DNA from: Dromaius novaehollandiae
Taxonomy: Eukaryota > Chordata > Aves > Casuariiformes > Dromaiidae
Direction: 5' to 3'
Assembly: GCF_036370855.1 (NCBI RefSeq)
Contig: NC_088102.1
Location: 70,069,601-70,133,600 of the forward strand
Length of the DNA stretch: 64,000 bases
Shown: positions 1 to 64,000 of the stretch, one piece after another
Layout of the letters: every line of letters begins with the position of its first letter
Numbering within the stretch: the stretch's first letter is position 1
Position numbers and translations under genes: made by a program
Notes under the pieces: model-generated
What the model saw: the letters and a program-made list of their open reading frames with translations, nothing else
What the model was told of the DNA's origin: nothing
Database searches by the model: none

Positions 1-260
1 AGTGGAGGCGCGGGCGGGTGTGGCGCCGGGGGAGGTGATGGCGGAGCAGAGCACCTTTGGGCTCACCCACACCCCCCCGGGGGGGAAAGGGGCGGCTGAC
101 CCTGGGGAAGGGAGCTGCAGGGGTTTTGAGGAGAGGCCCCGCGAGGTGTAAAGGCGTGAGGGCAAATGGAGGACCTGGCCTGCGTGCGGCCGGGGGGCCA
201 AGATGGCCTCCCCGGGGCAGGGCCCTGCAGCCCACCCTCCCCGGCAGCTGCGGGGGGTTG
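1..260. promoter_or_regulatory. GC-rich, CpG-bearing window edge
   Basis: The first 260 bases are much richer in G+C and CpG than the following 10 kb. This is the usual look of a CpG-island promoter or first exon. On the plus strand an ATG at 38-40 in a reasonable context opens a short frame that stops near 150, and a possible donor lies near 145. I do not recognise the peptide. It could be the edge of an island belonging to a gene outside the window on either strand. Confidence 0.35.
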
Positions 261-299
261 AAGGAGTTGGGTAAACACAACACTTGCCCGTGAAAGTAA

Positions 300-3200
300 T
301 CCTGTTCTTCACAAAGTGCCAAATCGTGAAAAGTAACCCAAACACCTACACGTCTGCCTCGGGCAGGGCAGAACGGCGCAGTAATTTGGTTAAATTTCGG
401 GTTTGCAATGGGGCAATCACTTCTCGCTTCGAAGGGCTCAGGGCCTGACTCTCTCTGGTGGGCTTCCATTTCGGTGTAACCGCAGGAGGGCTGCTCCTTC
501 TAAGGGACGTCATGGGCTATCCCACTGCAGTGCTAGCAATAGGAAGTCTCTTCCTTAAAATTGCTGCAAAGTTGGGATTCGCAGTTTTGCCTTTGTGGGC
601 AGATCCACCCAGCCACCCACTCCTGCCCGCTGCCATTTCCAGGATGTGGCTGAAGACGCCAAAGGCGATGCATGAATAAACATATGACCAAATCCTGAAG
701 CACGGGCTCTGCAGATGGAGCCTTTCCCTTGCCCGTAACATCATGCAATGTCAGTGAGAAAAGCCACTGCTGCTCAGAAATTGCCCTTTTAATGTTCCTT
801 GCCTAATGGTGCAATTAGAAGAAGATGTTGTTCTTTCAGAAGGAAGCATAAAGCCCAGAAGATAACAAGGGGAGGAGGGAAAAAGAAGAGCCATTTAGAA
901 CTACTAGTATTAGCAGGGAAAGACAAGACCCAAAAGACCAAATAACACAAACCTAGTTGCGTCCCCAGATTCAGCTACATCCATCTTTATGCATTTTTAG
1001 CATTAACAGCTATGACCGTAATTTGGACAGTTAGAGGAAGGACTGCAACTCTTGGAAGGCTGCGGTTAATAACTTTTGTCCCCTTGGCCTATGTGTGTTC
1101 TACAAGCAGTTTACAAAGAAAAAGTTATCTACATGTTTTTCATTATGCGCAAAGACATCCTAAAAGGTCTTGCTATGTTTTTTACCTTCTAGGTGCTTTT
1201 TACCTTCTAAATATTAAAAAAGTAAACCAAATCTGGTCTCCCCTCATTCTGCCAAGGAGTTTCCTTCATGTCTTAGTCCCCCGCCAACATTCTCAGCTAC
1301 ACAGTAATCAGGAGGGAATCAGCTGCAAGCAGATGTTGGTGCTATTTATTTTGTTCTCCAAATAACTGTGCAAGCTGCCATGAGTTAGGGACCATCAAGT
1401 CAGAGTGCTTATTTTATCATAAAATATGTCATAAAATATCTCAGCCTCCTGCAGCTAGACTCGGTGACGACATGAGAAGTGTTGCATTATATGAGGTTGT
1501 CGTGCCTGTGACTAAGCCAAACCCGGCTTGGCTTTGTTTAGCTGGCAGACATAAACCTGACACTACGGACGGTCTGTGACTGATGGCCAATGGTCCTGCC
1601 ACTGACACCTAGGCCAGGCTCTCTTCACCCATTAACCTACATGGAGCAGAAGTTAGATACTTGCTAATACTTCAATTTTTTTCCCAATAATTGTCATACT
1701 TCTGATTTCTAAAGACTGATGAGTACCATCAGGAAAGACCGTATGTGCCTAGCTCTGTAAGGATGTGGCCCACCCCCTAGGAATTCATTCTGATCTTTGC
1801 AATCCAAAGAAATCAAAATAATCAAGGAAAGGCCACATTTATCTGTGCCTAGGCAGACTGAAATACTTCTAGCTTGCCTCTGTGTATATGTAGCCCTTGA
1901 ATTAACCACATCTGGTCAGCTTTTAGTCCTTCAAGACTTCTTGGCTTCTGTACATGCAACATGCCTTCTTTGTAGCAGCTTTTCTTATCTAGTACACCTT
2001 TCTTCCATTGTTTTTACTTTTGTCTATTTTTTGACAGATTTTAACAGTGTCAAAGCACTAAACCTTAAGTCTGGCTCTAATTTAGAAACCTAACTACTCC
2101 CCTGTGATTTTGTGGTGTTCTGTTTTTGTTTTCGTTTTCCGAATTAATTCAGTTTCTCATGCAACTTGAATCAAGCAGTTTTAATATAGATGAGCATTTC
2201 TCTCTGATGTCTTGAAACTGAATTATTCTCCTTATTGAAACTGGATTATTCAAGGCCTTCAGAGTACGGAGTTATTGAGTGCAGTCTCAGCTGCTTGAGC
2301 AGATGTTTTCCCAGTTTGCTGGCTAGTCAGAATACCACAGCCACTTCATTTGAAACAGAACCGGGACTATTCATTTTTCTCCGTCATGTTATCTCCGTAT
2401 ATCTGAAAATGAAAAAATCCATTTCGTAGTTAGGACATAAGCACTAGTAACTCAGTGCCCCACTGCAACTTAGCCAACCCTGAGTGGCAAAACAAATTGG
2501 TAGTAACTGAGGAAGTGCTCCAGAATTGGGGAGAAAAGCAGTGGGAAGACAAAACTGGGGGAAAAGTGAGGCGGGCAGGGCAATGCCCTCGACGGCACGG
2601 GCGCAGCCCCGTGGCACCTGAGCACGGCGAGCAGAGCAGGTCCGGTGACGTAACCGGGACAGCTGGATCACAAGAGGAGGCCATGGCCGTGAGGCAAGTC
2701 CGAAGCCAGGCCGGAAAGTCAAGGCAGTGAGTCAGGATCAGGGTCCAGACCAACAGGGACCGTGGCCGAGCAGGGGCACCGCTGCACGGTCACCGCAGCC
2801 TCGCTCGGGGGGTCAAGGACGAGAGCCACGGCGTGAAAACTACTCCCGAGCGAAGTGGCAAGCCCTGCTGAGGCTCCTTGGCAGAGCCTCTTCCAGCTGC
2901 CTTCTTCAAGGCCAGACATCTGGACCATGTTGGAAGGGTTGTGGGGTTGCGCTTAGGGCCCTGATGGTACACGCACACACACTCACAACCCACACACACT
3001 CACCAAATGACCACACCTGCCTTTCTGCGAGGCGATGGGGGAGACGTGGTGGCCCACGCAAAATGCGATGTCCGAAAGGATGCAGGATTTTACATCAAAG
3101 CACAAACGTGACGCAGTTGCAGCACTGTGCACTACACCTTATCGGCTACGGGAAATCACTGAGGGAATTCACACGCCACCGATAATGTCTGCGTCTTGCG

Positions 3201-6200
3201 ACATACGCCTCTTTTTTGTGTTTCAGACCGCTCCTGTCTCCCAAGCCCTCACTGCTCTGTGAGTCAACCATCTCGGCCGCTGTCATTAGCGCTGATAAGC
3301 AACACCAAACTCTGCCAGCTCAGTAGTGTCCCAGGAAAGCGAAACTTGGATCTGACTTGATCTTTCTTCATTCTGAAATATGTTCTCATGAGGATACGGT
3401 AGAAACTCAACCAATATTTAAGCAGTGAAAGGCGAGTTACGTTTTGCCCTGCTTTTTTTTTTTTAGCTAGCTAAAATGTACACTACTAACTTGGCTTGAC
3501 TGCCTTGTCAACGGGGTTAGCAGCCCCTCCTGTGGCAGTCAGACCTAACAGAGGACGTGTGATGTGCTTCTGTGACTGCAGCAAGGGAAGGGGCTTTGGG
3601 GAGAATAAATGTACCCCTCTTCTCTTAATCAATACCCTTTTAAAATCTGATTATTCACTTTTAGTGCATTCATTTTTCTGGAGTGAGGTGAGCAGGTTGC
3701 AGGTTTCGCTTAGAGTTTATAGGTCAAAGTAAAACAAATGTACCTTTCCAGTGCCCTAGGCCCGTGCTTTAGGCCATCAAACTGGCTAGGCTTTACAGCC
3801 TCCCTGGGAAGTGGACACTTGTGGATGCCACTTAACCAGTAAGGAATACGTTGTTGGATTAGAAATGGCACCTGGCTTCCCCAAATCGCATCCACGGATT
3901 CGCCATGGTCAGGTTCTGCCCCTAGTATCTGAATTTACTATTTTGAGCATCTCAGATAATCTTAGCTGTTGTAACGTTACCTGCGGAGGGGCCACCTGAG
4001 CCCAGTGGGCACAAACACTAATCCGTGTCCACTTCTCAGCCTGCGTGAAGCTTTAAAGCACTACAGACCGTAAGGTGCTGCTGACCAAAATGCCTGTAAA
4101 CTTAGCAGGTAACTACATTTTTTTTATGAGAGGTTAAATTTATAATCAAGTAACCATGGGTGTGGGGACTTTCTGTAAATGCCTGAGAAGATCTGGCAGA
4201 AGAGCCCAAAAAAATTTAAGTGATGTACTTAAATCTGCATACCCAAGACACGTTGTTCCAGCTAATTCGCTGTCTCCTGATAGTTTTCCGTACACGTTGA
4301 GGAGCAAACTGAACTGCACAGCCTGTTCATGGCAAAGAGGTGTGCTGGCCCTTCTGGGCAGCCCGTGAGGGTTCCTCCACTCCGAAAGATGAGTCAAGAG
4401 CCCATCTGGTGGGAACATCCACTGCAAGTGCCAGATCCGAAAGCCTGCCAGGCTGTTTGAACTCTCCAAGTTGCCGCTTGGTGATTACAGATTGAGACAG
4501 TCAAGTTGTTGTGCCCTTCCCAAGCTTAAAATAAATGTTTAAGACCTTCCGCTGCCACCACACACGCATTTTTAAACCTGTTTTTCATTTTTCCGCTTCT
4601 GTTGTTTCAGTTTTCCCTTACGCTGAGTGATTCATGACCTCTGGCTTTGAGCTTCGCAGTCGCTCCGGGTGAGGACTATGGACCTCCCGATGCTATCCCG
4701 GATGCTAGAAGATGGACCATGTGCCAGGTATGAAGGGCAAGACTTCAAGCCTCACAGCATGTACCTAAGGATATACTGACGATAGCAAAACGGAGCCTGG
4801 CCAAGCTTTGAAAGGAAAGTATGCAGTGGGAGGTTTTCTAAGGTAAGGGAACAAGTGAAAAATACAACGTTAAAGGACCCTGCGTATTGGCAAAAGCAAC
4901 AGTGAATGTTGCAACCGGAGAGCTGATAGCAGTTGTGCTCCTGGCATTCCCTAAACTCTGCAAAGCTTTGACAGAAAGAAATCTCTCTGGCCTGAAAACA
5001 CACACCATCATTTCTAGTAAAGAGAAGAGGTCGCATTTATTCAGATTGAAGGAACAGACAGATACTTTTGGAAAGACATCATTATGTCCACTTGTAAAAC
5101 ATTTCAAGTAATCCACCTTCAGCAGAAAATCTGTCACTCAAAGACACATATTTACTCACAAACTGATAGTATAATTTTCTTTAACAGTTTCAGATGCTAG
5201 GCAAAATTAGAAGGGTTTGTATTGCAGGTTTTTTAGATACGGTGTGTACTACTTCTTACGGTGAACTAGTGGAAGGAAGCAGAACCGTTTAGGTGTTTGT
5301 CACCCACGTAGGTCTGGAAGGACGATAGCATTAGCTATTTGTGAATATTTGTTTGATTTCTAATATGCCAATTACCTGCCTTGCAGTAATTGTCAGGCTG
5401 TGTTCAGAGACCGCAGAAGATGGATAGAGTGACAGAAGATGGAGTCCAAGCCGAAGCAAGTCTGAGTTCAATTCCTTGCTGCCTTGCAGACTTTAGGGAC
5501 GAGGCGTTTCAGCCTAGATCCTTGATGGCGTTCATAACTCAAGCTAAGCAGAGCCTATGGGAAGGCCATGCGAAAAACAATTTGTGCAGATGTGGGTGGG
5601 GAGGAGAGACTTTTATTTCACATGATTTTGCCATTTGAGACAGCATGAAAAATGCATGAAATAAGACTACTTGCCTCCAGCTGAATGGATCAAAAGATTC
5701 TCTTTCTACTTTCTTCATAGGTTTTGTACAAATAAAACAAAATCCCAAAGCATTGCAACACCTGCTAGGACCACTGCCTGTTACGTAGCGATGCTGCCTT
5801 CGTTCCCTCCAAATGGCAGCAGTTCACCCATGGGTGACTGAAGCACATCCACGCTTCCTTATGGCATTTTCCTTATTAATTACCATGCTCACTCAGATAG
5901 GCCTTGCTTAGTGATGAGTGCAGCTGGGTGAGGACATACCCTGCTCTTCTGCCTGGTTCTTTGTGATTTTCTTGCCTTACCTTTCAGAACGCCTCCAGGC
6001 AACCACAAGAAATCTGGATCAAACCAAAACTGCCCGTCAAGCTTCTCTTGGCATCTGCTAATAATGCCAGTCCTATTTCCAAATGGAGCCAGAGAAAGTA
6101 TTTAGTACTGAATACCATGATCGCAGCAATCTAAGATTCACGGTGCTGCTATTTACAGGCTGTTCCCCAACCACTGATTCAGGAAAGAAAAGGATATTCT

Positions 6201-9200
6201 GAATATGTGAAGTCCCCAAAGAGAGCTCCTTTTCCTTAAAATATTCATGCCAAAGTAAAAACTGTCTGTGCTTTAGTTGCTCTCTTACTGCACCAGTAGG
6301 TTTCCATAAACAGGCTGCAAAACGAACTAAATCCCATGGACTCGGTTTCAAAGGCATAATGCATAAACCAGAGGTTTTTGAGGCCCCATAGCTAGATTTG
6401 CAATGTTTGCGAGTCTCATCTTCAGAAAAAGCTGAGTGCACACATACAATTCCAATCTACCTTTGTACCTTTTCTGTTGAATTTCCTTATCTTCCTATAT
6501 CTGCAGCCGTAATAAAAGGCAATTTATTTGCAATATGTCTCCTTTAGCTTGTGCAGCACCACCAGCTCAAGTGCAGCAGAGTGCAGAGTGGGTGAGCAGA
6601 GGGAAAAGCTGGCGGTAAGTGGAACGGCACAGGGGAAAGCTCGTGCCAGGCGACAAGTGCAGGCAGTGATGGCAGGGTGTTGCACAGCAGAGCCGCGAGC
6701 TCCTCGTCTTCACGGCGAGCACCGCTGAGAGTCCCAGAAGGGAGAGGCCTGCAGTGCCTGGAAGCAGACGGACGGAAACTCTGGCTAAGCTCAGCACAGG
6801 CAGTGTTTGTGCTGGAAGAAAAGCAGTTTCGTATCTCCCTGTTCCTATGAGAAGCTGACACCAACACAGTCAACCGCAGGTTTTTACTGCTGGTGCCTTC
6901 CTAGAGAGGAAAATTGTTTAAAGCCTGAAGAATCACCAGTTCAGAAGTTAGTTTGGGTGCTATTTTATTTTGTAGTCCTCTGTTCTGCTCTTAGTATCTA
7001 TTCTCCTCCTTGCACGAGGAAGCCCCTTCCGGAAGGAACAATTTGTCCTGCTCTTTCTTCCTCACTTAATTGCAAAAATGCATTACCTTCATATTTTTAT
7101 AATTCAGTATTTCCTGAGCACATTGTTCTATCTAGTTAATACAAGCAAAGGAAGGCTGGAAAAAGTGACTTATACTTGGAGCAGAAAGCAGTGAAGTTTG
7201 TGACACTCATCACCCAGATGTCAGCAGGTAGAAGGTTGGCTTTTGGGGTAAAAATCTCCATGATATTGATTTCTGGAGAAACTGAAGTATTTAGTCATGT
7301 TCAACTGTCTCATTGCGTTTAGCAAACTACCTGAGTGAGTAATAACAACAATTACAGGCAGAAAGCACAACGTTTTCCTGACCTATTTACCAACAGTAAC
7401 CTCGGCCCCTATCAAGATGGGCAACAGAGAGTAAACCCAGCAGCGCACCAGTCCTCCGGTGCTGTTTGGCTGACTTTGGAGAGCGACGTAAGCATCCAGT
7501 GGACTTTGTCCGTATTTGTGACTGAATAGTTCGGGGTAACTCTGCCCCGTTTTGTGGTCGTGCACCGAGCACAAATTCTACCCGTACGTATCTAAAGCAC
7601 ACGTCCGAATCGCAGAAAGAACAGAGAACAGATAAGGAAAGGTGAATGCAAGCACAAACCATCCATGTGCTTTGCAAAGCTGTTTTGCGCTGCCTACGGA
7701 AAAAGGATAGGCATGGCTTTGTAGGTGGTGTACTGACTTATAGGCCAGTCAGCTGCCCAGGTAAATTAATATACCGTAAAATAAAATACCGTGAGCCGGG
7801 GAGCTGCTATTGCAAAACCCCATGTTCTGCATCCTGAAGGCTTCGCACACACATTGCCTGGAAGCATTAGTCTCGCTTGCATTTGTGCCAGGGGAGCTAA
7901 TGGGTTTAGGACCTGCACAAATGACCTGCTGGAGGCCTGGAATATCACCACACATAAATATGTTCTTGCAGCTTCATGAGGGAGAGGAAATATCAAGGGA
8001 AGAATTGGCTAAGATTAGCAAGCGATTGTAGCAAAGCGTTAGCAACTCTGCCCGTGACTCATTTCAGGTGACTTTTATACAAAGCGTATGGATTTGAATC
8101 AGGAGCTTTATGCAGGCAGGTTGTGTTGTTAGATACAAACATATAGAAATGACTTTGTAGAAAGAAAATTTGTAAGCAAATTACATTCTCTAGCATAACA
8201 TCATTTTATAAAGGGGCCATAATAGTAGGTCCCTGATAAACATCCTTATTTTCGTGACTCCTGCCTTTGATGTCAGATAGTTGGAAGGCCTTGCAGCACT
8301 TTGAAAACTGGGCCAGGTATTTCACTGCCTCACATTAGGTTCTTAGCATTATAGTGAACAAGTATTTGGAGCAACTTGTTCAGAACCGCGGGGAAAAAAA
8401 TGTTTCCTTCCGTAAGAAACAGGACTTGCTGCCCTCGTGCGGCTATTGCTAAAAAAGGCCTTGGGAGTCTTCCGCTTCAGGATTTAATCCAACATAACTG
8501 CTAAGAATAGATATTCACAGACTGCACATTTCTGCTCACAGCGAAACTTTCCGATCTCGCCTTTGAAGCGGCTGTGACTTGTCAAAAGCCGCGCGTTTGC
8601 CTAGATTACTCGGCGGTTTTACACAGTCGGGCAATTTCTGTGCTCCTCTGAATCTGGGGGGGTGCTTTAGCTCTTCTCTCTGGAGATGGGACAGCAAATT
8701 AGGGATTATTTTTTTAGTATCTTATGAGTTCTGCAGCTGATCTCTCGTTATTTTGTCACTTGCTCATGTGCACAGAGCTCAATGTTCTTAAAAAACCCAG
8801 CCGGAAATTTGTTTAAATAGTTTCTGATTTCTGCTTTTGCAAAATGAGCTCAGGGCAGAGCTAAGGTGGAGCTCTGCTCCCACGCTGGTTCGGTGGTTAC
8901 TTCTACTAGGGCCCTTTGAAAATGTAAGGCTTTTCTTTGTACAAAGTTAAAAACAAGCAAACAGACGTCCACGCGTTGCAGGCACCCCACAGATGCCTGC
9001 AGTCCTCTCTCCCCCATGGGATTCGAGCAGGATGCGACTTTCAAGGAGAAAAGCATGTGGTTCTGCTGGGCTTCCTGCGGACGTATCCAAACGCACGCGT
9101 ATCTATGCAAACGTGGTCAGACTTTTTAGCTAACGCATGTCACCCCGCTTCATTGCCAGCCCTTGTAGCAGGGCTCCCGGCGCATCCATCGCTATTTTTC

Positions 9201-12200
9201 GGCAGCTACACTAATAACAGCGCAAACAAGCTTGCACAACCTCTGGGTCGTGACAGGGCACAACCTTCGTAATCCTCCGGTACCTGGTGCAGTTGCTCTG
9301 ATAACACTCTGGGACCTCAGGACTGACTTTCCGGCGGGGTAATTGCAGCCTGCGAGGGACGTGCCACCCCGTGCTGTGATGAGATCCCAGCGTCGCATGG
9401 GTGGCTGCTACGCAGGGAGGATGCCCTCGCCCGGAGCTGCACGCGTAGGGTGCTGCCGGTCGTCCACGAGCCGTAGCTGAACCAGGCGCGCTAAGAAGCG
9501 CGTACGGCACGTGCAGGTATCGGACAGCTACACACCTGGCGCACATAAGGCAGGTATATGCAAACAGTAAATATCAAGTATGTGGCAGGATAACCTGACT
9601 TACTGGGAAAATTTAGGAGTTTCCCATTCCTTCCCAGCCCGTGTTTTGCTTGCTGCAGTCAAGAGACCATCAAGTCTACTATTAAAAGCAAAATGGTGGG
9701 GACAACTAGGTGCAGGGAGCCTTTCTCAGCCAGTCTCGCCCTTCGAAAGAAAGGTACAGTCACAAAAGTGCTGGGCACCCTTGGCCGAGGTGGACTCTTG
9801 AACTGGATGAGACGCATGCTTTGAGCTTTACAACGTATTTATCTCTCCCTGTGTAAACAGTGGTGCTGGTACCCTGTCACCTACTCCGGTGTTTACCCGC
9901 CGTCCTGCCGACAGTCCGGGCGGGCGAGCGTGCCACAATCGCATCCTTTTCAGCAGGATCCCACGAAATACCAACCGCTGATAAGACAGAGGTGGTTTGA
10001 CGCCCGTTCAGGCTGTTTGCACAAGTCAGGAGGAGGAAACCGAGCAGCAGGCTCAGGGAACCAAAAAGTTTCCCTGCTTTCCGGGATAAAGCAAGGTTCC
10101 CCATGGCCTCGGATCCCCTGGTTGCACTGGTTGAGCAGGACACTGATGGTTTCATGTGCATGAGGAGTCTGCGATCTCAGAAGGAGAAAGCACAGTTGAC
10201 TCAGGCGGCTAAAATGGGAACCCTGCTTATAAGTGAAAGTGCATGTAACACTGAAGTGTTGCTTTTTAAGCCCAACAACTCAGTTTAATGAAAGTGTCCA
10301 TCCTCTGGGCAGCCACCCCAGCTAAATCAGTCATCGGGACGGGGTTCATCTCAACCCGTGCTGGCTCTCTGAAGGTTGGTTCGCTAAGCCTGACCAGTGT
10401 CCTGAGCCCCTCTGTGAGCCATAGTGACATATCTTCATCCAGCACGGGCTGGCAGCATTGCCATCTGTCTCCAGGGCTAGGAAGGGAGCCTGCAACGCTA
10501 TCTTACACTTGGCTAAGGCTTAGAGACTTAAGGTTAAGCGGAGTGGATCCTCCTCACAAACGCAATGGTCCAGCGCTGCGGTGTAGGACTGGAAGTCGGG
10601 GATCTGCTTTCCCTGCTCCGCTGTCCCTGATCGTTGGTCTCAAGGGTTTTATAGTTGATGTCTATTTATGGCCAAAGACTGCCTGCCTGCTCACACCGAT
10701 GTCCGCTGTGCTGCACAGCCAGCCCCAGTTCTCCCAATGCAAGTGAAGCCTTAGGTTCTGCGAGCTGGCGCTACAAAGCTGGACCTCTGGCTATAATCTT
10801 TGCTATATCTTTATAACTAATGCAACAGTGAAATATTTAACGATACAAAAAGGAAATGACACGAAATATTAACTTTGAAACAAAACATTTCACCTTATCG
10901 AAGCAGGAAAGTTGTAACAGCGCATTTTAACCTCATTAAACCTCATTAAAATGACAGGGCTTCCCAAGAAATGTCTCCACCTCGATGGAGCCTCCCTTGA
11001 AATTCAACCTTGCTCTCACTTCTTCCTCAGCTACAGCCCGACCCTGGCACCGCCTGGGAACCTGGGGTGAACTCGCCGCGTGAGCCGCTCTCAGCTCTGC
11101 TGCCCTCTGCCCTACTGCCTGCTGCTGCCAGACTTGCTCTTCCCCCAGGGCACTGGCCAGCCCAGCAAACACCTCGGAAGCAGGTAGGTCTTCATACAGC
11201 CGCCCCGCTCTGCTCTCGCCTGGCCGCTTCTGCCACCGTGCTACCCGCTGCGTGTCATTCGTTATACGCCGTTTTCAGCTGACCCGTGATCCGTGGGGCT
11301 CTTAAGCGTGGCTGAGGCTAAGCAATAGGCTGTGCCTGGGAATGGCGGGTTTGCAGTGGATTAGCAACGTGCCCTTGCAGGCTCTGGGCTCCCGGCTCTC
11401 TTTTTTGCAAGCACAGACCCCAGAGATGACAGGCAGCTGGTTATACCATGCGAAAGGCACAGCTTCCTCATGGAAGAGTCCATAAACTACAGCAAGATTT
11501 ACCCCCACACTGCAAACTGCTAAGTCAGCCCGCGCTGAGCTCCTGCAGTTCATTGACTTCAGTGTCTCAGGCAGGTCATTCGAAGGCTGTCCCTACACCT
11601 CTAGGTTACAATCTGCAGTGCACACGCAGCCTAAAGCAGCTACAGTATTTTGTTAAAATTTCTAGTTGCACTTACCGCACCTGCATCCCGGTTACATTTG
11701 AATAAACATAGCGCTGCCTGACTTTTGGGGCAGCACCGTATCGTTTGAGATGATGGATTCCCATCGAGAGCAAGGGCAGAGCCCGCGGCAGAGCCTTCCC
11801 CTTCCCACACTAAGGAGGGTTCAGTTCTGCGAGGGGCCGAGGCCCTGGCTCCGGTCCAGCAGAGCACTTAGGCCACTTAAATGTGCCTTCGGTGACAGTG
11901 CTCGCGTGCTTAAAGACAAACCTGCAATTTGGTGGTTGCACCAAGTCCTTAGCACAGCGTGTAATCCGTAACACCCGGAGCAGCATTAATATGAAGTACT
12001 GTATTTGTACTTCCTACTATTTAAGATTTTCAGATCTTCCATGCAGGTGGTAGTTCCCAAATTTACCAACGTGAAAAGAGATAAGTTATTGTTCTAACAA
12101 CTTCTTTTTAATCTACTTCTGTTTTTGCAATCCAGCTGGTTTCACAACCACAAGGAAAAAGCATCTAGGCTGGACTTCCACGACCACCGACCCTGCTAGC

Positions 12201-12704
12201 AGGACTGACAAGTAAGGAATAATCCAAATCTGTGATTTTTGGTGCATCCCGAATATTTGAGATACACTTCTCCACTAGATGTCACCACCAGTCAATTTTC
12301 AAAAACCATCTTCACAAAAATACATCAAGTTAAGGCGTGGGGATAGGAAATAACACAGTGCGAGTTAGAGGACAGGCAGCTGTGAGCCGCGCAGACTTGC
12401 TACCAAAGGCACAAAGCTTTGGGAGGTTCTCCTGTTTTCGATGACTTATTAAACCAAGGTGCGCTTGCAGACTACAGGGTGTGGTTAGAGAAGGGAACAG
12501 CTACCTCCTAGAAGTACTTAAGTCCTCCCAGACGTATTTAGTTTACTCTAAATTCACCTCGTTCACTATAACAGAAAAATATAACAGGGTAAAGCATAAA
12601 TCTAGCAGACTTCAAAGGACGAGGAACAGGACTGGCCTGTAAATTGGACCTCTAGAGCCTGCTCGTGTGGCAGTCCCAAGGCACTGTAGTGTATTTTTTG
12701 CATG
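300..12704. other. Intergenic or intronic DNA, no gene recognised
   Basis: This long stretch is mostly AT-richer than the gene region to the right. Open frames on both strands are short and overlap one another, and none shows a recognisable domain, conserved motif or paired splice signals. Small T-runs (near 3460 and 4120) and a CA/CACA stretch near 2970-3000 are the only simple repeats that stand out. I saw no tRNA, rRNA or transposon hallmarks. It may be an intron of a gene that starts at the left edge. Confidence 0.5.
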
Positions 12705-12709
12705 CCTGG
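12705..12709. repeat. Target-site duplication, left copy (CCTGG)
   Basis: The five bases just outside the left LTR are CCTGG. The same five bases follow the right LTR at 20637-20641. A 5-bp duplication is the normal footprint of retroviral integration. It shows that both ends come from a single insertion and that no flanking rearrangement followed. Confidence 0.9.
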
Positions 12710-12800
12710 TGTCCCGATCCAATATCGGGAGGGTTTCGTTACGATCCCAAGGACGAGATTAAGACGCTAAAACCGGTCAAATATCGTACAACCTTTTACC

Positions 12801-12806
12801 TTTATT
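12801..12806 (-). terminator. Retroviral polyadenylation signal AATAAA in 3' LTR
   Basis: Reading the minus strand gives AATAAA in the LTR. It is followed by U/GU-type sequence and the short remainder of the LTR. It would direct 3' end formation of the proviral transcript. The same hexamer occurs in the 5' LTR at 19776-19781. Confidence 0.7.
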
Positions 12807-13085
12807 TTCCACGAATTGGGGAGAAAAGGTGTGTGTGTGTGGGGGGGGAAGGCGAAGGGGAGGCGAAGGGAAAAAGGGAACAAGGGTAAGGGGAAAAGAT
12901 AGAGAAAAGTTGGAAAAGGAGAGAGGAAGCTAGCTACCACCACTCCGAGGCCGATGATGTTCCGCTGACTCCGCTCGAATCACAGCTCAAGCTGGGTGCC
13001 TCCGACGAGGGACGAGGAGCGAGGGCCGAGAGAGGGAGTGAGAAGGAGATGGTGGGGGGGGGGGGAACAAAGAAATCCCTCGGCA

Positions 13086-13091
13086 ATTATA
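13086..13091 (-). promoter_or_regulatory. Possible TATA box in 3' LTR copy
   Basis: The minus strand reads TATAAT here, in the middle of the LTR and about 280 bases upstream of AATAAA. That fits a U3-R-U5 division of typical size. A stronger match (TATAAAA) lies at 13449-13455, so the real promoter element is not settled. Confidence 0.35.
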
Positions 13092-13665
13092 GCTTTTTCA
13101 AATTAAGTTTTCCCACCCCTCACGTGGTAGTTCAGACCAATAGTAATATTTGGGTCTGGGGTCTCCTGCTCCTTATTGGGTCTCATCACTGTCCCTAGGT
13201 AGGCCGTTTACTGTTGCCGTTTCTGCTGACAGGTGTGTCTCCATTCTTAGGTCCAGCCATTAGCTCTCAAGGTCCTGACAAAGAAGGTGATAACTTCAGC
13301 AATTAGCACTGTTTCAGCAGTGCACAGGAATGCAAATTGCTAGTAACTCCCTTATCATTCCCGCCTGCAGCAGCTCTGGGCCCTTTCTCACTGTACTAGG
13401 GAGTGCGGCCTAAGGCTTCAGCAAATTTAGCCACTCATGCCAAGCAGGTTTTATAGAAGTTGTTCTAAAAACGGACAATAATTTACAGTCCCGATCCCAA
13501 AGTCTCTGCCCGATTGCGGTCTCGTTCAGTGCAGGCTTGGTGTGTCCCGGGTGGTCGCAGGGAGACCTTTTCAGGGGTCGCAGCAGCTCAAGTCGTTGTG
13601 GCCTGCCTGCACCCCATGCACCAAGAAATGTTTAAGGCAAAAAATTCATTCATCAGTCCGCCACA

Positions 13666-13674
13666 CCACCCCGT
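13666..13674 (-). other. Weak polypurine tract before the 3' LTR
   Basis: Directly before the 3' LTR, the minus strand reads ACGGGGTGG or close to it. A polypurine tract is needed here to prime plus-strand DNA synthesis. This one is short and broken by C and T, so it is a poor but positionally correct candidate. Confidence 0.45.
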
Positions 13675-13982
13675 GACTTAAACATTGATTGGTATGTCTC
13701 CTTCCTGAAGTCTTCATAGCCTTTGTTCACAGTGGTGATATGAGATAGAGATCAGAAGGAAGTATAGAAAGTGTAGAACACGTCGCGGGAAGAGTAAAAG
13801 GAAGGATATAGGTTCGGGTAAAAGGTGCTTAACAGTGATTAAACAGAGGTGTTGCCCAATGCAAGTTCATGCTTTAACAATTTTAGCAACATTTAACTTC
13901 ACAGAATAGACATCAAAATTGAGTTAACGAAGGTAAGTGATTGTTACAACAGGTATAACAGCTGACAAATGCGGTATGGATG

Positions 13983-15437
13983 TCAATATGCAATTTCCTC
14001 CTTCAGGGTGTGGTAGGAACAAATTGCATATTTGACACAACATGTCGGATTAATTGAACAAAGCAAGGAATTATACAAGGTAAAAAACATTAAAGCGGCA
14101 ATTGCACCTAACAAATACAATATGAACTGTTTCACCCATGGTGCCTCTGGTAACCAGGACCACAAATTGCCACTCCAGCCGTTCCAGGTTTGGACGGGGA
14201 CGTGGGCTATTTTTCTAATATCTTTGGTTAACTGGAGAACTACCTTGCCTACATCATCTATTTCTAAACAACAGTTGGAAATATTGAATTTCCCACACAC
14301 CCCTCCCTCTTCAGCTAACAGATAGTCTAAAACCATGCGGTGCTGAAGGATTGCCGTGCGCATCTGTTGGGACTGGAGAGTTAAAAGATCTATTGCATCA
14401 GCGGTTTTGTTGGTAATAATTTCTAGAGCCACTTTTAGGTTGTAAATTGGTTCTCTCACCCCCGATATTAGTTCATTAGGATTCCAGGTTGCAGGCCCAT
14501 AATGTTGAATTATTTGTTCAGGAGGCCACTCATTTCCCCATTTTTGCATCCCACCCAAATCTACCTTAATGGATCGCGTCTTACGGGCAACCCTTCTGTC
14601 CCCGAGGTTATCATATACCTTTATGCCTAACCGAGGTCCGCCTGTTTCTGGTAAAAGGAAAAACAATGGTCTGATAATCCCTATGTAACAAATTCCCGAC
14701 CACCCCGCGGGTAAAAATTTATATGCTGTGTGTCCACAGATCCAATAATGCCCCTTCTTAGCTCCGATGCCCTGAGCAAATGGCCCGTTTATCCCTGGTG
14801 GGAATTGAAAGTAAGTTGTGTCTCTGTCACCCAGAGGGCTGAAAAATGTGGTTGCCCCATCACCTATTCGGCCGGTACAATACCAAGCCCCAGAAGTGTC
14901 TTTCCATTCGCAGGTTCGCTTGTAAGGGGGATAATTGGGTCGTTGGTGAGTTACAGTTTCATTTTTGTTTGACCAGTATCCCCCAAGTCCCCAATTGTGC
15001 CCCGTTTCATTGAGCCACATCCATAGCTGGAGATTCCTGTCTTTATCGAGCAGTTTACAAGTAAGTGTCCATTGACTTTCCCCCACTTCAATCCCTCCCT
15101 CCTGGGTACAATTTAAACAATATTGTCCCATGGCTGGGAACTGAATTGGCCAGGTCCCACCGTCGTTCCACGTGTCATCCGCGGTTTCGCTGTAATTGCT
15201 TACGATCTGGTCTGGGGTGAGGGGTGTGGACATCCATGGCCAGCTTGATAACCCTATCGGTCCTCTGCAACCCCAGCAGTGGCTTAAATTGAAAGTTTGG
15301 CTTACTGCTTTCGCCAGCAACACGAACTCGTTGTTCTCGAAGGGATTAAATGGGTGGGGGGAAGGTAGAGGGAGTGGTCGTTCGTCGCCCTCATGGATGC
15401 ATCCTTGAATCTGGATGGTCCAGAGCAGTAGATGCAT
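13983..15437 (-). CDS. Env-like part of the ERV frame (possible 484-residue product)
   Basis: The methionine encoded at 15437 starts a short hydrophobic stretch that could serve as a signal peptide. From there the frame encodes a surface region rich in N-X-S/T sites and cysteines, the RKTR cleavage site, then a transmembrane subunit with a predicted helix, CX7CC, a tryptophan-rich membrane-proximal part and an anchor. It is shorter than usual for such Envs (often 550-650 residues), and I see no clear hydrophobic fusion peptide straight after the cleavage site. It could be made from a spliced subgenomic RNA. No splice acceptor was established. Confidence 0.7.
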   Translation of the reverse strand: MHLLLWTIQIQGCIHEGDERPLPLPSPHPFNPFENNEFVLLAKAVSQTFNLSHCWGCRGPIGLSSWPWMSTPLTPDQIVSNYSETADDTWNDGGTWPIQFPAMGQYCLNCTQEGGIEVGESQWTLTCKLLDKDRNLQLWMWLNETGHNWGLGGYWSNKNETVTHQRPNYPPYKRTCEWKDTSGAWYCTGRIGDGATTFFSPLGDRDTTYFQFPPGINGPFAQGIGAKKGHYWICGHTAYKFLPAGWSGICYIGIIRPLFFLLPETGGPRLGIKVYDNLGDRRVARKTRSIKVDLGGMQKWGNEWPPEQIIQHYGPATWNPNELISGVREPIYNLKVALEIITNKTADAIDLLTLQSQQMRTAILQHRMVLDYLLAEEGGVCGKFNISNCCLEIDDVGKVVLQLTKDIRKIAHVPVQTWNGWSGNLWSWLPEAPWVKQFILYLLGAIAALMFFTLYNSLLCSINPTCCVKYAICSYHTLKEEIAY

Positions 15438-18400
15438 CTTGGTCACACCACCACCTTTGAAAACATAAATAAGAACAAACTCGCTCCTCGGGTCAGGAGG
15501 AGGGAATAATCCATTTTGTGTGAATCTTGTAGGTTTTCCCACTAGCATCTTTTGCTCTCCGAATATATTTATTATTCTATTAACCTCCCAGGCATTTTGC
15601 TCCCAAAAAGGAAGCCATTTCAGGCAGCCTTTGAACACCATATGTGAGTCCGTGTAGATGTGTACAGGGGAAGTAGCCTGGCTTTTGCATTGGGATACGC
15701 TCCACACTGCAGCCAGCTCTCCCACCTGCGCACTGCCCTTTCCCTCTGTAATAATCTGCTCCTTAGTCCCCACTTGGAGCGCCACAGCCCGGTATCTCCA
15801 GGTTTTCCCTTCCCACTTTGAGGAAGCATCTGTGAACCATGCATTTAGGATCTGATCGGAAAATGTGGGAGCTACTTGAATTACAGAGGGAAGTTGGGGG
15901 GTTTCTTTATTCAAGTCTGCCTCATCTTGTATATTTAATACTTTAGTGGCTCCCTCTGTTACGGAGAAGATTTTACAATAATGCTTTATTTGTGCATACC
16001 ATTTTCGTACAGAGGCTCTCTGAGCCACCCTGTCAGGGGGCGAGGTCCCTGCCAGGACTGCTTTGGTCACCTTAAATGGCCCTCGGAGAACTAGGGGTTG
16101 TTTTCGAATAGTTCGTTCAGCCTCCCTTAGAGCAAGGCTGACTACAAACAGCCCCTTCTCCCATGTAGTATACCGCTTTTCAGCGTCTTTGAAGCTACGT
16201 GAATAAAACCCGATGGGCCGTGTAGGCCCCTCTGGTCCCTTCTGCCACAGGTGGATAGAGAGTCCGGTCCGGGCAAACCCCCATTCAATCTGGATAGGGT
16301 CGGTGGGGTGGATTGGCCCCAAGGCCTGGTAAGCATTTGCCTCAAAGACCAGCAGCTGCAACGCCTCATCGTGGACCGAGGTCCACTCCCAGTGAGCCCT
16401 TTTCCGTAGTAAGTCATATAATGGCCTAGCAATAATTGAAAAATCGGGAATGTGCTTCCTCCAAAACACAAGCAGCCCTAAAGCATGTTGCAAGTCCTTC
16501 TTGGACTCCGGCATTTTAATTGAGTCCAATGAGGATAGGGTATCCGGGGGAATGCAGGTCATCCCTCCCCTCCACCAAATTCCCAGAAATTTTACCTCGC
16601 TGGAGGGAGTTTGGATCTTTTCGGGCGGAATTGTCAGCCCTATCCGCTCTAGGTGGGCAATAATGTCGCACTGCGTTTTCTCAACGTCCTCTACCCGGCT
16701 CCCTCCCACGAGCACATCATCTATGTATTGATAAATTTTGACTCCTGCCTGTATGGGGACAGCTTCAAGCTCTTGTGCTAGCGCATGATGGGCTAGCGTA
16801 GGGGAGTGCTTGTACCCCTGAGGTAGTCGGGTGAACGTGTATTGCTGTCCCTCCCACGTGAAGGCAAAACGCTCTTGGTCCTCAGGCTGCAAAGGGACCA
16901 TAAAAAACATGTCTTTGACATCAGTTGTTGCCATCACAGGGTGGGACTGCTCCTGGATAGTCACTATTAATTCAGCAATGTTTGGCACAGCTGCCATCAA
17001 TGGGCCTGTATTGTTATTTAATTGCCAATAGTCTACAGTTAGTCTCCACTTATTTGGTTTTCGAACTGGCCATACAGGGGAATTGAAGGGGGACTGTGCT
17101 GGGATCACAACTCCCTGTTTTTTCAGGTCCTCCAATACTGGGCTAATTCCCTCTCTCGTTCCCAAAGGTAACGGATAGGGTTTTACATTAGTCAGCCGGG
17201 AAGGGGGGAGGGGAGGCGTCGCTTGCAGCGAGCGCACTGCCACACCGAAATCTCCGGTCAGTCTTCTGACCTGAGGAACGCCGAAAGACCACGAATTCCC
17301 CTGGGAATCCCGCCACTGTTTCCCCTTCAGGACGTCTATGCCTAAGAGGTTCATTTGAAAAGGCCCCACAGCCACCATAGTGTCCACAGGACTCTCTTCC
17401 CCTGGGAACCACAATGTTACCGGGGTCATGGGCACAGTCTGGGTCTTCCCCAGAGCACTTAAAACTATTAGGTGTTTGGAGGGGACCGAGATGCCACACC
17501 GTTCCGCCTCACTCCGTGTTAACGCTGTAATTTGGGCCCCTGTGTCAATTAAAAAAGTTACAGGCCTTCTCTTCGGCCCCACCGCTAGGGTGATTAACAA
17601 GTCTCCTTTGTTATTGCAGGTGAGCTGTCTTATAAACATCCGCCCTCCGCCTCCCCCCACACCCTGAGGGGGCGGAGGAGCCAGTTTTCCCACCGCCCTT
17701 TCATCCTCCTCGAACTCCTCCCCCACGTTTAACGCCGGTGCGGGGGGTTGTTTCGGTCTGGGCGGGGGTCCCTGTCCGGACCACCTTCGCACCAGAAGCT
17801 CTAGTTTTTTGGTCAGGAGCCCGTCCATCAAGTCTCGGGGCACACCCTTTTGCAGCCCCAATTGCCATAGTCCCTGCCGGGTCAGGGATCTTTCTCTTCT
17901 GGCCAAGTCTGGGCTCCTCCCAGAGAATGCCAGCGGCTTGTTTGCTGGCTCTGCCGCCCGCACGGCCCTAGTTTCTGCTTTTTGATAAGTCCGGCCGACT
18001 GGCCCATATTTCCTCCCATAATTGATCAGTTCTTGGGCTACCTCCCCCCAGGTCCACACCCTTTTTCCCAGCCGCTGATGCTCGGGGGTTACCATCCCCT
18101 CCAGGGCAGCCGCAATTCTCTCCTCGCGGGGTACATTTTGGATTCTCCCCTGCAATTGGATCCCAATAGGTTTCAGGGAATCAGGAAGTCCCCGTATTAG
18201 GGGTGTCATCCTCTCGGGATCTACTGGCAATAACATCGGAGAGCTCAAGTTCGGCTTGAGTTCCCGATCGTACATCATTTGCAGACAAGCTGCCTTTTGT
18301 ACACTTTCCAGCAACTGATCGACGGAACCTGTTATAGCTAGGGGATCCCCCCTTTCCAAAGGGTTCAGCCCCCCTGCCCAATACGCTGCCCTCTGAGTCA

Positions 18401-19187
18401 GGGACCACGGGGCTCGGCGATCGCCGGTTGTCAGGAACACGCCTGGGCCCCAATATCCCTCTGCCTCCTTTTCAGATAGCAGGATTCCGTCCCCCCCCGA
18501 CAGGGATACCCTCCACACGTATTCGGTTTCGGATTCCCTAGCCGTTCTGGCAAAATCCTTTCGCAGCTTGGCCAATTCGGTAGCTGTGAAAGGGATTTCT
18601 TTGGTAACAACCTGGGGGCGGTTGTCGCTATCATCCTCGTATATATATTCTGTTTTGACTAGTGGGCACATATGGGGGGGGTCGTCTACGGCCTCCTTTA
18701 GTCTTTTTAGGTCCCTTTGGGGGTAAATTTGGCGTACCCTTTTTCCTTCAGGCAGCACCTCACCTTCGGCAAGGGTGTCTGTCTCCCTCAGGAGCTGGTT
18801 TCTTAGCTCCTCTTTCAATATCAGACCCTGGTGTTTCTCCTCCTCCAGCGCCCGCTTGGTTTCCCGTAATTGTTCTTGCAGGGCTGTTACCGCCGCTTGC
18901 AGCGCGGCATTCGCAGCCTCCGCCTGACAAGGTGCCCGCTGCCTGTCCTCCACCGCAGCTGCTAGGCACGCTCCTAGCACAGCGCAAACAATAGCTTTCC
19001 CTTTTCCTCTCTTAACTTTAGCTTCTTTTTGCAAGACCGCTATCCGGTCCACTACACTTTGCAATTGGGACCAATGGTTCCGTGCCCAGTCTCGTCCTGA
19101 GGGCGAGGGGCGAGAACAGTGTATTTCCAAAAGGTCATATAGTTTCTCGATTTCTCCACAAAAGTCGCCTGCCTTCTGGGCGGCCAT
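13983..19187 (-). CDS. Fused Gag-protease-RT-RNase H-Env polyprotein of ERV
   Basis: One frame of 1734 codons starts at an ATG (19187) just after the repeat-bearing leader. Residues 1-540 are Gag-like. They include an alanine/glutamate-rich predicted coiled coil near 85-145 and no visible CCHC zinc knuckle. An aspartic protease follows (LIDTGAQ, catalytic D548). The reverse transcriptase has LPQGY and YIDD at 821-824. RNase H retains acidic residues D1120, E1157 and D1180, but its C-terminal part is lost near residue 1200. With no integrase in between, the frame enters Env. The likely Env initiator is M1251, with several N-glycosylation sites, a furin-type RKTR at 1535-1538, an 'LDYLLAEEGGVC'-type transmembrane-subunit motif with CX7CC at 1631-1640, and a hydrophobic anchor near 1690-1712. 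No stop or frameshift separates Gag from Pol. Similarity to avian ENS/ERNI-type and ERV3-like elements is inferred. Confidence 0.93.
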   Translation of the reverse strand: MAAQKAGDFCGEIEKLYDLLEIHCSRPSPSGRDWARNHWSQLQSVVDRIAVLQKEAKVKRGKGKAIVCAVLGACLAAAVEDRQRAPCQAEAANAALQAAVTALQEQLRETKRALEEEKHQGLILKEELRNQLLRETDTLAEGEVLPEGKRVRQIYPQRDLKRLKEAVDDPPHMCPLVKTEYIYEDDSDNRPQVVTKEIPFTATELAKLRKDFARTARESETEYVWRVSLSGGDGILLSEKEAEGYWGPGVFLTTGDRRAPWSLTQRAAYWAGGLNPLERGDPLAITGSVDQLLESVQKAACLQMMYDRELKPNLSSPMLLPVDPERMTPLIRGLPDSLKPIGIQLQGRIQNVPREERIAAALEGMVTPEHQRLGKRVWTWGEVAQELINYGRKYGPVGRTYQKAETRAVRAAEPANKPLAFSGRSPDLARRERSLTRQGLWQLGLQKGVPRDLMDGLLTKKLELLVRRWSGQGPPPRPKQPPAPALNVGEEFEEDERAVGKLAPPPPQGVGGGGGRMFIRQLTCNNKGDLLITLAVGPKRRPVTFLIDTGAQITALTRSEAERCGISVPSKHLIVLSALGKTQTVPMTPVTLWFPGEESPVDTMVAVGPFQMNLLGIDVLKGKQWRDSQGNSWSFGVPQVRRLTGDFGVAVRSLQATPPLPPSRLTNVKPYPLPLGTREGISPVLEDLKKQGVVIPAQSPFNSPVWPVRKPNKWRLTVDYWQLNNNTGPLMAAVPNIAELIVTIQEQSHPVMATTDVKDMFFMVPLQPEDQERFAFTWEGQQYTFTRLPQGYKHSPTLAHHALAQELEAVPIQAGVKIYQYIDDVLVGGSRVEDVEKTQCDIIAHLERIGLTIPPEKIQTPSSEVKFLGIWWRGGMTCIPPDTLSSLDSIKMPESKKDLQHALGLLVFWRKHIPDFSIIARPLYDLLRKRAHWEWTSVHDEALQLLVFEANAYQALGPIHPTDPIQIEWGFARTGLSIHLWQKGPEGPTRPIGFYSRSFKDAEKRYTTWEKGLFVVSLALREAERTIRKQPLVLRGPFKVTKAVLAGTSPPDRVAQRASVRKWYAQIKHYCKIFSVTEGATKVLNIQDEADLNKETPQLPSVIQVAPTFSDQILNAWFTDASSKWEGKTWRYRAVALQVGTKEQIITEGKGSAQVGELAAVWSVSQCKSQATSPVHIYTDSHMVFKGCLKWLPFWEQNAWEVNRIINIFGEQKMLVGKPTRFTQNGLFPPPDPRSEFVLIYVFKGGGVTKMHLLLWTIQIQGCIHEGDERPLPLPSPHPFNPFENNEFVLLAKAVSQTFNLSHCWGCRGPIGLSSWPWMSTPLTPDQIVSNYSETADDTWNDGGTWPIQFPAMGQYCLNCTQEGGIEVGESQWTLTCKLLDKDRNLQLWMWLNETGHNWGLGGYWSNKNETVTHQRPNYPPYKRTCEWKDTSGAWYCTGRIGDGATTFFSPLGDRDTTYFQFPPGINGPFAQGIGAKKGHYWICGHTAYKFLPAGWSGICYIGIIRPLFFLLPETGGPRLGIKVYDNLGDRRVARKTRSIKVDLGGMQKWGNEWPPEQIIQHYGPATWNPNELISGVREPIYNLKVALEIITNKTADAIDLLTLQSQQMRTAILQHRMVLDYLLAEEGGVCGKFNISNCCLEIDDVGKVVLQLTKDIRKIAHVPVQTWNGWSGNLWSWLPEAPWVKQFILYLLGAIAALMFFTLYNSLLCSINPTCCVKYAICSYHTLKEEIAY
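18990..19187 (-). other. Start region of the ERV Gag frame
   Basis: The ATG at 19185-19187 lies about 475 bases downstream of the primer-binding site, just after the third leader repeat unit in retroviral orientation. I chose it because it is the first methionine of the long frame and is followed directly by Gag-like sequence. I did not check for upstream ATGs in the leader. Confidence 0.55.
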
Positions 19188-19188
19188 A

Positions 19189-19490
19189 TCCTACAAAGGG
19201 GATTTCGTCCCGGGAGGGCCAAACCTTAAATGAGTCCAAGTTTCCCCTATACGCTCCCGGGAGGCCAAACCGTAAGCTACTACAAAAAATGTCCTACAAA
19301 GGGGATATCATCCTGAGGGGGTCACACCTTAAAATCCAAGTTTCCCCTATACACCCTCAGGAGGCCAAACCGTATACTAGTACAAAAATGTCCTACAAAA
19401 GGGATATCGTCCTGAGGGGGTCACACCTTAAAATCCAGTTTTCCCCTATACGCCCTCAGGAAGCCAAACCACAAACCAGTATACTAAAAA
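19189..19490 (-). repeat. Tandem repeat in ERV leader, about three ~100-bp units
   Basis: Units begin at 19189, 19292 and 19391 on the plus strand, each with TCCTACAAA(A/G)GGGAT. Spacings are 103 and 99 bases. Inside each unit a shorter motif (ending GGAGGCCAAACC or near it) recurs, giving internal half-repeats. The array fills the leader between primer-binding site and Gag, where packaging and dimerisation signals normally lie. The units have drifted slightly from each other, so the array is older than this insertion. Confidence 0.85.
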
Positions 19491-19660
19491 TCTCACCATT
19501 CACTCCTTCCTTACGCTTCGTTCGTCTCCGGCCGCTTCCCTCGCGGGAGAGCGGAACCGCGGATCGGAACTCCGCACTCGCTTCGTACTTGTTCGTACGT
19601 CTCATTCACACACAATCGCTCAGCACACCATAAGGTTGTACGACACTCTCGTCTCAAGGG

Positions 19661-19678
19661 ATCCTGTCCGTGACGCCA
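19661..19678 (-). other. Primer-binding site of the ERV
   Basis: Six bases inside the 5' LTR, the minus strand reads TGGCGTCACGGACAGGAT. A TGG start is expected where a tRNA 3' CCA pairs. The first six and last four bases agree with serine-tRNA type sites as I recall them, and the middle does not. Leucine-type sites fit less well. The tRNA assignment is therefore tentative; the position makes the site itself likely. Confidence 0.7.
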
Positions 19679-19775
19679 ATTAGATGTCCCGATCCAATAT
19701 CGGGAGGGTTTCGTTACGATCCCAAGGACGAGATTAAGACGCTAAAACCGGTCAAATATCGTACAACCTTTTACC

Positions 19776-19781
19776 TTTATT
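19776..19781 (-). terminator. AATAAA in 5' LTR copy
   Basis: This is the same hexamer as in the 3' LTR. In the 5' copy it is normally bypassed. Confidence 0.6.
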
Positions 19782-20419
19782 TTCCACGAATTGGGGAGAA
19801 AAGGTGTGTGTGTGTGGGGGGGGAAGGCGAAGGGGAGGCGAAGGGAAAAAGGGAACAAGGGTAAGGGGAAAAGATAGAGAAAAGTTGGAAAAGGAGAGAG
19901 GAAGCTAGCTACCACCACTCCGAGGCCGATGATGTTCCGCTGACTCCGCTCGAATCACAGCTCAAGCTGGGTGCCTCCGACGAGGGACGAGGAGCGAGGG
20001 CCGAGAGAGGGAGTGAGAAGGAGATGGTGGGGGGGGAACAAAGAAATCCCTCGGCAATTATAGCTTTTTCAAATTAAGTTTTCCCACCCCTCACGTGGTA
20101 GTTCAGACCAATAGTAATATTTGGGTCTGGGGTCTCCTGCTCCTTATTGGGTCTCATCACTGTCCCTAGGTAGGCCGTTTACTGTTGCCGTTTCTGCTGA
20201 CAGGTGTGTCTCCATTCTTAGGTCCAGCCATTAGCTCTCAAGGTCCTGACAAAGAAGGTGATAACTTCAGCAATTAGCACTGTTTCAGCAGTGCACAGGA
20301 ATGCAAATTGCTAGTAACTCCCTTATCATTCCCGCCTGCAGCAGCTCTGGGCCCTTTCTCACTGTACTAGGGAGTGCGGCCTAAGGCTTCAGCAAATTTA
20401 GCCACTCATGCCAAGCAGG

Positions 20420-20426
20420 TTTTATA
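20420..20426 (-). promoter_or_regulatory. Possible TATA box in 5' LTR
   Basis: The minus strand reads TATAAAA about 215 bases into the LTR. It is a good TATA match, but it would give an unusually short U3 and long R. The alternative TATAAT lies further into the LTR. Confidence 0.35.
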
Positions 20427-20636
20427 GAAGTTGTTCTAAAAACGGACAATAATTTACAGTCCCGATCCCAAAGTCTCTGCCCGATTGCGGTCTCGTTCAG
20501 TGCAGGCTTGGTGTGTCCCGGGTGGTCGCAGGGAGACCTTTTCAGGGGTCGCAGCAGCTCAAGTCGTTGTGGCCTGCCTGCACCCCATGCACCAAGAAAT
20601 GTTTAAGGCAAAAAATTCATTCATCAGTCCGCCACA

Positions 20637-20641
20637 CCTGG
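20637..20641. repeat. Target-site duplication, right copy (CCTGG)
   Basis: This is the pair of the CCTGG at 12705-12709. Host sequence resumes here with no further similarity to the left flank. Confidence 0.9.
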
Positions 20642-23600
20642 TTTGTCCTCACCAGCATCGCAAGCGCTCAGTGGTTTCTACTCAATGGCCTTGCTCTAGG
20701 ACATGCCGAGACCTCCAGCCTCATAAATGCAACCGATTCCTTACTAACCTGCCTGCTGGAAACGGTAGTCAAAGATGTCCCTTTATTGCAGCGGGGATTT
20801 TAATGTGCCCTCAAAGGAAGGGACTGCGTGGGACCTGCCATGCCAAAACCCATTGCTCCTGGGCTGCCCAGACCTGGAGGCAGGTCTTGGCACGCTCTTC
20901 ACTCGCCGTTTTTGCACTTACCTTATATTTTGGTGTGAAGCAGCGAGCGGTCAAGCCCGAGAACATTCGGGGCACAAGTCGCTGCTCTCCAGCATAGACC
21001 TCGAGGGCAAGTCGCAACGCCGGCACTGAGGGGCTAGGCGGGTGCTGGGAACACACAGGGAGTGCCAGGAGGTGAGAAAACCTTCGCTGGGAGGCTCTGC
21101 TTCATCCCTGGCACAGCCCCGGCTCTGTCCCGGCAACCTGTGCCAGATGGGGAGCAATGCCCCGACGGAGCGATCCCAGGCAACGTGGGACAGTAGCTTC
21201 TGCTCCAGTCTGCACAGCGGAGCACGGGTGGAGGAAGGGGTGGGTGATCTTACCAGATGTGATGGTAGATATTTTATGCAACACCTGCATATCTCGCAGT
21301 GTATGCAATATCTTCTCGGTATTTTTGTGTCTTTGCGTGGATTTGTGAAGCAGGTGCTTGCTGTCCACGTGAAAGCGAGGGGCTCCACAAGCGCGCTGGG
21401 GTAACATGACCAAGTAGGACATCAATCTGCCCAGGCGAGGATAAGAAACTGGTAAGCGCAGCTTGTGCTGGTGTGGGCCCAAGCATGGTGGTGCACCCTG
21501 CACGTCCCATGCCACCTTTAGATATGTGAAACCCTTGGCCTGGCTCCCCGCCACGCTCCCCCCACTCATAAACCAAGGGGTCAGACAGCCCCGTGGGAGT
21601 CCTCAGCAGATACACTTCTCCTCTCCGCAGGAAAAACTGGGAGGACATGTGATAGTGAATGACTTCTGCAAGACAAATATCTTTATCCCACCAGGAATAT
21701 TGCTGTATTTGGGGCGCTTGCAGGCCTAAAACAGAAGGCACAAGAGCCACAGGAAGAGTTCAAGCCTTGGGGCTTTTTAAAAGCTGGCTGGGGAGGAGAG
21801 CAGACCCTCTGCTCCAGACACCCTGACCGTACCGGGCGCCACTCGCAGCTGGTCTGCTGAGCCAGACACCAGCAACTTCCCTGGCCCTCAGTAATGCACA
21901 TGTTTTTTCGCTCCAGCGTAAAGCAAGATTTATCCCTAGTCAGTCCTGCCAATTAACAGCTCGTTCTCTTCCAGAAAGGACGATGTTTTACAAGCGAGCT
22001 GGTCCCTTTTAAACAGAGCGAGTTTCCAGATGACAGCCCTGAGGAGTGTTTCTTCCTCTTGCATCCATTACCACCTACTAACCGTGACGCCCAAGCGTTG
22101 GACTTTTTAAGGCTTTAGCCAATATAACGTTCTCCCGGGCTCCTGTATGTTGGCAATCACACGCTGGGTTATCTGGAGAAAGCAGGACCCTTTTGAAAAA
22201 GCTTCCCCAGGGCCAAGACACATTCCTCCGATATTAGCTATGCATGTCGGAGAAATGAGGTGCAAAGACCCGTGCTGACATGGGCTGGCATCGCTCAGAG
22301 CTCGTGATGAGGTTTAAAACGAGCGGCCAGGAAAACGCGATCGCGTGGTTCGGAGGCCCTGCGGAAAGGGCTGCAGGCGAGTGGGAACAGTGCCCTGGAG
22401 CCAGGGCCTGACGTCAATGGGAAAGCAAAGCCGAGCCCTGCGGGCTCGCAGAGGGCTCCCGCGATGTTCATGTCTCCAAGGCAGCTGGAAAATGCAGCGT
22501 TTGATGCTTGGGACTTCCCTTCCTCACCTCTGGCTGAAGTGTGGCTAAAGAAAACGTCACAGCTACAAGAGGGGACCTCATGCACCGTGTGGTCTACCTT
22601 GCAGCATCTGCTCTCTAAGCTCTTGGATGGCTGAAGATGCATTTCTTCTTTCTCTCAAAAGCTTGCAAATAAAGCTGTAATGCAGGGAACTTTTCCCCTT
22701 TTGGATAAAATCGGAAGAGGCACCCAGAGCTCATCCAGGACCCTCCCCAGGAGCCAAATCTGAGCCGCAGCAACAGCACAGTGCTGCTATTCCCGCTTAG
22801 ACCCTCCAGCTCAGCTCTCCGCAAGGCCTCAAAAGGCCTCAAAAGGGTGACTTCAAAACAGCCAGAGAGACCCTAGGATTTCAGAGAGCCTCTGTACCCG
22901 TCAGGCATTTTGGCGAGCACCAGGCAGACCTGCAGCCCAGCCGGCCGCGGCCCGTACCGCCACCGCGGCGGTCCTTTAATCTAATTCTGCGCAGCATCTC
23001 GGCGGGTAGCCCTGGAAACCGGAGCGCAACGTCTCCGTGTTGACAAAGGACAAAGTTTGGTCGCAGTCTTCCTGCAAAGCAAACCGCCCGTGCCCTAGAT
23101 CAACAAAACACAAAAGTGTAAACCGCAGAGGACAGTATACCCGTGACAAAATATTTACATAGCCAAAAGGTCGATTAGCCCAGCTCTCAGGTATGCAAAC
23201 GGTTAAAAATCTCCCCCGGGGCAGAAGCTTTATGCTCTTTTTCAGGGAGCTGGGAAGCAGGGCAGGGCCTTTTAATCTACCTAGCAATAAGAGTGCATCA
23301 GTCATGAACATTGTAAAAAGCTCTTTCTTATGAGGAGACCTGCCTAAATCACTAGTTTCGACTCTGCCAGTCTGGAGGATTTATAAATATGTCTGAAAAA
23401 TATGCAAACATATACCTCTGTTGTGTAGGAAAAAAGAAACAGCATAGGCAGTGGAGTAAAATAAAGTGCTTAAAACGAAGAATAAGTATAAGAGCTTGTG
23501 CTGGTAGTATTTTTGTTTTTGCTACATACCATAGTTCATTAAAAATTGCAAGCATTTATCCATTAATAGTCACAGAGACCACGTTTCAGGAAATTACTGA

Positions 23601-26600
23601 AGCATGCATTTAATTCCCATCCAATTCAGTAATCTTGAGCTCACGCGTAGATCGTTTTTCTCACCTCGACAAAATCATGACAATTAGCTTAAAATAATGG
23701 AAATAAAAAAGTATGTTAGATTCTTTTTTGTTTTCTATTAGGTGAACCTTTAGCAGGAGTTGCAGCTTCAGGCTTCTCCATAGGGCAGAGACGCAGGAAC
23801 GTGAATGAGAGGAGGGATTTTCGTACATCCTCGTGACTCGGGATCGGGTATGAAGAGAGATGATGACGAGGTGGTTGTTGGCTGCTGAAGTGCCTTCCTG
23901 AAAGCCCCTGGCGTCGCTGGGTGATGTGTCCGTGTCCTTGGCTGGTTGCTTCGCCTGCCTCTTCGGGTGACCTGGCTGCTCATCGCTTCTCCCTGTCCAA
24001 ATTCGCTGCCATCTCAAGTCGACCAGCTCAGCTACTGGTTTCAACAAGCTGGGCCAGCAAAGAGTTGCTCCTCAACCCATGCCAGCAGCATTAAACTACT
24101 GCTGACGAGGTCAGATGGGTTTTACCTGCGGCGAGCCAAGCGGGCAGCCCTGTGCGAGCACCTGCTGCAGCTGTGGGGCTTGGAAAAGCCACAGATTCTC
24201 ATCAAAATAACCACTTTTTCCAGGCAGCGTGAGTCAACAGGGTCAAGTTATTAGTTTCCTGGAACTGCTTTAGCAAGGGGACACGTTAGTGCCTCTTCAG
24301 TGCAGGGGCGAGCGTAGGAAGCGAGGGGAAGAGCACAGTAAGTAGCTCCCAGGCGCGCTGAAACCAAAGGGGGCCAATCCTTTAAATTACATTTACATTA
24401 GCAGACACTCCATTAACAGCCTGATGACTCCAAATACGCTCTTCCGCATCCAACTGCGCCCAAGCTATAAAACGTATTCGCGATACGCTGGTAGCCGGCA
24501 CTGGCGTTAGATGCCCGCTGTAACCCCGGGACCGCGCGGGTCGTGACGGAGGAGCCGCGCTGCAGCAGGCTCCCGGTTCCCGTCGTCCCGCACTGCTGAC
24601 GCAAAGCAGCAGCAGCCCAAATTAAGGCAAATTCATGGTAGAAATGAGGCATATCCAATTAACAGACAGGGCAACAAGCCATGGGGGTGGAAAAAGAAAA
24701 AACAGGCTGCCAGAGGGCTTTACATCACATGTTGTCTCTCTGTTTTCTTTTTAAAGATAAAACTTGCCTTAAGCGCAAGCTGCTGGGATGTGCAGGGGGG
24801 TCGGCGAGTTGCCTCTTCGGGCCACGCTCAGCGGCAGCCCCGCACGCGTCTGCGTCCCGGAGCGAAGCACAGCCCCTCGCTCCGGGGAGCCTCCGCCGAG
24901 CAAAGGGGAGTTTCCTGGGCAGCCTTTCGGGACCATCACTTAAAAGGTGAAAATCCTGTCAAAGCCGGAGCTCGAGGAGTGCAATCCTGCTCCAAAGCAG
25001 CAGCGCTGGCGCATCTGATGCTGGACACGGCCACCGTGCTTGGAGGAAGAGGAGGGAAGCGTGCCTGACCCTGGTCTTCCTCCCCGGTGAAGGAACGTGC
25101 TCCCAACTTGCTGGCCTGGAAGGGAAGGTCCCTCCACCCTGCGCTGGCACAGGCTGCTCCTTTCCAACGTTCAGCCAGCCGCGAAACCTGGGTTCAAGTT
25201 CATGGTTTTTCTGGAGGCCAAGAATAGCAAAAAGCCGCTGTCTGCTGCTGCCGGCCTCCTTCCTTCCCCGATACTGTAATAAATTTGACCTCGAGGAGGA
25301 TCTGGAGGGAAGTGCTGGCACGGTCTGGGATTAGGAGTGATTTAATCTCCCGTTAGCGCTCCGGGAGGAGATGCACACTCCCTCTCCTCTGCAGCCAGAG
25401 GCATTTGGGGTTTTGCTCAAAACTGAGATCCAGATCATCTGAATTCACTTCAGGTCAAGCACCTGAATCAAAGCTGAGCCTCAGCTGAGCCCTCACTTCC
25501 CCGAGGAGCGTGGTTTGCACGGCAAGGCAAGCCTCAAACGCTGCACGCGAGAGGCAGCGAGCAGCAGCCCCAAGGATCAGCATTTCTGTTTCAATAATAA
25601 CGCCGCTGAACCCGGCCCGGCGTCGGAGCTCTGCTTGAGCCGTGTTGTTCTCCGAGCAAAAAAAAAAACCCCCACGCCTGCAGAGAGCAGCCAGCCGCCG
25701 CTCAGCGCCTTGGCAGCGCTGGGAAAAGCACGTCCGTCCCTCGCTCTCCCTCCCCGGGTTTCGGAGACAGGAGCAGCCAGAGCCGCTGCTCCCGGTGCCT
25801 GGCTCCCACGCGGCTCCTCTCCCAGAGCTGCCCTCGCCTTTCCATCCCCGCAGTTTTGTGTCAACAGCAAGAAAGAAAGAATAAACCTGCAAGGGGAGGT
25901 TAAGACGGGGTAAGGGGCAGGTCCGAGGGTGTTACAGGCCAAGACCTACCCATGCATCGAAGGAGAGCTGTCAGCGACACGAGCACCGGCACCCTTTCCC
26001 GCGGTCGCCTCCGCTGCCGGGACCCCTCTGCGCAGCCGGGGACTGTGGCCGCAGGCAGGAAGAACAGCTATAAAATTTCCATTTCCATGCACATATCCTG
26101 GATGTAAACTAAAACCCGCAGCCACGTTGCGGCACACGAGGAAAAGCTCTGCTAAAGGAGGAGACTTCTAAGGAGGCGTTTGGGGTTTTTCCTCCCCAGG
26201 CTTTCCACAGCAGCCTCAGCTGCTCTCTCCCACGAGACTGGACCACACTCCTGCACATCCATCTGGATCCATAACTCAGGTTACTGAGCACTTAAAAAAA
26301 TCCCTCTAAGTGCTTACCCGGCCCAGCAAGCATCTGCTTTGCCCGTTGGGATGCTTTCTGCCGGACGGAGGAAGGGCGGCCACACAGGGTTTCGCTTGCA
26401 CCACAAGGAACAATCGGAAAAAAGCACAAAATCAAGCGAACTGTGAGAAGCCCTGGCTCAGGCACTTTGGCGTTTGCCGTGCAGATCTCAGAGCAGCCAA
26501 GATGCAACATGAACTTTCTTCCTGCTCGTTCGCCGTTGCGGCTGAACCGGATTTTGGAGAGATGGTTGCTTGGGCTGAGTGGGTGTCTGCAAGGGCAGCG

Positions 26601-27836
26601 GATGCCGGGCCCTTTTGTGCGTGTAAAAAACACAAGACAGCAATGGGCACTGAGCCCGGAGCCTTCAGGCTTATTTCTACCAGAAGCGTGAACGGCATGT
26701 CCAAAGCGCAGTGGTGGAGAGGCCACCGCCGTGTTGAGAGGGGGATGCCGAGGGTGGAGGAGCTGGGGCAAGTCCTCCCGCGCTGGAGCATGACGTGACC
26801 TGCCACCCTTCCCCTCTGCTCCCAGCCTGCCTGTCCCCTGCGGTGCTTGGGATCCCCCATGCTCCACGGCACCCTGAAGGCTCTCCGTAAAGCATAAGAA
26901 ACTCCGACCTAACTTTTTTCCAAGGAAAAAAATCCCCCCGGCCAAGCTGCTGCTGGTATCAAGCGGTCTCCAGCAGAGCTACATACTACCCCTGGCCCGT
27001 GAATCTGCTCCCTTGCTCCCAGGCAGACTGGCACCGTGAGCCCTGCTGCAGACGGAGGCAAAGCTGAAGCAGGGGAGATGCAGAAAGCGAAGACAGTGCA
27101 TGATTCACGACATTGCTGTTAAAGTTTCCTCCCCCCGTAGAGCAGCCCCCCTGGGTAAAGCCTCAGGGACGCACTTGGAAGCCGTGTTTGCTGTCGCTAG
27201 CTTCTAAACACATCCCACATTTGCCAGCCACCGGGAACAGACATCCTGCTGAGCGCCTAGCGCCGCAGAAAATCATTGTATTTCTGCGCCCTCCCGGGTG
27301 CGGAGATTGCAGCGGGCTGCCAGGCAGCTCTGCCGGTGCCAGACGCTGCAGCCAAGCGCCTGCCCTTGCGGCCGTGTGCTTTGGATAGCAACGTTGCTGG
27401 TTTCCAAAATAAACACATCGGGGCTATTCCCAAAGGCACGGCCGAGGTGCTGCAGGGTAGGGACAGTCCGGCTTCCCAGCGCCATGCATCCCCGTGCAGC
27501 CTGACAGCATCGCACGGGGCCCCTCACCTGCGTTACCTGCTGCCCCGCTGCAGAGCTTTGTCCTTTACCGTCCGTTTTCTGGCTTTTTCACCTAACACGA
27601 CTGTGGCATTTCCCCTTGACGTAACCAAATCAGATGGGGATGGTGCGGTTTTCCCAAGCCAAAGCGTTGCAAGCTGTAGAGGTAGGTGATGCCAGCCAGC
27701 ATGGCGTGAGCTTCTTCAGGCACTTGGGACTGGTCCGCTTCGAGTATTTCTTTTCGAGGTGGGCCATCATCCTGTCTGTCGACGTCGCGCTCTGTTAGAC
27801 CTGCTTCTTGCCTTGATTGAGTTGTTTTTATTCAGC
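20642..27836. other. Intergenic DNA, GC-rich patches, no gene recognised
   Basis: Composition alternates between AT-rich parts (for example 23350-23720) and GC/CpG-rich parts (22900-23000, 24800-25050, 25500-26050). Open frames on both strands are short or overlap, and none matches a family I know. The CpG-rich patch at 25500-26050 could be an unrecognised promoter. No tRNA or transposon hallmark was seen. Confidence 0.45.
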
Positions 27837-27842
27837 AGAAAT
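27837..27842 (-). terminator. Candidate polyadenylation signal of the SITS-BP-like gene
   Basis: The minus strand reads AATAAA about 640 bases after the stop codon at 28479. It is the best candidate I found for the end of the 3' untranslated region. Confidence 0.45.
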
Positions 27843-28019
27843 CGGCCTCCTGTAGACCTGGAGTCTACCCGCTTTTCCCGTTATCCCGTAACTCCGAAAG
27901 TTGGTCTCTCACCACCGAAGACTCTCCTGGTGGATCATACACAGAATCGGATCGGAAGAGCAGCTAGAGTTCAGTACGTGCAGTGTCCATGCGTGTGGAT
28001 AGAGCTATCACACATCTAC

Positions 28020-28079
28020 ATCTGTCACACATTTTGCTATATATATATATATCTTTTTCTTTTCTTTTCTTTTCTTTAA
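28020..28079. repeat. AT dinucleotide and TTTTC simple repeats
   Basis: A run of alternating TA is followed by several TTTTC units. It lies in the likely 3' untranslated region of the SITS-BP-like gene. Confidence 0.85.
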
Positions 28080-28478
28080 AAGCAGAAGCCCCATCCTGGC
28101 AGAATCTGATGTTCGTTTATCTCAGATTTTGGGCAATCCACAGTCAGGGCAGAGCAGCATCTTTGATCAGGGTGCCAAGAACCTGGAAACGCTGAATGTG
28201 CCCACTTGAACAGATGCACACAAACGTTTCCCTGGGAAAAGCCTGGAAAAAGATGGGCTGCCGTTCTGCATGGACCTATATTTGTGCCAAAGCTCCTACT
28301 GTATCTTTGCTATTTTGGAATAATAGCAAATAGTAAAAGATTTGAACAGTTTCTGTGGAAATAAAAAACCCAAAGTTCTTGGAAAAGTGCAAATGGGGTG
28401 AATTTGTCTTTAGAGGAAGAGAGCGCGTTTGGCCAGCGCTGCTCTCGTGGGAAGGAGGTAAACTGACAGTGTGCAGAT

Positions 28479-28652
28479 CTAGGAGGTCTTTACAAAAACC
28501 GGCACTTCTGCAAGGCTGGCGGAGTAATTCCTGAGCACGGTTCCTCCGTCAAACACCTGGGCCGAGTTGGTGTCCATCCACAGGCACCCTTCTCCTGGCA
28601 GGTAGATGTCCCTCCACGTCTGCCCTTTTTCGGTTATCGGGGCGACCAGGAC
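28479..28652 (-). CDS. SITS-BP-like exon 10 (stop codon)
   Basis: The acceptor is AACTGCAG|GTC. The exon codes 'VLVAPITEKGQTWRDIYLPG' and ends 'VPVFVKTS' with TAG at 28479-28481. It forms the distal beta-sandwich of the GH31 fold. Confidence 0.93.
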   Translation of the reverse strand, partial: VLVAPITEKGQTWRDIYLPGEGCLWMDTNSAQVFDGGTVLRNYSASLAEVPVFVKTS

Positions 28653-31600
28653 CTGCAGTTGAGAGAAGAAGCGCTTTCAGCACACGTAGGGTTACCCGAA
28701 GGCAGCGCCAGCTGCTCCGAGCAAGCCAGGAGGCCAAAGCCGGACGGGAGCAACCGCAGAGGAACCCACAGCTGAAAATCCAAAATAAGAAAAGTAACAG
28801 GGCCTGGTGCTGCGGACAGGATGGGGCTGGCACGGGGCACCCCTGACGGCAGCTCCCTCGGGCAAGACAGGGGGGATGAAGGTGACATTAGACTCGAGGA
28901 AAGATGGCCATGCCCACATCGCATAGGAAATTCATGGCAGAGGTGGGAATTTCTCTTTGCTCCCACGACCCTGCAATGCAGACGCTTCAGTGCCACCTTT
29001 TTTAATCAATTGGTGCTATGTAATCCTGCAAGAAATCAAGCAGAAACTTGTCTTTCAGCCAGAAATCAACCCTTTGCTGGGGATGGGAGAAGAGCCCCCA
29101 TTTCCTTCAGCAGCCTTTAGCTCCAGGCTGCCAGAAGGGAGGCCTTCAAAAACTGGAAAAACAGACAGCATAGAGGAAAGAGGCCAAGAACAGACAACTC
29201 CCGTGCCAACGCACAGCCCACCCCGCTTGCCCAGCCACTCGCCAGCACTCGTGCACCGAGCGTGTACGTGCTGATGGAGGCGGCGCGTCCTGCTCCCTCC
29301 TCTCCTTCCCTTCTGCTTCCCACGGCTGTCTGTGCGGCTTAACCCTCCCTTCCCAGCTCCCCTCGCCCGGAGAAAGATCCCAGTTTAAATTGCTCGGACT
29401 AGTTCGCAGGTACAGGTCACGTAAACTCTGGAAAACTCTTGCGCTCAAGCGATGTACTCCCATTTGCTTTATTCTTCTTTGAGCTGCAGGGGAGGCTCCT
29501 GGAAAGCAGTGGCACAGAGCAAAGCACCTCGCTCCTGCTGAGGTTCAAGAGATTTAGCTGCCCAATACCCTCACATTTTTTTCCAAATCTTCTTTTTTGT
29601 TGTTTTTGATTTATGGGAGAAGAACACTTCGAAATTGCTGAAGCTGCCTAGTTGACAGAGGGGTCCTGAGATCTTTTCCTCCCCGCTACTGCAAGGTAAC
29701 AGAAAGCAGTTTCTACAATTCTGAGAATATTTATTCCTGATAAATTATTTCACTTCAGAAGCGGAAAGAGGTTTTCAGGACCCTAAATGAAGAATTTTGC
29801 AAGAAAATCACGGCCCTTTTTGAGAGGAGAAAAGCCCAGCTGCTTCGGCTTGAATTTGAAGCCACTTGAGCATTTGAAGCTTTGATTTGTATTTGTGCAG
29901 AACTGGGTGCGCGTGATGATGAAGGAAGAGATGGCAAGAGGAAAAAAGAAATAAAACTATAGAAAAGCCACTACAGGGAAAAAACCAGCTGGAGAGAGAA
30001 AACAGCGTAGGGCATTTGTGGATCAGTGAAGCCCCGGCCACCGGTGCAAGGGACGCCGCGGTGGTTTGGCACACGCCAGGCGTGCGTTTGCTGAATTGGC
30101 GCGCTTTGCTGGTCTCCCCACTGTTATATCTAAATATACCTGGAGGGAAGGACTCGATAGAGATCGACCCTTGTTCCCCTTCCTGCTAGTGGAAGCGAGG
30201 GCGGTCGGAGCAGCTTCAGACACAGCACCTTGAGTTTGCGCCATCTCGAGCGGGAATCTCACCTCGCCAATGCAGCCCACGTTTCTGCGCTGCCACTGTC
30301 TGATTTCAGCTCATGTGATTTTTGGGGAAGGACAAGGTTTTAGCTTGTTTGCAATTATCACTAATATGAGCACGAGAGCCAAAATTCCAGGCTCGTCTTC
30401 CGGTAGAAAGCTTTAGAGCAAAGCTGGCCATTAAACAACGTTTTCCATAGCAAACCTTGGTTTGCAAGTGGGATCGTTATTCCTGAGCCAGCTGTGGCAG
30501 CAATAGGGCAGAGGGCACTGAAAAGGGAGGAAAGCCTGGTGCAACATCTGCCCACGTTTGCAAAGAGCCCGGAGAGATAACTCAGCAACGCAAGCTGCTC
30601 TTGTACCAAAATAAGGATAAACTCCTGACACAGGGAATATTTCTCACCTCGTCTCCGATGAGGAATTCGTCCTCTATCGTGAAAGCAGCCGGATCCGTGG
30701 GGCTGAGCCACCACACGGGCCGGATGATGGGATAGCCCCACGCCACCCAGTCCTGGCTGTATTTTACGATGAGCGGAGCGACAAAATCCTGGTGCCGCTG
30801 GATGCATTGCCTGGTGAGATTCAGGACCTGCAGGCAGAGACACGACACGTTCCTGCACGCAATACACAGCAAAGCGAGCAGGCAAGAAACAGAAATACAA
30901 ATAAATAAATAAATATGTATATATTCCTTGCAGGAAGAGACCAAAGCCTGAACCACTGAATTGCAACATCCCGATCAAGTTGCACCAGACAACACGGGTT
31001 TGGTATGGTGGGTAACGCTGGTTTAGATGTGACCTGCAGGGTCAGGGCACAGCTGCTGGCAGGCAATATATGCCTTTAACCAAAGCAGTGAAGTCTTCTG
31101 CTGGCAGAGAGAGCGTGCAAAGGTCTGCCTTGGTGGGTAGCCATACACCCCGGCATGCCTGGAGATATTCCTGCACCGCCAGCAAGCATTGGGCAGGGAT
31201 TTAAGCAGTGATGTGCCCCAAATACAGCCCTCGGAGGCCTTTCATGGCTTTTAGGAGACCGACTGCAAAGGCTGCGCTGGCCACAAAAGGCACCCGACGG
31301 GGCCAGGCGACCCGCAGGAGAGCGGGGACGTACCCAGGCGTCGCAGCAGGCCCACGGCGGCGTGCTGAAGGACATCACGGGCAGGAACGTCACGATCTGC
31401 AGCCAGCGCACGTACAGCTCCTGGTCCGGCGGCAGCTCGTCGGCCAGGGTCCCTCCTGCCGGGGACAGGCGAGCCCAGGTCCGCTTGCAAGAGGCCCCCG
31501 ATCGCCCACCCTGCTTCCCTCCTTGCACCCAAATAGCAGATGCCAATTAAAGATCCAGCCACTTTAGGCCAACGGACACATGCTGGGGACAGCTCCGAAA

Positions 31601-34600
31601 TCCTAGTGGCATGCTGCAAAAAAGGGCTTGCGGCAAATGCAAATGCTAAGAGGAGGCAAGGTTTGCACACGCGCTTTCTCTTTTCAGTGTGAACAGCAGC
31701 AGCTTCCAACTCCCCTCCGAAATAAAAGACAGGGGCTTAGGGAAAAAAAAGAGAAAAAACAGAAGAAAAACAGGTAGTGGGTCTAGATTTGACTTAAACC
31801 ACTACCAAAACACCCTGGGGCTGGCGTTGCCCCAGGAAGGCCCCAAAAGAAACCAACAGGTTCAACGTTTTTGGGGAGGGACCAAGAGGCAGCGATTGCA
31901 TAAGGCTCGTTTTCTGCGGCGAGCTGGCTAAAAATAGAGGCCAAATTCAGAATTGCTCAAGCAGCCCGGTTTCACAGGGCTGCTCCACCGGCTGCCAGCC
32001 TCTGCCTGTTGGGTCTCCGCCGCTAACCAAATATTTGTGGGGAGTTTTACATAACGCTGTCACCTCCGAGAAGAGGCTCGGGGAGGGAAACGAGCCGCTT
32101 GGCCCCAATTCAGCGATTGTTTTTGAGCTTTTAAATGTTCTCATTTAAGGATCTGTGCTTTTGGGCCCACCGCCGGCACGCGAGAAGCAGCCCGTTAAAC
32201 CCGGCGACGTTTTCCCCCCGCTCCGTCCCTGGGCGAAGCTCGTACCTACGGCGTCGGGGACGAAGAAGCTGTAGCCCAGGAGGCTGGAGAGCAGCGCGGC
32301 CGGGATGAGGCCCTTGAGGCCGCCGTGGCTCCAGTCGGGGCGCAGCGGGCTCAGCCGCACGAAGAGCGGCAGGTGGCTCGACCTGCGGGTGCAAGCACAA
32401 ACCCTTCGATGAGGCTCCCGTATATACGCGAGGGACAGGGATTACTCTCCTCCGAGTGGCATTTTTCCAGATTTAAGTGCATCAAGGCAGCACCTGGGCT
32501 CCCTAATAAACCCCCTTGGAGCCACCCCAACCCTTGGCTGCCCTGAAGTCCCCGCTCGTGCTTTGACTCCTGCCGGTGGCCGTTTTGGCGAGGCTCCGTG
32601 TGAAACGGCACCAAAGCAGCACCGCATTTCCCCACAGCTATTAACCAATACTATGGGTTATGCAAGGATAAAAGCCGAGAAAACGGCATTTCTTCGCTGT
32701 TGCAATCAATTACCAACGCGGGGATCTGGCCAAGGCTTGGCCCCCGCATCCTGCAAAAGCTGCAGCTGTCCGGGGGTGGCATTGCAAAGGATGCAACACC
32801 TGCATGCGTTTTTATGCTCTAAAACACAGAATAACAATAATAAAATTAAACTAAAGAAAGAAGAAGGGGCGATGCGAGAGCAACCCTGCCCCGGGAGCGC
32901 CCCGCTGCCCACCTGGGTGCCCGGGACCCACCTGGCGCCGGCGGTGACGACGGTGGCATTGCCCAGTGTGGCGGCCACGGTGGCCAACGCGGCGGCGTAG
33001 CCGTCGCCCTGCAGCCCGGCGGGCGGCCGCAGGCCCTGCTCCAGGTAGGCGTTGCCCTCGGCGCCCTCCAACGCCGCGTGCTCCGCGCCCAGCGCCCGCC
33101 GCAGGCGCCCGGCCCGCGCCACCAACCAGCTCGCCGCCGCCTCGCTGGTGGCGTCCAGGCGGGCGGCCAGCTGCCCTTTCCAGCGGGCCAGCAGCGGCAC
33201 CTGCGGCGCGGGAGGGACGCGGTCAGGCCACGCCGTGACACCGGCAAATTTCGATCCCCCCCCCCCCCCCCCCGCCGGCTTCGAGAGCCCGAGCGGCGGC
33301 TCCGTACCGAGGCGCCGGGGCGGGAGCGCAGGCTCAGCCAGCGGCCGGCGGCACCGTCCCGCAGGGAGCTCAGGAAGAGCGGCGAGGCCACGCTGGCGTA
33401 GGGCGACAGCGTCACCGACAGCTTCATGGGCTTCACGGCCGAGAGCTCCCAGGGCGGCTTGGCGCCGCGCCGCTGCCTCCGGCCGTCCTGCGGGGTGGAA
33501 AGGCGGAGCGGGGAGGAAAACGAGGGTCCCGCCTGCCGCGAAAGCCGCGCGGGGCCGCCGGGACATACCGCGTCGGCGAGGGCGGCCGTGCAGCGCTCGC
33601 CCAGGGCCAGGAGCCCTTCCTTGAGGCGGTGCCGCTGCAGGCGGTTGCAGAAAGCCCGGAGGCCTCGCTTGATCTTGGCGGCCGAGCCGCCAGGGCCGCG
33701 GTAGTGCCAGATGGGCGACCTGCACCGGGGAGAAGACAAGATGGCGGCGGGAGAAAACAAGATGGCGGCGGGAGAAAACAAGATGGCGGCATCCCAACGC
33801 CCATGGCGGCCCTGCCAAAGCCCGGGGCCTCGCCATCCCCGTCCCCCGGGGAGAAGGGGGTTTTGAGCGGGGCCTTACCGCAGCAGGGCGGTGTCGGGCG
33901 GGCGGCGGGGCTCCAGGGCGAGGCGGGCGCCCGCGTGCCGCTGGGCCGCAGCCACGTCGGTGCTGGCGCACAGCCGGTAGCGCAGGGCCGGCGCGGGGCT
34001 GCCGGGGGGGCTCTCGAGGCAGAAGCGCCTGTCGCTCTCCACCGAGAGGAAGAGGGGCACGTCGGGGGCCACCGTCACCGTCGCGCCTTGGGGGGCGAGA
34101 AAAAGGGGGGGAAAAAGCCGTGCGGCGCGGCCATTTCCCGGGGATCCCTCCCATCGATGAAGGTGCCCTCGGCCGCGAAGGCCCTCGCTGCCCGGCTTGT
34201 TTCGCCCGCCATCTCGTGAGGCCGCTCATGTGATTTCGCCGCCGCGCTAATCCGCTCCCCATGATGGGCTTGCACTGCCTGTGCCTGGCTGGCTTTGCAA
34301 AACCCCAGGCGAGGGGGTTTTCTGGGGTTTTTCCCCCCTTTTGCAGCGAGGTTTGTGCCCGCTCTTGTCAGAGAGCGGACAGACCCGCGTCCCCGCACCT
34401 CCTCCCCTGCATCCCAGTTCGGGGGCGGCATCGTGTTGCTGGACGCCGGGGTAAAAATGCTATGGGAAAACATGGGGCTCGCGGCATTGCATCGAGCCCC
34501 AGGCGTTGCAAACCCCGGTGTTGCATCGAGCCAGGCCAAAAAACCCAACTAACCCAAGCAGCCCGGGTGCCGCTCACGTGCCGGCAGCGTTAGGGAACGG

Positions 34601-37600
34601 GGGACTAAAGGCAGCGGTCACCTGTCGACGCCAAGAAGTACCCCTCCAGCACGGGCCCGTAGCCGCCGGGGTTTCGGCCGAAGTCGCTGATGACGAAGGG
34701 CTGCGGCTCGGCGTCCACGGCGTTGAGCGGCCAGCGCGGGGCGCGGACGCCGGCACCCCCGTACCAGGAGACGTTGGCCATGGAGAAGCAATCCTGCGGC
34801 CGGAGAGAGCGGCTGAGCCCCGCCGCGGGCTTATTTAAAACCATCCAGCGGTGCAAAAAGGCGGAAGTAGGAGGAAAAAAAAGCAAAAATCCTAACAAAA
34901 ACCCAGAGCGCCGTTTATGCGCTTGGCTTACCTTTAAGACCGCAAAAGCCTTAACGTTTTAATCTAAAGCTACTTTCGCTTCCTTTTGCCCTTACGCCAG
35001 AGTTCAACGCGCAGCTGGATGGAGAAAGCCCTGTCACGGGAATCATAAAAACCACATTCCTCCAAAATTAACTTCCTTTAAAAAGAAAAAAAGGCAAGTG
35101 CTCAAAATACCCACAGGTGCCCCACAGTTTTAGACAGATGGAACTTAAAAAAAGAAAATCCCTCTGAAACACCCTGATGACCCAGTGGTAATGCAGTTGC
35201 GTGATACCCGATGCCTCAGCAATGCCAAATCCTTCACTTCTGCACACAACAATTATTAAAATTAGCTGTTTTTAACAGCTGGAGCTGCTGGGGGAAGGAT
35301 GCTGAGAAGGCAGGAAGAGGTTAAGTCTCCCTGAGGGCTGGGAAAGGAGAGCTGAATTATTAAAGTGGAAATCTTCGAGGCGTGCAAGAGCTGGGCCGGG
35401 TTTCAGCTCAGCTCTTTGCACCAGCTAGGGAGGAAAAAAAAGAAAAAAGGCAAAAAAAATACCCCATTCTTGAGACTTTTGTCTTTCCATGGATCAGGCA
35501 CGTTCTGCTGGCCTGAATCACCCAAGGGTGATTTGGGACCAAGGAGAAAAAAACCATCCGGGTGCCCCATCCCGTTCCCTCTCCCGCTGCCCAGCGAGCG
35601 TCTCGGTGGCATCCAGCTCTTTTGTCTGTTTTTTGCTCTTTCCCTCCCTGAGCATTGTCTGAAAAAGCTCTTTTTTTCCCCCTCCAAGGCGGCAAATCGG
35701 AGGCCGCGCAAGCAAAACCCCCGTAAAGCTCCGCGCGCTGAGTGGCCGCGTCGTGCCTGCGGTCGGAAAAAAGCCCTTTCCCGACTTTTCTCCCCTTAAA
35801 ACCTCCGTTTATCCCGCCTATGCACAAGCACATCAGCACCCCACGGCGAGGGGCCGCTATTTCGGCGCCCGTCCCGTCCCATCCCCTACCCGGCACCACT
35901 GCGTCTCCCATGGGTGCTGTGCTGAGCCTGCTTTTTCCCATGCAGGGGCCACTTTTTCCCGCACAGAGACTACACCGAGGCCACTTTTTCCCATGCAGGG
36001 CCATTTTTTCCCCATGCAGGGGCCACTTTTCCCATGCAGGGGCCACCCCAAGGCCACTTTTTCCCATGCAGGGCCACCTTTTCCCACCCCGAGGCCACTT
36101 TTTCCCGCAAAAGGGCCGCATTGAGACCACTTTTTCCTGCACAGTGGCCACGCTGAAGCCACTTTTTCCTGTGCCGGGGCCACCCCGAGGACACTTTTTC
36201 CTGTGCAGGAACACTTTTTCCCACTCCAGGGCCACCCCAAGGCCACTTTTCCCATGCAGGGCCACTTTTTCCCATACAAAGGCCACACTAAGACCACTTT
36301 TTCCTGGGCAGGGGCCACCCCGAGGCCACTTCTTCCTGTGCAGGGCCACTTTTTCCCACTCCAGGGCCACCCCAAGGCCACTTTTTCCCACGCAGGGGCC
36401 ACTTTTCCCACGCAGGGGCCACCCCAAGGCCACTCTTCCCATGCAGGGCCACTTTTTGCCATGCCGGGGCCACCCCAAGGACACTTTTTCCTGTACCAGG
36501 GCCACTTTTTCCCCTTTCTCCCATGCAGAGACCACCCTGAGGCCACTTTCTCCCACCCCAAGGCCACTTTTTCCCCATACAAGGGCCACACTAAGACGAC
36601 TTTTTCCTGTGCTGGGGCCACCCTGAGACCACTTCTCCCATGCAGGGCCACTTTTTCCCGTGCCGGGGCCACTTTTTCCTACACAGGGACCACCCCAAGG
36701 CCACTTTTTCCCACCCCGAGGCCACTTTTTCCCCATACAAAGGCCACGCTAAGACCACTTTTTCCCGTGCCGGGGCTACTTTTTCCCACTTTTTCCCGTG
36801 CCAGGGCCACTTTTTCCCCACTTTTTCCCCACTTTTTCCCGTGCCGGGGCCACTTTCTCCCATGCCAGGGCCACTTTTTCCCCACTTTTTCCTGTGCCAG
36901 GGCCACTTTTTCCCATGCCAGGGCCACTTTTTCCCCACTTTTTCCTGTGCTGGGGCCACTTTTTCCCGTGCCGGGGCCACTTTTTCCCCACTTTTTCCCG
37001 TGCCGGGGCCACTTTTTCCCACTTTTTCCCATGCCAGGGCCACTTTTTCCCACTTTCTCCCATGCCAGGGCCACTTTTTCCCCACTTTTTCCTGTGCCGG
37101 GGCCACTTTTTCCCGTGCCGGGGCCACTTTTTCCCACTTTTTCCCGTGCCGGGGCCACTTTTTCCCACTTTTCCCCACCCCGAGGCCACTTTTCCCCACC
37201 CCGAGGCCACTTTTCCCGCGCCGTTACCTTCAGCGCGGCGCCGGGCTGCAGCGGGGTCCAGGCGAGGCTGTAGCACTCGGCGGCTCCGGCGGCCTCCTCG
37301 AGGGCCACGTGCAGCTCGGCCGCCTCGTCCCAGGCGCCGCAGAAGCGGCCGCCGTCGGGGCGGCAGCGGTCCGGGGGCAGCGGCAGCCCGGCGGCGGCCC
37401 CGGCGGCCAGGGCCACGGCGGCCAGCGGGCGCCCGGCCCCGCGGCGCAGCAGCAGCACGGCGCCGGCGCGGCGCTCCCAGGCCAGGCCGGCCGCGGGGCC
37501 CCGCAGCAGCCAGGCCCGCCGCGGCGCCTCCGCCGCCTGCCACGAGACCACGCCGATGGTGAGGACGAAGAAGACGGCCACGCCGAGGCAGGCCACGGCG

Positions 37601-37683
37601 CCCCGCCAGGGCTCGCGCGGCTCCGTCGACGCCGGCTCCCACGGCGGCGGCTGGCTCGGGGGCCGGGCGCGGGCCGGCGGCAT
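28479..37683 (-). CDS. SITS-binding protein-like GH31 family membrane protein, 10 exons
   Basis: Ten exons splice in phase into 682 codons plus stop. The product is a type II membrane protein with a short proline-rich cytosolic tail, a membrane segment at residues 29-48 and a large extracytoplasmic domain. That domain has N-glycosylation sites, for example N159 in NVS. It follows the glycoside hydrolase 31 layout seen in MYORG and SITS-binding protein: 'PQPFVISDF', 'FLSVESDRRFCLE', 'LLGYSFFVPDAVG', 'ELYVRWLQIVTFLPVMSFS', 'YPIIRPVWWLSP', 'FTIEDEFLIGDE' and 'VLVAPITEKG'. Length is close to MYORG (714 residues). The WxDMNE-type nucleophile motif is not visible and the usual acid/base region reads 'LRPDWSHGG', so enzymatic activity is doubtful. 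Its start is the first ATG of exon 1 in a CpG island. MYORG itself, to my knowledge, is coded in one exon, so this is a paralogue. Its substrate is unknown. Confidence 0.9.
30648..30827 (-). CDS. SITS-BP-like exon 9
   Basis: The acceptor is CTGCAG|GTC and the donor GACGAG|GTGAGA. This is a symmetric 60-codon exon with 'NLT' glycosylation, 'YPIIRPVWWLSP' and 'EDEFLIGDE'. Confidence 0.93.
31334..31455 (-). CDS. SITS-BP-like exon 8
   Basis: The acceptor is CGGCAG|GAGG and the donor GCCTGG|GTACGT. The exon codes 'DQELYVRWLQIVTFLPVMSF' and 'TPPW', characteristic of the family. Confidence 0.92.
32246..32382 (-). CDS. SITS-BP-like exon 7
   Basis: The acceptor is CCGCAG|GTC and the donor GTAG|GTACGA. 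The exon codes 'LPLFVRLSPLRPDWSHGG' and 'LLGYSFFVPDAVG', a strong match to the GH31 'GYPFILPDMVG' block. Confidence 0.92.
32932..33200 (-). CDS. SITS-BP-like exon 6
   Basis: The acceptor is GCCGCAG|GTG and the donor GCCAG|GTGGGT. The exon spans the region where GH31 enzymes carry the catalytic nucleophile. Here the equivalent reads roughly 'AALEGAEGNAYLE', with no FD/WxD motif. An NAT glycosylation site lies near its end. Confidence 0.87.
33257..33275. repeat. C-run in intron 5 of SITS-BP-like gene
   Basis: About 18 consecutive C residues occur between exons 5 and 6. The length is likely to vary, and the run would be G-rich in the sense transcript. Confidence 0.8.
33308..33487 (-). CDS. SITS-BP-like exon 5
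   Basis: The acceptor is CCGCAG|GAC and the donor GCCTCG|GTACGG. This is a symmetric 60-codon exon containing 'KLSVTLSPYASVASPLFLS', which is equivalent to the barrel strand 'VTLWVHPFVNYNS' in MYORG. Confidence 0.87.
33569..33719 (-). CDS. SITS-BP-like exon 4
   Basis: The acceptor is GTGCAG|GTCGCC and the donor GACGCG|GTATGT. It codes 'SPIWHYRG...' and a lysine/arginine-rich stretch. The short acidic motif found at this position in active GH31 relatives is not visible. Confidence 0.85.
33738..33790 (+). promoter_or_regulatory. Three tandem YY1-like motifs (AAGATGGCGGC)
   Basis: AAGATGGCGGC occurs at 33738, 33759 and 33780 with an exact period of 21 bases. It matches the core YY1 binding consensus (AANATGGCGGC). 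It lies in intron 3 of the SITS-BP-like gene, just upstream of exon 4. It may be an intragenic regulatory element or a chance small tandem repeat. Confidence 0.55.
33879..34086 (-). CDS. SITS-BP-like exon 3
   Basis: The acceptor is CCCAAG|GCG and the donor CTGCG|GTAAGG. The exon codes 'VAPDVPLFLSVESDRRFCLE...' and 'LRYRLCASTDV', equivalent to the 'ELSYRVCVGSDV' block of MYORG. Confidence 0.9.
34622..34793 (-). CDS. SITS-BP-like exon 2
   Basis: The acceptor is CCGCAG|GAT and the donor ACAG|GTGACC. The exon codes 'DCFSMANVSWYGGAG...' through 'PVLEGYFLAST', which matches the WYGG and 'PQPFV.SD' blocks of MYORG-type proteins. Confidence 0.9.
35930..37220. repeat. Minisatellite in intron 1, ~20-22-bp unit
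   Basis: Several dozen degenerate copies of a unit close to GGCCACTTTTTCCCRTGCMG fill this stretch, sometimes with an extra CCACTTTTTCCC half-unit. It ends within about ten bases of the exon 1 splice donor. The sense (minus) strand is G-rich. The unit rarely makes stop codons, so long open frames appear on both strands here and are artefacts. Confidence 0.95.
37228..37683 (-). CDS. SITS-BP-like exon 1 (start codon, membrane anchor)
   Basis: This exon codes residues 1-152. It has a proline/arginine-rich N-terminus, a hydrophobic anchor (residues 29-48) and the first part of the extracytoplasmic domain. The donor reads AAG|GTAACG. It is very GC-rich. The intron 1 minisatellite begins only a few bases after the donor. 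Confidence 0.88.
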
Positions 37684-38000
37684 GGCGCCCCGAGGCCTCC
37701 GCTCGCCTCCTTCCCCGCTCGCCGCCGAGCGCGAAACCGCTCCTCCTCGGATTACTCCCCTCCCTCCCAAAGGAGAGAAAAACAGAGAGAGGAAAAAAAA
37801 AAAAATTGAACCTCAATCCCTCTTTGCAATAATAGAGTGAAAAAAATTCCCCTTGGCAGCCTTTCCCCAGCACCGCCGAGGCTAAAGCTGGGCTTTCTTC
37901 CCCGCTCGCCAGCGAAGCTCCGGCTGCAGCCGCGGGAAGCGGAGGGCGGCGATGGCCGAGGCTATTCGATCCCACGGCACCCACGGGCGACACCTAAGAC
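37684..38000 (-). promoter_or_regulatory. CpG-rich promoter region of SITS-BP-like gene
   Basis: High CpG density runs from exon 1 into this upstream sequence and fades by about 38050. I see no clear TATA box, as expected for a CpG-island promoter. The transcription start was not determined. Confidence 0.5.
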
Positions 38001-38833
38001 GAGGCGTCTCCCGCTGCCGGCCGGGCTGTGCCTATCCTCAGCTCCGGCAGGGCAGTTATTCCCAGGGGAAGAGCCGAAAAAGGGGTTAACGCCAGCTTCC
38101 CCCAGCTGAGGCTGGAAAAACAGGCACCTGAGTGGCAGCAGCTAGGGATCAACCCTATTAGACACCTGAGAATCCACCTGGGAGGAAGCTGCAGCACTGC
38201 AAAGCTCTGCTGCTTCTGGGCACTGGTTAAAACACAGGGGAAAATAATAATAATAAAAAAGGATGGGCGAAACGATACTTTTTCTCACCAAATACGCTAC
38301 AAACAAGGTGTCGGGACTGGAAACAAAGATGGGTAATAACGGAATTATTTAATAATTAATAAAACCCGAACACCACGCAAAGCCATCCCGTACGGAAACC
38401 GAGCCCCGCGCGCCGCAGGAACCTGCCCGCCGAGACGGGCCGGCCCTTACTATCAATATTTTCCCGAAGCCCCGACGTGCCGGGGCCGGAGCTTCGCAGC
38501 GGCGCGCCCTGTCCGTGCCGGGGAGGCTCCTTTAGTTTTTAAAAAGAGAAACGCGGGGGTTTGCCAAAAATAAGGGGAAAAATTGGCGCTTTTCCCCGCG
38601 CGGGGCCCGGGAGCAGCCCGGCAGCGCCGAGTTATCCCAGCGCCGGGCCGATATCCCCATCTGCTGGATGCGCTGCGAAACCCCGCAAAAAAGAAAACAA
38701 CACCCAAACCGAGGACAAACCCTCTTAAAAAGAATAAAACTAATAAAAAATAAAGCCCTGCGAGGTGCTGCCGGCTCCCGGGACCCCCTGGCCACCCTCG
38801 TGCCCCCCCGGCAGCGGCGCCCAGCGCAGGCGT

Positions 38834-38839
38834 TTTATT
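38834..38839 (-). terminator. Polyadenylation signal of RERG-like gene
   Basis: The minus strand reads AATAAA about 230 bases after the stop codon at 39067. It is the nearest consensus hexamer. It leaves about 1.15 kb to the start codon of the downstream SITS-BP-like gene. Confidence 0.6.
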
Positions 38840-39066
38840 CATGGTGGCATCCAAAGAGAGAGCGCCGGGGAGCCTGAAACGGTAATAAATGCTTTTTTTT
38901 GTCGTTTTGCAGAAAAGCCAGGGATTAACGGGCATTTGGGGCGTGAGCGGAGAGAGGAGGAGGGGGGGGGGGGAGGCCGTCCCGGCCGATCCACGTTAAA
39001 ACCAGAACCCCCCCCGCCGCGGGCCTGAGAAGGTCCCCGGAGGCGGCGGCGCCGGCCCGGGGACGC

Positions 39067-39552
39067 TCACTCGGGGATGTAGTCCCTGAAGGAGTTGAAG
39101 CTGAGGCTGCGGCCCGCCGACGTCAAGGTGGAGCTCGCCTGCATCTTGGGGATCTTCTCCACCAGCTTGGAGGCCGTCCGCCTCTTGAAGGAGCCCGGGG
39201 AGAAGTGCCCCTGTCTCAGGAGCTCCTGGTAGAGGCAGCCGAACACGGCCACCGTCTCCTCGTAGCTGTCGCGGGTGGAGATCTCGTAGAAAGGCAGCTT
39301 CAAGGCCTTGGCGAGGCTCTGGCCCTCCTCGGTGGACACCATGCGGTCGTACTGCAAGTCCTTCTTGTTGGCCACGAGGACGACGGGCGGCTGGTCGGCG
39401 CCGGCGGGGCGCTTGGGGCTGCCGTGGAGGTGGTTGACGAGGAAGCAGAGGCGCACCACCTCGTCGAAGCTGCAGCGGTCCGTCACCGAGTAGACCACGG
39501 CGAAGCCGTCGCCCCACTTGATCTTCTCCTCGATCTGCAGGGAGTCTTCCTC
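39067..39552 (-). CDS. RERG-like GTPase exon 4 (stop codon)
   Basis: The acceptor is TGCCAG|GAGG. The exon codes 161 residues from 'EEDSLQIEEKIKWGDGF' through NKKD and EIST to the C-terminal tail. The stop TGA is at 39067-39069. Confidence 0.93.
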   Translation of the reverse strand, partial: EEDSLQIEEKIKWGDGFAVVYSVTDRCSFDEVVRLCFLVNHLHGSPKRPAGADQPPVVLVANKKDLQYDRMVSTEEGQSLAKALKLPFYEISTRDSYEETVAVFGCLYQELLRQGHFSPGSFKRRTASKLVEKIPKMQASSTLTSAGRSLSFNSFRDYIPE

Positions 39553-41280
39553 CTGGCAGAGGAAGCACCAAACGGTCAGGCGAGAAGCTGCGCCGCGCCG
39601 GAGGGGACGCGAGGAGACCTAAACCCAGCGCCGGCGTCTCCAGAGCATCCTTCCTCCGTGCGAGCGTTTCGGCGACCGGACGGTGGGGCTTGCACCTCCC
39701 CGGGGGCTTCCCCGCTCACCTGCCCTGCGGTGTCGAGGATCTCGAAGTGCACCATGTCCCCGTCGATGACGGCCACGTGCCTGTAAATCATTTCTGGGGA
39801 GGGGGGACAGACGGACGGGTGTGAGAGGTGCCACCAGCCTGGCCACCGGCCACACCGGAGAAGCAAGTTGCCACCCGCTGCAAGCACCTCTGACACCACC
39901 ACGTGTCCCCACTGCAAATATATATATACACACACACACACATATATAAAAAAGTATATATAAAAACACACACATATATATATAACATACATATAAAAAT
40001 ATATATATAAAAATGGCCAGCGACCAGCTGTTTTTTGAGATGTTCTTCCTGCAGCAGCTCAGTTTCCAAAAAACAGGTGCTCAAAGATCTCCCCAAACCC
40101 AAATACAAGCCAAAAAAAAAAAAAAAAGAAAAGAAAAGCAGCCCCAGCACCTCCCTCCCCGTAAAAGCCACCTCCACCGCGGATTTCGCCCTCGTGACCC
40201 ACTGAAAATGAAGGAAAAGGGATGCCGATGGGAGCGGGGGCAGCGGTGAAGAAGGGCTTTACCTACCCAGGGTTGGGTCATAGTCTCCGATGAACCTCCG
40301 GGTGATGAACCGTACTGTTAACGCTGGGGGAAAACAGCACAACAAAATAAAACCAAACCAAAGCACAGCAGGAAAAGCCGGTTCGGATCATCAGATCAAA
40401 CAGCAGCGAATTTCTAGCCCTGATGCTGCACCGGTTTTGCACGTGCTTCATGTTGTGACAGCTGCTGCATCGTCCCCCCAGGACCAAAAGATCTCACCAA
40501 AGGGGCGCCGAGGCCGAAGGCCCTCCAGCACCGTGGGAAGAGCCCGGGAAAGGCAGTGGCAACGGGCTGGGTGAGCGCGATGCCATGGGCATCTGTCCCG
40601 CTCGTGCCGACGCTGCTCGGGGCTGGTGGACATCTCCCACCACTTGGCTGGTGGCTCCACGCAGAGGTGGCCACCTCCAGCCGCCGGTGCGCGAGAGCGG
40701 CCAAATCACACGGATAAAACCCAGGCGCGAGAGCACGGGAGGAGCTGCCAGGCCGGGGTGGCTGGAGGGCGAAAGCACAGCCAAGGGGCCATATAAGGAG
40801 CGTTTTCCCCTCCGCCCGGAGCGGGGATAACCCCGCGGCGGGCTCCCGCTGGAGACCCCCGAAGCGGCCAGGCTGCAGCTGGGCCGCCGCGGTCACGCCG
40901 CCGATTTAGGGAGCGGGGTCGCGCTCTCGGAGCCGCTCTTCCAGGCTCCTGCTCCGAGGAGCCGTTGACATCCGGACGCAACTCCCAAACCACCTCTCCC
41001 CCCCGCCGCTGCCGACCTCCGAAACCTCCAAACGCTCCCCAAGCCGACGCGCGAGCTCGGCGCCGCGGAGGAAGGATGCCGCGGAGGAAGGATGCCCCGG
41101 CGAGCGGCCCGCCGGCGACGCAACTTGAGCGGCGCCCCGGCAAACTCCGAGGCGGCGGCGGAGCCCCGCTCTCGCCCTCCTACCTGTCTTGCCCACGGCG
41201 CCCTGGCCCAGCACGACGAGGCGCAGGCTGCGCCCGGGGCTCAGGCTCACCGAGCGCCGCAGCGGCCGCGGGAAGCTCAT
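39067..41280 (-). CDS. RERG-like Ras-superfamily small GTPase, 4 exons
   Basis: Four exons join in phase into 237 codons plus stop. The GTP-binding motifs are intact: P-loop GQGAVGKT (25-32), switch I 'YDPTLE', DTAGQ (72-76, with the catalytic glutamine), NKKD (138-141) and EIST (166-169). The pattern 'FEILDTAGQ ... KWGDGFAVVYSVTDR' and 'STEEGQ' resembles RERG more than RASL10 or RASL11. A basic N-terminal extension of about 17 residues precedes the G domain. A tail of about 60 residues follows it and ends 'FRDYIPE' with no CAAX box, so prenylation is not expected. It probably binds and hydrolyses GTP in the cytosol. Downstream effectors are unknown. I cannot name the exact orthologue, so no symbol is given. 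Confidence 0.9.
39720..39793 (-). CDS. RERG-like GTPase exon 3
   Basis: The acceptor is CCAG|AAATG and the donor GGGCAG|GTGAGC. The exon codes 'MIYRHVAVIDGDMVHFEIL' and DTAGQ (strands 2-3 and the switch II start). Confidence 0.93.
39915..40013. repeat. TA/CA microsatellite
   Basis: Alternating TA and CA runs with A-rich interruptions fill this stretch in intron 2 of the RERG-like gene. It is likely polymorphic in length. Confidence 0.9.
40267..40323 (-). CDS. RERG-like GTPase exon 2
   Basis: The acceptor is CCCCAG|CGT and the donor CTGG|GTAGGT. This is a 57-base exon coding 'LTVRFITRRFIGDYDPTL', covering helix 1 and switch I. It is too short to appear as a substantial open frame. Confidence 0.93.
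41184..41280 (-). CDS. RERG-like GTPase exon 1
   Basis: This exon codes residues 1-32, starting 'MSFPRPLRRSVSLSPG' and ending at the P-loop GKT. The donor is ACAG|GTAGGA. The start is the only ATG preceding the P-loop in frame within this CpG-rich exon. Confidence 0.9.
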
Positions 41281-41344
41281 GCCGGCGCCGGGGCAGCGGC
41301 GGCAGCTCCGCGCTCCGCCCCGCAGCGCCGGGCTGCGCTCTGCC

Positions 41345-41373
41345 TCTTCCTCCTCCTCCTCCTCCTCCTCCTC
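41345..41373. repeat. CTC/GAG trinucleotide run
   Basis: About nine CTC units lie immediately upstream of the RERG-like coding start. If transcribed they would form a GAG-rich 5' untranslated segment. Confidence 0.85.
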
Positions 41374-42009
41374 GCTGCGGGGAGGTGGCGACACCCCCCC
41401 CTCTCCGCTCTGCTCCCGCTCGGGGGGGCTGCGCTGAAGCCGGCGGCGGCTTTGGGGTGGGATCTCTCCCCCCCCTTCCAAAATAGCCCCCCACGTCGCG
41501 CTTGCGGCTTTTTTTGCCCCGAGGGCCGGGATGATAAAGAGGTGCCGTGGGCTTCGCCGCCGGCCTTTCGCTCCCCGCAGCCGAGCCCCGAAACGGGCGG
41601 CTGCGGTCCCCGTCGGCACCCAAGAGCGGAGATTTGGCCTCAGGCGACAGCCAACGTCGCGGCATGAAGCCCCCGAGCAGGGGGTGGGGGGTGCGTGTGC
41701 GCCCGGGCACCGGCAAAGCCCAAACTCGCCCCGGCGGGTGGCAAAGCACCGGGAGGAAGGAGAGGTGACGGCAACACCCCAACTCTGGGACACACATGGC
41801 AGAGTGACACCCGCAGAGGAGACCCGACCAAGGGAGCACATGTGGGTCTGGCCTCTTTTCTTCAGGCTCCAGTCCTTTCCCTGGCACAGGGGACCTCTTC
41901 GCCCGGCAAAGCCGGGTGACTTTGCTCGCAGCAGAGCGCAGATCATCTGCGCTGCCTTGGACGGCGATCAAGGTAACATGAGACCTGCCCTATATTTATA
42001 GTCCCTATC

Positions 42010-45000
42010 ATGTGTCAAAACTAAGCCGTGCTGGTGCCCACAGGAGACACCAGCGTGCGACCAGTAGGTCAAGTGGGCATCTCACCTTCAACAGAGGGAA
42101 AGGACATCAAAGCAGTGCTGCAGCCAACAGAAGACCCGTATCTGTTAACGCTGATGGGACAAAGCTCTGGCTGGAGAGGGAGACGGTCACGCGGGTGCGT
42201 CAAGGGGGAGAAAGCAAGCGGAAAAGGTGGGGAGGAGACGCCGAGAGCCAGCGACTCCGCCGCGAGCACTGCCGGCCGAGGAGCAGATAGGACCGAGCAG
42301 CAAGGAGTTGAGCTCACAAAATTTCAGTCCCCTCCTTCCAAACCAGCCCCCAGCTCTGCAGTTTGGGAGCCCCAAACCATTCCCACCTGCGCTGTTCTGC
42401 AGATGGGCTTGCTCTTCCCAGGGCAAGCAGGACCCGTCCAGAAATGCATCTTGCTGTCGCAAACTAGCATATGGTTCCTGGCCTCTCTCTCTCTGCACAT
42501 CCTTCGCTTGCAACGACCACGCTCCTGTGCTGCTTCTGCAAAGCTGACGAAAGACATGTTTTGTGCCTTGCCTACATCTGGAGGCCAGAAGCAAATGACA
42601 GGGGCTCTAATGCTCAGATTTGAGGACAAAAGCTCATTTCCAGCTGGGGGGGGGGAGGTCAAGGGAAAAAAAAAAAAAGTCTGTTATGTTCCTTCCCTAT
42701 TTTTAGCCTGATTTCCTACGGAAATGAGATGTCTGCCAGTCCCTCTTGAGCAACGTTTTGAATACATTGGCCAATTCCAGCCACATCCGACAGCCCAAAG
42801 CAACGAATCTCTACCTGCCTTAACTGCAACCGTTTCAGAAAGGAGAGGATCCATAGGGACACGGAAACAGATCTCATGAGACTTCCCAAATCAACACCCG
42901 CAGCCCTCCCTGGCTCCCCGATACCACATCTCCGTTGCCACGTAAGGTACAGCTAGGTGCTGTTTGTAAATTAGGGCTGATTTTCCCCTTATCATACCTA
43001 GTCCACCACCCATGACCCTCGCGGCTAGGCGAGCGGGGCTAGGCAGCGCGGTTCCTGCACTTGGGTTCCCCGGGTAAACCCCATATATGTTTTGGCCTGG
43101 ATTCATTCCAGCTTGCAGTAAATGCTTCCAGGAGCCACCGCACCCTTGGCAGGTGCTTCAAATTCGCCTCTACTTCTAGCAGGAGACGAGGATAAGTCCA
43201 GTCTTAGCTGTGCTGCCTCAGGTGAGTGGCCCTAAGAGCTGGGTGGGGTGAGACTAGACACTTATTCCTCCATCAACGCTACAGTTAAACCAAGATTAAG
43301 TAATCGTTTCGTACCAGGCTGGCGCCCAGCAAGTTCCCCAGGCCAGAGGTGCTAGTCTTTCTACAGACCCTTCCTCAGTGGATAAAACATCAGAAAAATT
43401 ATTTAACAGCTACACTTCCCTTTTTAATAGGGCTTTTCCCTCAGAAGTGCCTGTGAAGCTGGTTCTCCATTCTGCTGAGAAGCTGCTGCTTCTTTGGCAA
43501 AGCTGGACGCTGCCTGTACCAGCTATAGGAGGATTGCTGGTACCTAAAATCCAGCATAAAGCCTGCAAGAACAGTCACCCCTTCCAGAGCTTGTCCGCGA
43601 CCAGGAAGCAGGGAGTTTGCATCAGCTGCGCCACGTTGCAGCAACACGTTTAGACTCAGCTCTGGGTTTGCCGTGACCTCAGTCCTCTGAGCAGTGGCAG
43701 ATTCGTAGCTCCGGATGCACCTCCACGCTGTGGGTAGGATCAAAGTGAAGAAATAGTACGGCGGTCAGCTGAAAAGGCAGGAGAGTATCAGGGAGAGCAA
43801 TCCAGCAGAGTTCAGCTGGGACACGGGAGCTACCTGCCTCTGAAAAAAAAAGTCACAGAGTTGTTCTTAGTTGCACATATTCAGAACCTCCAAAACAAAA
43901 CTCATCCAAGCCCAAATCCCTCTTACTTGTTGAGCTGTTCCCCCAAAAGGCTTGATGTAGATTCAGCAGTGGCATGGAGAAAAACGATGCTGTGTCTATT
44001 TCTGCATCTTCTTACTCAAGTATCAAGGCTAAGACAAGAGATCAACTTAAGGAAAATCTACGTGGCTCTGCTACTGTGTCAAGCACGTGATAAAACCTAA
44101 GCTTGGATTTTGGGACTCCCAACAGGCTTTTTAGACCAGCTTGTAATGCAGCAAAGATTTAGGAGCTGCTCAGTAAGTGAGCATGTCCTCCTTTGCCCAT
44201 CCAGCTCCCCGCTTTGGTTCGTTTTGATCAGCTGTGACAGAGCTAAGCATTTCAGAGACCTTACCGATCCCTAGGAGGTTTCATGGGAATAGACTGAAGG
44301 TAGAGGAGACTCAACGGGGAAGGCTGCAGGATGAGCTCAGCCCTCTCAGACACAGGAGAAACCAGGCAGAAGAATCACGGTAAATGTTCTCAGCATGGGG
44401 AAAAACATCCAGCTCTGGGGCTACCTTACACCTTAGTCCACCAAGCTCAAGAGACATCCTCAGGGAACCAAGCTTTTGTCCGTCAGGCCCTCAGTGACCT
44501 CTCCTGAACCACTCAAGGCTCTCGCTGGCAAACGCAAAGGCATATCAAGATGCTCGCCAGTGCATCCGACAACAGCTCTCACCAAACCAGCTCTGCGAGG
44601 CAGAAATGCTACTCAGACACATGGGGTGCCGCTCTCGCGGTGGGGCCCACAGAGAAGGTGGGGGAGAGGTGACTTTTCTGTTAAGCTCATCTCCTATGCT
44701 TTTTTAGTGCAACGCCTTTGGGATTGAATACCAGCTTTCAGCAGAGTCCACCTAAAACGTGCTCTGGTTGCGGTAGGTGTTTAAGCCCAGCCAGGTGCAG
44801 AGTGATCTTATGGGAAGAGCTGGTATCTGTTGCTAGCTCATGACAGAGCTTTGAAGGACAAACGTCTCTGGATGGCTTGCATCCTGCTTCCCTCCCTCCC
44901 TCCCTCCGCATCGCTATGTTGTTTCACTTACCTCCAGAAAGCCCTGGACTAGAACTTGCGTAAATTTGTTTTTTGCTCTCCTGGAACGAAGTCAATGAAC

Positions 45001-48000
45001 CTAAGAGCACTACGATTTGCACTGCTACGCTCAGCTCCAGCGTGGCAAAGTCCGGCCTTGAGAATCGCTAGATATAACCACGTGCTACAGAGGTGAAGCA
45101 GAAAGCACCTCAGAGAGGGAATAGCTCCACACCGTTCAAAGCCACGTCCAGCAACCAGGCTGGGCTGGACCACTGTGACCCTCTGATCCAACACCAGCTG
45201 CTTGAGAGGACAACGCGGGCAACACTCACGTGAGCCACCAAGGAATAAACCTGTCTCCAGGGAAAACGTATACCTGACTTCTCCAGGAAAAGGCTGGCTC
45301 GGGCCGTGGCACTAGATCTCCTTTGCGTGGTGGGAAGAAGCTGCCTCTTCCTACATGTGCGTTCAGCTGCAATGCCACCTTCGCGTGGGACCTTTCGCTG
45401 GACTGCAATGGAAATAAGGCTTTACGATGTGCAATCACTGAATAAATCACTTCTTCCAAGACAACAAAGCACCTGCAGCAGAGCCAGATGAAAGTGGGTG
45501 GGGTAGATCTTGTCTTCAGCTGAAATATTTGTGGTCAGGCTATTCCATGCTTGCAGTTTTTTTTCTAAAGACGCCGAGTTTGCATTGGGAAAGAGGCCAA
45601 TTTCACCCATGAATCACGTCCCTGCGCACACAAATCCGGCAGAAAGAAGAAGTTGTCCGAAAGCAGACAGAGAACAAACTCACCTCGGGCTGCAGCCTCG
45701 GCTCATGGGATTCCCATCATGCGGTCCAACCTAAATTCCTGCTGGATCATTGGCTATTTTGAGATCCAAACAAATCTGAACTTTGCTGCCTCTGAAAGAA
45801 AAACAATCAGTGTGCTTGTTTTTATTTTAAAAGAGGAAGGTGAAGAAAAGCTGGTCCCTTTTTTCTCTCCATTAAATGAGTTGAAGGCGCAGGAGCTAAA
45901 AGATCTAGGCAGAAAGAAATAACTCTAAGCTGCCTTTGGAGCCGATACCCTGTTTTCAAAAATGACTAAGGTGTTTCAAAGCTAAGACCAACTTTTAGCT
46001 GAGTCTCCCGAGCCCCCACTAGAAGGGCCCAAACCCTGTATTTCCAGCTCAGATAAGCATTACACTTATCTCCCCTTAACGACTGTACAGGTATTATTCT
46101 TACTGAGATGATAGACCGTGCAGCAAGCTAGCATGCATCTTGACAGTTAACGTAGGACAGGGCCTTCAGAAAACGCTCTCCAAGAACAGAACTGAAGCCA
46201 CGCCATCCCATCAATAAACATTTTTGGTTGCTACAGCAAAGACGGCACGCAACTAAAAAGCGCTCTCTGGCTTCAGGGAGCGATGGGCCGGCTCCTTTCC
46301 CAGCCGCTTTGCAGGCTCATTCTCTGCTTCTACGGAAATCAAAAGCTGTCTTTGCTTCAGAGGAACAAGTACGGCGTTAGCAGCTCGGGGATCGATCCCA
46401 CTTGCATCTCCCCATGTTTTATGGATAGGAAGAGATAAAGGAGATGAAAGACACCCATCCCCGACGCCTGCTCACGCCCAGGCTTGCCGGTCGCTGTTGG
46501 ACTTCTCTGTAAAGGCTTTGCAATGGCCCAGACCCAGCGGTGAAGCATTTCTTTTCTCTCCTCAGTAAAGGGGCTTATTTTTCCGGTCACAAAAAGAAAA
46601 AAAAAAAAAAAAGAAAAAAGGAAAAAGAAAAAAAAAACCCTCTGGTGCGAAGAGAAATCAAACCAGCACAATTTCCCGGTGCTGCGTTCTGCCTGCTGCT
46701 GAATTCTAACCGCTAAGGCGTATTTCGATGTGAAGCCAAAATGTGTCCGGATCATGCTGAGAAAATAAATCTGGCTCCGCGTACGAGTTCAAAGACGCCT
46801 TTGCAAAGCAGGCAGGAACAAGGAAAAAAAAAAAAAGGCATATTAATAGCATTTCCCTTCCACCCCGGAGGCCCGAACGACATGTCCTAGGAGCTTCTCA
46901 AGCTGCTTCGTCACCGCAGCAGCATCGACGCCCGCAGCTTGCGACGGGGCAGCGAACCCAAACGTTAAGCAGGGCCAAACGTCACAACTCGGTCGCCGAG
47001 TCCTTTTGCAGGCCCTCGGGTCCGCGAAGAGGCGTTTTCGCGCGCTTCTGGCTTCGCGCAGAGGCTGGCCGCAGGAACGAGTGGCCACCAGCACTTTGCA
47101 CGTACCTCGCGCTTCATCGGGCCGCGCAAACGGCGGATGCTCGCAACGGGAAGCCTTCCCGCGGTGAGAGATGGCTTTGGCCGCGAAGCGTATTTTAGAC
47201 CATGGAATGACTTGCTAAGGGAAGGAAGAGAAACCCCATCACGCAGGTAATTTAACACTCATGCAGACAGTGCCGGGGAGAGATGCTGCGGAAAGCCAGC
47301 CCGTAGGATGCCAGGCCACTAAACCCAAATACAAGTGCCTCGAAGCTACGGGCTTTGCATCCAGGCACCCGTGACCTTCGCATCCCGTTTGCAAGCTGAA
47401 AAGAACAGCATCAGCCTTTGTGATTTTTCACATCTTGTTCCACATCAAACTCTTGAAAGCACCCGTATCCGGGGCGGGGGAAGCCACAAATTAAGGCGCA
47501 ACAGTCCATTGCTCTTAAAAGGGCGGTGATCGAAGTCCTGGCTGGGGCTGATCAACCAGGGCAGCGCTTCATTGCTCTCGCGTGCGGCAAGAGAAAGCCA
47601 CTTTTTCCTTCTTGTGCAAAAGCAGCAGCATTGCAAAGCCCGTCGTCCTTCTGCCAGGGAACGAGCCGGCGTCCTCGCGCAGAGCTGAGCGGCACCGAGA
47701 GCAGATAAGGAGGGTTCTGGTTCTCGTCTAATCCCTGCGGCCGCCCGCGCTTCGGAGACGCCGGGCCGAGCGCTGCTCCCAAATCCACCCTGCTCTGACG
47801 TACTGCCCAACATGACGTGCTGGCCTAACATAAATTTCCACCGTGAATCAGTGCTTTAATCAAAAGCTGCTTCTGCTGAGGAATTCCTGCTTTTGCTGAA
47901 ACTACTCAGGGCAGCAAAACCCAGGCTCAGCGCATCTAGCAGGCAAAAAGACCGAAAAGGGACTCCCACCCCTCAACGTGTAAAGCCAAAGGGAGATCTG

Positions 48001-49117
48001 CAACTCCACGCCGGAGAACTGGTGATTTCTGCTCCCGTTTTGGAATGGCAAATGGCTTTTTTCGTCAAAAATAAACCCATTTTGCCTCTGTCTGAATGCA
48101 CCATGTCCATAAAACCAGAGTATTTTGCTCTGGTTGGACATTAGAAAAATTTCAAAACAGAAAACAAGACATCCTGATAATGGTTGTATTTTCCCTTTCT
48201 GCATTTCTCCAAAGGAAAAAAAATGCTGTGAAGCCACCCTACTTTCATGTAGTATCCCATTTGGATATGAATTATGTTTCCCAAGGGCTTTGGGGGCAAA
48301 GAGCTATTGGGACCAGTTTTAGAGATCAAGTCGAGACAGTTGATTTTCCTTTGGAAGAAACACTGGGCTCTTTCTTCCAGCTTCTGAGCCTTGAAGTCCC
48401 TTTTGTTGTTCTGCAGTGTTTCTCTGCAACCAGCAAGGCTGGAAAATTCCCCTTCCTAACTCCCCCCGCCGCCGCAAAAGCCAAGACACATTCGCTTTCT
48501 TAGCCCCAGCGGTCACAGCCTTTAAGAAACACCCAAGGATTGTGAGATTTCCAGTAAAATTGCTTCAGCTGGCACCGCCGCTTCCGCTGCAGGCTGCGAA
48601 CAGACTGTAACGGGAAGGCAGTTGCCACGCGGGTCTGCGCCAGCGTTACTCTTTATGCCAGCCGCTTGGCACTACGTGTCCCAGCTATCGTTTCTGCTGG
48701 GATCTGTGGCCCCAGCTCAGAGCTGGAGCCAGCTTTGGGATCAGGGAAAGAGGTGGCGACACCAGCAGGAGAGGATCTTGGAGAAAATTCCCTCCTGTTC
48801 CCTTTGTGAGGGCTCAAAAAGGATGCAGGATGTAACTACCAAAGCCAGCCAGAGCACACTAATGCTGAACAGCCGTGCCCTCCGTCTTGGGTCTCACCTG
48901 AGATGCTGCGGTCAGAGGTCTCGGTTCAGCGCGGAGGTCTGGTGTGGAGTCCTGTCACCACCCGCTCAGCTGTGCCGTCACAAGGTTTCGAGGGGCTGCA
49001 TCCCCAAATGACCTGAGGAGCAGGTCCAACCCGACCTGGGTCACGGCCCAGCTTCACAAACATCTGTCCTGGCAGAGATGAGGCCATGGCAGCAGAGGAA
49101 ATGCCAGGAGTTGCCAT

Positions 49118-49160
<43 letters not shown>

Positions 49161-50196
49161 TCCTCATGCTGTAAGTTGAGGATGGCTTCATCTTGTTACC
49201 CAGTAACTTTTAAAATCTAGTTGTTCCTTAGCCTGTTTATAGCATTCAAAGTGATCTCCTGAAGGTTTATACTCAGTCGTAAAAAACAGAGGGTAACACC
49301 CCGATACACGTTGTTCAATAAGTGACATTGCTCAACTCAAAGACAAAGTGGAGGGAGAAAAAAAAAGAGAGACCTGGAAATGAAATCACTCAGTAAATGA
49401 GGCACCAAGTCTGTGGAATAACTAGGAAAATCACCCCGAGCCACTGATCTCTGCATTATACATTAACACAGGCAATTTATTACTGGGCAACAGACTGGCC
49501 CACCTTTGAGAGGATAATTTTTCAGCTGCATCTCCGCTTGCTAGTCTTTAAGGATTTTCACTGCCTAGCATGTAGTAGACTTGGGACCTTGCAGTCAGTA
49601 ATTTTCACTGCTCTGTTCAGCTCCATGTCTGCTGTGGGCCATGCTGTACCACAGGTCAGTCCCTGAAGCCGCACAACACCAGCATCATATTAACTTTAGG
49701 CAGAACTGCAGGAATTTTGTCATGAGAGGAAGGCGAGAAAAACCCAACACCACCACCACCACACTTAGCACTTTATGAAAACACCTCACCTATCTATAGC
49801 TATGTCAGTTCAGTCCATGGAGAGCAATGAGTGCTGCCAGAGGGCAAATCAGCTCACCCAGAGTCACGCCTGCCTCTCTGCTCTCAGGCCCAGCACAGGG
49901 AAGTCTGCGAGGACAGGAATAACTAAGCCCAGCAGCAGGACGTTTCTAAGACACAGATGAAAACTCGATTTCCTATAGCAGCTGGAAGCACCCAGAGAGG
50001 TGTGTGGCTGTCGGCATGAAGCAGCTTGTCAGCTAGCAGTGGGTCCTGGCTTGTCTAAGGTTCCTAATAAACACCATCAAGGCTGAAATAATAGCTTTAA
50101 CAAAAATATTTCATTTTGCTTTTTTAAATAAAGTTCCTATAGATTTCCATTTCAGACAGTAACAAGAAGCCCAGAACTTTCCAATGACAAGGTGGT
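42010..50196. other. Intergenic DNA between MRPL21 and RERG-like gene
   Basis: I recognise no exon here. Parts at 46880-47180 and 47640-47790 are CpG-rich and may be regulatory. Simple repeats include A-rich runs near 46590-46640, a CCCT run at 44888-44908 and a 39-base A-run at 49119-49157. Open frames are short and mutually overlapping. Confidence 0.5.
49119..49157 (+). repeat. 39-nt A-run
   Basis: Apart from C at its left edge, this is an uninterrupted A homopolymer. It could be the tail of an old retroposed copy, but no polyadenylation hexamer lies just before it, and no matching direct repeats were noticed around it. It may simply be a grown homopolymer. Confidence 0.9.
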
Positions 50197-50202
50197 TTTA
50201 TT
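50197..50202 (-). terminator. MRPL21: Polyadenylation signal of MRPL21
   Basis: The minus strand reads AATAAA 54 bases after the stop codon. That gives a short 3' untranslated region typical of a ribosomal-protein gene. Confidence 0.75.
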
Positions 50203-50255
50203 TCCATAATTGCCTCAAGCAATAATAAACCCTGAGCCACACAACACCCAATCAG

Positions 50256-50320
50256 TCACGACAAGCTGGGGAAAATGTCTATGGTGTTTATCCGGAGGAC
50301 GGTCTGTGGGTTCACGATGA
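50256..50320 (-). CDS. MRPL21: MRPL21 last exon
   Basis: The acceptor is TTTTCAG|TCATC. The exon codes '[19 protein letters not shown]' and the stop TGA at 50256-50258. It is too short to show as a normal open frame. Confidence 0.95.
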
Positions 50321-53300
50321 CTGAAAAAGAATGGAGAGAGAGGAAAAAAAGAAAAAAAAAAAATCAGATCACAGCACAGAACCGTTGTGTACCTTTCGAG
50401 AGGCTCCCGCTGGCAAAGCCGCGTTAGTCTGAGGCATGCCAAGGCGTGACAGTTTCTAGGAGGGGGAGTGCTGACAGATGCTGCCACGTTGGCAGGACAG
50501 CCACATACCATTGGTACGGCACGAGAGAGAGGTCTAGGCAGAGCTCCCATGGGAGTGTGGCAGATGGGTCAAGGTTTTAACGTCCGTCCCACAAAAATCT
50601 GTCATGATCTTCCTCCCCCTCGGTCATATCTGAGAGGCAGCAGTGATTTGCTAATCAAAAAGTCTACTGTTAAGGCTTGTTGAGATCTGTGACTACATAT
50701 CTAGTATTTGAGGCTTTGGAAGAACAACACTGCTTCTCTGTCCTGTAAATTTTTTTTCCTTTTTTTCCTCCCCCAAAAAGTTTTTTGCAAAGATATCCAA
50801 CCAAGGGTGCTGGACGCAGGGAATAAAGTCACTGTGCTCCGAATACCTTGGGTCACGCCTGGGGCAGTGGGCTGGGAAAGGTGTTGTACCATATGGGGTG
50901 CTGGGGGCACAGCAAATGAATGTCCCTCCCCAGGTACTGCCCTTGTGCCGCGATGTGTGCATCTCCCAGACCCAGCAAAGGAGCAGGAGGGGAGGGAAGC
51001 TCCGTATTCTTTTCAGCTTACTTCTTTTCCTTTGATAATTGCGTCTCTTCTGAAAGCGCATGTTAATTTTTGGCCACGACTCCGTCTTTTCAATCACGGT
51101 AGCCTCCACGTGGACGAGATCTTTCCTTAAAAAGAAATAAGAAGTACCACCTTGTAATTCTTTATGTTCTCCCATCAACAGGCAGGTTTCTGGGGAAGAA
51201 CCACACACAAGTAACGTGTCCTGCCTTACAAAGCCCAGGTCTGCAGGAACTACTAAGTCGCTGGGGAGAAGAGGGAAATCTGCCTGGTTGTCAGCTTCTG
51301 AGCACAAAAACAAAAGCCTCAAGGTGCTTCGTGGATTGGCCAATGTAGTAGTCTGCAGGGCAGTACTGCACCGCACCAGGGATAAGATCAGAAACAGTCA
51401 AGGACGCAGTAGTCGTGGGAGCCTGCAGGAACTTGCAGGATTACAGTGAGATAAATTCCCCTGGCAAGTTTACACGGTTCTGTACTTTCTGCTGTGCTTG
51501 TGGTAAAGTTAAACCCAACCGTGAGCCTTTTTCCTGTGCTCTGCTGGTCAACACAGAAGTCCTTCCTCCTTCTATAAAGCATCACGGCCAGCTGGAACAA
51601 GACCTCGCCTTACTCACCTAAATAGCCCCAGCAGAGGCTGTGTAAAGAGAGCAGCTCTGGCCCACTGTTTTTAGCAGGAAGCACGGCTAATCGGCTGCTG
51701 GAGAAAGTCACTTCTCCTCCCACACACCTCTCTTCTGCCTCCCACTCTTGGTCTGCCCTGGTTGTTTACTCCAAATTGGAAGAGAAGATGGGGCCTCGCT
51801 GAGGATTTCATGTACTGCTCTGTTCAAAAGGACCTCCCAGTAGCCGGGGGAGCTCAGGGACGAGAGCGAGACTACTCACTCAATTGCTTCTGGACCCTAT
51901 TTCTACACATGGAAGCTCTCAGCAAGTACAAATTCCCTCTCCCTGTCTCTTTCCACAAGGATGGGGTTGGAAAAAAGAATACTGCCAGTGTTTCCATCAC
52001 ACATGGCTAAAATCACAACTCTGCCCTCCCCATTCCCTTACCGACACGGGCAAACACGCCTCATGCCCACGCAGGTACTCTACGGCGCACAGGGAGAAGT
52101 CGTCCTACCGAAGTTAGAAAAAAGAGCTCTGCCATTTCTACCTGCCATCTGAAAAACAGCAGAGCCGGAAAACAAGGTGATTTGAAGCCTGCACTGAAGG
52201 ACAAGCTACCTGGCTGCACAACAGCTCCTCTTGCAGAAACTCATCGCCTCCAGACAAAAACAAGACTAAAGCTCTGGAAAGTGTGGTTTTAATCAACAGC
52301 CACAGTGGAGGAGGAGACACTCTTTCATGTTGTATCACTGCAGAATATCACTAACAGCTCATTAGCATGCTCACTTCTCCGCTAAAAAACATTTAAAGAA
52401 CATTTTCCTGACAAATGACTCTGTCTGCACTTAAAAAGGGGGTGAGGGAAAAGCCCAACTAGCCTAACTCTTCGCCGCGGTCACTAAGAGGCCAAAGGCT
52501 TTGAGACATTTACCACCTCTATTAACACTCACCCTCCGGGGTGTAATAATAATCAGAGATTGAATCCTTAAGGGAGGAGGGAAGGACAGCCAAAGAGAAC
52601 TGATATATCTGCATTTAGTGACTAGTCCAAAAGAAAATAGCCATAACATAATCTAGATGTTAGAGACCAGTGGGTGACCTGACATCCCAGCTAAAGGATG
52701 CTGTCCAGATTCGGCCCAAGGACAGGACCAAGAGCACTACTGAAATACATGGCATGGCAAAGCTCGGAAAGAAATCAGAAAATGAACTGCACTCCAGGGG
52801 TTGGCTGTGTTTTCCGCCATAATTAGGGAGCTAGAGGCTTTCTGTGTCTAATTCCTGTCCGCTGGAGGCAAAGGGAAGGCTAAACTCCCACTGACTTCTC
52901 TCAGGCTTGGATTGTAAAAGCATGCAAGAAACTTGTTAATGAGGATCACACGGGAAAGCTGGAAACCAGCCAGGCCTGAAAAAGTGACCAGGTCACTGAA
53001 ATCTCTGTGCTGCTTTTAGGGGAGCCAGCGTTTGTAGCAAGGAGGATTTGCCTGTGCTGCTACAGCCCTCACTGCTGGGCCATGCTAGCCTTCATAGCCC
53101 TTGGGTAGTGTTCAGCCAACGAGAGAAGCACTGATACAGATTTGTTCATAAGTGACTCCCCCCATGTTGTTCAGCGATGCTGAAGCAAATCTTCTGAAGG
53201 GTGTTTTTTAGACATAGCTGATTATCAAGGTAGCGGCTTCATCCTGCAAGTCCACGTTCAGGGCTGGAGGCCCCAGTGCAAGGCTGAAGCAGGGCAGAAA

Positions 53301-56300
53301 CCAACATTATGTTCAAGCACACAGGAACAGAAAAGCGCTCAGTAAAACAGGATCCAAGACAGAATCTTTATCAAACTTTCAGATATGACTGAAATGCCCG
53401 CGAAACATTTCCCAGACGTCTGCATTATGTTATCGACCGAGATGGACAGTCAGGCCTGCTGTTTCCAGTGGCAAAAAGTTTCATGAAAAAGCACCTCTAT
53501 TAGATTTTTGAAGGAGGTAAGAAGAATTCATACTGAAATCTCAGCTCTAAAAAGCGATGAAAGCTGTTGTTAAACAATGAAAGCAATCCTTCATGCCCAA
53601 AGGATCAAAACTCTTGGAGGGAACAACTTTGCTGTCACTGACAAGCTCTCCCTCTCCCTGCAGAAGGCACCTGCATCTCAGCCTGTCTTTCTGGGAGGAG
53701 AACAGGTCTACAACACATTGTTGCGCACTTTCCAAATCTGAAGCCACTGCAAGAACAGGCAGGTAGCCAGGAGAAAGGCTTGGGGCACGCCTCTGGGCCC
53801 TTTAAAGGAAAAACTTCCCAGCAGCTATGCTTTGTACCTTTGTAAATAAACAAAACTATTTTGTCTCAGAGAGGAACCATTCCCTTCACTCAGGTCTAGA
53901 ATACTTGAGGGCGTGAAATGCAAACCTGCCCGAGCCAATGCTTGCTTCTAAGGACAGCTTTAAAAGTGCACAGCAATGTCTGCATTATACAGCTAAGCAC
54001 AGTGTAACTGCATGCCACTTGCTACCCTCGCGCCAGCTGACCACCAGACAGCAAGTTGCTTGAACAAAGACAAAACCCAGCAAATCCCAGAGCAGAGGTC
54101 AGCCAGAAGTTCCCAGAATTGCCTTTGCCACGCAGATATGTTTTGTTGCATTGCTGTTTTTTATAGCTTTAAAGGAGTGTCATCTTGGGAGGTATCTGAC
54201 TGCTAGAGAAAATTAAAACATGATCATCTGTCCAAAACAGGACAAGTTCCTACCTGCCTCCAAGTTTGAATGGGGAGGGGGGGGCTTCAGCTGTAACGAA
54301 CTGTCCTACACAGACACTGGTGCAGGCACTCACCGATGTGTTTATTTTTGAAACAACAGAAAAAGCAGAAAAGCCTTTGTTTGCATCCAAGCTCCTATCT
54401 CTCCTCCAAAACGTTTGTGGTTTAGGCACAACTGGGAACTATGCGAAAGAATTACAGCTCACGTTGCCTCCAAAACACGGGGTTCTGCTCTCCTTTCCTC
54501 AGCTTGCACAGCAGAGCTGAGGGAGTTGGGCACGTGGGAGGTTTCCCTATAGCTCTCAGAGGGAGGTGGGTACCTCCCTACCACCTTTTCTTCCCCCCAG
54601 TCAGCCGCCTCCTCCTCCCGATCCTCCTCTGCCAAAGTTACTGCAGGTCAAGCTAACGCTGGCAGAGGTGCAGCTCGGTCTGCCTCAAACAACTGACAAG
54701 GCTTTTCACGCACTCGGAGCGCTTGCAGGGATCGAGCAGTTTTTCTTCTTGTCCCAGAGCTCCCGGGTCATTGGGCACGTGCCAAGTCCAGCACGCAGAG
54801 CTGCAAAGAACCATTTCAGAGCCCCTAGCTAACAGTGCCTGGCCGAGGATAGTGCTCCTAAACTGCCTGAAATGACACATCTCTGTCTGCAGAACCAGGG
54901 CTTTTACTCAAGCTATTGCAAGATGATGTTTCTAAGGCCTAATAATGATTTTCTCCTTCCTAACCTCTTCCACAAATGGAAAATCTGGCAATAACACACA
55001 GGCTCCTGAAGATCTGCTATTCCAGTTCTATTGACAGTACTGTTAGGAAAGCTGGCAGACCCCAAAATCCTGTGCAACACACAGATCCCAAGGCTGTTAG
55101 CAGCAGTGCAGCTGAAGCCTTATTATGAACTATACCAACATTTTATGAATAACTCTTAAATCCAGACAACCTGCCAGGAACAAAAAAAAACAGCCAGAAG
55201 AAAAAACCAAGCTGAAACCACACTGGTATTTCTACCACAAATCTATAAATCACCAGAAAATACTTCCAAGATGTACAAACTCCTCTTTATCTTACCATCC
55301 TCCACCTAAGTTCAAGCTAACACTGCTAAATGTGAAGTTTAGCCTGCAACCAGGCCATAGCAAGGGCTTCCAGACACTCAGCTCTCTCACAACCCACCTG
55401 ACCTTGACTTGTGTTTTTCCACTAAAACCTATTGCTCTAGGTAAAACCACAGCTCATGACTTCGTTTTGGCTAGTGCTACAAACTGAAACAGTAATACCT
55501 GTCTCCATACCACTTCTTTTGGTAAAGGAAAGGCTGAAGAACCAGGCATATTACTAGTTACTACAGCAAGTTCTATGGCATTAGAACTGAGCTGGTGCCA
55601 ATAGGGTAAACTCCTGCTCCCCAACTCTGTGATCATTGGAGTCACACGACTGCAAAAAAGGGAGACTTACAAACTCGAAGTAAGGATTAAAGCCTGTGGG
55701 GTTAGGACGAGGGCAAAAGGAAATGGGTTTAAAAAAAAAAAACCCCACTCCTACCTTCCCCCAAACTCAGGGATGGGCAAGGATTTCTTAAGATGACTAT
55801 CACTGCAATTAGGGTTAGGGAGCGAAGATGCTGAAGAGCAAGATTTACTGCCAATTTGTGCAAAGGTTATGCAATAAGAAAAATAACCATCCCAACAGAG
55901 GTGAATATCCTACAGTTACCTTAGGAAGGGGCATTGCTGCTCTATCCTGACACTGTGGCAATGGTTAGAGTTAGAAGAGGCTTATGATTTATTAGAGATT
56001 CTTTCAAAAGCAACAGAGCTGGGAAAAGGGCTAGCGCTAATAAATTCACAAGGTTTCTCTGCAGCTGGGAGACTGTAGGAGCCCTGGAGCTACAATTAAG
56101 TGTAAGATTTGTCTTCAGGATAATTCTTGTACAACACATCTTACCCCAGGAGCGGCCTTCCGATCAGCGTGAAGTCATCAGCACCAACCAGCAAAACCTA
56201 CAGAAAGAAAGAAACTCAATCAGACACATCACTGGCTCATCGTGCAGAAACACAAACAATATTGTCCAAATTCTACAGTGATCATAAAGGAGCCAAACTG

Positions 56301-59300
56301 CTTGAAAAATAGGCCTTTACACATTTCAAACGTCAAATTGTTACTGGATAAGGATGGGGAGGGAAACACAGCTAACAGCTAAGAAACAGACTCATTAAAT
56401 AGACACTCCCCCAGGAGAATTTATCCTACTAAAGCATACTTTAGAAGTATCTTTCACACTGATCAGAACACACTGAACGTTTCTGTTCTGGGTCACCAAA
56501 AGTTGCAAAGACATGAAAAGCAATACAGGGGAGAAGAAAAATATGCCTTGCGTGGGATCTGAATGAATGGCAGCTCCTAAAATCATGGGATTTTTATAGC
56601 ATTTGCTACATATCCTCTAGCGAAACACTTTGCTCATTCTTCTCCACGAGGCCCCAAGATGGGTAATAAAGAAACGGATGTCTGGGGTGGATTCACCGCA
56701 GGGACTAGCTCTTTCGTTCACGGCATTTCAACCACCTGCCTGCGTGTAGGACCAGGCAAGGTAATAAAGAGGTTATCAACAGAAGTGGCAGCATTTCTTA
56801 CAGCCTGCCTCCTTCCCACACTAATTGTATGTCAGCAGTTAAAAGCAGTACACATATGGTCATTAAATGTTCCGACTTTTGCTTTAGACAGATACTTGCC
56901 AGTGAAATCCCAACAGGATTATAATCACAGGTTAGGCAAGTTTTTAAACCTTCTTCGCTCTCATCTAGGTCTTTGCACTCCTAGCTGACTGCTCCATGTG
57001 AATCACTCCCGTTGCATCCAAGGATGCAGGGGAGAGCCGAAAAGCTGCCTCAAAACTGGACTTTAAAGCAACAGATGGATAAAAAAGCTGCCTGTCTCTC
57101 CTTAGCCATTCTGCTTGGCTTAAAACAACCAAAGATTAAGCCAGCAGAGCCCCATTTCAGAGGCTCTCATTTAAGATTTGGAATAACAAGTCTCTGTAAA
57201 TTCATGCTAGTTAACCAAGGCCAAGGATAAAGACACTGAATTGCATTCTGACAATTATCCCCTAAATGCACCATCCCTCTCCCTCCACGGGAGAGGCGCA
57301 GTCTGATAAAGATCTTGCAAAGCGCTGAGCTTTGATGGTCCCTCTGGGAGTACTCTGAGTGTTTTGGGTGTTGCAGTCTCAAGGTAAACACCATCCTCAG
57401 GTGCCATCTCTAAAAACAACAACTGTGTTTTTTTCCTTTTGGATAAAGTCAGTAAAACAAGTATCTGCCCCCTAACAGAGTCTGGTGTAACTCATTCCAA
57501 CCCTGTTCAGTGGAAATCACAATAAAATTATTGCTAATAGGGTAACTGAAATTTGAACGAAACTAAGGCCAAGCAAATAGCTGGAGTAAGAACGGCAGAT
57601 CCAACTGAAGCTCTTCAGGACGTTTCAGATCAGTTTTGCCTCAAGAAACCTTTGCAGACAACTTGTTCTTGCCCCACGTACAGCACGGGGGCCGCGGAAC
57701 CAAGGCACGTTACCTTTTCCATCCGGATTCGGTCCCCACATTCAGCCTCCAGCACATTGTCCATCATAATCAAGTCTTCGCTGGTTACTTTCCACTGCTT
57801 GCTGGCGAAGTGGACCACAGCAAAGAGCCGCCCGTACTGTCCGGTTGCGATCATCTTGTTCACCTTTTGTACCACCTCTGTTGGCAAAGAGCAGGGAGGG
57901 AATCAGTGGGGAAAAAAAAAAACACGGCAAGGTGTGAAAGGCTGTTCAAGATTAATTCAGCCACACTGCTCTCCCACAAAAACTGGTATCAGCCTGGAAT
58001 CCTTGGGCAAAGCTCAAGGACTATGTTGTTTCCTACACACAGAGCGAGCCTCCTTTTCTGTAAACTTTTCACCTATTTGGATATTAGTTGCTGGCAAAGC
58101 CTTACCTAAGCACACACCTAATGTAGACAGTGTGTTCCCCAAGCTATTTCTCAGGCATCCTGAAATGACCTGTATTGCAAACATAACGCGTTCCAGAAGA
58201 GAGTGCCTGTTCGTGCATCAGGAAGGGAGCTCTCCTTAATTTCCCAGCAATAAACAGAAGACACAGGCCTCCGGATACTTTTAAGGTATCCAGGAACATC
58301 AAGAAGAGTTCTGCAAAGTACACAGCAATAAGGGCCCTGGCATATTAACAAAGCCTGGCCTGAGAACTTGTACCTGTAGCACAGTCAAGAGAGATCTTTC
58401 CTTTATTCCTGTCCAGACTCTTCCTATATGCGCACACAAACAGAGCTGATGCCAGAGGCAGTACAAATCCCTGGGACGAGGCGCTGCACATGCACAAAAC
58501 TCAGTTCTCTGCGGTCAGCTTTCTGTGCAGTCAGGCCAAAACCAGTCTTTACAGGAACATCTGAAGGTTTGGCTTAATGAGTGCCATTCCCCTGCCAAAT
58601 TGCAGCTTTCCACCCCCTCAAGTTGTTCAGAAAAAGAGTAACCTTTCTATAACTGGAAAAGAAGATTTTTCTTCGCTGTCCTCAAAAGCGTCTGAATCAT
58701 TTTTTTTCTTGGAATGTAAACAAAATATATCCATTTGGGACAGACAAGAATTTAGCAATCGGTCAAATCAAACCCAGCCCTTACAGGAACACCCTAAAAG
58801 TCTCCAACTTTCAACCCAACAGACGCAAACTGTCAAAGGTTAAGAACAACTGAAAGCCAGAGGTTAGAATGGAAACTATTTTGCAACACAGCAGTCGCTC
58901 CAGTCCCCACTACAATGAAAAGCAGAGCTTCTGCATTGTTAGAGTTGCTGTCAAGGAAGAAAAGATAACTGGGTGCTCTTCTCTAACACAGAGTGGTCCA
59001 CCACAAGAAGTCCAGAGAAAAACCATGGTCCCCTTCTCTTTGTTATGCCCTCAACTGCACAACAGGATACAATAAAAGAAACTTCTTCTGGCTCTAAACC
59101 ACTGGTCCACTTGTATCACTAGCCGATGGTAAACATTTCAAAACAGCATGTCAATCGGCACTCGGAGTGCAAAACGCTCACAGCTCCCACTAAAGTTGGC
59201 GGGATTTGTGGATACCTCAGATCTGAAATTCAAGCTTAGTGGCCTATACACAGCCACGCACGAAAATCTGGCCCACGATTTTCTCTTAGCCAGAAGCACG

Positions 59301-61038
59301 CAGAATCATGCTTTAACAAGGGCTTTTTCCTTGTCCAATTTCAATTGTTCCCCTGTAGGGCTTTCCGATCCTTCTGTAACAGGAAAAGTATATTTTCTTC
59401 ACTGTACCTAGGATCTGAAATTGTTAGCAATTCTTCCAAATATCTCTAGTGACAAGACACAACAACTGATATTACCATCTGACTGTCGGTACGGCTTGTA
59501 TCTCAGCACCCCGTGGAGCGAACCTATCGAAAAATATTTATGGCTGTTTCTACAGCCAGCAGGACAATATAATGCAGAATTCAAAATGCTCTACATGTTG
59601 CGAGTTTAAGACAGCCATAAAACCATCTGACTTTGTTTTGGAGAAGCACAGTCAGAACATAATGATGCAAGCTCATAAACAGTAGAGGGTTACAAGACAC
59701 GGAAATCACAGCGGCCCAAAGTTCCTGTGTCAATCGGTCAGAGGAATGCAGGATCCTGTCCACTGGAGGGCTCAGCAAATCAAAATGAGCACTTTATGGT
59801 TCACTGGGTCAAAGATGCTCTGGGACAGGACACTCATTCATCACTTAAGCAACCCCAAAAGCCCAGAGGGGACAAAAAGCAGGATGAAAACCAGCCAGAG
59901 AGGAGACGCTCTACAGAGCACATCACTCACACAGTTACTAACACACTTCAGCTACATGACAGGAGACTATCTGCAAAAAGGCAGACACAGCTTAGCTCTG
60001 CTCCTCTCACGGTTCCTTGCATGAGAACTTCTCTCCTTCACTTCCTGGGTCTCTAAGGCAGGGAAGCTTTTCCAAGATGTCCCAGAGGCTAGTGCAAAGA
60101 GACAGCAAGACGGCCTGTTAATAAACATAGCAGCTAGTTCCCTGCATGAAGCAGACAAAATTGCTAATTGCTACCCCCACAGCAACTGTAAGAGAAAGTC
60201 ACCCGCTGGGGCTCATTATGGCCTACTTCTAAGAAACATCCTGTACCTGCGTCAGCTTCCCCGCTACCATCCCTAGCACGGTCTGGACGACAACGGCCCC
60301 ACTAGACACGTACGTCCTCTCGGCGTTCGACTTTCACACCTCCATCTGCCAAGGGGAACTGTGATAACAAATGGAAGACTGACATATTTTGATCAGGCCA
60401 AGCAATGGGAACAGTTGCTAAACAGCTACGTGCACTTGCTGGCAGCTGTACGGTCCACGAACTTCTCAGGTTGCGTTCGACTGTCCTGCTGATCGGGGTG
60501 GGGACGAGAATATGCTCGCTAGCGCTGCGTCACATTTCCCACCTGCTTGTTGCCGCACATCACACCTCTGCAGCTCTGTGCTGTGCCCATCGTTCAACTG
60601 CCTCAGCTGGCTGCAGCATTTTGGTTTACACGTAAAACCAATATCGCTTCCTCCTAGCCAGGAGGCACATTTAATCGCTTAGGTCGCAACGTATCCCGTC
60701 AGGTTAAGATTTCCCTGGGAGCGTTACGGTCTGGCAAGCTGTCACAAACTACGGAGACATCACATTCTACCCGAATCTCCAACACCAGCAGCTAGAGCAG
60801 GAACCCAGTGACACTAAAACACGCCAGAAATGAGACAAAAATGCAAAGAACGAACGCTAGCTCCAATCATTGAAGACACTGGTTTACGCTCTGTCAGGCC
60901 ACCAAGGACCATACTGGACTATTAGTCTCCACTTGGAGACTTGAGACCTCACCTGCATGATACTTTGCTTCTTCCACTGGATCTGGCAGTTTCACTTCGG
61001 GCCATGGTGGTGAGGATAGAGATGTTTTGGCAACAAGT
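50256..61038 (-). CDS. MRPL21: Mitochondrial ribosomal protein L21 (partial, last five exons)
   Basis: Five exons in consistent phase encode the conserved bL21 domain of the large mitochondrial ribosomal subunit. Landmarks are '[12 protein letters not shown]', '[12 protein letters not shown]', '[16 protein letters not shown]', '[10 protein letters not shown]', '[14 protein letters not shown]', '[13 protein letters not shown]' and '[18 protein letters not shown]'. They match vertebrate MRPL21 almost block by block. The protein binds 23S-like rRNA in the mitochondrial large subunit. The N-terminal targeting sequence and the first one or two exons were not found. The sequence upstream of 61038 must supply two bases to complete the first codon. 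A CpG-rich patch at 63750-64000 may mark the promoter. In mammals MRPL21 shares a divergent promoter with IGHMBP2, which would then start beyond the right edge. Confidence 0.95.
51022..51125 (-). CDS. MRPL21: MRPL21 exon coding [13 protein letters not shown]
   Basis: The acceptor is TTTAAG|GAAAG and the donor AAAAGAA|GTAAGC. The exon codes '[19 protein letters not shown]' and the basic '[13 protein letters not shown]' segment that contacts rRNA. Confidence 0.95.
56145..56197 (-). CDS. MRPL21: MRPL21 53-bp exon coding [16 protein letters not shown]
   Basis: The acceptor is CTGTAG|GTT and the donor CTGGG|GTAAGA. This short exon codes the beta-hairpin of the L21 domain. It fits exactly between its neighbours in phase. 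Confidence 0.95.
57714..57877 (-). CDS. MRPL21: MRPL21 exon coding [11 protein letters not shown]
   Basis: The acceptor is CAACAG|AGG and the donor GAAAAG|GTAACG. The exon codes '[18 protein letters not shown]' through 'GDRIRMEK', the first half of the L21 domain. Confidence 0.96.
60953..61038 (-). CDS. MRPL21: MRPL21 exon coding [12 protein letters not shown]
   Basis: The acceptor is TTACAG|ACT and the donor GCAG|GTGAGG. The exon covers the region between the targeting sequence and the L21 domain. Confidence 0.93.
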
Positions 61039-61862
61039 CTGTAAATGATAAAGTAAAATGCACTTGTAACAAACAGATATCGCGAAGAGATACAGAACAC
61101 AGAGAGTAGAGAAGGTAGAAGAAGTTGGAGACAAAGTAGAAAGCCTGAGTGCTTTTCCACCGTGGGAGCAGAAGTCGTACAGGAGACTTAATGGTTTGGC
61201 TGCATGCAAGATTCAACCCAAAACCCCGTCAGGTCAGAAAGCAATTTCCCACAGACCACGTTCGACTTTGCAGCAGCTCACGAGCAAGGTGAGGTGCCAG
61301 TCTTAAGTGTGGTGGACAGAGGGTGGCAGGCAAAGCAAAGCAATGATACCTCCCCTAGGATTTGCTCCAGGCAAAGTCCCCAGACCTTCTTCCCAAAACC
61401 TGGCAAAAGCACTCCAGTGGCGCAGGAAATACTGCAGAAGAGACAAAGCTGCAGCCTGTTTCAAAAGGCTGTTTGAGCACACGTGGAAAACGCTTGTTCT
61501 CGTTTCCGAGCTAAACCTGCAAACACTCTACCGAAACAAACACAGTTGCTGCTCCCGGTGCTTAACGTCATTTAGGTCGACCATGAATTGCAGCAAGCTT
61601 TGAGAAAAAGACTGACTTTTAGACGAGAGGCTCTTGAGAAGTTTTTCCAGGTACATTTACAAGTTACCTCCACCACAGCTGAGAGGCTGAATGCATGAAC
61701 GCTCCTCAATCGACTTCAGCACAAAGTACAAAGCCCTGGACTTTGGAAAGAGGGGGAAGCATCTGGGAGATGTGCCTTTGACGGGGAAGAAGCACTAATA
61801 AGCGTTCTTATATCAGCCTCAAGGGCTGCACACGAATGAGTCACACATCTTTTTTCCCCCCC

Positions 61863-61868
61863 TTTATT
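61863..61868 (-). terminator. Isolated AATAAA after an unassigned minus frame
   Basis: The minus strand reads AATAAA 64 bases after a stop codon at 61932-61934. It would fit a premature or alternative terminal exon within a 5' intron of MRPL21, but the hexamer can also occur by chance. Confidence 0.25.
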
Positions 61869-63749
61869 TTTAAAGATCTTCACAGTTAAATGGAGAGTTT
61901 AGAGAGGGTCTTGAGACCACAGCTGGGTTCTTTACAGCAGAGTATGAAGCTGCTCATCCTTTGTCACTGACAGCTGCATTCCCTGAACGGCAAATTTAAC
62001 AGCTTCTGCCACCCCCAGTGCAATTCGGCATTTAATACAAGAAATATTCATTCTGAAAATCTCTTCCGCGCCATTACCACGTCTGTCTCCAGACGACAAC
62101 ACCACACTGGAGAGGGCCTGCAGCAGGGCTCTAGCAGGACTTGTTTGACCCGGGCCTATCTCAGTTCTGGTGGACCACAAAAGAGTGCAAACTCCAGCTC
62201 CATCTCATACCCAACCAGCCAGGCCAGTACAAAGTTCCTCATAACGAATGACTCCACTAATGCACCAGCATATCCAGAAGGTGCATATTCAATCCTAAAC
62301 CTTCCTCAAAGGTATCATCTTCCAGCTGTGACACAAAATCCCTGTAAAAATGTCTCTTTTCGATATGCTCTGCAACTGTACCACAAAAACCTCTCCATTG
62401 CAAGGCTTCACATCAGTCCCTGAGGACCCTCATGGGGACCAGCCCAGGCCAGCACTGTTTTGGGCTGACCCTAAGCACCACAGATGAGTGGCTTTAGCAT
62501 CATTCAGCACTGACACGCTTGCAGCTCAAATTGTCCCAGCACCCAAATAACAACTTCTGTGCTGGAGAGCTTTTACTTGCAGCCTGCTCTACTTTCTACA
62601 CTCGGATGCTGCTCTCTTACCACCTGCAAATGGTACATGGCTAACACAGCCACACCTTCAGTTCAGTGAATAATCCAGGGGCTTGAAGGCCAACGGGCCA
62701 CATTATGGACAGAGAAGGCCAAAAACGGCTAGGGGCATTTCAGGCAGCAGCATCCAGCAACACGTTCTCCTTAGCTGTCACGGTGAATTCCTTCCAAGGA
62801 ACAAATTCCTTACTGCCTCGAGCCCTGTATGATCGGTATCGCAGGTATTTGCACGCGTATGCTGGCTTTCTCGACAGCGGCACAGACAGCACTAAATCAT
62901 AAGAACCCTGCTTAAAACAGCAGGGCTGAGCAACAATTAACTCCGCTCAAGCATGCCGCGGGGTGTTAATTCAAAAATGAAACCCTACGTGAAGCTCCCA
63001 GTGTGAGGTTGAGTGGAAGAAAGGCAAATGGAGCTTTGCAGTAACAGGCAGTTCTTCCAAGATCTCGAGGACAAGCTGCAACAACGAGGAGGAGCAGAGG
63101 CAACTGTTTACATCCCTGTCTCAGAGCTGATTACAAAAACTAGCAATTTGCTTCCAAAGCAACACAGCAGAAAAAAAAGCACCACCCTAACCAGGACGGT
63201 ACTTTTGAACATGCAGCGTTTTCACCAGAACAGCGATACGTTTCAGGGAAAGGGGGCACATATTACAGGCTTTAGAGATATCCCAACAGGTGCAAAATGC
63301 CTCAACACAGCAAGAGACACGACTGAAATGCATCAGACTGTAGCTCCCTCTTAAGCAAGAAACAGCGATGGAAGGACAGCCTTACATTTAGCCAAGCAAA
63401 GGGAGATTCAGGCTGGCTCTAGAGGAGACAGCCAGAAAGGTATTGGTTTCTGACATTGGAAGAGAAAGGTACTGCTCAGTGACTACCGTCGCTACCACGA
63501 TGGGAAGGTAAGGATTTCCTGTGGGCTAAGATCCACACTTTCTATAAATAAAAAACTTGTGAAAACTGCATGAGACCTTCAAGGAAAAACAGGAGACTGG
63601 CGAAAGAAGACAGAATCAACACAGCAGCACATGTGCTTGATCAGTTTACTCAGCAATACCCAGCGATGCCCCTTAAAGAGCTTGGATTTAACAGAAACTC
63701 AAAGCAATCACCAGCAAGAGCACGAGGGCTTTGTGGGTGTGCCGCTGGG

Positions 63750-64000
63750 CTGAGCGACGATGCTGGGGGCTGTGTCGCATGGGCAAAGGCGAGGTAAGAA
63801 ACCCCCTCGGGTTAAACCCAGCGGCAGCCCGGCCCGCAGCGTGATCCAGGTGCCTCCGTGCCGGGCCCCGACGGTGGAGATGGAAGAAAGAGGCAACCGG
63901 GCAGCCCTCGAAGCGCTGACCCCGACGCAGGCCGAAGCCTCCCAGCCGGAGGACCGAAACGCTGGAGCTTCAGCCCGGGCCGCGGCCCTTCACTAACCAA
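63750..64000. promoter_or_regulatory. CpG-rich right edge, possible MRPL21/IGHMBP2 promoter
   Basis: CpG frequency and GC content rise near the window end. By comparison with mammals, where MRPL21 and IGHMBP2 start head-to-head, this may be the edge of a bidirectional promoter. No coding start was confirmed on either strand. Confidence 0.4.

What the first reader, a model, noticed from the sequence alone, without database searches (positions are those of the whole stretch)
13983..19187. Integrase-less provirus with RNase H fused in frame to Env
After RNase H residue D1180 the frame leaves the RNase H pattern and soon enters Env at about residue 1251. No HHCC zinc finger or DDE core is present. 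The join keeps the frame open, giving one Gag-Pro-RT-Env reading frame. A young insertion lacking integrase implies that the enzyme was supplied by a helper, so a deleted lineage may be spreading as a non-autonomous family.
Basis: partly seen in the sequence, partly recalled or inferred. Interest (0 to 1): 0.85.

Follow-up and report, generated by a model that had tools for sequence, protein, structure and literature searches.

The report
Integrase-less retrovirus family spreading by helper
This is one young copy of a large family of retroviral elements that lost the integrase gene in a single old deletion yet kept inserting into this genome, most likely by borrowing the enzyme from full-length relatives that still sit in the same genome.

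Summary
The minus-strand provirus (12710-20636) has LTRs without substitutions, a 5-bp target duplication and one 1,734-codon frame: Gag, protease, RT, truncated RNase H, Env. A relative's integrase finds no match in the window. The join is at 15573/15572 (residue ~1205, not 1180). About 950 bp are missing; relatives in the same genome still carry them, as the end of RNase H plus integrase. Four of five copies checked show their own 5-bp duplications. Of 150 scored junction matches, 33 have frames of 1,716 codons or more without a stop. The same env frameshift occurs at 14 places, so Env is dispensable for spread; 8 places keep a 1,232-codon Gag-Pro-RT frame. RT between deleted subfamilies is constrained (dN/dS 0.16-0.40); within the window's own subfamily it looks neutral. 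Best reading: a non-autonomous ERV family mobilised in trans by full-length relatives, with a fusion product that may help in cis, as in mouse IAP 1-Delta-1. A new variant of a known kind; mobilisation itself was not tested.

The parts
12705..12709 (.). target-site duplication CCTGG, left copy
12710..13665 (-). 3' LTR (TGT...ACA on the minus strand)
   Evidence: no mismatch to the 5' LTR, one 4-bp gap in a G run
13666..13682 (-). polypurine-tract region just before the 3' LTR
   Evidence: the same stretch and LTR start in an integrase-bearing copy
13983..15437 (-). Env part of the frame, likely own ATG at residue 1251; CWGC at 1304, RKTRS at 1535, TM-type TLV_coat match
15438..15572 (-). env-frame sequence that overlaps the 3' end of pol in integrase-bearing relatives; open here and linking RNase H to Env
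15572..15573 (-). deletion junction (about 950 bp missing relative to integrase-bearing copies; 1-nt ambiguity)
15579..15839 (-). RNase H remnant: profile positions 6-90 of 141; three acidic motifs present (FTDAS, GELAA, YTDSH), C-terminal third lost
16578..17063 (-). reverse transcriptase core (RVT_1), YIDD at residue 821
17325..17567 (-). aspartyl protease (IDTGA at residue 547)
17685..19187 (-). Gag, in frame with protease here; no Pfam or NCBIfam match, named by position and by 98-99% identity to gag frames of integrase-bearing copies
   Evidence: the 3' edge is approximate
19189..19470 (-). leader: 2.8 tandem copies of a 99-bp unit directly before the ORF
19661..19678 (-). candidate primer-binding site; tRNA not identified
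   Evidence: position only, read
19685..20636 (-). 5' LTR
20637..20641 (.). target-site duplication CCTGG, right copy

Best explanation
A non-autonomous endogenous retrovirus family. One deletion of about 950 bp removed the last third of RNase H and all of integrase from a gag-pol-env ancestor and happened to put RT/RNase H in frame with Env. Its RNAs are packaged, reverse-transcribed and integrated with the help of full-length relatives in the same genome, which supply integrase (and probably complete RNase H and free Gag) in trans, act on the same kind of LTR ends, and recombine with it. Shown: the deletion, its single breakpoint in many copies, insertions with target duplications, integrase-bearing relatives, mosaic trees, constraint on RT between deleted subfamilies. 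Inferred: that the relatives are the helpers, and co-packaging. Likely but open (about 45%): the Gag-Pro-RT(-Env) fusion product helps its own RNA in cis.
For: Junction shared: 40 of 40 scored 301-bp matches at 98-100% (381 candidates), 215 pattern places with 0 in the control, 44 of 44 deleted copies read with one breakpoint. Insertion marks: target duplications CCTGG (window), CAGGT, CCTCA, GGAGC. Full-length relatives: 8 of 52 places read keep the segment, integrase core match 6e-14, integrase pattern at 52 places, separate gag (502 codons) and pol (1,053-1,056 codons) frames with Gag 98-99% and RT 95-98% identical to the window. One integrase-bearing copy has the window's LTR start and polypurine region. 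Env tree interleaves deleted and full copies although the breakpoint is one. RT-connection dN/dS 0.16 (CI 0.07-0.32) window versus L034, both deleted; 8 places keep a 1,232-codon Gag-Pro-RT frame.
Against: No expression, particle or mobilisation data. Of integrase-bearing places actually read, several are themselves broken (L080, L084, L085 and L088 shift frame or carry stops, L090 has a stop in integrase); L072 is open over the 240-aa integrase piece. Many integrase-bearing places lie in tandem or local clusters (C8, C11, C25, C93). Another integrase-bearing copy has a different LTR start. Within the window's subfamily, changes in RT/RNase H look neutral (11 nonsynonymous, 7 synonymous, 1 stop against 11.9, 6.0, 1.0 expected). 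Window-versus-B env dN/dS 0.74-0.87 does not differ from 1. At least four deleted copies have a separate 502-codon gag frame (one search set), so the one-frame layout is not universal.
Confidence: 0.82

Rival explanations
1. Pure passenger: mobilised in trans as above, but nothing the deleted element encodes matters. The open frame only reflects youth and recent recombination with functional relatives.
For: Env is broken by one shared frameshift at 14 places; within-subfamily A changes in RT/RNase H look neutral; the env tree shows recombination with full copies.
Against: RT-connection dN/dS between deleted copies 0.16-0.40, with upper confidence limits below 1 in the seven deleted-deleted pairs; 33 of 150 scored junction copies keep frames of 1,716 codons or more; in-frame 84-bp loss in the RT connection of subfamily B.
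Confidence: 0.4
2. Integrase comes from some other ERV family, not from the full-length relatives of this element.
For: The genome holds many other integrase genes (150 of 4,169 candidates scored for PF00665, all over the cut-off), including a family with RT about 76% identical and pol frames of 1,046 codons at 6 places.
Against: Mosaic trees and 98-99% Gag identity tie this family to its own full-length relatives; one of these shares its LTR start.
Confidence: 0.12
3. The copies multiplied mainly by segmental or tandem duplication, not by retrotransposition.
For: Some are tandem (C4 at 6.9-kb spacing, C124 and C252 at 7.3 kb) or clustered (C35, C5:73-75 Mb).
Against: Different flanks and different 5-bp duplications at four sites; places spread over many contigs.
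Confidence: 0.03
4. The missing segment is an intron: a spliced RNA was reverse-transcribed.
For: The segment lies between pol and env, where an env splice acceptor is expected (recalled).
Against: In full-length copies the ends of the segment are not GT...AG; there is 1 nt of overlap, as in template switching.
Confidence: 0.03

Closest known systems
Mouse IAP 1-Delta-1 (PMC6466679 and PMC7411935, passages read)
   Same: A partly deleted ERV subtype whose deletion makes a novel in-frame fusion protein; non-autonomous; needs proteins in trans from full-length copies; reported there to have a fusion product that helps in cis and to be the commonest source of new insertions.
   Different: There the 1.9-kb deletion joins gag to pol and the element lacks env. 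Here about 950 bp of RNase H and integrase are gone, the join is to Env, and by sequence this is not an IAP (foamy-like integrase match, Env present).
XtERV-S, class III ERV with class I env in frogs (PMC8278194, passages read)
   Same: TGT...ACA LTR termini; 5-bp target duplication reported for related copies; foamy/ERV-L-like pol with a class I transmembrane Env; protease in the frame of pol; integrase HX4HX28CX2C and DX58DX35E there, HX4HX28CX2C and DX57DX35E in relative L072 here.
   Different: XtERV-S keeps integrase and has gag and pol in one frame with a stop between them; here the full-length copy read has gag and protease in different frames. No phylogeny was made.
ETn/MusD and VL30/MLV in mouse (passages)
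   Same: Non-autonomous LTR elements thought to be mobilised by co-resident coding-competent relatives or co-packaged virus.
   Different: Recalled: those passengers have little coding capacity; here a long frame persists in many copies.

Membership tests
non-autonomous LTR/ERV family | an essential gene is missing | tested here: met
   integrase and the end of RNase H absent
non-autonomous LTR/ERV family | many copies share the same internal deletion | tested here: met
   44 of 44 deleted copies read; 215 pattern places
non-autonomous LTR/ERV family | copies inserted separately, with target duplications | tested here: met
   4 of 5 copies checked; in the fifth the 5' end was not where expected
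non-autonomous LTR/ERV family | full-length relatives with the missing gene in the same genome | tested here: met
non-autonomous LTR/ERV family | mobilisation in trans demonstrated | not testable with these tools
   needs experiment or expression data
IAP 1-Delta-1-like (works like) | deletion creates an in-frame fusion protein | tested here: met
IAP 1-Delta-1-like (works like) | fusion protein acts in cis | tested here: inconclusive
   RT constraint between deleted subfamilies, neutral pattern within subfamily A
IAP (membership) | element lacks env | tested here: not met
   TLV_coat match in the frame
class III ERV (ERV-L/ERV-S-like) | TGT...ACA LTR termini | tested here: met
class III ERV (ERV-L/ERV-S-like) | 5-bp target duplication | tested here: met
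class III ERV (ERV-L/ERV-S-like) | RT and integrase closest to foamy/ERV-L | tested here: inconclusive
   integrase best solved match is PFV; RT matches recalled as foamy lead only slightly over gammaretroviral ones (3e-30 against 1.3e-28); no tree
chicken ENS-1/ERNI | sequence relation to ENS-1 | not tested
   no sequence at hand; papers seen only as listing and passages

The most novel reading that the evidence does not exclude
The fused Gag-Pro-RT-Env product is a working polyprotein. A retroviral lineage has then lived through several subfamily radiations as a one-frame, semi-autonomous element that brings its own Gag, RT and Env, borrows only integrase (and RNase H), and passes its integrase-deletion/env module onto different gag-RT backgrounds by recombination.
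Probability: 0.2. Interest if true: 0.75.

Novelty: new variant of a known kind. Interest (0 to 1): 0.55.

Why it matters
Within one genome it shows a parasite-helper pair of retroviruses: one deletion event, its descendants in several subfamilies, and full-length relatives, some 98-99% identical in Gag, that still carry what was lost. That makes two questions directly testable outside the mouse IAP system: what an ERV gains by losing integrase, and whether a deletion-made fusion protein helps its own RNA.

Tried and rejected
Integrase in another frame or elsewhere in the window: no match. Splicing origin: ends not GT...AG. Assembly error: unlikely, since the junction is in many places and in diverged copies. 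ENS-1/ERNI of chicken as the family: papers only (listing, outline of another chicken ERV paper, passages); nothing allowed a comparison; left open. Shared env stops as marks of descent: treated with care, because one stop is scattered over full and deleted copies; the shared frameshift is the better mark. CX6CC in Env: the pattern did not match. tRNA of the primer-binding site: not identified. In print: no integrase-deleted avian ERV family and no one-frame Gag-Pro-RT-Env family was seen in the listings, which cover open-access papers only. Other genes in the window: ten larger ORFs gave no Pfam match over its cut-off; no Rfam match.

Rows dropped before counts: repeat fetches of one place were left out; one search also left out L009, L021-L024, L076, L080, L081 and L083 (mosaic, gappy or duplicate rows); the trees left out L086 (RNase H piece) and L080 (env piece). 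Codons next to indels were masked.

Full report
What is there. Genome size and contig lengths suggest a bird; that is inference. A minus-strand provirus spans 12710-20636. Its LTRs align with no mismatch and one 4-bp gap in a G run, have TGT...ACA ends, and are flanked by CCTGG on both sides. At a recalled bird rate of 1.9e-9 per site per year the 95% upper age is 0.83 My. One frame of 1,734 codons runs from 19187 to 13983. Searched in four pieces it shows protease, RT, RNase H cut at profile position 90 of 141, and a TLV_coat match. The best solved match of the Env piece is Syncytin-2 (2.7e-15).

The join. I read the RNase H-env stretch at 52 distinct places: the first 30's list (window included), 2 more, and 20 chosen from that list to sample variants. 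At 44 a stretch is missing, at 8 it is kept. All 44 show one breakpoint; L079 has a substitution beside it and L086 a small extra deletion nearby. Seven of the 44 (L069, L070, L077, L078, L079, L086, L087) keep the full-length letters to the right of it, L069 with one further change, while most others share a derived form; so one old deletion is the simplest account. The kept stretch is 951-956 bp longer than the deleted form in six full copies, about 900 in L085, and unmeasured in L080, where no env follows within the fetched 3 kb. In L072 it holds the end of RNase H and an integrase with HX4HX28CX2C (read) and DX57DX35E; rve matches at 6e-14 and PFV integrase is the best solved match. Pol ends in one frame there and env overlaps it in another. 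Env's likely ATG is at 15437, so Env might also be made from a spliced RNA; untested.

The gag-pro border. In the window Gag and protease share the frame; in the integrase-bearing copy read there they do not. In the RT table 24 of 131 rows have frames of 1,053 or 1,056 codons, and gag frames of 502 codons stand at the matching places. These are integrase-bearing places judged by position; many lie in clusters. But gag frames of 502 codons also occur at deleted copies (C158:1.22M, C206:2.21M, C31:3.23M, C1:182.4M). So gag-pro fusion is not a fixed trait of the deleted family; it arose later, more than once, or was swapped by recombination.

A family. The RNase H 29-mer has 163 places, the junction 26-mer 215, the integrase 33-mer 52 (up to 3 mismatches, reversed controls 0). 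Of 150 scored matches to a 100-aa piece across the join (532 candidates), 10 have frames of 1,735 codons, 23 of 1,716-1,726 and 2 of 1,670, without inner stops; the other 115 are shorter or carry a stop. The ten include a tandem pair on C4. Of four other copies whose ends were fetched, three show their own 5-bp duplications (CAGGT, CCTCA, GGAGC). In the fourth the 5' end was not where expected; its gag match starts only at residue 130. Part of the copy number is tandem or clustered.

Subfamilies and selection. The same 2-base env frameshift stands at 14 places read, and 8 of these also stop just past the join; most of the 14 lost 84 bp of the RT connection in frame. Target duplications were not checked for these. 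Eight places keep a 1,232-codon Gag-Pro-RT frame; five of them are among the frameshifted copies read. So Env is not needed for spread while Gag-Pro-RT seems kept. RT-connection dN/dS between deleted copies: window-L034 0.16 (CI 0.07-0.32), window-L020 0.16, window-L081 0.23, window-L082 0.29, window-L014 0.33, window-L075 0.39, L034-L014 0.40 (0.20-0.87); two full copies, L072-L084, 0.18. The RNase H remnant has too few changes to judge. Env, window against B copies: 0.74-0.87, not different from 1. Within subfamily A, RT/RNase H looks neutral (11 N, 7 S, 1 stop; expected 11.9, 6.0, 1.0), env mildly constrained (28 N, 27 S, 2 stops; expected 37.3, 16.8, 3.0). The 1,719- and 1,721-codon groups share the join, read in one copy each. 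Their gag and RT are not among the listed matches to the window's (capped lists), so they probably sit on another gag-RT background; I could not fetch more.

Recombination. On the RNase H piece the window's group and subfamily B fall in an all-deleted set of 36 rows (support 88), and one origin of the deletion is not ruled out. On the env piece deleted and full copies interleave, at least two changes being forced by starred branches (quick trees). With one breakpoint this points to template switching between deleted and full RNAs, hence co-packaging: indirect evidence for the helper. One integrase-bearing copy has the window's polypurine region and LTR start, another has a different LTR start.

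Reading. The closest precedent is IAP 1-Delta-1 (passages). Pol and Env resemble class III ERVs with a class I env such as XtERV-S (passages), by matches only. Expression, assembly and mobilisation are not shown.

Noticed in passing
19189-19470: 2.8 tandem copies of a 99-bp unit in the leader, ending right at the ORF start; might affect packaging or translation.
   Followed up: no
35933-37217: GC-rich, strongly skewed minisatellite block with units of about 20-53 bp that gives long overlapping ORFs on both strands.
   Followed up: no
G000:C5:73.3-75.0 Mb (outside the window): 39 of the 131 scored matches to the window's Env piece lie here, most with a 410-codon frame: a local amplification of related env sequence.
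   Followed up: no
G000:C25:6.57-6.65 Mb and C11:8-99 kb (outside the window): Arrays of integrase-bearing relatives at regular spacing (9 and 7 integrase pattern places): provirus-containing tandem duplications. The C25 copy read has a stop in integrase.
   Followed up: partly
G000, six places: A second related family with RT about 76% identical and pol frames of 1,046 codons on five contigs.
   Followed up: no
L070, L077, L078, L082, L083, L087, L088: A different LTR 5' half beside a similar 3' end in several older copies, full and deleted: LTR parts were exchanged.
   Followed up: partly
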